Part shown: positions 1 to 40,571 of the stretch, piece after piece
Layout: each line of letters starts with the position of its first letter
Numbering within the stretch: the first letter of the stretch is position 1
Source of the DNA: Candidatus Rokuibacteriota bacterium
GTDB taxonomy: Bacteria; Methylomirabilota; Methylomirabilia; Rokubacteriales; CSP1-6
Reading direction: 5' to 3'
NCBI GenBank assembly: GCA_003220435.1
Contig: QHSL01000006.1
Span: 1 to 40,571 of the forward strand
Length of the DNA stretch: 40,571 nucleotides
The notes under the pieces: model-generated
Told to the model about the DNA's origin: nothing
Seen by the model: the letters and a program-made list of their open reading frames with translations, nothing else
The model's database searches: none
Program-made: the position numbers and the translations under genes

Positions 1-262
1 GCTTCTCGTCGCCGTGGAACTGGAGCGCGCGCAGGCCGCACGCCTCGGCCACCGCCTTGACGTGGCCCATCGGGTGGTCCCAGAAGATGCCGACCGGCGT
101 CACGAACGGGGGCAGCGCGCGGACAATTGGCGCGACCTTATCCGGCGTCACGAAGCGCGGCGTGTTCTCGACAAAGATGAACCCGAGCGCGTCCGCCCCG
201 GCGTCGACCGCGAGCATCGCGTCGTCGATGTTGGTGATGCCGCAGATCTTGACTCTTGTCAT
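1..262 (-). CDS. trpF: Phosphoribosylanthranilate isomerase, N-terminal part (cut by window edge)
   Basis: TrpF isomerises N-(5'-phosphoribosyl)anthranilate to CdRP in cytoplasmic tryptophan synthesis. Reading leftward from the ATG at 260-262 gives a protein starting MTRVKICGIT, the hallmark first beta strand of the TrpF TIM barrel with the catalytic Cys at residue 7. It continues with an AGADALGFIF strand and ends in LQFHGDE at the window edge. About 87 of the usual ~210 residues are present. It follows trpC, whose product uses the TrpF product, so the two are almost certainly one transcript. No good Shine-Dalgarno precedes the ATG; the leader is instead a very G-rich tandem repeat. The gene identity is secure; the rest lies outside the window. 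Confidence 0.93.
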   Translation of the reverse strand, partial: MTRVKICGITNIDDAMLAVDAGADALGFIFVENTPRFVTPDKVAPIVRALPPFVTPVGIFWDHPMGHVKAVAEACGLRALQFHGDEK

Positions 263-283
263 TGATGCATGGGTGGGGCGAGA

Positions 284-489
284 CGCCCCCCCCATGTCCC
301 CCCCGATTCGCGTCGCGCGCGATCAACCCGCGCCCCCCATGTCCCCCCCGATTCGCGTCGCGCGCGGTCAACCCGCGCCCCCCATGTCCCCCCCCAACCC
401 CCGCCCCACATGTCCCCCCCGATTCGCGTCGCGCGCGGTCAACCCGCGCCCCCCATGTCCCCCCCGATTCGCGGGGCGTGCGGTCAACC
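284..489 (-). repeat. 45-bp G-rich tandem repeat array between trpC and trpF
   Basis: Five direct units read on the minus strand: 489-445, 444-400, 399-374 (shortened to 26 bp), 373-329 and 328-284. Each full unit begins GGTTGACCGCGCGCGACGCG and carries two runs of six to seven G separated by ACAT. The first, slightly diverged unit contains the trpC stop codon, so the array looks like tandem duplication of the trpC 3' end. The third unit lacks the 19 bp after GGTTG. The unit length is a multiple of three, so an open frame runs through the array, but its composition is simple and it ends in trpF; I do not call it a gene. The RNA would have about ten G-tracts and could form quadruplexes ahead of trpF. 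Confidence 0.9.
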
Positions 490-1287
490 GCTCGCATCAT
501 GCTCTCCACGCAGCTTCAACTCTCGGATCTTGCTCGGGACGTCGGTGGCGCGGACCAGACCCTCCCCCACCAGGACGGCGTGGGCGCCGGCGGTCACGAC
601 GCGGCGGACGTCCTCGCCCGTGAAGAATCCGCTCTCGCTGACCACGATCGGCCCGGGCGGGATCGACGGCAGCAGCTCCAGCGTCGTCTCGATGCGGGTC
701 TCGAAGGTGGCGAGGTCGCGGTTGTTGAGCCCGAGGATGCGGGTCCCGGCGTTGAGCGCACGGTCCACCTCGGCGGCCGTGTGGCACTCGACGAGCACGG
801 CGAGCCCCAACCCCTTCGCGGCGGCCAGCAGATCGCCGAGCGAGCGCCCGTCGAGGATCGAGACGATCAACAAGACGGCGTCGGCCCCGGCGGCGCGCGA
901 CTCCCAGAGCTGGTACTCGTCGACGGTGAAATCCTTCCGGAGCAGCGGCACGCTCACCGCCGCGCGGACGGCGCGAAGGTCGTCGAGGCTTCCCCGGAAG
1001 TACTTGCGATCGGTCAGGACCGAGATCGCGTCGGCGCCGTGGGCCGCGTAGGTGCCGGCGAGCGCGACCGGGTCGAGGTCTTGAGCCAGCACCCCGCGCG
1101 AGGGCGACGCTTTCTTCACCTCGGCGATCAGCCGGACCGCCCCGGTCGCGGGCCGCAGCGCGCCCTCGAAGTCGAGCGCGGGGGTCGCCTCGGCGCAGCG
1201 GCGCTCGAGCGCCGCGCGCGGCGTGGTGGTGCGGCGTTGCGCCACTTCCTCGCGGGTGTTGGCGACGATCTCCTTGAGGACCGACAT
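484..1287 (-). CDS. trpC: Indole-3-glycerol phosphate synthase
   Basis: A cytoplasmic enzyme of 267 residues that decarboxylates and closes CdRP to indole-3-glycerol phosphate, the step after TrpF. The sequence shows the family landmarks in order: AEVKKASPSRG at residues 55-65 (catalytic Glu and Lys), LLRKDF with Lys118, VLVECHT, LGLNNRDL, and the phosphate-binding SESGF and LVGEGLV motifs near the C-terminus. The length is normal for monofunctional TrpC. The ATG at 1285-1287 starts 10 bases after the stop of the nicotinate phosphoribosyltransferase gene, so co-transcription is likely. The stop codon lies inside the first unit of the 45-bp repeat array. Identification is secure. Confidence 0.96.
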   Translation of the reverse strand: MSVLKEIVANTREEVAQRRTTTPRAALERRCAEATPALDFEGALRPATGAVRLIAEVKKASPSRGVLAQDLDPVALAGTYAAHGADAISVLTDRKYFRGSLDDLRAVRAAVSVPLLRKDFTVDEYQLWESRAAGADAVLLIVSILDGRSLGDLLAAAKGLGLAVLVECHTAAEVDRALNAGTRILGLNNRDLATFETRIETTLELLPSIPPGPIVVSESGFFTGEDVRRVVTAGAHAVLVGEGLVRATDVPSKIRELKLRGEHDASG

Positions 1288-1297
1288 AGGCCGGCGC

Positions 1298-2503
1298 CTA
1301 GAAGTCGCGCCGAAGCCCCTGCCTTCGCAGCGTCTCGAGCGGCATCGGCGCGAGCTGATCGAGGACGAAGTCCCGGATGGTCCGCGGGGGCGGCAGGTCC
1401 CGCACGATGCGGCCCGCGCTCACCAGCGGCTTCAGCAGCGGCTCCCAGGGGCCATCTCCGGGTGGCCGTTTGCCAGCCGGGAGCACCACGGTCTCTCGGC
1501 TGCCGCGGCGCCGGTAGACGTCCTTGGCGCCCGACCACTTGCCGCGCTTGGCCATGGGCTGGCCCTCGATCTCCATGATGTCGAGGGCGAAGTTGAGAAC
1601 CGGCGCATTGGCGATCGAGGTGCCGACGCCGTAGCCGTCGGCGACCGGGTTCAGGCTGAGGATCTCGTATTCGTCGACGCCGCCGGAGGCGAGGAGCTTG
1701 ACGTGACCGAAGCCGCGCAGCTGCAGCTCCCAGCGGACCTCCTCGAGGATGCGATAGAAATCGCCGCGCCGCGACGACGGCGTGTCGAGCCGGACCGCGT
1801 AGAGGTCCTTGCCGAGCGCTTCGGCGACGCGGATCGCCTCGAACTTCTCGTCCTGCAGCGTGTCGATGAGGGCGACGCGCCGCACCTTCGGGTCGATGAT
1901 CGTGTCGAACGCCCGGAGCGCCTCCACCGTGTCCCCGATCATGAGGACGAGCGAGTGGGGAATCGTCCCCATGGGATCGGCGTCGATCAGCTCCGCGGAC
2001 TTCGTCACCGCGACCCCGTCGCACCCGCCGATGAACGCGTTGCGCTCGATCATCGGCGCGAGCGTCGGATGCATGCGGCGGGCGCCGAAGGAGATCACCT
2101 GGCGCTCGCCTGCCGCCTTCTTGCAGCGCGCCGCCTTCGTGGCGATGCCGGACGCCTGGCAGAGAAGACCGAGCAGCGCCGTCTCGTACTGGGCCCACTC
2201 CACGTACGTGCCCTCGATGCGGAGGATGGGCTGGTATGGCTCGAAGATCGTGCCCTCGTCCATCGCCCACACGTCCACCGGCTGGCCCTCGAGCAGCGCC
2301 GCAACCTCCTCGATGCCGGCCAGGATGCCCCACTGCCAGTCCTCGGGAAGGCTCTTGAGGTACACCTCGGCCTTGACCCGCTTGCGATCGCCTCGATGCT
2401 TCAGGATCTGGACGGTGCGGGCGAAGTAGACGTCGGAGACCTCGCCGCGCTTGATGTCGGCGTCAGCGGCGGTGTGAAACGGACGCTTCGGAGTGTTCGG
2501 CAT
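1298..2503 (-). CDS. pncB: Nicotinate phosphoribosyltransferase
   Basis: A 401-residue protein that would convert nicotinate and PRPP to nicotinate mononucleotide in the NAD salvage (Preiss-Handler) pathway. Recognisable parts are the N-terminal half-barrel with DVYFARTVQIL, the FGARRMHPTLAPMIERNAF segment carrying the family Arg/His residues, GTIPHSLVLM, RLDTPSSRRGDF, and the phosphate-binding strand VKLLASGGVDEYEI. It resembles the shorter archaeal/bacterial NAPRTase type more than long E. coli PncB. It is the first gene of the unit that continues into trpC and trpF, an unusual pairing sharing only PRPP-derived substrates. A possible promoter lies at 2543-2571. The ATG at 2501-2503 is the natural start. 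Confidence 0.9.
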   Translation of the reverse strand: MPNTPKRPFHTAADADIKRGEVSDVYFARTVQILKHRGDRKRVKAEVYLKSLPEDWQWGILAGIEEVAALLEGQPVDVWAMDEGTIFEPYQPILRIEGTYVEWAQYETALLGLLCQASGIATKAARCKKAAGERQVISFGARRMHPTLAPMIERNAFIGGCDGVAVTKSAELIDADPMGTIPHSLVLMIGDTVEALRAFDTIIDPKVRRVALIDTLQDEKFEAIRVAEALGKDLYAVRLDTPSSRRGDFYRILEEVRWELQLRGFGHVKLLASGGVDEYEILSLNPVADGYGVGTSIANAPVLNFALDIMEIEGQPMAKRGKWSGAKDVYRRRGSRETVVLPAGKRPPGDGPWEPLLKPLVSAGRIVRDLPPPRTIRDFVLDQLAPMPLETLRRQGLRRDF

Positions 2504-2542
2504 AGTGTCTTCGGGTCTCGGATCGCGCCGAAGTTGGCGAAA

Positions 2543-2571
2543 AGTGTGTCAGAAGCGATCGGGCAAGTCAA
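2543..2571 (-). promoter_or_regulatory. Possible promoter for pncB-trpC-trpF
   Basis: On the minus strand TTGACT (2571-2566) is followed after 17 bases by CACACT (2548-2543), about 40 bases upstream of the pncB ATG. The -35 box is good, the -10 box is weak (3 of 6). The -35 box coincides with the 3' tail of the galU terminator stem. Confidence 0.35.
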
Positions 2572-2595
2572 ACACTGCGGCTAGAGCCGCAGTGT
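2572..2595 (-). terminator. Palindromic terminator at the galU stop codon
   Basis: A perfect 11-bp inverted repeat, ACACTGCGGCT and its complement, is separated by only two bases. On the minus strand the stem is followed by TTTGACTT, a short T-rich tail. The galU TAG stop codon sits at the tip of the hairpin. It is placed to end the long polysaccharide transcript before pncB. The U-tract is weak for an intrinsic terminator, so it could instead be a protective 3' hairpin. Confidence 0.6.
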
Positions 2596-3447
2596 CTTGA
2601 GATAGGCGCGGAACTCGTCGGCGAGGTCGGGTCGGGCCAGGGCGAACTCCACCGTCGCCTTGAGGAAGCCGAGCTTGTCGCCGGTGTCGTAGCGGCGACC
2701 CTCGAACTCGACGCCGTACATCGGGCGGCGCGCTCGGAGCGTGCGCAGGGCGTCGGTGAGCTGGATCTCTCCGCGGCCGTCGGGCGGGGTCTCGGCCAGG
2801 ATCGCGAAGATCTCTGGGGGCAGGACGTATCGTCCGATGATGGCGAGATCCGACGGAGCGTCCTGCGGCTTGGGCTTCTCGACCAGGTCGACGATCTCGT
2901 GCACCCGGGCCTCGATCGGGCGCGCGGCGATCACGCCGTACTGATGGATGCTCTCGCGCGGCACCCGCTGGACCGCGATCGTCGGCGCCCCATAGCGCTC
3001 GGAGACGTCGAGGAGCTGGCGCATGCAAGGCGCCGGTGCCGCGCCGATGATGTCGTCACCCAGGAACACCGCGAAGGGCTCGTCGCCGACGAGCGACCGC
3101 GCGCAGAGGATGGCGTGGCCGAGCCCGAGCGGCTCCTTCTGACGGACGTACGATACCGACACCAGCTCGGAAATGCTCTTGATCTGCGCCAGCTCCTCGG
3201 TCTTGCCCCGATCGCTCAGGTAGTACTCGAGCTCGAAGGCCGCGTCGAAGTGATCCTCGATCGCGCGTTTGCCGCGACCGGTCACGATGATGATCTCGGT
3301 CAGGCCCGAGGCGGCCGCCTCCTCGACGACGTACTGGATCATCGGCTTGTCGACGAGGGGCAGCATCTCCTTCGGCTGCGCCTTGGTCGCGGGAAGGAAT
3401 CGCGTGCCGAGCCCGGCGGCGGGGAAGACGCCCTTGCGGACTTTCAT
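2581..3447 (-). CDS. galU: UTP-glucose-1-phosphate uridylyltransferase
   Basis: GalU makes UDP-glucose from UTP and glucose-1-phosphate, supplying the polysaccharide locus. The 288 residues match bacterial GalU: the nucleotide-binding signature GLGTRFLPATKAQPKEMLP at residues 12-30, VEEAAASGL, the PLGLGHAILCAR strand, FLGDDI, and the VEKPKP and GEIQLTDAL motifs. The ATG at 3445-3447 overlaps the stop of the DUF2062 gene as ATGA, so it is the last gene of the long polysaccharide operon. The last codons are part of the terminator palindrome. Confidence is high. Confidence 0.96.
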   Translation of the reverse strand: MKVRKGVFPAAGLGTRFLPATKAQPKEMLPLVDKPMIQYVVEEAAASGLTEIIIVTGRGKRAIEDHFDAAFELEYYLSDRGKTEELAQIKSISELVSVSYVRQKEPLGLGHAILCARSLVGDEPFAVFLGDDIIGAAPAPCMRQLLDVSERYGAPTIAVQRVPRESIHQYGVIAARPIEARVHEIVDLVEKPKPQDAPSDLAIIGRYVLPPEIFAILAETPPDGRGEIQLTDALRTLRARRPMYGVEFEGRRYDTGDKLGFLKATVEFALARPDLADEFRAYLKTLRL

Positions 3448-3941
3448 GGCTCAATCATACTCCGGGCGTGTCGTCGCCGGAGAAGGACGAACACCACCGC
3501 GAAGGTGACGAAGCCGGCCACGATCCCGACGACCGTGGTGCCGATCAGGAGCGCCAGGGAGACGTCGCGGAGCAGCTGGGCCACGTTCGCCCAGGACAGA
3601 CTGGTCGACGTCCGCAAGAGCCCGGCGATCGCCGCGGCGTCGATCCCCTGGGGGTCCGGGACGATGAGCCCGCCGATGTGCAGCGCGAGGCCGTAGACGA
3701 ACGGCGCGAACCACGGGAGGTTGAGCCAGGTGCCGGCGATCGTCGCTGCCCTGTTCAGGCGAAAGAGGGTCGCGACCCCGAGCGACAGCAGCGTCTGGAG
3801 GCCGTAGAACGGCGTACAGCTGATGAAGACGCCGACAGCCAGGGCGAGCGCGATCCGCGATGGGGGCTCGTCCAGGTGCAGGACGGCGCTGAGCCGGCCC
3901 GCGAGGCGGCCCGCGGCGGGGCTCACGCCCGCGGTCGCCAC
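3444..3941 (-). CDS. DUF2062 family membrane protein
   Basis: A 165-residue protein with the DUF2062 pattern: an amphipathic N-terminus, then GVFISCTPFYGLQT at residues 37-50, the NLPWFAP turn near 74-80, and three to four hydrophobic helices (about 28-60, 68-92, 128-154), ending in RRRHAR on the cytoplasmic side. The family has no settled biochemical role; members are often found beside glycosyltransferases and cell-envelope genes. It overlaps the WecA-like gene upstream by 19 bases and galU downstream by ATGA, so it is embedded in the operon. A role in envelope polysaccharide assembly is inferred from position only. Confidence 0.85.
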   Translation of the reverse strand: MATAGVSPAAGRLAGRLSAVLHLDEPPSRIALALAVGVFISCTPFYGLQTLLSLGVATLFRLNRAATIAGTWLNLPWFAPFVYGLALHIGGLIVPDPQGIDAAAIAGLLRTSTSLSWANVAQLLRDVSLALLIGTTVVGIVAGFVTFAVVFVLLRRRHARSMIEP

Positions 3942-5038
3942 CGGCCGACGCCTTCCAGGACGGCGACGATCGCCAGGACGCAGGCGGCCTGGATCAGGAT
4001 GAGCACGGCTTCGCGGGGCGTCGCATCCTTAAGGATGAGGGCCGAGAGGCCGAGCGTCGACGCCAGGAAGAAAATTAGCAGCACGCTCTGCTTCTTGGTG
4101 AGTCCCAGCGCCTCGAAGCGGTGGTGGATGTGATCCCGGCCGGTGTAGGCGAGCCATTCCGGCACCGAATGCACCTTGCCGGTCACGACGCGGGCGATCC
4201 CGACGAAGCCGATGTCGAAGAGCGGTACGCCGAGGATGAGCGCCGGCGTCAGCAGCGCGATGAGCGCGTTTCCCTCGGCCCACTCCCCCATCACGGCGAG
4301 GCCGGCTAGCGTGAAGCCGATGAAGGTTGCGCCGCCGTCGCCCAGGAAGATCTGGGCGCGACCCGGGCGGAAGTTATAGGGCAGGAAGCCGAGGCACGCG
4401 CCCACCAGCGCGGCCGACAAGTACATGAGGTATCGCTGCCCGGTCTGGAGCGCCGCGATGCTGATGAAGATGCCGGCGATGACGCCGAGGCCCGCGGCGA
4501 GCCCGTCCATGCCGTCGAGGAACTGGACCGCGTTGGTGACGGTGACGAACCACAGGATCGTCAATCCGACGTTCAGCCACACGAAGCCCGGCACCCAGTT
4601 GGGCGCGATGTTCAGGACCACCCCGAAGGCGATCGCGGCGGCGGCGGCGCCGATGTGCCCGAGGAGCTTGAGCGAGGCCGGGAGATCGGTGAGGTCGTCC
4701 AGCACGCCGATCCCGACGACGAGCGTCGCGCCGACGGCGACGCCCTTGAGCTGGAGCGAGAAGTCGAAGCTGGTGAGCACAGTCACCGCGAAAGCGGCGT
4801 AGACGGCGGCGCCCCCCAGGAGCGGCGTGGCCACGTCGTGGACTTTACGAGCGGCGGGCACGTCGACGACGCCCCGCCACAGCGCGAACGCCCGCGTGAG
4901 CGGCACCGCGAAGTAGGCGACCGCGAAGGCGAGCAGGACCAGGTAGAGCCACGGCAGCCGCGCGGCGTGGTCGCGAGCCCAGATCGGAGCCAGCAGGAGG
5001 ACGCCCACCAGCGCCAGCCGGACGACGTGCGTCAGCAT
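3923..5038 (-). CDS. WecA/MraY-type undecaprenyl-phosphate sugar-1-phosphate transferase
   Basis: An integral membrane enzyme of 371 residues with about ten to eleven helices. It would transfer a sugar-1-phosphate from a UDP-sugar to undecaprenyl phosphate and so start the repeat unit. Family motifs are clear: DDLTDLPASLKLLGH at 114-128, the Mg-binding NAVQFLDGMDGLA at 169-181 (one Asn of the WecA consensus is Gln here), FLGDGGATF at 231-239, and the cytoplasmic loop GRDHIHHRF at 300-308. The open frame extends further upstream, but the ATG at 5036-5038 shares its A with the stop of the aminotransferase (TGATG) and precedes the first helix. This is the best candidate for the initiating transferase of the locus. 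Confidence 0.9.
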   Translation of the reverse strand: MLTHVVRLALVGVLLLAPIWARDHAARLPWLYLVLLAFAVAYFAVPLTRAFALWRGVVDVPAARKVHDVATPLLGGAAVYAAFAVTVLTSFDFSLQLKGVAVGATLVVGIGVLDDLTDLPASLKLLGHIGAAAAAIAFGVVLNIAPNWVPGFVWLNVGLTILWFVTVTNAVQFLDGMDGLAAGLGVIAGIFISIAALQTGQRYLMYLSAALVGACLGFLPYNFRPGRAQIFLGDGGATFIGFTLAGLAVMGEWAEGNALIALLTPALILGVPLFDIGFVGIARVVTGKVHSVPEWLAYTGRDHIHHRFEALGLTKKQSVLLIFFLASTLGLSALILKDATPREAVLILIQAACVLAIVAVLEGVGRWRPRA

Positions 5039-6093
5039 CACCCCGCGAGCGCCTCCGCGAGGGCGGTCGCGACCCGGTCCGCATCGGCGTCGCTTAACAG
5101 CGGGTAGCACGGCAGCGACAGGCACTGCGCCCAGAGCCGCTCCGCGTTGGGATAGCCGGCGAGGCCCAGGGCCCGGTGAATCGGGCGGAAAACCGGGCGC
5201 CGAGCCGTCACGCCCCGTCGCTCCAGGTGGGCCAGGATCGGATCGAGCGGTCGCTCCACCGCCACCACGAAGCGATGGTACACGTGACGCTCCCCGTGGT
5301 CGGCCGGCACGCGACAGCGCGCCACCCCGGCGAGCTTCGCTCGGTAGCGGGCGGCGAGCGCGCGACGGCGGGCGACGAACGCGTCGAGGCGGGCGAGCTG
5401 GCACCGGCCGAGCGCCGCTTGCATATCGGTCATCTTGTAGTTGAACCTCGGGGCCAGGTCGGTCTGCTCGTCGTAGTCGCGCGCGGCACGCACGCGCTCG
5501 ACGAGGTCGGTGGGCCCGGCGACGGCGCCGCCTTCGCCCGTCGTGAAGAGCTTGGTCGCATAGAACGAGCAGACGGCCAGCCGCCCATGCGCGCCCACCG
5601 GGCGGCCGCCCACCACCGCGCGCAACGTCTGGGCACAGTCCTCTACCAGCGCCACGCCAAGCCCGTGGAACGCATCCAGATCGAGGGCGAGGCCAAACGG
5701 ATGGACGACGATGGTGGCGCGCGTACGCGACGTGCGCCGCCGGGCCGCGTCTTCGGGCGAAAGCCCGAGGGTGTCCGGGTCGGCGTCGGCCAGCACCGGC
5801 GTGGCCCCGCACCGCGTGACCGCGTGATAGACGGCGTCGCAGGCGTAGGTCGGGACGATGACCTCGTGGCCCGGACCCACGTCGAGCGTGCGGAGCGCCA
5901 GCTCGAGCGCGACGCTGCCCGAGCTGACCGCCGCCGCGCCGGCGGCGCCGAGGAGGCGCGCCAGCTCTCCCTCGAAGCGCTCGACCTCCGGTCCCTGCGC
6001 CACCTGGCCGCCGCGCACGACACGCGCGACGCGCTCGGCGTCCTCTTCAGTAAGGGTCGGCCGAGAATGGGCGATTATTGTAGCGGGTGCCAT
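5038..6093 (-). CDS. DegT/DnrJ/EryC1/StrS family sugar aminotransferase
   Basis: A PLP-dependent enzyme of 351 residues that would transaminate a nucleotide-linked keto-sugar to an amino-sugar. Visible features: VSSGSVALELAL near 56-67 (cofactor phosphate region), VIVPTYACDAV at 78-88, LVEDCAQT at 149-156 with the cofactor-ring Asp, and CSFYATKLFTTGEGG at 175-189 with the Schiff-base Lys at 181. RFNYKMTDMQAALG is the typical substrate loop. The length is slightly shorter than the usual 370-390. It couples to the WecA-like gene by a TGATG overlap; an 85-base gap separates it from the PIG-L gene, with no other feature seen there. Confidence 0.92.
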   Translation of the reverse strand: MAPATIIAHSRPTLTEEDAERVARVVRGGQVAQGPEVERFEGELARLLGAAGAAAVSSGSVALELALRTLDVGPGHEVIVPTYACDAVYHAVTRCGATPVLADADPDTLGLSPEDAARRRTSRTRATIVVHPFGLALDLDAFHGLGVALVEDCAQTLRAVVGGRPVGAHGRLAVCSFYATKLFTTGEGGAVAGPTDLVERVRAARDYDEQTDLAPRFNYKMTDMQAALGRCQLARLDAFVARRRALAARYRAKLAGVARCRVPADHGERHVYHRFVVAVERPLDPILAHLERRGVTARRPVFRPIHRALGLAGYPNAERLWAQCLSLPCYPLLSDADADRVATALAEALAG

Positions 6094-6178
6094 GAGGTCG
6101 GCTTACACCGAGGGTGGCCTGAGTGAGACGCGACCCGGCTCCGACACGCCCGTTCTTACCCGCGGTGCTTGATGTGAC

Positions 6179-6793
6179 TCAGAGGTTCAGCAGCAGTCGG
6201 ACGGACTGGAACGCCTCCGCGTATTTGACCCGCGCCTGAATGCCGCGAAAGTTGGCGCACGACTTGGCCAGCTCCAGGATCGACAGGTCCTCGATGTTGG
6301 TCTTGGTCACCTGCGACCGGTGCGCCTCGAGGCCGGCGAGCTTCGTGTCGAGGACGTCGGCGATGTCCGTGAAACAGTTCGGCACGAAGTTGACCGTCGA
6401 CGGCACCTCGTAGAAGAGGAAGTTCGGCACGTAGCGCGTCGCCGATATCGCGCTCTGGGCCAGGTTGCGATGGTCCTGGTGGGTGTCGTCGGGTGAGTTC
6501 ACGAAGATCATCCGGGGCTCGACCTTTCGGATCACCGCCTCGAGCCGGACGATCATCTCGCGAGAGAGGGGGACCTCGGTGTCCCGGTAGTCGCCCCAGA
6601 AGATCTCGCGCACCCCCAGGATACGGGCCGCGTCCTTCTGCTCCCGCCGTCGCAGCTCAGGATCGCCGCCCAGCGCGCCGTCGGACGCCACGAACACGTA
6701 GACGGCGTGCCCCCGCAGCACGTACTTGTTCAACATGCCGCCGCAGCCGTACTCGATGTCGTCCGGGTGGGCACCGAAGGCGAGGATGTTCAC
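6179..6793 (-). CDS. PIG-L family deacetylase
   Basis: A 204-residue LmbE/PIG-L-fold protein, probably a zinc-dependent N-deacetylase acting on an acetamido-sugar or lipid-linked sugar. The metal site is visible as AHPDD at residues 8-12 and the DTHQDHRN segment further on. The start must be the GTG at 6791-6793, because the codon immediately before it in frame is the TAA stop of the WbqC-like gene. Next to an aminotransferase and a WbqC-like gene, a role in modifying an amino-sugar of the polysaccharide is reasonable. The substrate is unknown. Confidence 0.9.
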   Translation of the reverse strand: MNILAFGAHPDDIEYGCGGMLNKYVLRGHAVYVFVASDGALGGDPELRRREQKDAARILGVREIFWGDYRDTEVPLSREMIVRLEAVIRKVEPRMIFVNSPDDTHQDHRNLAQSAISATRYVPNFLFYEVPSTVNFVPNCFTDIADVLDTKLAGLEAHRSQVTKTNIEDLSILELAKSCANFRGIQARVKYAEAFQSVRLLLNL

Positions 6794-7513
6794 TTATCGC
6801 GACCCGAGCGAGAGGCGCGACCACGAGCTTCCCCCACAGAGAATGCCGAGGGCCTCATCGCCGTGCATCAATAATAAGTCAAGGGCCGAGAGAAACGGAG
6901 TGAATTCCCCGTGTTCCTGGGCGTACGAGGGGTGCTCGTAGCGCTGCGTTTCCACGGCGATCCCGGCCTCCGAGAACTGGTCGAGGTCCATATAGGAGCT
7001 GGCCGTCCCGGCCAGGTAGGTGTCGGCTCCCACCGCCCGACAGAGAGCGACGAGCCGCCCGGTCGCGTCCTTGGGATCACCATCGGGCAGGGCGATCTCC
7101 GACGCGAGCCGCGTCGGGACCGCGATGCCAAGCGCGCGGGCCAGCCAGGCGGCGCTCTCAGCGGCGAGCGGCGCCAGGTGAGTCCACTGGCCGCCGTAGA
7201 ACTCGCGAACCCGATCCCGCCACCGCGGCCAGCAGGGGGCCTTCGCGTACGCGTGCTCGATCATGCGCAGGTGCCGGGCGGGCCAGGGCTGGCTGCCATC
7301 GATCGTCACGTCCTTGATCGGCGTGCCGAGACTGACGCGGACCGGGACGGTCAGCCACCGCGGGCCGTCTCGTGTCTTGATGCGGTTGCGGTTCTGCCAG
7401 CCGTTCTTTTCGAACTGGACGGTATCGAGGAAGACGAACAGATCCGCGGCAGCCCACTTGGCGAAGTACCCGAGCCACGGCACGTAGTGGGGCTGGTGGA
7501 TCGCGATTTTCAC
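6794..7513 (-). CDS. WbqC-like family protein
   Basis: A 239-residue WbqC-type protein, a family common in O-antigen and glycopeptide loci and proposed to act in sugar amidation or acyl transfer without firm biochemistry. The signature is strong: HQPHYVPWLGYFAKW at 6-20, FLDTVQFEKNGWQNRNRIK just after, and the C-terminal HPSYAQ and LLLMHG segments. The start is the GTG at 7511-7513, whose bases overlap a TGA that ends the last of three upstream mini-ORFs. Its stop TAA abuts the GTG of the PIG-L gene. The two downstream genes suggest a shared step in modified-sugar synthesis. Confidence 0.88.
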   Translation of the reverse strand: MKIAIHQPHYVPWLGYFAKWAAADLFVFLDTVQFEKNGWQNRNRIKTRDGPRWLTVPVRVSLGTPIKDVTIDGSQPWPARHLRMIEHAYAKAPCWPRWRDRVREFYGGQWTHLAPLAAESAAWLARALGIAVPTRLASEIALPDGDPKDATGRLVALCRAVGADTYLAGTASSYMDLDQFSEAGIAVETQRYEHPSYAQEHGEFTPFLSALDLLLMHGDEALGILCGGSSWSRLSLGSR

Positions 7514-7633
7514 TGACTCGCCTCGCCGGCGGCTGCGGCTCGCCCGACTTTCATTGACTCGCCTCGCCGGCGGCTGCGGCTCGCCCGACTTTCATTGACT
7601 CGCCTCGCCGGCGGCTGCGGCTCGCCCGACCAT
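7510..7633 (-). other. Chain of three overlapping mini-ORFs (13, 14 and 14 aa)
   Basis: Each repeat unit carries a complete mini-ORF: 7633-7592 (MVGRAAAAGEASQ), 7595-7551 and 7554-7510 (both MKVGRAAAAGEASQ). The first ATG shares its A with the TGA of the PHP-like gene; each following ATG overlaps the previous stop as ATGA; the last stop overlaps the GTG of the WbqC-like gene as GTGA. GGCGAGGCGAG just before each start could act as a Shine-Dalgarno. The arrangement would let ribosomes pass from the PHP-like gene to the WbqC-like gene by repeated stop-restart. Whether the peptides matter is unknown; the geometry is directly visible. Confidence 0.5.
7514..7633 (-). repeat. Three tandem 41-bp units upstream of the WbqC-like gene
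   Basis: On the minus strand two identical 41-bp units (7595-7555 and 7554-7514) follow a first copy that is 38 bp because it lacks AAA after its ATG (7633-7596). Each unit begins ATGAAAGTCGGGCGAGCCGC and ends GGCGAGGCGAGTCA. The core contains an imperfect palindrome (GCCGC...GAGGC), so one unit might fold into a hairpin. The array fills the gap between the PHP-like gene and the WbqC-like gene exactly. Confidence 0.93.
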
Positions 7634-9087
7634 CACGGCCGCCTCACGAAGATTGGGTTGCTGAGCAGACGACCCGCGCCGCGGACGTCGAGCCGGTAGA
7701 ACGCCGGGCCGCCGTCGAAGCGCTCGCGGCGAACTGTCCGGATCGGTGTGGGACCCGTCCAGACGTCGACGGCGGCACCGTTGCGCACGAGGGTGACGCG
7801 AACGTCACGGGTCGGGCCACCGGCGGCCTCGACCGCCACCGAGACCTCGATCGGCGCCCCTTCGGCGGCGCGCAGCGTCTCGCCCGACACGGCCGCGACG
7901 GCGCCGCTGCGCACCTCGAACTCCGTGAGCACGAGCCCGGCATCGCGCTCGCGCTGAAGCGCGTACATGCGACCCCGCCGGAACGCGTCGATCAGGGCGC
8001 GTTCCGACCGTTCCTCCACCAGGAAGACGGTCTGCACGTTGCCCAACCCCTTGCCCGCCGTGAAGCCGTGGAAGCCGGACTCCCCCACGGCCCAGGCCGG
8101 CCGGCTTCGGTCGCCGAGCGCGAACTGGCTGAGCAGCCGATCCCAGCCGTCGCCGGGACGTTCGACGCGCGTGGTGTCCTCGTATACAGCGCCAAAGGCC
8201 GTGTACCGCGCGGTTCTCAGAAGATCGTCCGGATATGGCGCCGTCCGCCACCCGACCCGGATCGGGCCGAACCACTGCTCCCCGTCGTCACGCGCCTCGG
8301 GCAAGGACCACACCGTCGCGCCGCCCCGCGCCTCCACATAGTCGATGAGGTCCTGATGGGGTCGCAGGCCGAGATCCGCATAGGGCGGATACGGATCGAC
8401 GGCGAACGGCCAGCCGCGCACGAGCGCCAGCAGACCGATCCCGCACACGACGGTGCCGGCGAGCAGCGGCCGATGGGTGACGACGATGACCACCCGGCCG
8501 CGCTTCTTCAGGGACCGACGCTTCCGCAGGAGCATCAGCGCGCCGGGAACGACGAGCACGCCGGGCAGCACGTCGAGGGCCGAAGCCCAGCCGAGGGTCG
8601 CGGCGTTCGTGTTGCCGGTGACCGGCAGCGACCGGAGCGCGCCGGGGTCCGAGAGGCCGAACACCAACAAGTTCTTCTGGGTGTTGTGCACCATCATGTC
8701 GAGCGCCAGCGGCGAGCCGGTCCAGTAGTAATGTGGGAGCACCTCGACGCCGGGGACGATCAGGACCCGCGGGTTGGCCGCCCGCGCCCGGGCCACGCGC
8801 TCCAGATAGTGCTCGACGCCCTTGTCGAGCACCGAGCGCTCCTCGCGGGTCGCGCGGGTGAGCGCCCGGAAGGGCGGCAGGCCGTACTCGACGCGCAGAA
8901 GATAGTTCTCGGTGACGAGCAGCGCGCCGATCCCCTGCCGTTCGGCCATCGCGGCGAGCTGCTCGAGCGAGAAGTCGCCGGTGGACAGATCGGAGTGGAT
9001 GTGGAGGATCGCCGGGAGGCGCTCGAGCGCGTCGGCCGGGCCGGCGACGCCGCCGACGAGTGCCAGCAGCACGACGACACGCCTCAC
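7633..9087 (-). CDS. PHP-domain-like protein with signal peptide and internal membrane segments
   Basis: A 484-residue protein. The N-terminus has a probable signal peptide (MRRVVVLLALVGG... ending near ADA at 18-20). The PHP metal-site pattern follows: LHIHSDLSTGD at 28-38, TEN at 59-61 and PGVEV at 112-116. Two hydrophobic stretches (about 167-187 and 199-225) sit in the middle of the PHP region. A beta-rich C-terminal part (about 385-484) resembles the extra domain seen in exported PHP proteins. PHP folds are phosphoesterases, so a periplasmic phosphoesterase is conceivable but unproven. The start is the GTG at 9085-9087, overlapping the glycosyltransferase stop as GTGA; the open frame continues upstream but only as antiparallel coding of that gene. 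Confidence 0.8.
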   Translation of the reverse strand: MRRVVVLLALVGGVAGPADALERLPAILHIHSDLSTGDFSLEQLAAMAERQGIGALLVTENYLLRVEYGLPPFRALTRATREERSVLDKGVEHYLERVARARAANPRVLIVPGVEVLPHYYWTGSPLALDMMVHNTQKNLLVFGLSDPGALRSLPVTGNTNAATLGWASALDVLPGVLVVPGALMLLRKRRSLKKRGRVVIVVTHRPLLAGTVVCGIGLLALVRGWPFAVDPYPPYADLGLRPHQDLIDYVEARGGATVWSLPEARDDGEQWFGPIRVGWRTAPYPDDLLRTARYTAFGAVYEDTTRVERPGDGWDRLLSQFALGDRSRPAWAVGESGFHGFTAGKGLGNVQTVFLVEERSERALIDAFRRGRMYALQRERDAGLVLTEFEVRSGAVAAVSGETLRAAEGAPIEVSVAVEAAGGPTRDVRVTLVRNGAAVDVWTGPTPIRTVRRERFDGGPAFYRLDVRGAGRLLSNPIFVRRP

Positions 9088-10244
9088 GAGAGCCCCTTCT
9101 CCCGGACGAGCGCTTCGTACACCGCCAGCATCCTCCGCTCCGCCACCGGCGTCGAGAACTCCTCCGCCCTCGAGACCGCCGCCTCGCCGAGCTTTCGGCG
9201 CAGACCGATGTCGCGGCCGAGCTGCACGAGCGCCGCCGCGAGGGCGGCGACGTCGTCGGGCTCGACGAGCAGCCCGCACTCGCCGTCCGTGACGACGGCC
9301 GGGATCCCGCCGACCGCGCTCGCGACGACCGGAAGCCCGAGCGCCATCGACTCGACGAGGACGCGCCCCATTCCCTCGTTGCGGGACGGCATCGCCACGG
9401 CGTCCGCCGCGACCAGGCACGACGCCACGTCGGGCGTTCCACCGACCAGCAGCAGCCGGTCGGCCACGCCGAGCGACGCGGCGGTCGCGGCGAGCTGGTC
9501 GCGGTCCGGCCCGTCGCCGATCAGCAGCACGCGGGTCGAGGGGATCTCGGCGAGGATTGCGGGAAGCGCCTGCACCACGAGATCGAACCCCTTGATCCGG
9601 ATGAGTCGCCCGAGCCCCGCGACGACGAACGCGTCGGCGTCGAGGCCGAGACGCGCGCGCGCCTGGGCTCGCGTCGGCGCACCGGCTCGCAGCTCGGCGG
9701 TGGGCACGCCGCTCGGCACCGCGACGTACTGTCCGGGCGCGCCGATGCCGTGGGCGAGGTGCTCCTCGGTGCCGCGCTCCGTCAGCGTGACGATTCGATC
9801 GGTCCACCTCGCCGCTCGCCGCTCGAGTACGGTGAACACGTCGGTCTTCCGTCGCCCGTAGTAGCCGTAGAAGATGTGGCCGTGCGGCTGGTGGATCACC
9901 GCGGGCACGTGCGCGATCCGCGCGGCCAGGCGGCCGATGAACCCGGCCTTCGAGGTGTGGGTGTGGACGATCGCCGGGCGCTCGCGCCTGATCAGCCTCA
10001 GCATCTGGCCGAGCGCGGCCAGGTCCCGCAGCGGGGCGACCTCGCGGCCGAGGGACGGAATGTCCACGACGCGGCAGCCGCGCCGGCGCGCGCCGTCGAT
10101 CACCGGCGCTTCGGATTCGCGGAACGACGCGGCCAACACGCACGCGTAGCCGGCCCGGACGAGGGCGACGCACGACTGAACGGTGTTCTCGGACGAGCCG
10201 CCGAGGGTGAGCCGTGTGATCACGTGGAGGACGCGCACGCTCAC
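9084..10244 (-). CDS. Glycosyltransferase family 4
   Basis: A cytoplasmic GT-B retaining glycosyltransferase of 386 residues. The N-terminal acceptor domain starts RVLHVITRLTLGGSSENT with the glycine-rich loop. The C-terminal donor domain shows VAGLGRLIRIKGFDLVV, then PSRNEGMGRVLVE with the E-x7-E motif, then GLPVVAS. The start is taken as the GTG at 10242-10244 because it overlaps the stop of the upstream fusion gene (GTGA); another GTG lies two codons on. It resembles EpsF/EpsD-like transferases of exopolysaccharide loci. The donor sugar cannot be read from sequence. Confidence 0.92.
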   Translation of the reverse strand: MSVRVLHVITRLTLGGSSENTVQSCVALVRAGYACVLAASFRESEAPVIDGARRRGCRVVDIPSLGREVAPLRDLAALGQMLRLIRRERPAIVHTHTSKAGFIGRLAARIAHVPAVIHQPHGHIFYGYYGRRKTDVFTVLERRAARWTDRIVTLTERGTEEHLAHGIGAPGQYVAVPSGVPTAELRAGAPTRAQARARLGLDADAFVVAGLGRLIRIKGFDLVVQALPAILAEIPSTRVLLIGDGPDRDQLAATAASLGVADRLLLVGGTPDVASCLVAADAVAMPSRNEGMGRVLVESMALGLPVVASAVGGIPAVVTDGECGLLVEPDDVAALAAALVQLGRDIGLRRKLGEAAVSRAEEFSTPVAERRMLAVYEALVREKGLS

Positions 10245-12421
10245 GCCGGGCCCTTCATGGCGTAGAGCTCGACGGAGGGCCCGATCAGCACGCGGTGGCG
10301 CGAGAGGCCCGCCAGCGCAGCTGCGCCCGCAGTGATGGCCGTCTGCGCCCATCGCGACAGCGTCGCGACCGCGTGAGGCTCGACGGGGTGGGCCCGGAAA
10401 GCCGGGAGCGAGTTCCCGACCTCGAGCACCCGGAAGCCCGCCCGCTCGACGAGCCGCCGCAGCCCGATGGGTGTGAACGCGAAGTGGTGAACGATGGGAC
10501 AGGTGTCCCACTCCCGGGATCTGACGAGCGGCCCGAGCGACGCGAGGAGCCGCACCCACGGGCGATGGAAGCTGGCGTTCGGAACCCGCAACGCGACCAG
10601 GCCGCCTGCAACGAGCACGCGGTGAGCCTCGCGCAGGATCGTGAGCGGGTCACGGGCCTGGTCCAGGACGTTGATCAGCGTGACGGCATCGATCGTCCCA
10701 TCACGGAACGGCAAGAGCGCGCCGTCGGCCTGGACGGCCGGTGCCCCGCCGTCACGGCCCGCGACCGCGCACGCCCGGCCGGCGATGTCGGTGCTGACCG
10801 CGGGCCAGCGGCGGAACCGCGCCAGCGCCGCCAGGTGGCCGCCGCCGGCGCCCACGTCGAGGAGCCGCGGTCGCTCCGCGCGGCCGAGCCCCAGGGCCGC
10901 GAGCCGGTCGAGCAGCGCTCGGAAGAGTCCGGCCCGCTCCGACGTCACCGACTCCGGCGCGAAGCGCAGCGGATACTCGGTCTCGTAGTGGCACTGGAGA
11001 TCCAGCGCGCTCGGCAGCTCGGCCGCGAGCGAGGTCCCGCACCCCTCGCACTGGCGATGTCGCGCGCCACGGTAGAGCAGAGCGCTGGGACGGGTCGGCT
11101 CGCCGCAGGCGGGGCACTCGGGAGGCGCTGCGGAGCCGTCGCGCCCCCGGAGCGCGGCGGCACGGCGCCCCCGCGCGTCCACGTGGCCGTGCGCGGCGAC
11201 GCGACCGAGGGCGCGCTCGAGGCCCGTGGTGGCCCGCTCCCATGTGTAGTGTCGCTCGGCGTGCGCGCGGCACGCGCAGCGAAGGCGCTCGTAGCCGTCG
11301 GGAGCGCCCGCCATCGTCTCCAGGAACCTCAGGAGGCCCTCGGCCATGATCTCGGCGCTGGTACCGCGAAAGACCAGCGAGGCGTCCAGACCCTTCAGGA
11401 CCTCGGGTGTCGCGCCGACGGGCGTGCCGAGCACGGGCGTGCCGCACGCGAGCGCTTCCACCGTGACGAGCCCGAAGCCCTCGAGCTCGCGCGTCGGTAG
11501 CACGAAGACGTCGGCGGCCTGGTAGTAGCTCGGGAGCGTCTCGTCGGGAACGAATCCCAGGAACTTCACGTGGTCGGCGAGCCCCAGTGCGCGGGCCCGA
11601 TCCTCGAGGATGCCGCGGAGGGATCCAGCGCCGCCGATCAGCAGCAGCGCGTCCGGCCGCCCTCGCCTCACGATCGCCATCGCGTCGAGCAGGTTGTCGA
11701 GCCCCATGCGGGCCTCGAGGTTCCGGATCGTCAGCAGCAGAGGCCGCTGTGGGGGGAGCCCCAGGCACTCGCGGACGCGGCCGCGGTCGGCGCCCGGCCG
11801 GAACCGCTCGGTGGCCACCGCGCCGCGGATCGTCACGATGCGCTCTCGCGGCACCGCATAGAGCTTCCACAGCTGGTAGGCTGAGAAGTCGCTGAGCACG
11901 TGGATCAGCGACGCGCGCCGCAGACACGCGCGCTCGATCGTCCACAGCATCGCGACGCCGGTCGCGCCGATCACGCCGGGAAGATGGCGCGCGGTCATTC
12001 CGCGTCGCGAGCGATACTCGAGCGGCGCCGGCGAGTAGAAGCTGTAGAGGCTCGGGAGCCGACCGCCGGCCCGCGAGGCGAGCGCGCCGTAACCGGCCAG
12101 CGGCTGGTGGACGTGCAGGACATCGACCGGCTCGCTGGCGAGCTCGTCGGCGGTGGCGCGCCGCGCCGCGAGAATCGAGCTGCGGATGAACCGCGCGACC
12201 GAGCCCTGCTCCACCGGGAACTGGCGGATGCGGACGCCCTCGCGCTCGACCGAGACGGGCGCCGTCGCGCCCGGATCGGTGCGGCTCACCACGCGCACGT
12301 CGTGACCGCGCGCGGCGAGGTGCCGCGCCTGCTCCCAGAGCATGCGCTCTCCTCCGCCCAGCGGTCGCGACGGCGACACGTCGGCGACCATGAGGACACG
12401 CAGGGCGTCGTTCACAGGCAC
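10241..12421 (-). CDS. Glycosyltransferase family 4 fused to a zinc-ribbon and SAM methyltransferase
   Basis: A 726-residue bifunctional protein. Residues 1 to about 410 are a complete GT4: VADVSPSRPLGGGERML near the N-terminus, then PTRELEGFGLVTVE with E-x7-E and ACGTPVLGTPVG. A linker holds four cysteines as CPAC...CEGCG, a small zinc ribbon typical of class I methyltransferases in cell-wall loci. Residues from about 500 onward are a Rossmann methyltransferase: LLDVGAGGGHLAAL (motif I), INVLDQARDPL, and EAHRVLVAGG. It could add a sugar and methylate the product, or methylate a neighbour's product. The start is the GTG at 12419-12421, one base past the asparagine synthase stop; a second in-frame GTG at 12413-12415 is possible. 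Confidence 0.9.
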   Translation of the reverse strand: MPVNDALRVLMVADVSPSRPLGGGERMLWEQARHLAARGHDVRVVSRTDPGATAPVSVEREGVRIRQFPVEQGSVARFIRSSILAARRATADELASEPVDVLHVHQPLAGYGALASRAGGRLPSLYSFYSPAPLEYRSRRGMTARHLPGVIGATGVAMLWTIERACLRRASLIHVLSDFSAYQLWKLYAVPRERIVTIRGAVATERFRPGADRGRVRECLGLPPQRPLLLTIRNLEARMGLDNLLDAMAIVRRGRPDALLLIGGAGSLRGILEDRARALGLADHVKFLGFVPDETLPSYYQAADVFVLPTRELEGFGLVTVEALACGTPVLGTPVGATPEVLKGLDASLVFRGTSAEIMAEGLLRFLETMAGAPDGYERLRCACRAHAERHYTWERATTGLERALGRVAAHGHVDARGRRAAALRGRDGSAAPPECPACGEPTRPSALLYRGARHRQCEGCGTSLAAELPSALDLQCHYETEYPLRFAPESVTSERAGLFRALLDRLAALGLGRAERPRLLDVGAGGGHLAALARFRRWPAVSTDIAGRACAVAGRDGGAPAVQADGALLPFRDGTIDAVTLINVLDQARDPLTILREAHRVLVAGGLVALRVPNASFHRPWVRLLASLGPLVRSREWDTCPIVHHFAFTPIGLRRLVERAGFRVLEVGNSLPAFRAHPVEPHAVATLSRWAQTAITAGAAALAGLSRHRVLIGPSVELYAMKGPA

Positions 12422-12422
12422 C

Positions 12423-14324
<1,902 letters not shown>

Positions 14325-15533
14325 CTAGCGCGGCTCCCCAAACCGCTGGCGAGCGTCGGCGCCCCAGGCGCCGAGGCGCGCACGGGCCGCGCCCACGTCG
14401 CGGAGCAGCGCCAGCACGCGGCCTGACGTCCGCGCCGGCGTGTAGAGCGCCGCGCGCGCGAGCCCGCGGTGGCGCAGATCCGCGGCCAGCGCGCCCTCGG
14501 ACAGGACGCGTGCCAGCGCCGCGGCGAGCTCCGGCTCCCGCTCGGCGTCGAACACGAGACCCGCCTCGGCGACCAGCTCGGGTAGCGCCGCGCGGTTGGA
14601 GGCGACCACGGGCGCGCCGCACGCCATCGCCTCGAGCGCCGGCAGCCCGAAGCCCTCCTCGAGCGATGGCAGGACGAATGCGGCAGCCCCGGAGTAGAGC
14701 GCCGCGAGATCCTCGTCGCCGACGCGTCCGGGGAAGATGACGCGCGCGCCCACGCCGAGCGTCGCGGCGAGCGCGGTCAGTGCGGGACGCCCGTCCGCGT
14801 CGCCGCCGGCCAGGACCAGCGAGTGACGACCGCGAAGCGCCCCCGGGAGCAGCGCGAAGGCCCGGATCAGGCGCGCGAGGTTCTTGTGCGGCTTGAAGTT
14901 CCCCACGTAGAGAACGTAGGGCCGCGTCACGCCGTAGCGCGCCAGCAGCGTCTCGTCCGGAGGCGTCGGCTTGAATTCGGGGCCCAGGGCCACGGGAATC
15001 ACGCTCACCTTCCACGCGCTCACGCCGAGTCGCGTCACGATCGAGCGCTTGGAGTATTCCGAGTCCGCCACGATCGCGGCGGCCCGACTCGCGTACAGAC
15101 GCGCCATCGCGGTCATGGTGGCGTCGTAGACGGGCCGGCGGCGCCCCGGGTAACCGATGAAGAAGAGGTCATGGATGGTGAGGACGACCGGGCACGGCGT
15201 GCTCAGCGGGCCCTTGTAGTAGGGCGAGAGGAACACCGTGACGGAGTCCCGGGCGAGGGCCCGCGGCAGGCTCACCTGATCCCACCACTGGGTCCACGGC
15301 GCGTCGAGCACGCTCCAGTCGACGCCCCGCAGCGGCGGATCGAGGCACGCGCCGGCGTCGCCGTACGCCACGCACGACCAGCCCTCGCGCGACGCGGCGC
15401 GCAGCACCTCGAGCAGGTATCGGCCGATGCCCGTGCGAGCGCCCGGCCGGAGCTCGCGCGCGTCGACGGCGAGCCTCGGCGCCGCCACCGCGGCCTCAGC
15501 CGGCGACACGATCCACTCCGAGGAGCTCCGCAT
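14325..15533 (-). CDS. Glycosyltransferase family 4
   Basis: A GT4 of up to 402 residues. After a short unusual N-terminus the fold begins PRLAVDARELRPGARTGIGRY, a mannosyltransferase/WsaF-like opening with the Gly-rich loop. The donor half carries LYVGNFKPHKNLARLIRAF and PSLEEGFGLPALE (E-x7-E) followed by ACGAPVVASN. The ATG at 15531-15533 gives a 38-base overlap with the upstream glycosyltransferase gene. The GTG at 15507-15509, eight codons on, gives a 14-base overlap and may be the true start. The pattern KPHKN is common in mannosyl- and rhamnosyltransferases, but the sugar is not determined. Confidence 0.92.
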   Translation of the reverse strand: MRSSSEWIVSPAEAAVAAPRLAVDARELRPGARTGIGRYLLEVLRAASREGWSCVAYGDAGACLDPPLRGVDWSVLDAPWTQWWDQVSLPRALARDSVTVFLSPYYKGPLSTPCPVVLTIHDLFFIGYPGRRRPVYDATMTAMARLYASRAAAIVADSEYSKRSIVTRLGVSAWKVSVIPVALGPEFKPTPPDETLLARYGVTRPYVLYVGNFKPHKNLARLIRAFALLPGALRGRHSLVLAGGDADGRPALTALAATLGVGARVIFPGRVGDEDLAALYSGAAAFVLPSLEEGFGLPALEAMACGAPVVASNRAALPELVAEAGLVFDAEREPELAAALARVLSEGALAADLRHRGLARAALYTPARTSGRVLALLRDVGAARARLGAWGADARQRFGEPR

Positions 15534-16623
15534 ACGCGCGCTCGACGGCGTCGACGTGCGCCGTCAGGCTGAACGTCGACTCCGCCCGCCGGCGCCCGGC
15601 GGCCCCGAGGCGCCCGGCGCGCGTCGGGTTCTCGAGGAGCGTCCGCACGGCGGCGGCGAGCGGCGCCGGCGCGGCCGGATCCACCAGCAGCCCCGTCTCG
15701 CCGTCGAGCACGACGTCGGGAACGCCGCCCCCGGTGGTCGCGACCACCGGCCGGCCCATCGCCATCGCCTCGACCACCGCGCGGCCGAACGCCTCGCGCA
15801 GCGATGGCAGCACGAACACGTCGCAGAGCGCGAGCACGTCGGGGATGTCGTCACGCCACCCGGTGAAGTGCACCTGCGGCGCCAGACCGAGGCGGAGGGC
15901 GTGCGCCTCGAGCTCGCCGCGAAGCTCGCCGTCGCCGACGAGGACCCAGTGCACGCCCGGGCGCGCGCGCTCGATCTGCGCTGCGGCCTCGAGCAGGTAC
16001 CGGTAGCCCTTGACCTCGACGAACCGCCCGACGGAGGCCACGATCGGCGCCGCCGCCGGCACCCCGAGCGCCGCGCGAAGGGAGCCGGACGCCGGGCGCG
16101 GAGTGAAGCGTTCGAGATCGACGCCGTTCGGAATCAGCCGGACCTTCCTCGGCGCCCAGGCGAACCGCCGGGCCACCGCCCGCGAGATCGCGATCACTTC
16201 GCTCGCAAGCGCGCACAGGGCGCGATCGATCGGGCCGTCGCTATCGGCGATCCGCACGTGCCAGATGACGGGCCGCCCGGCCGGGCGCCCGGCGAGCCCC
16301 GCGTAGGCCATCGCACGCGAGCCGTTGGCGTGGATGAGCGCGGCGTTCGTGGCCCGCGCGAGCCGGGCGAGCGCGCTGACGCTGCGCACGACCCGTGGTC
16401 CCGGGCAGCGCAGCGTGGGCAGCGGGACCACGTGGACCGGGAGACCGAGCGCGCGCGCGCCGGAGGCGACACCGCCTTCTTCCGGGACGACGAGCGCCGA
16501 GGCCCAGCGGCGGCGATCGAGCCCGCGGAGCAGCTCGAGCAAGCTCATCTCACCGCCGCCGACGATGTGCCCGTGGTTCGACACGACCAGGATCGAGGTG
16601 GGCAGCCGCCGCAACTCACTCAC
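15496..16623 (-). CDS. Glycosyltransferase family 4
   Basis: A GT4 protein of 375 residues. The N-terminal strand ILVVSNHGHIVGGGEMSLLE provides the acceptor-domain glycine loop. IPNGVDLERF marks the linker, ASVGRFVEVKGYRYLLEA opens the donor domain, and PSLREAFGRAVVEAMAMG contains the E-x7-E signature. The GTG at 16621-16623 overlaps the end of the GT39-like gene by 8 bases. It lies within an unbroken run of glycosyltransferase genes and probably adds one residue to the lipid-linked repeat unit. Donor and acceptor are unknown. Confidence 0.92.
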   Translation of the reverse strand: MSELRRLPTSILVVSNHGHIVGGGEMSLLELLRGLDRRRWASALVVPEEGGVASGARALGLPVHVVPLPTLRCPGPRVVRSVSALARLARATNAALIHANGSRAMAYAGLAGRPAGRPVIWHVRIADSDGPIDRALCALASEVIAISRAVARRFAWAPRKVRLIPNGVDLERFTPRPASGSLRAALGVPAAAPIVASVGRFVEVKGYRYLLEAAAQIERARPGVHWVLVGDGELRGELEAHALRLGLAPQVHFTGWRDDIPDVLALCDVFVLPSLREAFGRAVVEAMAMGRPVVATTGGGVPDVVLDGETGLLVDPAAPAPLAAAVRTLLENPTRAGRLGAAGRRRAESTFSLTAHVDAVERAYAELLGVDRVAG

Positions 16624-18046
16624 GGCTGGTCACCACGAGGATTCGCAGCCGGTCGCTCGGGGCGGCGTCGAAATCGCGGAGGACGTCGAGCCCCGGTGGG
16701 GGCGACCCCCAGAGCAACGGGAGCAGTCGCGGTCGATCGAACGGGAGCTCCCGGCTGTCGAGGACGACGAGGCTGGCGCCGGCGCGCCGGGCCGCGGCGA
16801 GCAGCTCGTTCGGTCCGACGCGCGGGAGGGGCACCCAGCGCCGGTTGCTGTAGAAGCCGATGAAGGGCTTCCGGTCCAGCAGCACCGCGTCCTTGGGCTG
16901 CGTGTCGGCGATCCAACGAGCGGCCTGCCGATACAACGACGCCCCCTCATCGGGGCGCACGATCGGGCGAAGCGCGGAAGGTACCAGTGCCAGTGCCAGC
17001 AAGAGCACGATGACCACTGACCAGCGCCAGGCACGCCGCACATCGAGCACGGTGACGGCCGTCCACAGGACGCCGACCGCCACGAACGGCAGGATGAACG
17101 GCAGGACCGGGAGGAAGATACGCGGCTCGATGTGGAACGCGATCGACGCGAAGGGCGGGAGCGCCGAGCCCAGCAAGACGCCGTCGCGCCCGAGCCAACC
17201 CGTGGTCTTCGTCCTCGCCAGCACGCCCGGCAGCACCAGCAGGATCAACAGCCCGGGCAGGAGCTCCGGCAACGCGTACTTCTCGAAGAGAAACGCGTTC
17301 TCCACGAGCCGCAGAGGCATCGGGCTCGGCGCCGCGGCAACGCCGATCGGCAGGTCGAAGTTGTGGTCGATCTTGCCGCTGGGTGTGAAGTGGCCCCAGG
17401 CGTCGGTGAGATACCACAGGTACGGCGCCGCGACGACGACGAAGACGAGGGCGGCGCCACCCATCCACGGCAACAGGTCCCGGGCTCTCTGGCGTCCCTT
17501 CACGATCATGAAGATCGCGACGACGATGAGGCCGGCGAGGTACACCGCGCCCTCCAGCCGCACGAGATACGCGAGCCCGAAGAGGAGGCCGGCCAACGCC
17601 ACGAGCGATCGCGGTCCGCCGACGAGCCCCCGCCGCCCGGCCAGAACGCCCAGGACCAGCAGGAAGGTGTAGGTCGACTCGCACAGGACCGAGGCCGAGT
17701 TCAGGACGAGCCCGGGATGGACCGCGATGAGCACGGCGGCGAGAATCGCCGCCTGACGCCCCACCACCGCGCGGGCGAGGACGAAGGCCGGCAGGATCAC
17801 GAGCGCGCCGAAGAGGGCGGACACGAGCCGGCCCGCCGTCTCCCAATCGCCGACGAACTGCTGAGCCAGCGCGATGCAGATCGGGTAGAGCGGGTGGTAC
17901 ACCGGGTGGTACGGCGAGCCGGTCTCCTGAAACTGCCGGGCGATGGTCACGTAAGCGACGCCGTCGGTGTCGATCAACGGCAGAGCGTCCGCGACCACGA
18001 GTCGGAGCGCCAGGGCGGCCAGGGTGATCGCCAGCACCACGATCAT
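16616..18046 (-). CDS. GT39/ArnT-type membrane glycosyltransferase
   Basis: A polytopic protein of 476 residues with about eleven helices and a soluble C-terminal tail from about residue 370. The first periplasmic loop has LIDTDGVAYVTIARQF with Asp26 and Asp28, matching the catalytic acidic pair of the PMT/ArnT GT-C fold, followed by HPVYHPLYP. Members use polyprenyl-phosphate sugars and act on the periplasmic side, so this enzyme may decorate the polymer after flipping. The ATG at 18044-18046 overlaps the upstream stop as ATGA. The class is confident, the substrate is not. Confidence 0.85.
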   Translation of the reverse strand: MIVVLAITLAALALRLVVADALPLIDTDGVAYVTIARQFQETGSPYHPVYHPLYPICIALAQQFVGDWETAGRLVSALFGALVILPAFVLARAVVGRQAAILAAVLIAVHPGLVLNSASVLCESTYTFLLVLGVLAGRRGLVGGPRSLVALAGLLFGLAYLVRLEGAVYLAGLIVVAIFMIVKGRQRARDLLPWMGGAALVFVVVAAPYLWYLTDAWGHFTPSGKIDHNFDLPIGVAAAPSPMPLRLVENAFLFEKYALPELLPGLLILLVLPGVLARTKTTGWLGRDGVLLGSALPPFASIAFHIEPRIFLPVLPFILPFVAVGVLWTAVTVLDVRRAWRWSVVIVLLLALALVPSALRPIVRPDEGASLYRQAARWIADTQPKDAVLLDRKPFIGFYSNRRWVPLPRVGPNELLAAARRAGASLVVLDSRELPFDRPRLLPLLWGSPPPGLDVLRDFDAAPSDRLRILVVTSRE

Positions 18047-19161
18047 GCATCACCTCGGGCAATCGTGTCGTAGAGGCGCGCCGTCGCCTTCGCGCTGTCG
18101 GCCCACGACCACGCCGACGCCGCGAGCGCGCGGGCCGCGCGCGCCATGCGCGCCGCGCCCTCGCCGTCGGCGAGCACGTCGCCGAGCGCCGCGGCCAGCG
18201 CCGACGTGTCGCCCGGCTCGACCAGGCGCGCGGTCACGCCGTCGGTGAGGAACTCGCGGAAGCTCCCCACCGCCGTGGCGACCACGGGCGTGCCCAGGTC
18301 GCACGCGAGCCTGAGCGAGCCGCTGTCGGTGATGTCGCGGTAGTTGAACACGGCGGCATCGGCGGCAGCGAAGTACGCCGCGACCTGCGCCGCCGGCACG
18401 TACCCAGGACGGAAGATCACGGCTGCCTCCACGCGGGCGCGGCGGATCGCATCGCGGTACTGAGACTCGTCGCCGACCAGGAGGGGGCCCGCAATCACCA
18501 GGCGTGCGTCGTCGTGCCGGCGGCGCACCTCGGCGAGCGCGTCGATCACGCCCTCGAGCCCCTTGTAGGGACGGATCGCGCCGAACGCGAGCACGATCCG
18601 CGCGCGCGCCGGGAGCCCGAGGCGTGCACGGGCGACGGTGCGTTCGGGCCGCGACTCGCCCTGCAGGAAGCCACCGTCGCCATGGTGAATCAGCTCGATG
18701 CGCGCGCGGGCGCCCAGGCGCTGCCGCGCCACGTCCGCCGCCCGTCGGGTGTGGACGACGACCGCGTCGGCGACGGCGAGGCACCGCCACAGCGTCCAGT
18801 CGTCCCAGCGGATGCGCTCGTGGCTCGCGACATTGTGCATCGTCATCACGACCGGCACACGGCGGCGCACCAGAGGCCACAGCAGCGCGTCGAAGCGCGT
18901 GGAGATCAGGCTCTGCACGTGGACCACGTCCGGTCGCGATCGGGCCAGCCGCGCGCGCAGGGCCTTGACGTTGCCGAGATATCCGACGCCGCCGTCGAAG
19001 CAGCCGTCGACCTCGAACCGGTGCGAACGGTCGGCCAGCTCCCACTTCTGGTTGGTGAAGAGCGACACCTCGACGCCGCCGTCCACCAGCGCCGCGCACA
19101 GGTTGAACGTGTAGTGACCGATGCCGCCCCAGCCGCCGGTTTCGACCATCGCGATCCTCAT
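18043..19161 (-). CDS. Glycosyltransferase family 4
   Basis: A 372-residue GT4. The N-terminus MRIAMVETGGWGGIGHYTFN supplies the Gly-rich acceptor loop; VVHVQSLIST and VVMTMHNV follow. The donor half has LAFGAIRPYKGLEGVIDAL. In place of the usual E-x7-E there is a looser DITDSGSLRLACDLGTPVV segment, as in some GT4 subgroups. The open frame runs much further upstream opposite the GT2 gene, but the ATG at 19159-19161 overlaps that gene's stop as ATGA and starts the fold properly. It is coupled in the same way to the GT39-like gene downstream. Confidence 0.92.
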   Translation of the reverse strand: MRIAMVETGGWGGIGHYTFNLCAALVDGGVEVSLFTNQKWELADRSHRFEVDGCFDGGVGYLGNVKALRARLARSRPDVVHVQSLISTRFDALLWPLVRRRVPVVMTMHNVASHERIRWDDWTLWRCLAVADAVVVHTRRAADVARQRLGARARIELIHHGDGGFLQGESRPERTVARARLGLPARARIVLAFGAIRPYKGLEGVIDALAEVRRRHDDARLVIAGPLLVGDESQYRDAIRRARVEAAVIFRPGYVPAAQVAAYFAAADAAVFNYRDITDSGSLRLACDLGTPVVATAVGSFREFLTDGVTARLVEPGDTSALAAALGDVLADGEGAARMARAARALAASAWSWADSAKATARLYDTIARGDA

Positions 19162-20105
19162 GGCGACCGCATCGCTCCGGAGGGGCCGAGCGAGCGCAGG
19201 AGGCGCGCGCACGCCGCTTCCTTCGTCCGTAGCAGCGCGGCGCGGCGCCCGTCGAGGGGCGGGTACTTGACGACGAGCCCGGCCATCCGGCTCAGCGCGG
19301 CGAGCACCACCGCCACCCGGAGGACCGCGCCGGCGGCCCGACCGTGGTGCGTGCGAAGGTACCGGACGTAGCTCAGGTAGTACTCGACCTGCCGCACCGA
19401 CGTCTGCTGCGTGCTGGCGCCGTGCCGGTGGACCGCGACGGCCGCGGGACAGAACGCGACCGAGTGGCCCCGGTCGCGCAGGCGCCGGCACAGATCGGTT
19501 TCCTCGAAGTACATCCGGAACCCCTCGTCGAAGCCGCGGACCGCTTCGAACGCGTCCGTGGACAGCATCATCACCGCGCCGGAGATCGTGTCGACCTCCG
19601 CGTCGCGCGTGAGATCGCGGTCGGCATAGTAGAACCGCGCGCGCCAGCGGTTGCGCGGCGCCACCGAGTGGATCCCGAGCACCTCGCCGAGCGCCAAGCC
19701 GAGCGTCGGGAAGCGCTTCGCCGACGGCTGCGACGTGCCGTCCGGGTACGCCAGCGCCGGGCCCACGACGCCGCACGCGCGGTGTGTCGCCAGGAAGCGT
19801 CGGAGGGTCGCGAGGCTCCCGGGCTCGAGCACGACGTCCGCGTTCATCGCGCAGAGGTGCGTCGATCGCTGCGTCGCCGCCGCCCGGTTGATGGCCGCGC
19901 CGTAGCCCGGATTGTCGGGATTCTCGAGCACGGTGACGTCTGGGTACGCGGCGCGCACCGCGGCCGCGGTGCCGTCGGCCGAGCCGTTGTCGGCCACGAT
20001 CACGCGCGCGTCGAGCCCGGCGGCCGCGGCGCGGGCGGAGGCGATCGCCGCGAGGGTGAGCGCGCGGGTGTTGTAGCTGACGACGACCACGACGGTGTCG
20101 CTCAC
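19158..20105 (-). CDS. Glycosyltransferase family 2, rhamnosyltransferase-like
   Basis: A 315-residue inverting GT-A enzyme. It opens VVVVVSYNTRALTLAAIAS, followed by VIVADNGSADGT and NPGYGAAINRA. The metal-binding region is CAMNADVVLEPGS, an NAD variant of DxD usual in WbbL/RfbN-type rhamnosyltransferases. GGFDEGF-like RGFDEGFRMYFEETDLCRR completes the acceptor site. A short hydrophobic stretch near the C-terminus may attach it to the membrane. The GTG at 20103-20105 overlaps the end of a five-codon mini-ORF. The rhamnosyl assignment is by resemblance only. Confidence 0.9.
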   Translation of the reverse strand: MSDTVVVVVSYNTRALTLAAIASARAAAAGLDARVIVADNGSADGTAAAVRAAYPDVTVLENPDNPGYGAAINRAAATQRSTHLCAMNADVVLEPGSLATLRRFLATHRACGVVGPALAYPDGTSQPSAKRFPTLGLALGEVLGIHSVAPRNRWRARFYYADRDLTRDAEVDTISGAVMMLSTDAFEAVRGFDEGFRMYFEETDLCRRLRDRGHSVAFCPAAVAVHRHGASTQQTSVRQVEYYLSYVRYLRTHHGRAAGAVLRVAVVLAALSRMAGLVVKYPPLDGRRAALLRTKEAACARLLRSLGPSGAMRSP

Positions 20106-20119
20106 GCGTGGGCACTCAT
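20102..20119 (-). other. Five-codon mini-ORF bridging two GT2 genes
   Basis: ATG AGT GCC CAC GCG TGA begins by overlapping the stop of the upstream GT2 gene (ATGA) and ends by overlapping the GTG of the downstream GT2 gene (GTGA). It fills the 10-base gap and may keep ribosomes coupled across it. It could be chance. Confidence 0.3.
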
Positions 20120-21033
20120 CGCCGACTGCCCGTCCCTTCGCTCGTCCAGCCGCGGACCAGGCTCAGCCCGAGGAGGCGAGGTGCCTGTCGCTGCCACGGC
20201 ACCGTGGCGAGTGAGGCCGCGAAGCGGCGCCGCGCCTCGGCCCAGTCGCCGCGGGCGTACGCCTCCTTGCCGAGCCAGTTGTGCGCGTCCGCGACGATCC
20301 GCCGCCCGAGCGTCCCGAGCCCCTCGAGGGCGGCCGGCCGCATGCGGTGGAGCTTGTCGACGACCCGGAACCGGTTGCGGTCCATCCGGGCACGGTCCTC
20401 GCTCATGCCGGCGGCCTGGACGCGGTACGTCGCCAGCACGGCCGGCGTGTAGCGCGCCTCGGCGATGAGGGCGAGCCGCAGCCACAGGTCCCAGTCCTCG
20501 AGCGCGGTCAGCGACTCGTCGAATCCACCGGTCGCGTCGATCAGCGACCGGCGCACGAGCGGCGCGATGGCCGGGATGAAGTTGCCACGGATCAGCTCGG
20601 GGAAAAGCCAGCCGTCGAGGCTCCGCGCCCCGTAGCCGAATCGCTCCGACGCCGTGATCTTCCCGCCGGTGGCGGCGGTCTCGATCATGACGTCGCAGTA
20701 CGTCCAGCCCACACCCGGCGCGCGTTCGAGCACGGCCAGCTGCTCGGCGAGCTTCGTCGGGGCGACGACGTCGTCGGCGTCGAGGAACGCCAGATACCTC
20801 CCCCGCGCGGCGGCGATCCCGGCGTTTCGGGCCGCGGCCAGGCCCCGGTTGGGCTGCCGGACGATGCGCACGCGGCCGCCGTACCGTGCCAGGACGGCCG
20901 GGGTGTCGTCGGTCGAGCCGTCGTCGACCACGACGACGTCCACGCCGCCGAGGGTCTGAGAGAGCGCGCTGTCGAGCGCCTCGCCGAGGAGCCGGGCGTG
21001 GTTGAACGTGGCGATGACGAGGCTCACCGTCAC
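20116..21033 (-). CDS. Glycosyltransferase family 2
   Basis: A GT-A fold enzyme of 305 residues. It has VSLVIATFNHARLLGEALDS at the start, VVVVDDGSTDDTP, GLAAARNAGI, and the DxD-type FLDADD motif near residue 93, then GGFDESLTALEDWDLWLRLA with the catalytic ED pair. A C-terminal part of about 100 residues is helical and of unknown function. The GTG at 21031-21033 overlaps the methyltransferase stop as GTGA and is preferred; a second in-frame GTG sits two codons downstream. It probably adds a residue to the lipid-linked repeat unit. Confidence 0.92.
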   Translation of the reverse strand: MTVSLVIATFNHARLLGEALDSALSQTLGGVDVVVVDDGSTDDTPAVLARYGGRVRIVRQPNRGLAAARNAGIAAARGRYLAFLDADDVVAPTKLAEQLAVLERAPGVGWTYCDVMIETAATGGKITASERFGYGARSLDGWLFPELIRGNFIPAIAPLVRRSLIDATGGFDESLTALEDWDLWLRLALIAEARYTPAVLATYRVQAAGMSEDRARMDRNRFRVVDKLHRMRPAALEGLGTLGRRIVADAHNWLGKEAYARGDWAEARRRFAASLATVPWQRQAPRLLGLSLVRGWTSEGTGSRR

Positions 21034-21671
21034 CGGACGACCTCGTAGACGATGTTCTCGCGGTCGCCCCATGGGAAGCGCGGGTCGCTCGTCCCCTGCC
21101 GCGGATGGATGCGGACTTCGGTGGGCGCGGGCGTGAGCGCGTTCAGGAGGTGGTCGACGAAGCGCCCGAGGTCGTAGGTGTGGGTGTAGAACCCCCGCTC
21201 GAACCGCTCGTCCCGCTTGCGCCGGAGCGTCAGCGGCCGCGGCGGCAGATAAAAGATGATGACGAGCTTGCGCCGCGCGCGCGCGTACATGTGCTGCACC
21301 GCCGGCGCCCAATGGGGGAGGTGCTCGAGGATGTGGCGACACAGCACCGCGTCGAACGTGCCGGCCAACCGGTCGAGCTCGAACAGCGACCCCTCGGTGA
21401 ACCGGTGCGCATCGGCCGGAAAACGCGCGCGCGCCGTCGCCACGAACTGGGCGGTGACGTCGATCCCGCGATAGTCGATGTCCGGCCGCCGCTCGCGGAT
21501 CAGCTCGAACATCACGCCGGTCCCGCACCCGACGTCGAGCACCGAGGTCATCTCGGCGAGCAGGTCGATGGTCTTGAGGCGCGACGGGTGCTCGCGGCCT
21601 TCGTGGCCCACGCGAAGGAAGTTCTGGACCTGCTCCGGCGTGAAGCGCCGCCACGCCTCCTTGAGCTTCAT
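21030..21671 (-). CDS. Class I SAM-dependent methyltransferase
   Basis: A 213-residue Rossmann-fold methyltransferase. Motif I is VLDVGCGTGVMFEL at about 43-56; the acidic strand end is IDYRGIDVT, and CRHILEHLPHW is the Methyltransf_11-type active region. The C-terminal half is basic and has no membrane segment. Lying between a flippase and a GT2, it may methylate a sugar in the repeat unit and could cap the chain. The ATG at 21669-21671 overlaps the stop of an 11-residue mini-ORF. Confidence 0.88.
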   Translation of the reverse strand: MKLKEAWRRFTPEQVQNFLRVGHEGREHPSRLKTIDLLAEMTSVLDVGCGTGVMFELIRERRPDIDYRGIDVTAQFVATARARFPADAHRFTEGSLFELDRLAGTFDAVLCRHILEHLPHWAPAVQHMYARARRKLVIIFYLPPRPLTLRRKRDERFERGFYTHTYDLGRFVDHLLNALTPAPTEVRIHPRQGTSDPRFPWGDRENIVYEVVR

Positions 21672-21703
21672 CGCACGACCACGGCGGAGAACGTCGCGCT
21701 CAT
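21668..21703 (-). other. 11-residue mini-ORF bridging flippase and methyltransferase
   Basis: The frame MSATFSAVVVR begins by overlapping the flippase stop (ATGA) and ends by overlapping the methyltransferase start (ATGA). It spans the 28-base intergenic gap exactly. No Shine-Dalgarno is obvious, so translation would depend on coupling. It may be fortuitous. Confidence 0.3.
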
Positions 21704-23154
21704 CCCTGGAGCACCGTCCGCCAGTCGGCGATGAACTCGACCCGCCAGGCCGCGCCTCCGACGAGGCCGGCGAGGACGACGTAGACCCCGGCCGACAGCG
21801 CGGCGCCCAGCACCAGCGATGGCAGATCGTGGATCCACACGGCGACGAGCGCGGCGAGCGTCGCGGCGCTCGCGAGGCTCGCGGTCAACGGCACGCGCAC
21901 GGCGGGCAGGATCCGGATCGGGACCAGGCGGCGCAGGCTCAGCGCCGTGTAGGAGACCGAGGCACAGGCGAGGGCGGCGCTCGCCACGGCGAAGCCGACG
22001 AACCCGAGCCACGGCACCAGGAGGAGGGTTAGGGCCCAGAGCAGAACGGCGCCGGCGAGGTTCAGGCGGAACACCAGGTCCGGGCGCCCCAGGCAGTAGA
22101 GGGCGTGGACGAGAATCGTCGAGGTGCCGCCGATGATCGCGGACAGGCAGAAGCACCGCACCGCCGGGACCGCCGGCGCCCAGACCTCGCCGAAGATCAG
22201 GCGGACGACGGGCTCGGCGGCGGCCAGCAGCAGCGCCGCCGCGGGGTACAGCACCGTGGTCACGCGATTCAGGGCGCGCTCGGCGGCGCCGGCGAATCGC
22301 CGGGCGTCCGTCTGGAGGCTCGACAGCGCCGGAAACAGCACGCGGCCCGCGATCGACACGACTTGAAGCGGCAGGAACGCCAGCATCGCCGCCCAGTTCA
22401 AGAGGCCGACGGCGGCGACACCGCTCGCCGCGGTGACGAAGAGCGGGACGACCGAATCGCCGGCGATGGTGATCACGATGCTGCCCTGGAACAGGATCCC
22501 GAACTTGAGCACCGGAGCGAGCTCGCGCCAGCGCAGTTTCAAATCAGGCCGCCACGAGGTCACGCTCCACACGATCACGACGTTGACCGCCCGCGCCGCG
22601 AGCGCCCCGGCCACGAAGCTCCACAGGCCGGCGCCGGCGAGCGCGGCGGCGACCGCAACGATGTTGAACGCCACCGTGTCGGCGCTCTCCGCGATCGTGA
22701 GCGGGAGATAGGCGAGCCTCCGCTCCAGCAGCACCGAAGCGGGCATCCGGAGCGCCGACAGGACCACCAGCAGCGCCAGCCAGCGCAGCGGCGCCGTCAC
22801 GTCCTCCGACACGCCCGGCCAGCGCGCGACGAGCGGCCCCGCCGCGGCGATCGCCGCGCCCAGGAGCAGCGCGAGCCCGAGCGTCGCCGTGAAGGCCGCG
22901 CCGAGTCCGCCCACCGCGTCGAGGTCACGCCGCTGGATCAGCGCCGCGCCGAGGCCCAGCTCGCTGAACCGGACGCCGAGCGTGATCACGAAGCTGAGGA
23001 TCGCGTAGAGCCCGAACACCTCGGGGGTGAGCAGGCGGGCCAGCGCGATCGATCCGGCGGCGGTGACCACGATGGCAATGGCCTTCTGGGCGCCGAGCAG
23101 CAGGAAGCTTCGGAGGGTGCGGCCTCTGAGCCCGGGAGCGCTCGCGGGGGTCAT
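21700..23154 (-). CDS. Polysaccharide flippase (Wzx/MOP superfamily)
   Basis: A 484-residue membrane protein with about 12 to 14 helices in the pattern of the MOP/polysaccharide-export family. It opens with RTLRSFLLLGAQKAIAIVVTA, then ARLLTPEVFGLYAIL, a loop typical of lipopolysaccharide flippases such as WzxC, then SELGLGAALIQR. It would move undecaprenyl-linked repeat units across the inner membrane. The start at 23152-23154 overlaps the KdsC-like stop as ATGA; the open frame further upstream is only the antisense side of that gene. It is the only flippase seen in the window. Confidence 0.92.
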   Translation of the reverse strand: MTPASAPGLRGRTLRSFLLLGAQKAIAIVVTAAGSIALARLLTPEVFGLYAILSFVITLGVRFSELGLGAALIQRRDLDAVGGLGAAFTATLGLALLLGAAIAAAGPLVARWPGVSEDVTAPLRWLALLVVLSALRMPASVLLERRLAYLPLTIAESADTVAFNIVAVAAALAGAGLWSFVAGALAARAVNVVIVWSVTSWRPDLKLRWRELAPVLKFGILFQGSIVITIAGDSVVPLFVTAASGVAAVGLLNWAAMLAFLPLQVVSIAGRVLFPALSSLQTDARRFAGAAERALNRVTTVLYPAAALLLAAAEPVVRLIFGEVWAPAVPAVRCFCLSAIIGGTSTILVHALYCLGRPDLVFRLNLAGAVLLWALTLLLVPWLGFVGFAVASAALACASVSYTALSLRRLVPIRILPAVRVPLTASLASAATLAALVAVWIHDLPSLVLGAALSAGVYVVLAGLVGGAAWRVEFIADWRTVLQG

Positions 23155-23699
23155 CGACCTCCGTGCTCGCGCACGTAGGCGCCCACGACGCGCCGCCACG
23201 AACCCTGCGCCCGCAGCAGCAGCTCGACGCACTCGCGGAGCGCTCCCTGCCCGCCCCGGGCGCGGGTGACGACGTGCGCGATCGCCTTCACCGGCCCCGC
23301 CGCGTCGGCCACGGCGATCGCGAGCCCCACCGTCTGCATCGCGGGAATGTCGAGAAGGTCGTCGCCGATGTAGGCGACGCCCTCGGCCGGCACGTCGAAC
23401 TCGGCGCACAGCGCCTCGATGACCTCTCCCTTGCGCCGCGCGCCGAGGACTACCGAGTCCACGCCCAGCTTGGCGCCGCGCGTCTTGGCGATCGGATTCG
23501 ACTCGCCCGTGACCATCGCGGTCCGGAGCCCGCCGCGCTTGGCCAGCGCGACCGCCACGCCGTCGTGCGTATGAAACGCCTTCAGCTCGTCGCCGCGCTC
23601 CGAGAGGATCATCCGGCCGTCCGTCAGCACACCGTCGACGTCCATCACGAGCAGCCGGACCTTCCGGGCTCGCGCGGCGGCCGCACGCGGCGACGTCAC
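23151..23699 (-). CDS. KdsC-like HAD phosphatase
   Basis: A compact HAD-family phosphatase of 182 residues without a cap domain, like KdsC, which releases phosphate from Kdo-8-phosphate. HAD motif I is VMDVDGVLTDG at 18-28 with nucleophile Asp20 and Asp22. FHTHDGVAVALAKRGG, then MVTGESNPIAKTRGAKLG (motif II) and YIGDDLLDIPAM (motif IV) follow. No kdsA, kdsB or kdsD is in the window, so the substrate may be Kdo-8-P or another nonulosonate or sugar phosphate. The GTG at 23697-23699 overlaps the ligase stop as GTGA. Confidence 0.87.
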   Translation of the reverse strand: MTSPRAAAARARKVRLLVMDVDGVLTDGRMILSERGDELKAFHTHDGVAVALAKRGGLRTAMVTGESNPIAKTRGAKLGVDSVVLGARRKGEVIEALCAEFDVPAEGVAYIGDDLLDIPAMQTVGLAIAVADAAGPVKAIAHVVTRARGGQGALRECVELLLRAQGSWRRVVGAYVREHGGR

Positions 23700-25009
23700 G
23701 CGTAGCGCCCGAACGCGTGGGCCGGCGCCGTGCGCGGCGCCGGGGCCTCCGCGGCGGCCAGGCTCGGCAACGCGACCACGATGGCGGCGAAGAACCAGAA
23801 GGGCTCCATGATGCGCACGATGATGAACGTGTTCGCGCCGAGCGCGTGGCCGAGCAGGCCGAAGGTCCCGGCCACGAAGCCGAGGGCCAGGCCACGCTCC
23901 TCCCCATCGCCGAGGGCGCGGAAGGACCCGACGCCGGCCTTCAGCAGCGCCCACACCAGGGCGAGGAACGCCGCGAGCCCCACGACGCCCGTCTCGACCA
24001 GCGTCCGCGCGAACTGCTGATCCATGAAGGCGAAGCCGGTCACGCCGTAGCCGAGGATCGGGCGCTTCATGAAGCCGTCGAAGGCCTGCTTCACGCTGAT
24101 GAGCCGCGCCGACGTCGACGGGTCGAGTCCGACCTTTCCGACGATCACCGTGGGCTGCCCGCGCTCGGGCTCGAACGTGTACCGGACCCGCTTCATCACC
24201 GTGTCCGGGAAGAGCACCATGAGCAGCGGCGACGTGACGAGAGCCAGGAGCAGGGCGCCGACCATCAGGCGGCGGCGGCTCGTCAGCGCGGTCAGGGCCA
24301 GGATCGCCGGAATCGCGCCGACGTAGGACGTACGCGAGAGCGTGAACATGAACGGAATCGACATGAGGCCCACGAGCCCCACGCAGATCGCGCGGGTGCG
24401 GAGGCGGGCCGTCTCGAGCGCGACGCCGGCCGCGACCGAGATCATCAGCAAGAGGTAGCCGCCGAACGTGTTGGGCTCGCCCTCCTTGCCCTCGAACGGC
24501 GCCGACACCCGCTGTCCGGCCGGGATCTGGGTCAGCCCGATCAGGCTGACGATGACCGCGGTCACGAACGCGGCGATGACGAAGCGCCATGCCTGCCGGC
24601 GATCGTTGATGTTGTTCACGACCATGTAGTAGACGACGAAGTACTCGACGTACTTGAGGACGTAGAACATCCCGCCGAGGCCTCTCACGGTGCCCGTCGC
24701 GTAACCGACCAGCGTCGCGATCGCCGTCACGGCGACGTAGGCGAGGATCGGCCGGTTGAGCGGCGTCTTGAGCGCCAGCCCCATCTCCTTGTTCACCGCG
24801 GTCTTGGCGAGCCAGCTGAAGGCGACGACCAGCAGCAGGATGTCCTCGCTCCGGATAACGATCCGGCGCCCCTCGGCGACGCCGCCACCGGAGCCGAGCT
24901 GGGGCGAGAGCAGCATGGAGAAGATGACGAGGTAGAGGCCGAACTCGGTCTTGACGAAGACGATGAGGAATGCGGCCAGGGCGGCGGCCAGGACGAACGC
25001 CCAGTCCAC
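23696..25009 (-). CDS. O-antigen ligase/polymerase (Wzy/WaaL-type) membrane protein
   Basis: A membrane protein of 437 residues with about 11 to 12 helices and a large periplasmic loop before the last group. Conserved parts are FTLSRTSYVGAIPA and, in the loop, FDGFMKRPILGYGVTGF, both typical of the Wzy_C/O-antigen ligase family. It may polymerise repeat units or transfer the polymer to an acceptor; the sequence cannot separate these. The GTG at 25007-25009 is the only plausible start. The sequence GTAGGGGCC just before it, overlapping the kinase stop, may serve as the ribosome site. The gap to the kinase gene is 5 bases. Confidence 0.87.
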   Translation of the reverse strand: MDWAFVLAAALAAFLIVFVKTEFGLYLVIFSMLLSPQLGSGGGVAEGRRIVIRSEDILLLVVAFSWLAKTAVNKEMGLALKTPLNRPILAYVAVTAIATLVGYATGTVRGLGGMFYVLKYVEYFVVYYMVVNNINDRRQAWRFVIAAFVTAVIVSLIGLTQIPAGQRVSAPFEGKEGEPNTFGGYLLLMISVAAGVALETARLRTRAICVGLVGLMSIPFMFTLSRTSYVGAIPAILALTALTSRRRLMVGALLLALVTSPLLMVLFPDTVMKRVRYTFEPERGQPTVIVGKVGLDPSTSARLISVKQAFDGFMKRPILGYGVTGFAFMDQQFARTLVETGVVGLAAFLALVWALLKAGVGSFRALGDGEERGLALGFVAGTFGLLGHALGANTFIIVRIMEPFWFFAAIVVALPSLAAAEAPAPRTAPAHAFGRYA

Positions 25010-25014
25010 GGCCC

Positions 25015-28000
25015 CTACTTCACGCGCACGACCTGGTTGCCCAGGCCGAGAAGCATCAGCTCCTGACCCTTCGCCTCCGCCTCTTGGAGCGTGGCAAAGT
25101 TCCCGTGGCGGATCACGAACGCCACCGCCTCGCCCGGCTGCGCCGCGACCCGCACCTGGTGCCCACTCGCCCTCAGCCGCTCCGCCAGCTGCACGGCGCC
25201 GCGTAGCGCCTGGGGCGGGCCCACCTGCACGCTCAGCGGCTCGCGCTCGCCGATCACGGTGGCGTCGCCCGCGCCTTGCTCGCGCAGCGACGCGACGAGC
25301 GCCTGGGCGTCGCGCGCGGTCGGGACCCGGTCGATCAGCACCGCGTACAGCGCGGCGCCCGTCGGCTGGCGGAAGCGCACCGTCTGGTAGCCAGCCTGGC
25401 TGAGCTGCCGCTCGACACGCTCGGCCTCGAGCGGAGTCATGAACGGCCCGAACTCGAGCGCGAAGCGCGCGGGCGCGGCGGCAACGGCCGCGGCTGGTCC
25501 GGTCGCGTCCGGCGCCGAACGCGCGCCCGCGGCCGGAGCGGCCGCGGCTGCGTGCAGCGCCTCCTCCACCATCGTCAGCGGGGGCGTCGTGGCGACCACC
25601 GACCGCTCCGCGGGCGGCGGAGCCGGCGTCGCGTTGACGGGCGCCGGGCCGAGCGAGCGCGGCGGTGGCGGCTCGGGCGACGGGGATCGCGGCGGCGGAA
25701 CGGAGCGCGGCGATCCCGGCTGCGCCGGCGGCGCCTCGAGCCGTTGACGGAGGAGCTCCTTGGGACGCAACCCAGTGGAGCCGAGCCACCCCATCCACCA
25801 CGCGCCGAGGCACGCGCCGAGCAGGCCGAGGGCGATCAGCGCGACGATCAGCTTCGTGGGCCGACGGGATCGGGGCGCGTGCAGCCCGGGCGCCTCGACG
25901 TCGGCGACCTCGAGGCCGTGCGTGAGCACGGCGGGCGCGGCGGTGGCGGCCGCGGTCGCGCCGGCGTCGGGCTCGCTCGGCGGCGCGTCCTCGCGGCCCC
26001 GTCCGCGGACCAGGCCACGCAGGCCGCGCAGGAACGTGCGCACGCGCTGCACGCGCTCCTTCTGGACGTCGACCACCGTCTCCTCGCCGTAGTAGTGCGT
26101 GTAGTAGTGGGTGTACGCGTAGCCCGCGATCTCGGTCTTGACGTCGTTCAGGACGACCCCCCAGACCTTGCCGCCGACGTTCTCGACGTGCACCTTCGCC
26201 CGCCTGAGGACCAGCCGTCCGACCTTTCCGGCCTGGTAGACGAGCACCACGCCGTCGACCTGCGAGCCCACGATCGCGGAGTCGGTCACCGGCAGGACCG
26301 GAGGCGTGTCGATCAGGACCACGTCGTACTCGTCGCGCACCTCGCGCAGGAACTCACCCATCGCCGGCGTGGACAGAAGCTCCGACGGGTTCGCCGGGAC
26401 CGGGCCCGCCTCGATGATGTGCAGGTTGTCGAGGCCGGGCGCGGCCATGATGTCTTCCATCTCGAACCGGCCCATGAGGATGTCGGCGACGGTCCGGATG
26501 CACTCCCGCCAGGGCGTGCTCCCGACGAGGATGTTGGAGAGCCCGGGCTCGCGCTCGATCCCGAAGAACCGGTGGATGGACGGGCGCCGCATGTTCGCGC
26601 CGATCAGCAGCGTCTTCTGTCCGCTCTGCGCCATCGTCAGCGCCAAATTCACGATGGTCGTCGTCTTGCCTTCCTGGAGCGTGGCGCTCGTCACGACCAG
26701 CAGCTTCCCGGAGCGCTCCAGGCGCGCGAATTGGATGTTGGTGCGCAGCGTCCGGTACGCCTCGGCGACCGGCGACTTGGGATCGAAATGGGTGATCAGC
26801 AGGGAATGGCTCAGCAAGGCCTCGGGATCCATCTGGGCGAGCGCCGGGCGCCGCTCCAGGACGCGCTGGACGGTCTCGCGCGAGTCGATGTGCGGGACCA
26901 CGCCCAGCACCGGGACCTCGAGGTACGCCTCGACGTCCTCGATGGTGCCGATCGAGGTGTCGAGCGTCTCGCGCACGAACGCGAACACCAGGCCGAGGAA
27001 CAACCCCAGCAGCCCGCCGACCATGACGGCGTGCGTCGTCTCGCCGCCGATCGGGGCCTCCGGCTCCGTGGCCGGCCGGACGATCGACACCTCCTCGATC
27101 TTCTCGGCCTCCTTGATCAGGGCCTCCTGGTGCTTCGTTCTCAGGGTCCCGAGCAGCTCATCGTTGGTCTTGGCCTCGCGCTGCAGCCGCTGGAGTGCCA
27201 GCTCGACGGTGGGCAGCTCCCGATTCTTCTGCTGGAGCTCGCCGACCTGCCGGTTGAGAAGCTCCTCGCGGTTCCGGAGCATCGCGATCTGCGCCGAGAC
27301 CTCCCGGCGCATCTCGAGGCGGACCTCGCGCATCCGGTCGTCGAGCGCCTGGAGGCGCGGATGCCGCTCGGTCACCTCGAGGGCCAGGCTGTTCCGCTCG
27401 AGCAGGAGCTCCGAGTAGGTGGCCTGCAGCTTCTGCATCGCCGGGTTGGAGGTCTCGATGAAGATCCGCTCGTTGGTGTTGGCCGGATCGATCCGCAGCA
27501 ACCGTTGCTGCATGAGCTCGAGCTCGATGCGCTGCTGGCGCGCCTTCTCGATGTCGCCCCGGACCTGGGTGAAGATCGAGAGCAGCACCGACGACTCGGC
27601 GCCCGGCGCGATGATGCGGTTCGCTTCCCGGAACGCCCACACGTCGCTCTCGGCGCGCTTCACGCGGCCCTCGACCTCGCGGAGCTGGTTCTCGATGAAC
27701 CGTCGCGCCTCGGTCACGCGCAGGTTCCGCACCGCCTTGTTGTGGTCGCGGTACGCCTCGGCGACGGCGTTGGCCAGATCGCGCACCTCGCGTGGATTCG
27801 TGGAGGTGGCGGTGATCTCTAGAATCGACGTGCTCGGGATCCGCGAGACCTTCAGCTTGTCGTTGACCGAGTCCATCGCCGCCCAGTAGCTCTTCGATTC
27901 CCGCAGCGCCTCGCCCGCAGCCGTCTGCGGCAGGCGGCCCAGCCGCTTGGCGGCCTCCTCGAGGATCGGGTAGCTCTTGATCAGGGTGACCTGCGTCTCG

Positions 28001-28221
28001 ATCGAGTCGGCGCTCGAGTACGAGAGCACCTCCACCAGGAGCCCCGACATCTGGGTGGACTGCTCGAACTTGACCGCGGCGACCGCCTGATAGAGGGGGA
28101 CCTTCTGCTTGGCGAACCAGAAGCTGAACAACATCACCAGCAGCGTCGAGACGATGATGATCAGGCGCCGCCGGCGCACGATCAGCCAGTAGTCGCGCAG
28201 GTTCATCTCGTACTGCGCCAC
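25015..28221 (-). CDS. Wzz/BY-kinase co-polymerase with added membrane helix and SPOR-like tail
   Basis: A very large protein of 1068 residues; Wzc-type kinases are usually 700-760. Order: Wzz domain with TM1 (about 18-36), long coiled coil (170-380), TM2 (about 396-416), then the kinase. Walker A is TSATLQEGKTTT at 511-522 and Walker B is VVLIDTPP at 634-641. Walker A' reads TLLIGANMRRP at 537-547, so the usual first Asp is Gly and the second is Asn. The tyrosine cluster is internal, AGYAYTHYYTHYYG at 699-712. A basic linker, a third helix (790-812), a Pro-rich stretch and two SPOR-like repeats (about 940-1010 and 1015-1068) follow. It would control chain length and export. The GTG at 28219-28221 shares one base with the upstream TAG. 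Confidence 0.92.
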   Translation of the reverse strand: MAQYEMNLRDYWLIVRRRRLIIIVSTLLVMLFSFWFAKQKVPLYQAVAAVKFEQSTQMSGLLVEVLSYSSADSIETQVTLIKSYPILEEAAKRLGRLPQTAAGEALRESKSYWAAMDSVNDKLKVSRIPSTSILEITATSTNPREVRDLANAVAEAYRDHNKAVRNLRVTEARRFIENQLREVEGRVKRAESDVWAFREANRIIAPGAESSVLLSIFTQVRGDIEKARQQRIELELMQQRLLRIDPANTNERIFIETSNPAMQKLQATYSELLLERNSLALEVTERHPRLQALDDRMREVRLEMRREVSAQIAMLRNREELLNRQVGELQQKNRELPTVELALQRLQREAKTNDELLGTLRTKHQEALIKEAEKIEEVSIVRPATEPEAPIGGETTHAVMVGGLLGLFLGLVFAFVRETLDTSIGTIEDVEAYLEVPVLGVVPHIDSRETVQRVLERRPALAQMDPEALLSHSLLITHFDPKSPVAEAYRTLRTNIQFARLERSGKLLVVTSATLQEGKTTTIVNLALTMAQSGQKTLLIGANMRRPSIHRFFGIEREPGLSNILVGSTPWRECIRTVADILMGRFEMEDIMAAPGLDNLHIIEAGPVPANPSELLSTPAMGEFLREVRDEYDVVLIDTPPVLPVTDSAIVGSQVDGVVLVYQAGKVGRLVLRRAKVHVENVGGKVWGVVLNDVKTEIAGYAYTHYYTHYYGEETVVDVQKERVQRVRTFLRGLRGLVRGRGREDAPPSEPDAGATAAATAAPAVLTHGLEVADVEAPGLHAPRSRRPTKLIVALIALGLLGACLGAWWMGWLGSTGLRPKELLRQRLEAPPAQPGSPRSVPPPRSPSPEPPPPRSLGPAPVNATPAPPPAERSVVATTPPLTMVEEALHAAAAAPAAGARSAPDATGPAAAVAAAPARFALEFGPFMTPLEAERVERQLSQAGYQTVRFRQPTGAALYAVLIDRVPTARDAQALVASLREQGAGDATVIGEREPLSVQVGPPQALRGAVQLAERLRASGHQVRVAAQPGEAVAFVIRHGNFATLQEAEAKGQELMLLGLGNQVVRVK

Positions 28222-28784
28222 TAGCGGAACACCTCACGGAACCGCAGACGTTCGAGGCTCTCGACGAGCGCACCCGCGCGCTGCGCCTCGTCGGTCGGGG
28301 CCGCCTCGGCCGCAGCGGGCGGGCGCGTCCCCGGGGCGACGACGACACGATCGAAGGCGACGACCAGACCCTCCGCGCCCTCGAACAGGTAGCACTCGAC
28401 GGCGTCGGGCGCCGCCGCGCCCAGCGCGCGGAGCAGGCGTAGCGCGCGGTCGCCGAACCGCGCCGCGGCGATCAGGGCGCGCGGCGCGCCGTGCGGGTCG
28501 ACGCCGGCGCCCGGGAGCATGCGCTCGAGCAGCGCGGTATGCTCGCGCCACCACGCGACGCCCTCCAGCGCGCGCAGCACCGTCTCGGGGCTGGCGACGA
28601 CCTCGCTCACGACGACGACGAGCCGGCGGCTCGCGTCGACGCACAGCAAGTCGACGCTGACTTCCCCCGCCGCGGCCGCCCGCTGGAGCAGACGCAGGCC
28701 CGGCTCGAGCTCGGACGCGCATTGCGCCAGCACCCTGGCGAGCTCGCCCGCGTCGGAGACCGCGCGACGCTTGAGCGCCTTCAC
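28221..28784 (-). CDS. Unknown 187-residue protein, possibly a degenerate nuclease-like fold
   Basis: I do not recognise a named family. The protein is soluble, with VSVDLLCVDASRRLVVVVSE at about 42-61, then a helix (ETVLRALEGVAWWREH), then RALIAAARFGDRALRLLRAL and VECYLFEGAEGLVVAF. This strand-strand-helix order resembles PD-(D/E)xK nuclease-like domains, in which an Asp is followed by a Glu-x-Lys on the next strand. Asp45 and Asp50 are present, but the Lys is missing, so an active nuclease is unlikely. It starts with GTG at 28782-28784 overlapping the HD-domain stop (GTGA) and shares a base with the kinase start, so it is tightly coupled to the export module. An adaptor or regulator role is a guess. 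Confidence 0.75.
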   Translation of the reverse strand: MKALKRRAVSDAGELARVLAQCASELEPGLRLLQRAAAAGEVSVDLLCVDASRRLVVVVSEVVASPETVLRALEGVAWWREHTALLERMLPGAGVDPHGAPRALIAAARFGDRALRLLRALGAAAPDAVECYLFEGAEGLVVAFDRVVVAPGTRPPAAAEAAPTDEAQRAGALVESLERLRFREVFR

Positions 28785-29908
28785 CGCCCGGCTTCCGCGA
28801 CGGCACCCGTGATGTAGAGGAACGGCGCCTCGGACAGATCCGTGCTCTTCGGCGACGCGAGCCGTTGGCCCTTGCCGTCGGCGACGATCTCGACGCGGGG
28901 ACGGAGTGGGTAGTTGCGATTCACCGCGGTCACGCGCCCGACCTCGCCGGTATTCAGGCGCACCAGCGTGCCGGGCGGGAACACCGAGATCTGCGTGAGG
29001 AGGGCTTTGATCAGCGGCGACGCGAACGCTTCGTGCTTGGAGCGGACGATCTCGCGAATCGCCTCGTGCGGCCGCAGGCGCGCTCGCGGCGCCGGGGGCG
29101 CCGTGAGGCCCGTGTACGTGTCGAGCAGGCTGAGGATCTTGGCGTCGGGATGCATCGCGGTGCCGTGGAGGCCCTGCGGGAACCCCTGCCCTTGCTCGCG
29201 CTCGTGATGCTGCAGCACCGCCTCGACGAATCCCTCTCGCGGCGGCCCCCAACGGCGGATCCACTCGACCGAGAGACGCGGGTGCGACCGGTAGAGCGCC
29301 TGCTCGTCGGCCGACAGCGCGTCGAGCCGGCGCATCAGCCCCTCGGGCAGCTGCCAAAGCCCGACGTCGATCAGGCAACCGGTCATGCCCACCTGGACCT
29401 GCCGTGATCGCTCGTAGCCGACGCAGGCGCCGGTGGCGATCGAGAGCACGGCAACACGCGCTTGGTGGAAGGCCAGGTAGTCGACGCCGGCGGGCGCGGC
29501 CGCGTTGTTGGCCACCCAGAAGAGGTCGCCGCCCGCCGCCAGCGACGTCACACAACGATCGGCGAGCTGCTCGAGCTCCGACCACGGGAACGTGCCGCCC
29601 GTGCGCATGAGCTCGCGGACGCGCGCGAGGAACAGCTGAAGCTCGGCGAACAGCGGCTCGGCGCCCTCGACCGGAGCCTCGATGTACGCCGGCTCGGGCT
29701 CGAGGACGTCGACGCGCGCCGTGGGCTCGACGACGCGCGGCGGCTCGACCGGGGGCGGCGGTTCCACCGCGCGTGGCGGCGTGGGTCGACGCGCGGTCGG
29801 CGGCGGCGGTGGTGGAGCCGCTGGCGCCTCGGCCGGGGCGGCCTTCGCGGCGGTGTCCGCAGGCTTCTCCGGGGTGACCCCGCGCACGAGGTCGCTCATG
29901 CGGACCAT
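28781..29908 (-). CDS. Degenerate HD-GYP domain protein
   Basis: A 375-residue protein. Residues 20-80 form a Pro/Ala-rich, probably disordered linker after a short N-terminus. From about 105 to 300 it aligns with the HD-GYP fold of cyclic-di-GMP phosphodiesterases: FHQARVA with His148, GCLIDVG at 177-183, SHPRLS with His209, LQHHEREQGQGFPQGL at 232-247, and AKILSLLDTYTGL at 256-268. The HD doublet reads Ile180-Asp181, so the metal-binding His is lost, and GYP is GFP. The remaining part (305-375) ends with the APFLYITG segment common in such proteins. It may bind c-di-GMP or partner proteins without catalysis. The ATG at 29906-29908 overlaps the ATPase stop (TGATG). Confidence 0.82.
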   Translation of the reverse strand: MVRMSDLVRGVTPEKPADTAAKAAPAEAPAAPPPPPPTARRPTPPRAVEPPPPVEPPRVVEPTARVDVLEPEPAYIEAPVEGAEPLFAELQLFLARVRELMRTGGTFPWSELEQLADRCVTSLAAGGDLFWVANNAAAPAGVDYLAFHQARVAVLSIATGACVGYERSRQVQVGMTGCLIDVGLWQLPEGLMRRLDALSADEQALYRSHPRLSVEWIRRWGPPREGFVEAVLQHHEREQGQGFPQGLHGTAMHPDAKILSLLDTYTGLTAPPAPRARLRPHEAIREIVRSKHEAFASPLIKALLTQISVFPPGTLVRLNTGEVGRVTAVNRNYPLRPRVEIVADGKGQRLASPKSTDLSEAPFLYITGAVAEAGR

Positions 29909-30714
29909 CAGGAGACTCCGACCATGTCCTTGATCACCTCGGCGATGATCTTCTCGCCGACTTCCTTCACTCGCTTCGAGTAGCCGACCAGCAGGGCGAC
30001 GTCGCAGAGGTTGTTGATCTCGCGCGGCGTGCCGCGCGTGAAGTCGAAGATGAGCTTGATCGCCTCTTCGGTGAAGAGCTGGTGGGGCTGGCCGGCCATC
30101 CGCAGACGGTGGCCGATGTAGTTCGCGGTGTGCGAGTAGTCGAGCGTGTTCAGGTGGTACCGGAGCGTGATGCGCTGGTCCAGGTGCTTGAGCCGCCGCA
30201 CCTTCACGGCGAGCTCCGGGGATCCGATGAGCAGGAGCGTCACCAGGAACCGCTCGTCGGTCTGGAAGTTCAGGAGCAGCCGCAGCTCCTCGAACACCGA
30301 GTCGTCGTCGATCAGCTGCGCCTCGTCGACGATGACGACCGTGTCCCGGCCCGCCTGGAAATTCCGGAAGAACAGATCGTTCAGCAGGTGCATGAGCTCG
30401 GGCTTGCGCTTCTCCTCGGTCTCGACGCCGAGCTGGTAGAGCATCTCGCGCAGGAAGTCGATCGCGGTCCAGCTCGGGTTGGTGAGCAGGCCGATCTCGT
30501 AGCGCTCGGCCTCGAGGCGCTGGATGAGCGCACGTGACAGCGTGGTCTTGCCGCACCCGTATTCGCCCGTCAGCATCCCGCAGCCCTTGCGATGGCGCAC
30601 CGTGTACACGAGCCGGACGAGCGCCTCCTCGTGCTCGGGCGAGAGGTAGAAGAACTTCGGGTTCGGCGAGTTGTCGAAGGGCGGTTCGGTGAGCTCCCAG
30701 TAGGATTCGTACAT
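29908..30714 (-). CDS. ExeA/GspA-like AAA ATPase of exopolysaccharide locus
   Basis: A cytoplasmic ATPase of 268 residues. It starts MYESYWELTEPPFDNSPNPKF-like, the typical opening of ExeA-type and XrtA-associated ATPases. Walker A is GEYGCGKTT at 50-58, Walker B is VVIVDEAQ at 126-133, and sensor/arginine regions follow (LLIGSPEL, DQRITLRYHL, TRGTPREINN). It ends after the AAA lid; no peptidoglycan-binding domain is fused. Such ATPases sit between the Wzz-kinase and the exporter in many polysaccharide loci. The spacing to the exporter stop is 3 bases. No exosortase gene is present in this window. Confidence 0.9.
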   Translation of the reverse strand: MYESYWELTEPPFDNSPNPKFFYLSPEHEEALVRLVYTVRHRKGCGMLTGEYGCGKTTLSRALIQRLEAERYEIGLLTNPSWTAIDFLREMLYQLGVETEEKRKPELMHLLNDLFFRNFQAGRDTVVIVDEAQLIDDDSVFEELRLLLNFQTDERFLVTLLLIGSPELAVKVRRLKHLDQRITLRYHLNTLDYSHTANYIGHRLRMAGQPHQLFTEEAIKLIFDFTRGTPREINNLCDVALLVGYSKRVKEVGEKIIAEVIKDMVGVS

Positions 30715-30717
30715 CGG

Positions 30718-32262
30718 TTACTTGCCGCTGGTGGGACCGTTGAGGATGAAATAGATACCGGTGTACGCAGTGACCAGGCTCGCGATCGCCGACAGGATCG
30801 TGATGTAGTCCTGCCACCACTTGACCGCGACTTCGGGCACGGTCACGACGGCGCCGGGCTCGAGTGGCGGCGCGTCGGCCATCGCGTACGTTCGTCCGTT
30901 CCGGAAGGTCACCGAGGTGTTGGTCAAGCGCGCCCGGTTCGTGGGCCCGCCAGCGAGCGCGACGTACTCCCGCGGCGTCAGGTCGGTGCGGAAGTCGTGG
31001 CTGCCGGGCGCCTTGACCTCACCGACGACGTACACGCGGTCCTCGACCACCGGCAGGGTCACCACGTCGCCGTTCTGGAGGAGGATGTTCTGCGTCTCGT
31101 CCTTCTCCACAAGCAGCCGATAGAGGTCGATCGGGATCCGCTGCCGCGGCCCGGTCGGCCCTGTGCGCTCGACCAGCGCCAGCCGCAAGTCGGCCTGGGC
31201 CGCCGCGCCGCCCGCCCTGTTCACGACGTCGCGAACGCGATCGCCCTGGGCCAGCTCGAGACGCTGGACGATCGCGGCCTTGCCGGCGACCATCGTCTTG
31301 CTGCTCTCGGCTGTTCCGCTGAACGCGCCGCGCACCTCGACCAGGTCCTGGAGGACCGCGATCGGCGGCACGAAGACCGCATCGCCCGGCTGGAGCACCA
31401 CGTCGGCCGGCGGCTTGAGGGCCGTGCGCAGGTCGAGCGTGAGCGTCTCCTTCCGGTCGTCGGCCCCGACGCGGGTCAGCCGCGCGTCGCCGGCCGCGCC
31501 CGCCTGGCTCACGCCCCCGACCAGCTCCAGCAGCGCGCGGAGCGAGGCCGATGGCCCGATCTCGTACTCTCCCGGCCGACGCACGGCGCCGCTCAGCGTG
31601 ACGGAGCCGGCGCGCAGCGGCACGTGGATCTTGAGGCCTTCCTCCACGAAGGGGTTCTGATTCAGATCACCGCGAAGCTCGAACGCGAGCAGATCGACCT
31701 CGCTCTCGACTCCCTTGCGCGTGACCACGACCCGGCGAACGCTTCCACGCGGCGTGACCCCTCCGGCTTCGAGGACGACGTCGTGGAGGCGTCGAGTCGC
31801 CGTGACCTGGAGCGAGCCCGGACGCTCGACCTCGCCGGAAATGACGATCTCGAAGGTCCGCGGGGCCAGAACCGTGACCGTCGCCTCCGCAAACCTGAAC
31901 ACCGCTCGCGCGCGGTCAGCGATGCGACGGTGGGCCTCGAGCAGTGTCAACCCGCCCACCGGGATGTTGCCGAGCGGCGAGACGTTGACCTTGCCCTCGA
32001 AATCGACGACCGGTTGCTGGCGGATCACATCGAGGCGGCCTGAAATCTGCACGTCGAGGACGTCGCCGGCGGCCAGTCGATACTCGGGCCCTGGCACGGT
32101 ACCCCGACCGATGGCTTGCGGCTGCGCTCGGAGGGGATTTGCGGCGGACGGAGGCGGCTGCTGGGGACCAGGGGACGGCTGCTGCGCGACCCCGAGGGTG
32201 GGTGTCATCATGGACACCGCGAGTATGAAGCTGATGCCTCTGCGCAGAACAATGTGCTCCAT
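30718..32262 (-). CDS. SLBB-domain polysaccharide export outer-membrane protein
   Basis: A 514-residue protein of the Wza/polysaccharide-export family. The N-terminus is a signal peptide (MEHIVLRRGISFILAVSMM...GVAQQ). A Pro/Gln-rich spacer precedes the PES domain (about 58-135, YRLAAGDVLDVQISG). Three SLBB domains follow near 136-195, 219-280 and 409-460, each with VxGEV/VxGAV then RPG or APG. A hydrophobic C-terminal helix (about 486-508) matches the Wza membrane helix. It would form the outer-membrane channel for the polymer. I chose ATG 32260-32262; a TTG at 32290-32292 is in frame but falls at the predicted transcription start. It is the first gene of the operon. Confidence 0.9.
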   Translation of the reverse strand: MEHIVLRRGISFILAVSMMTPTLGVAQQPSPGPQQPPPSAANPLRAQPQAIGRGTVPGPEYRLAAGDVLDVQISGRLDVIRQQPVVDFEGKVNVSPLGNIPVGGLTLLEAHRRIADRARAVFRFAEATVTVLAPRTFEIVISGEVERPGSLQVTATRRLHDVVLEAGGVTPRGSVRRVVVTRKGVESEVDLLAFELRGDLNQNPFVEEGLKIHVPLRAGSVTLSGAVRRPGEYEIGPSASLRALLELVGGVSQAGAAGDARLTRVGADDRKETLTLDLRTALKPPADVVLQPGDAVFVPPIAVLQDLVEVRGAFSGTAESSKTMVAGKAAIVQRLELAQGDRVRDVVNRAGGAAAQADLRLALVERTGPTGPRQRIPIDLYRLLVEKDETQNILLQNGDVVTLPVVEDRVYVVGEVKAPGSHDFRTDLTPREYVALAGGPTNRARLTNTSVTFRNGRTYAMADAPPLEPGAVVTVPEVAVKWWQDYITILSAIASLVTAYTGIYFILNGPTSGK

Positions 32263-32296
32263 GGAATGGTCGGCAATTCCCCTAGAAATCAAGTTT

Positions 32297-32326
32297 ATTG
32301 TCTCTTTTATGGAATCTGGGCGTCAA
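32297..32326 (-). promoter_or_regulatory. Predicted promoter of the polysaccharide operon
   Basis: On the minus strand TTGACG (32326-32321) is followed after 18 bases by GACAAT (32302-32297). Transcription would start near 32290, about 28 bases before the chosen ATG of the exporter. AGGGGA in that leader is a possible but distant ribosome site. The -35 box falls in the left arm of the inverted repeat at 32322-32360. Confidence 0.5.
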
Positions 32327-32360
32327 GGAAAATGCATTCGATTGCAATAGTTTCCTTGAC
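32322..32360. promoter_or_regulatory. Inverted-repeat operator candidate between divergent promoters
   Basis: A perfect 10-bp inverted repeat: GTCAAGGAAA at 32322-32331 and TTTCCTTGAC at 32351-32360, with 19 AT-richer bases between. The outer ends of the arms form the -35 boxes of both the operon promoter and the htrA promoter. A symmetric regulator could bind here and act on both directions. Confidence 0.55.
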
Positions 32361-32384
32361 ACTGACCCGTCCGCTGGTTACGAT
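32356..32384 (+). promoter_or_regulatory. Predicted promoter of the HtrA-type protease gene
   Basis: TTGACA at 32356-32361, 17 bases, then TACGAT at 32379-32384: a near-consensus sigma-70-type promoter. The start point would be near 32391, giving a leader of about 44 bases to the ATG at 32435, or an almost leaderless message if the TTG at 32393 is used. Confidence 0.65.
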
Positions 32385-32434
32385 CCGCTTCGTTGTCGGA
32401 CCGAAGCGGCAGCGCGAGTCGCCTGGCGATCCCT

Positions 32435-33628
32435 ATGGTGCCTAGAACTGCTCGTATCGCTGTTGCCGTCAGCGCGATTTTCGCTTTTGTTGGTGCTGGC
32501 TTCTGGATTCACGCCGTCGTGTTCACGCGGTCCCAGGCAGCCCCCGTCCGCTCAGGAGCCGGGCCGAGCCCCGCCGAGGCTCTCCAATCCGCGTTCGTGA
32601 GCGTCGCCGAGCGCGTGCGGCCCGCAGTCGTGCACATCGGCACCGTTCAAGTCGCGAGATCGAGGCGGCCACCCGCGACGCCGGGGCCGTTCTCGGAAGA
32701 CCCCCTCCTGAAAGACTTCTTCGACCAGTTCTTCGGCCCACGGGGCCCGGGGCGCCGCGAAGAGTTTCACCAACCCGGACTCGGCTCGGGCGTCATCATC
32801 GACCGGCGTGGATACGTGTTGACGAACCACCACGTGGTCCGCGGAGCCGACGGTGTCACCGTGCGCCTTTCGTCGAAGCAGGAGTACCGGGGAAAGATCA
32901 TCGGCATCGACGTCAAGACGGATCTGGCCGTGATCCGATTCGATCCGGACACCGAGCCGGCGGTGGCGACGCTCGGGAATTCTGACGCGCTCCGGGTCGG
33001 CGAGTGGGCAATCGCGATCGGTAACCCCTTCGGGCTGGACCAGACGGTCACGGTCGGGGTCGTGAGCGCCACCGGGCGGGCCGACGTCGGCATCGCCACC
33101 TACGAGAACTTCATCCAGACCGACGCGTCGATCAATCCAGGCAACTCGGGCGGGCCGCTCGTCAACCTGCGCGGCGAGGTAATCGGGATCAACACGGCTA
33201 TCGTGGCCACCGGCCAGGGCATCGGTTTCGCGATCCCGGCGAACATGGTCAAGCGCGTCACGGGCCAGCTGATCGACCGCGGCAAGGTGACGCGCGGCTG
33301 GATCGGCATCGCGATGGAGCCGCTGACGACCGAGCTGGCGCAGGCGTTGGGGTTACGCGACACGCGCGGCGCGGTCGTCGCGCGCGTGTACCCGGGGGGT
33401 CCGGCGGCGGCGGCGGGTCTGCAGAAAAACGACGTCGTCCTGCTGTTCGAGGGCGTGGGGGTCGACGACTACCGTCACCTGCAACGGCTATCGGCCGACG
33501 CCGAGGTGGGCAAGACGGTCAAGCTCGAGATCGTCCGCAACCGCGAGCGCCGGACGGTCGGCCTCAGAGTCGCCGAAGCCCCCGATCGCCAGGCCTCAGA
33601 CCGCGGCTCCCCAATCCAAGAGCGTTAG
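32435..33628 (+). CDS. HtrA/DegQ-type trypsin-like serine protease with one PDZ domain
   Basis: A 397-residue envelope protease. A signal-anchor helix spans about 7-30. The trypsin-like domain carries the triad: His133 in TNHHVV, Asp163 in KTDLAVI and Ser238 in GNSGGP. A single PDZ domain covers about 285-380 (GWIGIAMEPL, GAVVARVYPGGPAAAAGL). This is the DegS/DegQ-like layout, with one PDZ and likely inner-membrane attachment, and probably serves envelope protein quality control. It is divergent from the polysaccharide operon and shares its operator region. The ATG at 32435 has no clear Shine-Dalgarno; an in-frame TTG at 32393 would add 14 residues. Confidence 0.93.
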   Translation: MVPRTARIAVAVSAIFAFVGAGFWIHAVVFTRSQAAPVRSGAGPSPAEALQSAFVSVAERVRPAVVHIGTVQVARSRRPPATPGPFSEDPLLKDFFDQFFGPRGPGRREEFHQPGLGSGVIIDRRGYVLTNHHVVRGADGVTVRLSSKQEYRGKIIGIDVKTDLAVIRFDPDTEPAVATLGNSDALRVGEWAIAIGNPFGLDQTVTVGVVSATGRADVGIATYENFIQTDASINPGNSGGPLVNLRGEVIGINTAIVATGQGIGFAIPANMVKRVTGQLIDRGKVTRGWIGIAMEPLTTELAQALGLRDTRGAVVARVYPGGPAAAAGLQKNDVVLLFEGVGVDDYRHLQRLSADAEVGKTVKLEIVRNRERRTVGLRVAEAPDRQASDRGSPIQER

Positions 33629-33653
33629 CCCGGCCGCTGAGCAGCCGGCCCGG
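33629..33653 (+). terminator. GC-rich hairpin after the protease gene
   Basis: Directly after the TAG, GGCCGCT and AGCCGGCC pair around a GAGC loop with one bulged C, extended by two further pairs. No T-tract follows, so it could be a Rho-dependent end or a 3' protective hairpin. Confidence 0.35.
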
Positions 33654-33693
33654 CGTAAACCGGCGTCAGCGCGCTTCGACAACGCGTCGCACG

Positions 33694-33810
33694 GGGTGCG
33701 GTTGGGGGGCGGCAGCGTCGCCTGAACCGCCGACCCGCCGACCAGGAGACATCAGCCGCGCACACTGTGGCTAGCAGGCTGCGCGGGACCTGCCGCCCCC
33801 CACCGCACCC
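33694..33810. repeat. Nested inverted repeat, possible structured RNA or bidirectional terminator
   Basis: GGGTGCGGTTGGGGGGCGGC, continuing AG, at 33694-33715 is complementary to 33790-33810 with a single one-base insertion. The 74-base interior holds a second perfect stem, CCGCGCA (33756-33762) with TGCGCGG (33780-33786), and a weak CCTG/CAGG pair (33721-33724, 33743-33746). A three-way junction is therefore possible. It lies between the convergent ends of the protease and kinase-BON genes. Confidence 0.6.
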
Positions 33811-33820
33811 TGCCGACCGG

Positions 33821-34648
33821 CTACGCCACGAAGGGGGGAATCGGCGGTATCTCGACCTGCTGCATCTTGACGTCGCGCACGCCCGGCACCGAGCGCGCGA
33901 CCTCGACCGCGCGCTCGAGGGCCGCGGTTCCCTCGAGCGTGACGACGCCGCCGTGGGCCTCGACGGTGATCCGGTAACGCCGCGTCTCCGGATGGGTCGC
34001 CAGCGCCACCTGCACGCGCGACGCGAGCGCCCGCGACGAGACCATCTGGCGGCCGGCGTCAGTCGTGGCCATCTCCGGCCGACGCACGAGGCCCTCGATC
34101 ACCGCGACCACGGCGTCGTGCTTCAACTTCTCCGTGTTGACGAGCAGCTCGTAGAGGTTCGGATCCGCGATGTCGACTTCGTACAGGTACCGCATCCGCC
34201 CAGACTTCTCGAGGTCGTCCCGACGGACGAGCTCGGCGGCCGCGCGTTGGTTCGGCGTCTCACCCGTCATCTCGGCGGTGCGCTTGATCCACTGCTTCAC
34301 CCGGTGCTCGAACGGCGCGATGATCCGGATGCGGACCGCGTGCGGAACACCGCGGAGAAGCCACTGGCCGCCGCCGCGCATGAGCACGGCGTTGTCGAGC
34401 TCGGCGAACTCGAGGAGTGTCGTCTGCAGCACCGTGATATGGTGCCGGGTCTCGGTGTCGAAGCGCTCGAACAGGGTCGGCTTGGACTCGTCCAGGTGTG
34501 ACAGCTTCTCCTCGGCGAGGCCGTAGCGGCGCGCCGCGTCAAGCAGGAGCTCCTGGTTCACGTAGCGATAGCCGAGCCGCTGCGCCAGCGCCATACCGAT
34601 CTCCGGGCCACCCGCCCCCATCTGATGCGAGATGACAATGATCGCCAT
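33821..34648 (-). CDS. Cytidylate-kinase-like domain fused to a BON domain
   Basis: A 275-residue two-domain protein. Residues 1-195 fit the cytidylate kinase-like family: ISHQMGAGGPEIGMALAQRLGY at the N-terminus is the P-loop region, which lacks the usual GKS/T as is normal for this family, then VNQELLLDAARRYGL, VLMRGGGQWLL and VRIRIIAPFEHR. Residues about 203-267 are a BON domain (VQVALATHPETRRYRITVEA, GGVVTLEGTA, VPGVRDVK), usually a membrane or small-ligand binding module in envelope proteins. No signal peptide is seen, so it is cytoplasmic. GGTGA before the ATG at 34646-34648 is a fair ribosome site. The substrate is unknown. Confidence 0.85.
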   Translation of the reverse strand: MAIIVISHQMGAGGPEIGMALAQRLGYRYVNQELLLDAARRYGLAEEKLSHLDESKPTLFERFDTETRHHITVLQTTLLEFAELDNAVLMRGGGQWLLRGVPHAVRIRIIAPFEHRVKQWIKRTAEMTGETPNQRAAAELVRRDDLEKSGRMRYLYEVDIADPNLYELLVNTEKLKHDAVVAVIEGLVRRPEMATTDAGRQMVSSRALASRVQVALATHPETRRYRITVEAHGGVVTLEGTAALERAVEVARSVPGVRDVKMQQVEIPPIPPFVA

Positions 34649-34651
34649 GGC

Positions 34652-34849
34652 TCACCCCCGCCGGTACCGTTCTTTCAACGCGGTCGGGGCAATCGCGATG
34701 CGCTTGCCGCCGACGTCGTCCAGGATATAGACCTCGTCCGTGAGGGACCCGCTCGCGAAGACCTCGAAGACCTCGAGCGCCGCCTCCAACGTAGTGTCGG
34801 GACGCCCGTCCATCAGCCGCTCGACGGCGCTGCGGCGAAGTCGCTGCAT
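34652..34849 (-). CDS. Small hypothetical protein, 65 residues
   Basis: No family is recognised. The protein starts MQRLRRSAVERLMDG, is amphipathic in its first half, and ends VYILDDVGGKRIAIAPTALK, a strand pair that could be a small SH3-like or hydrolase-adaptor fold. GAGGAGG six bases before the ATG at 34847-34849 is a strong Shine-Dalgarno and decides this start. It stops 3 bases before the kinase-BON gene, so they form a two-gene unit. A promoter candidate lies just upstream at 34872-34900. Confidence 0.75.
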   Translation of the reverse strand: MQRLRRSAVERLMDGRPDTTLEAALEVFEVFASGSLTDEVYILDDVGGKRIAIAPTALKERYRRG

Positions 34850-34871
34850 GGGCCCTCCTCGAGTGGCGGAA

Positions 34872-34900
34872 AGCCTATCCCACACGGCGGGCCTGGGCAA
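34872..34900 (-). promoter_or_regulatory. Possible promoter for the 65-aa gene and kinase-BON gene
   Basis: On the minus strand TTGCCC (34900-34895), 17 bases, then TAGGCT (34877-34872), 22 bases before the ATG with its strong Shine-Dalgarno. The boxes are partial matches but spacing and position are good. The same GATAGGCT sequence also occurs upstream of the amidohydrolase gene (39733-39740). Confidence 0.45.
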
Positions 34901-34922
34901 GACGGCGCTGGAAGGGCGCTTC

Positions 34923-35618
34923 TCAGTACGCGAGGCGTCCTGCGCGCCGGACCGGCTCCGAGACGCGCGCGGGCGGATACCGATCGAAGCTCGGCACGAA
35001 CGAGTACGCGGGCCAGGGACCGGTCGGAACGACCGCGACGCCCGTCGCCCGCGACGCGACCGGCGCGATGCGCGCCAGGAAGTCATCGACCTCGGACCGC
35101 GGAACGAGAAACGCGACGGAGCCGGCCACGTTCGATCCGCTGCCGGGCGAACGGTATCGCCAGCGCTCGATTCCGGACTGCGTCACGAGACTCTCGGCCA
35201 ACTCACGGAGCTGGACGACGCCGGGCGCGCCGTCGGCGCACTCACGGCAGGTGCGCTCGATCGAATGCCCGCAATGCAGGCGAAGAAGCTTCACACTCAT
35301 CTCCACGCACCCCCGTAGCTGGGCGAGTGTCGTCCGCACGAGCGGCGCGTGCGCGGCGAGCCAGGCGTCGAGGTCCGACGCGGCCACGAGGGTGCCGAAC
35401 CTGAACGGCACTATTCCGTCGGCCTCGAGCGCCGACGCCACGACGTCGTGATGCAGGGCGAGCGTTCGGGCGTTGGCTTCGGGTCGGCGCTCGACGGGGC
35501 TCACGACCGCTACGAGATCGTCCAGGCGTCGAAGCGCGACGGGGCCGCCGACGCTCGCGCTCGGCGATTGCCACGTCGACGGGAGCCGGTCGGCGATCGC
35601 GTAGAGGTACTGGTACAT
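34923..35618 (-). CDS. GvpL/GvpF-family gas vesicle protein
   Basis: A 231-residue protein of the GvpL/GvpF family, minor structural or assembly proteins of gas vesicles. It opens MYQYLYAIADRLP, followed by VALRRLDDLVAVVSPVE, HHDVVASALEADGIVPFRFG (the family's characteristic HexxV...PFRFG region), CVEMSVKLLRLHCG and, near the C-terminus, PTGPWPAYSFVPSF, matching the GPWPPYSFV hallmark. No gvpA, gvpN or other gvp gene is present in the window, so it is an orphan here. The ATG at 35616-35618 is preceded by GAGGACC as ribosome site. Function outside gas vesicles is unknown. Confidence 0.87.
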   Translation of the reverse strand: MYQYLYAIADRLPSTWQSPSASVGGPVALRRLDDLVAVVSPVERRPEANARTLALHHDVVASALEADGIVPFRFGTLVAASDLDAWLAAHAPLVRTTLAQLRGCVEMSVKLLRLHCGHSIERTCRECADGAPGVVQLRELAESLVTQSGIERWRYRSPGSGSNVAGSVAFLVPRSEVDDFLARIAPVASRATGVAVVPTGPWPAYSFVPSFDRYPPARVSEPVRRAGRLAY

Positions 35619-35682
35619 ACGGTCCTCGCGCCCCGGGTGGGCTTCGCACGTTCGGCGGGAACTGCCGTTCGTTTCGAGAGGG

Positions 35683-35688
35683 TATAAT
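35683..35688 (+). promoter_or_regulatory. Possible -10 box for the secreted unknown protein
   Basis: A perfect TATAAT, rare in this GC-rich DNA, lies 9 bases before the TTG at 35698. No good -35 box is seen. The same bases lie between GAGAGGG and an out-of-frame ATG at 35687, so they might instead be a ribosome-site spacer. Confidence 0.4.
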
Positions 35689-35697
35689 GCCTCGGTC

Positions 35698-36426
35698 TTG
35701 TTGTCCAGGCATCGCCTCGGATCCACGTGGGCCGTGGCCCTCGTCGGTGTCGTATTGCTGGTCTCGAACGCTCCGGCGGCCAGGCCCTCGCCCACGCTTC
35801 CCGCGCAGATCCCCACCGCCGAGCGCGCCAGGCTCCAGGAGGTCGCCGACGCTGCATCGGTCAGCGCGCGCGCGGCCGGCGAGCCGTTCCTCGCGCGGCC
35901 CGAGGTCTTCGAGTTCCTGCTGGACCATCCCGAGTTCGCGACGCACGTAACCCGGGCGCTGAGGCTCGCCCGCTATCGGATCTGGCGGACCCCCGAGGGG
36001 CTGTGGCTCGACGACGGGTGGGGAGCGGTCGGCCAGTTCTCGGTCGTGTACTCGGCGGGCGGCACGCGGGTGATGTACGCGCGCGGCCACTATCAGCCGG
36101 GCTTCCTTCCGAACATCCACGGGCAGGCGGTCGTCGTCATCGAATACGACGCTCAGCCGTCGGCCGATCACAAGAGCCTGATCTCGACCGCCGTCACTGG
36201 CTTCGTGAAGCTCGATAGCCACTTCCTCGCCGTCGCGGGAAGGCTGGCGAGCGCGGTCGCCACCGCCAAGGCAGAGAAGGAAGCCCAGCGGCTCGTCAAG
36301 GTATTCGCGCGCGCCAGTCGGGCGATCGACGACAACCCGGCGCACGTCCACGAGAAGGTGCGGCAGCGCCAGGACGTCCCGTCGGGCGATCTCGAAGAGT
36401 TCCGGCGCCTGCTACATCTTCCCTAG
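35698..36426 (+). CDS. Secreted protein of unknown function
   Basis: A 242-residue protein that I cannot assign to a family. The N-terminus (RHRLGSTWAVALVGVVLLVSNAPAA) is a clear signal peptide, cut near residue 28. The mature part has a repeated hydrophobic pattern with PEVFEFLLDHPEFATHV, then a basic loop, then a beta-rich centre (FSVVYSAGGTRVMYARGHYQ and GQAVVVIEYDA) and a helical end. It is likely periplasmic. The TTG start is chosen for the charged leader; a second TTG (35701) and a GTG at 35734 are alternatives. The last 15 bases overlap the end of the TPR gene on the opposite strand. Confidence 0.7.
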   Translation: MLSRHRLGSTWAVALVGVVLLVSNAPAARPSPTLPAQIPTAERARLQEVADAASVSARAAGEPFLARPEVFEFLLDHPEFATHVTRALRLARYRIWRTPEGLWLDDGWGAVGQFSVVYSAGGTRVMYARGHYQPGFLPNIHGQAVVVIEYDAQPSADHKSLISTAVTGFVKLDSHFLAVAGRLASAVATAKAEKEAQRLVKVFARASRAIDDNPAHVHEKVRQRQDVPSGDLEEFRRLLHLP

Positions 36427-38307
36427 CGCCGCGGCGAGCTCGTTGCGGAACCTGGCGATCTCCGGATTCAGCGTGATCGCCGCTCGATAGGCGGCCGCCG
36501 CCTCGGCATAGCGGCCCTGACCGACCAGCGCCCGCCCGAGCCGAGAGTGGGCGTCGGCGTGGTCGGGCTTCCGATCGATCGCGCTCCGCGCCGCCGTCTC
36601 GAGCTCGTCGAAGCTTCCCAGCGCCTCGAGGGCGTCCCACAGGTGGAGGTGCGCACGCGCCTCGTCGAGGTTGAGGCGGATCGCCTCGCGGCAGGCGACC
36701 GCGGCGTCCGCGTACCGGCGTTGGGCCAGCAGCACTCCGCCGAGGGCCGTATGCGCGCCGGGCAAGTCCGGCGTGGACCGGAGGACCGCGCGGTACGCGG
36801 TCTCCGACTCGGCGTAGCGCCCTTGCTCTGCGAGCATCTCGCCGAGGTCGCTCAGCGCGCGCCCATAGTCGGGTCTGAGCCGAACGGCCTCGCGGAATTC
36901 GGCCTCGGCGTCCGCGGAGCGTCCCAGCCAGTAGAGCGCGACGCCGAGCCCGCGATGGAGCACCGGGTGCGCCGGCCGTAGCTCGAGTGCCTCGCGATAC
37001 GCCGACGCGGCCTCGGCGTGCTTGCCCTGCCGACCCAGACCGAGCGCCAGGTTTGCGCGGGCCTTCACGGCGTCGGGCCTCAGCCGAATCGCCGCGCGCA
37101 GCGCGACTTCCGCCTCCGCGTGCCGGCCCTGACGGCCGAGCGCCACGCCGAGCTCGTAGTGCAGGTCATGGTCGTCCGGGCGCCGCGCTATCGCACGGCG
37201 GAACTCCGCGGCCGCCCCGACGTAGTCGCCGAGGGCGCCGAGCGCTAGTCCCCGGCCTGAGTGCAGATCCGCGTCCTCCGGGCACGCTTCCAGCGCTGCG
37301 GCGTAGGCCGCGGCCTCCTGCGCCCACTTGCCCTGACGGCGGAGCGTCGCGGCCAGGCCCTGATGCGAGTGGAGATACCTGGGCCGGAGGCGGATCGCTT
37401 CGCGAAACGACGCGGCCGCGTCGTCGTAGCGACCCAGCCGCTCGAGCACCACCGCGAGGTGATGGTGCCCCCGCGCGTCGGCTGGGCGAAGTCGGATCAC
37501 GTCGCGGAAGACCGCTGCGGCCTCGGCGTCACGGTGACGGCGCCTGAGCACGACGCCAAGGCGCTCGTGCAGGCAGACGTCGTCGGGCCGCAGCCAGATC
37601 GCCTCGCGATAGGCGCCGGTCGCCTCGACCAGCTGGCCCGAACGCTCGAGGGCCAGGCCCAGGCCCTGCCGCGCCTTCGCGTCGTCCGGTGTGAGGACCA
37701 GCGCCTCGCGATACGCCGCCGCCGCTTCGAGATAGCGCGCCTGCTCGTAGAGGGTGTCGGCGAGATCCCGGCGCGCCGCGGCGGGCGCCGGTTCGTGAGC
37801 GAGCGCGTCGCGATGCACCGCCTCGGCGGCGCCGACCTTGCGCTGACGGCGCAGCGCTGTCGCGAGATTCGCGCGCGCGATGGCGTCGTCGGGCTTGAGC
37901 GCCAGCGCCCCGCGGAACGCGGACTCGGCGGCGACGTAGTCACCGTGGCGGGCCAGCGCCAGCCCCAGGCTCACGTGCGCTTGCGCCGAATCGGGCCGGA
38001 GCCGGATCGCGTCGCGGAACGCCGCGGCGGCCTCCGGATACCGCGCTTGCTCGAAGAGCGCGCCGCCGAGCTCGAGGTGCGCCGTTACCGTTTCGGGCTT
38101 GAGGAGGATCGCCTGGCGGAAGGTCGCTTCGGCTTCGGCCGACCGCCGCTGGCGGCGCAGGACGAGCCCGAGGCCGAGGTACACCCTCAGCCGGCCCGGG
38201 TCGAGCCGCGCCGCCTCGCGATACGCGCCCTCGGCCTCCCGGTATCGGCCCTGTCGCGTCCACGCGTGGGCGAGATCGCAGAGCGCGTCGGCGTCGGCCA
38301 CGGTCAC
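36412..38307 (-). CDS. Tetratricopeptide repeat protein (about 18 TPRs)
   Basis: A 631-residue protein made almost wholly of 34-residue TPRs, each with the pattern A-x-x-x-L-G-x-x-L...G-x-x-x-x-A...A-I-x-L-x-P. No signal peptide, membrane helix or catalytic domain is seen, so it is a cytoplasmic scaffold or peptide-binding solenoid. The repeats are close to one another in protein and DNA, giving a 102-bp periodicity along the gene. The GTG at 38305-38307 overlaps the RidA stop as GTGA, implying co-expression. It meets the secreted unknown gene tail-to-tail with a 15-base overlap. Partners are unknown. Confidence 0.92.
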   Translation of the reverse strand: MTVADADALCDLAHAWTRQGRYREAEGAYREAARLDPGRLRVYLGLGLVLRRQRRSAEAEATFRQAILLKPETVTAHLELGGALFEQARYPEAAAAFRDAIRLRPDSAQAHVSLGLALARHGDYVAAESAFRGALALKPDDAIARANLATALRRQRKVGAAEAVHRDALAHEPAPAAARRDLADTLYEQARYLEAAAAYREALVLTPDDAKARQGLGLALERSGQLVEATGAYREAIWLRPDDVCLHERLGVVLRRRHRDAEAAAVFRDVIRLRPADARGHHHLAVVLERLGRYDDAAASFREAIRLRPRYLHSHQGLAATLRRQGKWAQEAAAYAAALEACPEDADLHSGRGLALGALGDYVGAAAEFRRAIARRPDDHDLHYELGVALGRQGRHAEAEVALRAAIRLRPDAVKARANLALGLGRQGKHAEAASAYREALELRPAHPVLHRGLGVALYWLGRSADAEAEFREAVRLRPDYGRALSDLGEMLAEQGRYAESETAYRAVLRSTPDLPGAHTALGGVLLAQRRYADAAVACREAIRLNLDEARAHLHLWDALEALGSFDELETAARSAIDRKPDHADAHSRLGRALVGQGRYAEAAAAYRAAITLNPEIARFRNELAAALGKM

Positions 38308-38636
38308 TCCGGCAGGACGGCGATCGCTTCGATCTCGACGAGGAAGTCGTCGGCGTTGACCTTCTCACGATCGGCGATGTTCTTGAGGAACACCGTCACC
38401 TTGCACACGTCGGCGAACGTGGCGCCGGCGGCCGCGAGGCACGCCTTCAGATTTTCGTGGACGTGACGGGCCTGGGCGGTCGCGTCGTTCCCACCCACCA
38501 CGCGTCCGTTCTTGTCGGCGGCCACGCAGCCGGAGACGAACACGAGCCGGCCCGCGCGAACGACGTCGGTGTAGTGACTGATGGGCTCGGACATTTCGGG
38601 GACGCGGATCTCCTCCCGCCGACCGATTCCGTGCAT
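38304..38636 (-). CDS. RidA/YjgF family protein with internal shortening
   Basis: RidA proteins hydrolyse reactive enamines and imines. This one is 110 residues instead of about 130. It aligns well from EPISHYTDVVRAGRLVFVSG to VCKVTVFLKNIADREKVNA (about 17-95), then jumps to FLVEIEAIAVLPE. The roughly 20 residues between, including the PARxxVxVxxLP segment and its substrate-binding Arg, are absent. The reading frame is open and coupled to the TPR gene (GTGA), so the shortening is an in-frame deletion, not a frameshift. Imine deaminase activity is therefore doubtful. AGAGGTGG six bases before the ATG at 38634-38636 supports this start; an ATG at 38592-38594 is an alternative. Confidence 0.82.
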   Translation of the reverse strand: MHGIGRREEIRVPEMSEPISHYTDVVRAGRLVFVSGCVAADKNGRVVGGNDATAQARHVHENLKACLAAAGATFADVCKVTVFLKNIADREKVNADDFLVEIEAIAVLPE

Positions 38637-38673
38637 GCCCCACCTCTTGACAAGTCTGGATCAGCGCACGCCG

Positions 38674-38679
38674 ATGATA
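38674..38679 (-). promoter_or_regulatory. Possible -10 box for ridA-TPR
   Basis: TATCAT on the minus strand, 37 bases before the RidA ATG, matches the -10 consensus in 5 of 6 positions. No convincing -35 box is seen. Confidence 0.3.
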
Positions 38680-38740
38680 CGCCCGCGGGTGCCTGAACGC
38701 AGGTAGCTAGGAAGGGCGAGGGCGAGCCAGGTGAGTCGGC

Positions 38741-39694
38741 TCACGCTCTCTTCGGAAAGTCGTATATCGTCGCTGGGTTCTCCACCAGGACGCGGTGGCG
38801 GGTCTTCTCATCGGGCACCCAATCGGTGAGCAGGTCGAAGAGCACGGCGTCGTCCGGCAACTGTTTCTGCTGCTCGCCCGGATGTGGCCAGTCGCTGCCC
38901 CATACGCACCGCTCGGGCGCCGCCTTGGCGTACGCGCGCGCGACCGCGCTGGAGTCCGCGTAGGTCGGCGGACCCACCTTGGTGTCCGCGTAGGCGCCGG
39001 ACAGCTTGACCCACGTGCGGCCCTTGTCGATGAGCGCCCGGACCTTGGCGTAGAGCGGATGGTTGACGCCGTCGGGCTGCGGGATGTGCGCGAGGTGATC
39101 GAAGACGATCGGCGAGGGGACGCGCTCAAGGATCGGCATGATCTCCATGATCTTGGCGGCCGGCGCGTTGATCTGGATGTGCCAGCCGAGGTCGTTGATC
39201 CGCTTCGACAGCGGCTCGATCATCTCGGGCGTCGTAGCGCCCACTTGCGCCAGGTTGAAGCGGATGCCGCGCACACCGAGCGCGTGCATGCGCTTGAGCT
39301 CTTCGGTCGACACGCTGTCGTTGACGACCGCGACCATGCGGGCGGTGGGCCCAAACGCCGCTAGCGCGTCGAGGTGACAGCGGTTGTCCGTGCCGTACGT
39401 CGAAGGCTGCACGAGCACGTTGCGTGTCGTCCCGATGCGCCTCTGGAAAGCGCGATAGTCATCCACCAGCGCGTCGGCCGGGCGCAGTGTCGCCTTGGGA
39501 TCGACCGGGTACTTTGCGTCGTAGATGTGGTGGTGGCAGTCGGTGGCGTTGGCCGGGGCCTTCAACTTGGGCGCCTCGGTGCCGGCCGACCACTTCACCG
39601 ACTGGGCGGACGCGGAACGCGCGTGGGCCGCGACCAGCGCCGCCGCGGAGACGACCTTCAGCACTTCGCGCCGGTTCCAGGACTGAGTACTCAT
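38741..39694 (-). CDS. Tat-exported amidohydrolase family 2 protein, LigI-like
   Basis: A 317-residue metal-dependent hydrolase. The N-terminus carries a twin-arginine signal (WNRREVLKVVSAAALVAA, cut near ASA-Q at 30). The TIM-barrel metal site begins DCHHHIYDAKYP at 52-63; later landmarks are VRGIRFNLAQ, IVFDHLAH at 196-203 and VWGSDWPHP at 264-272 with catalytic Asp268. The pattern fits 2-pyrone-4,6-dicarboxylate lactonase and related 4-sulfomuconolactone hydrolases, suggesting hydrolysis of a lactone from aromatic breakdown. Most LigI proteins are cytoplasmic, so the Tat signal is notable. GAGGAGG before the ATG at 39692-39694 decides the start; a longer frame upstream is not needed. Confidence 0.88.
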   Translation of the reverse strand: MSTQSWNRREVLKVVSAAALVAAHARSASAQSVKWSAGTEAPKLKAPANATDCHHHIYDAKYPVDPKATLRPADALVDDYRAFQRRIGTTRNVLVQPSTYGTDNRCHLDALAAFGPTARMVAVVNDSVSTEELKRMHALGVRGIRFNLAQVGATTPEMIEPLSKRINDLGWHIQINAPAAKIMEIMPILERVPSPIVFDHLAHIPQPDGVNHPLYAKVRALIDKGRTWVKLSGAYADTKVGPPTYADSSAVARAYAKAAPERCVWGSDWPHPGEQQKQLPDDAVLFDLLTDWVPDEKTRHRVLVENPATIYDFPKRA

Positions 39695-39901
39695 GGCATC
39701 CTCCTCGCGGCCGCGTGACCTGTCCGGCGAGCCTATCACGGCGGAATCCGAGACTCCCGTCCGAGATTGTCCCTGAGCCTGGCGCACAACGGCGTTCGCC
39801 CCACCCGGTGCCCGTCGGCAAGTGCTCCATCCCGGTCACGGAGAACGTGGCGCGCTAGCCGCGCGCGTCGTACTTCGTGAGCTGGAGGTCGAAGGGGGTT
39901 A

Positions 39902-40327
39902 TCAGGCCGAATCGGCCGGTATTAGCAGCACGCGCGTGCGGCGCACGCTGAGCCCTTCCGCGCCCTCGTCATTGAGGCGTGCGATGACGACGCGCGTTCG
40001 GCGGCGAGCGGTGACGAGGACGCGCTCGGCGTGGCCCGGACGCACGTACCAGGCCTGATCACCTGGGGAGAGCCGCGCACTCAGGACAAGCGCGACGGCG
40101 CCGCGCACCGGCCGCCAGCGCACCCGGAGCGGACGCAGGAGCGCTCCGAGCGCGGCGACAAGGGCGGCGAGGACGGCGAGCGACGCGCGCGAGGCGCTCG
40201 GGAGGGCTACCGCCGCGCCGCCCCAGATGGCGAGATAGGCGGCGAGAGCGTCGAGCCAGCCCAGCACGCGCGCCGTCGCGGTCCAGCGCGTGACCGCCGC
40301 GGGCAGAGGACGCAGAGGACTCCGCAT
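39902..40327 (-). CDS. Small membrane protein of unknown function
   Basis: A 141-residue protein with two predicted helices (about 22-43 and 47-66) in the first half and a basic soluble second half with strands (GDQAWYVRPGHAERVLVTARR, TRVVIARLNDEG). The end resembles a short beta-barrel such as an SH3-like or KOW-type turn, but I recognise no family. It follows the oxidoreductase gene by about 50 bases, bridged by a small open frame. The 207 bases between this gene's stop and the amidohydrolase ATG hold no gene; I see only short GC palindromes there. Confidence 0.6.
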   Translation of the reverse strand: MRSPLRPLPAAVTRWTATARVLGWLDALAAYLAIWGGAAVALPSASRASLAVLAALVAALGALLRPLRVRWRPVRGAVALVLSARLSPGDQAWYVRPGHAERVLVTARRRTRVVIARLNDEGAEGLSVRRTRVLLIPADSA

Positions 40328-40336
40328 GTCCCCGAG

Positions 40337-40381
40337 TCAGCTCCGAGGGTTTTGACGCAGACCACCGAAGGCGTCGCTCAT
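40337..40381 (-). other. 14-residue mini-ORF after the oxidoreductase gene
   Basis: The frame MSDAFGGLRQNPRS begins by overlapping the oxidoreductase stop as ATGA and ends 9 bases before the ATG of the membrane protein gene. It might be a coupling element or chance. Confidence 0.25.
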
Positions 40382-40571
40382 CGTGCAACCTCCCGGCAGT
40401 GCGGGATCACGCGCTCGCCGAAGAGCTTGATCGCCTCCATGATCTTCTCGTGGGGCGGTCCACCCGAGTGCGCGTGCCGGAAGCGCAGCAGGAACGTCTC
40501 GGCACCGGTCGCCTTCTGCCAGCGGTGGAACTCGCGCGCACACGTCTCCGGATCGCCGAGAACGAGACGGT
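40378..40571 (-). CDS. LLM-class flavin-dependent oxidoreductase, C-terminal end (cut by window edge)
   Basis: The last 63 residues of a luciferase-like monooxygenase-family protein. Reading leftward from the window edge gives RLVLGDPETCAREFHRWQKA, then ETFLLRFRHAHSGGPPHEKIMEA, then IKLFGERVIPHCREVAR and TGA. The GDPETCA segment, a hydrophobic strand and the LFGERVIP ending are the typical C-terminus of the family, which uses reduced FMN or F420 to oxidise diverse organic compounds. The subfamily cannot be told from this part. Confidence 0.82.
   Translation of the reverse strand, partial: RLVLGDPETCAREFHRWQKATGAETFLLRFRHAHSGGPPHEKIMEAIKLFGERVIPHCREVAR

Follow-up and report, generated by a model that had tools for sequence, protein, structure and literature searches.

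How would a Wzc-type polysaccharide co-polymerase work if its chain did not stop at the tyrosine cluster and its kinase had lost the acids of one Walker motif? This question is raised by a gene in a 40,571-nucleotide stretch of DNA (the window) belonging to a 5.4 Mb MAG of a Candidatus Rokuibacteriota bacterium. Rokubacteria are bacteria of soil and groundwater. The current model of the Wzc-type machine is one of cycles of tyrosine phosphorylation, and this machine must cross the peptidoglycan. The gene starts with a GTG codon, and the initial annotation had described its product as a Wzz-kinase of 1068 residues with an internal tyrosine cluster, a basic linker, a third helix, a Pro-rich stretch and two repeats. 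Pfam matches and hydropathy confirmed this layout, the parts of which are as follows.

25015..28221, minus strand: whole gene, encoding a 1068-aa co-polymerase of PCP-2a/Wzc-like type that carries an altered BY-kinase, a third membrane helix and a tandem SPOR tail
27943..28209, minus strand: Wzz domain and TM1, the latter at about 20-38 (residues 5-93; Pfam PF02706, 32.4 bits; hydropathy)
26968..27195, minus strand: GNVR domain and TM2, the latter at 398-416 (residues 343-418; Pfam PF13807, 39.6 bits; hydropathy)
26074..26799, minus strand: BY-kinase domain (residues 475-716; TIGR01007, 184 bits, cut-off 108)
26659..26685, minus strand: Walker A, ATLQEGKTT (residues 513-521; Lys519 kept)
26581..26610, minus strand: altered Walker A', LLIGANMRRP (residues 538-547; G541 and N543 instead of D/E and D)
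26299..26325, minus strand: Walker B, DVVLIDTPP (residues 633-641; Asp638 kept)
26089..26121, minus strand: internal tyrosine cluster, YAYTHYYTHYY (residues 701-711; six Tyr)
25855..26073, minus strand: basic cytoplasmic linker (residues 717-789; net positive ahead of TM3, from the sequence)
25786..25854, minus strand: third hydrophobic helix (residues 790-812, with the hydropathy call at about 791-809; hydropathy 2.25)
25477..25785, minus strand: Pro/Ala-rich linker (residues 813-915; composition and length)
25261..25473, minus strand: SPOR repeat 1 (residues 917-987; E923 where a glycan-contact Gln is usual)
25024..25239, minus strand: SPOR repeat 2 (residues 995-1066; Q/R999, invariant R1038)

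The Wzz (PF02706) and GNVR (PF13807) matches both exceed their cut-offs, and TM1 and TM2 flank the periplasmic part. The kinase is assigned to the NCBIfam polysaccharide biosynthesis tyrosine autokinase subfamily (TIGR01007), and its Pfam AAA_31 (P-loop) match spans residues 518-651. The tyrosine cluster, YAYTHYYTHYYGE, begins at residue 701, and a further 357 residues extend past it, so the chain does not stop at the cluster. Helix 3 was called from hydropathy and not with a dedicated topology predictor. Since this third hydrophobic helix follows a cytosolic kinase, with the positive charge inside, the periplasmic location proposed earlier for the C-terminal tail is well supported by topology logic.

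The AlphaFold2 model of the kinase domain matches Wzc (3la6) and CapB (4jmp/3bfv), with a Foldseek probability of 1.00 to both, and also matches 3cio and 6u1q. The initial annotation had noted the loss of the first Asp of Walker A'. This holds for G541, but the loss is not limited to the first acid: N543 is also non-acidic, leaving the DxDxR motif without both of its acids. The accompanying suggestion that kinase activity is weakened would, judged from this motif, be understated if anything. The roles that we assign to the two Walker A' aspartates come in part from published work. Tyrosine recognition and the start of phosphorylation are ascribed to the Walker A' motif (PMC12004946). In Wzc that is not phosphorylated, Y715 bonds with D564 of the adjacent subunit (PMC7485978). 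From K540 and the motif spacing, we take Wzc D564 to be the second Walker A' Asp, i.e. the position of N543. By analogy, Asn543 could still accept a tyrosine, yet would not serve as a base, and nucleotide binding and tail docking are expected with little or no phosphotransfer.

The closest relatives of the protein are found in Candidatus Rokubacteria MAGs, with at most 89% identity across the whole length. When the kinase domain was searched against 95 genomes from the phylum, the same kinase (at least 70% identity) was detected in 38 of the 57 genomes of one family, as read off the search table, and in none outside that family, where the next matches are 49% identical. The clade is represented by 39 distinct sequences, all from MAGs. 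Residue 543 is Asn in 39/39 of these and Asp in 30/30 other BY-kinases examined; at position 541 the clade has 38 Gly and one Asn, and the 30 outside it have Asp (16) or Glu (14). Lys519 and Asp638 are each present in 39/39, the EX2RX2R motif is invariant and the six tyrosines of the cluster are near-invariant. In a maximum-likelihood tree calculated without the Walker A' columns, all members fall into a single clade with full support. The 35 sequences with a reading frame that stays clear of contig ends form the full-length set, and in all of them the tyrosine cluster is internal and both the hydrophobic helix 3 (hydropathy 1.78-3.03) and the SPOR1 motif are present; the length of the Pro/Ala linker in relatives ranges from 71 to 239 aa. 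Four apparently tail-less sequences (L024, L029, L030 and L033) were rejected as exceptions because their reading frames run off contig ends, and both chance and an assembly error were rejected as the origin of the fusion because the same fusion and motif recur in many independent MAGs.

Retention of the six tyrosines by almost every member is not what is usual in a pseudokinase, and counts against the explanation that we favor below.

Comparison of the gene in the window with three relatives gave dN/dS values of 0.04-0.11 for the kinase domain, which is the most constrained part of the protein because these values are its lowest. The ratio is higher elsewhere, at 0.15-0.24 in the SPOR pair, 0.21-0.33 in the periplasmic part and 0.5-0.7 across residues 717-912 (the linker region), and the Pro/Ala linker is a weakly constrained spacer. 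Decay of the kinase as a pseudogene was rejected on account of the low dN/dS together with the 55% of kinase-domain columns that are invariant. Two usually essential acids have been given up while the kinase fold was retained, which is not decay.

That the C-terminal repeats are SPOR domains, as first proposed, is borne out by profile and by predicted fold. The Pfam SPOR profile (PF05036) has its match of 38.3 bits (cut-off 21) spread over two stretches. In a profile search of the genome, the single repeats score 26.7 and 22.9 bits, and that search locates the two stretches at 25258-25473 and 25024-25236. Residues 904-1068 were modeled by AlphaFold2 from 17 sequences at a pLDDT of 91, and the model displays the beta-alpha-beta-beta-alpha-beta fold of SPOR domains, with Foldseek probabilities of 1.00 to CwlC (VIA-align Z 9.6), 0.96 to DedD and 0.91 to FtsN. 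Several of the structure matches are discontinuous (13..165 for one SPOR) and the model contains long unbroken strands at sites where hairpins are expected, which suggests that the two repeats may be intertwined. When the profile of the tail alignment was searched against the PDB, FtsN (2e-5) and CwlC (6e-5) ranked below designed pentatricopeptide proteins, which we read as composition artefacts. A phmmer search with SPOR1 alone found nothing relevant, and three tails in the alignment are without a Pfam SPOR match.

The ligand site of the tail is altered. The glycan-contacting Gln of SPOR domains corresponds to Q270 in RlpA and Q251 in FtsN (PMC6895207). At this position, assigned by alignment and not from a complex, SPOR1 carries Glu923 in 36/36 clade sequences, and the Arg of its RVxVG strand has become Ala or Gly. 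SPOR2 has Arg (25) or Gln (11) at the equivalent residue 999 and an invariant Arg1038, and several sister-clade tails retain both the Gln and WxRVxxG. Because this position is Glu in SPOR1 and Arg or Gln in SPOR2, it is uncertain whether the tail binds denuded septal glycan in the classical way, and anchoring at the wall or septum, as suggested in the initial annotation, is only a possibility. The two replacements in SPOR1 make glycan binding doubtful and likewise count against the favored explanation.

Do the tail and the Walker A' change belong together? The initial annotation had looked to phylogeny for their co-occurrence, which holds in one direction: every GxN protein is tailed, yet the majority of tailed proteins lack GxN. 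Relatives that have a SPOR tail together with DxD (L042) or ExD (L038, L039, L089 and others) are found among Desulfobacterota and among further families of Methylomirabilota, so the tail was there before the Asp loss; the tree and these kinases led us to reject a single event, and a coupling of the two traits is not supported. In a second sample, 19 of the 23 Desulfobacterota-type kinases with complete ends have a tail of at least 115 residues, which contains SPOR in 7/19 and a bacterial SH3 domain (SH3b) in 3/19. The tail is thus an envelope module of greater age that can be exchanged, and the Asp was lost later, once, in the Rokubacteria line. Outside the clade, the tailed PCP-2 kinases of the two phyla (L038, L042, L089, L099, L109-L129) share the order PCP, kinase, tyrosine cluster, third TM and SPOR (or SH3b), and differ by their intact DxD or ExD and by kinase domains that are 42-49% identical. 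A search of the open literature found no report of a third helix and SPOR/SH3b tails on PCP-2 kinases as a wall link.

The genes around the co-polymerase encode its expected Wza, Wzy and Wzx partners.

21700..23175, minus strand: Wzx-like flippase (Polysacc_synt_3)
23696..25021, minus strand: O-antigen ligase/Wzy-like membrane protein, the next gene (PF04932; adjacency conserved)
28221..28784, minus strand: small protein with no family match, just upstream of the co-polymerase
28781..29905, minus strand: HD_5 (degenerate HD-GYP-like) protein in the operon
29908..30714, minus strand: TIGR03015-like (XrtA/PEP-CTERM-associated) AAA ATPase of 268 aa, a conserved member of the operon
30718..32292, minus strand: Wza/OPX-like outer-membrane export protein (Poly_export and SLBB), a conserved neighbor

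The AAA ATPase scores 229 bits against TIGR03015, under the cut-off of 324.5. The gene order, DegP (divergent) followed by Wza, AAA ATPase, HD protein, small protein, co-polymerase and Wzy-like protein, is conserved in Rokubacteria, as tracked in relatives through the genes other than that of the small protein; in the sister loci that were read, no AAA ATPase separates Wza from the kinase. The genome yielded no CpsB/CapC phosphatase, and the single match to a low-molecular-weight phosphatase lies on another contig, which fits a system without a Wzb-like cycle. A Wzb-type phosphatase may, however, be encoded far from its kinase. The same genome also encodes, on contig 54 (C54), a tail-less PCP-2a with a DAD Walker A' and a tyrosine cluster, in a polysaccharide locus of its own.

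We regard it as somewhat better than an even chance (probability about 0.55) that the protein is a wall-associated PCP-2 whose kinase domain serves as a constrained nucleotide-binding oligomerization module, a partial pseudokinase with poor or no autophosphorylation. After the tyrosine cluster, the chain would cross the inner membrane a third time and lead to two periplasmic SPOR domains on a flexible Pro/Ala spacer, so that an octamer would surround the export channel with eight tethers bearing as many as sixteen SPOR folds, which would hold it at the peptidoglycan layer, or sense that layer. The kinase domain still folds and should bind nucleotide through the retained Walker A Lys and Walker B Asp, with the tyrosines and the EX2RX2R oligomerization motif also kept, and with both Walker A' acids gone, autophosphorylation would be poor or nil. 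The domain would then most likely act as a nucleotide-binding, tail-docking assembly module; since Asn543 is placed at the site of the Wzc Asp564 that hydrogen-bonds the tyrosine of the neighboring subunit, docking could persist without catalysis. The sequences show the architecture, its conservation, the purifying selection and the order of events; we infer the loss of catalysis, the contact with or anchoring to the wall, and the periplasmic placement of the tail; contact of the C-terminus of the co-polymerase with the wall is plausible. The protein is thus a PCP-2a with a tandem SPOR tail, presumably directed at the wall, and with a kinase domain that is under constraint but probably does not phosphorylate.

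Other explanations give the kinase or the tail a different part. It is unlikely that the kinase is still active through a non-canonical GxN Walker A', with other residues or the backbone taking over the Mg and base functions, so that a Wzc-like autophosphorylation cycle persists and the tail alone is new. Strong purifying selection on the remaining active site, EX2RX2R and the tyrosine cluster would fit such activity, as would the Glu already tolerated at the first Walker A' position by sister clades, but the second Asp, present in 30/30 of the outgroup set, is found in 0/39 of the clade, Walker A' is the motif credited with starting phosphorylation (PMC12004946), and no new invariant acid stands in place of those lost, D693 being new but located just ahead of the tyrosine cluster. 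The conserved tyrosines would also be explained if the domain were dead and another, canonical BY-kinase in the cell, such as that on C54, phosphorylated them in trans, slaving export to another pathway. That kinase belongs to its own polysaccharide locus, however, and the work on EcpK argues that pathway pseudokinases act without active BY-kinases (PMC12004946). We consider this explanation improbable. As for the tail, it is possible, at somewhat less than even odds, that it no longer binds glycan and has been recruited as a protein-protein module, e.g. to the Wza partner or a wall synthase. The uniform Glu (36/36) and lost RVxVG Arg of SPOR1, set against the Gln and WxRVxxG kept by sister-clade tails, point in this direction, whereas the invariant Arg1038 and the positive or Gln residue at 999 in SPOR2, and the use of SH3b, another envelope domain type, by related tails, argue against it.

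Known systems resemble the protein in part. The Wzc/PCP-2a kinases (E. coli Wzc and Etk, V. cholerae VpsO) share the Wzz and GNVR domains, two TM helices, BY-kinase and tyrosine cluster as well as the neighbors Wza, Wzy and Wzx, but have a DxD Walker A' and end at the tyrosine cluster, whereas here GxN is followed by a third TM and tandem SPOR. The BY pseudokinases EcpK and HfsB have in common with it the BY-kinase fold, lost catalytic residues and a Wzx/Wzy pathway; they are stand-alone proteins that have lost every Walker motif and the tyrosine tail, whereas here Walker A, Walker B and six tyrosines are kept, the losses are confined to the Walker A' acids and the protein has gained a SPOR tail. 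From its motifs, the Rokubacteria protein appears to be a milder and different form of BY pseudokinase. Fused PCP-2 pseudokinases, for which PMC12004946 cites a list by Cuthbertson et al., likewise combine a BY-kinase fold that has lost catalytic residues with the Wzx/Wzy pathway. The SPOR envelope proteins FtsN, DamX, DedD and RlpA share the single-pass helix, Pro-rich periplasmic linker and C-terminal SPOR; here, two SPOR repeats are carried by a polysaccharide co-polymerase, and SPOR1 is without the conserved Gln.

This large, natural and conserved family, with a fused module of wall-binding type and a kinase minus the Walker A' acids alone, offers a clean functional test of separable kinase functions, namely ATP binding, tyrosine docking and phosphotransfer. 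A tentative proposal, which we place on the unlikely side, is that in the assembly/disassembly cycle of Rokubacteria autophosphorylation is replaced by nucleotide-dependent docking of unphosphorylated tyrosines together with peptidoglycan or wall-synthase contact via the tandem SPOR domains. If true, this would define a phosphorylation-independent, wall-tethered class of Wzc, in which polysaccharide export depends on the condition of the cell wall. The occurrence of PCP-2 kinases with a third helix and SPOR/SH3b tails in several phyla suggests a general link to the wall in polysaccharide export.

In the AF2 model of the SPOR pair of the co-polymerase (25024–25473, minus strand), the β2-β3 hairpins are replaced by uninterrupted 20-residue strands, and the modelled repeats are thus suggested to form two intertwined SPOR folds. 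A third helix following the tyrosine cluster is common among PCP-2 BY-kinases of the Desulfobacterota-type loci (L109–L129), and the 19 tails of at least 115 residues in this sample include seven with SPOR and three with a bacterial SH3 domain. Since some tails carry SPOR and others SH3, the envelope module seems to have been swapped among lineages. Glutamate replaces the first Walker A' aspartate (ExD) in many BY-kinases (L038, L039, L089–L099, L112–L116 and L121–L122), possibly as an intermediate on the way to the GxN of the co-polymerase, or else as a distinct active variant.

Three neighbours of the co-polymerase stood out, the second and third as members of its operon:

28221–28784, minus strand: 187-residue protein, directly upstream of the co-polymerase
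28781–29905, minus strand: HD_5 protein with degenerate HD-GYP-like motifs
29908–30714, minus strand: TIGR03015-like ATPase, a constant operon member

ATPases of the TIGR03015 type usually belong to XrtA/PEP-CTERM loci, and the sister loci that were read showed no such gene lying between Wza and the kinase. The HD_5 protein, whose DUF2196-like end matched below the cut-off, may bind a nucleotide signal, and the 187-residue protein matched no Pfam family.

Two further genes were noted, the second of which sits outside the window's polysaccharide genes:

33821–34648, minus strand: fused cytidylate-kinase-like and BON domains
34923–35816, minus strand: GvpL/GvpF-type gas vesicle domain (Pfam, 3.3e-32)

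The same genome encodes a second PCP-2a (L140, on contig C54 of G000), which is canonical, has a DAD Walker A' and no tail, and is located in a separate polysaccharide locus of its own; it provides a natural control.
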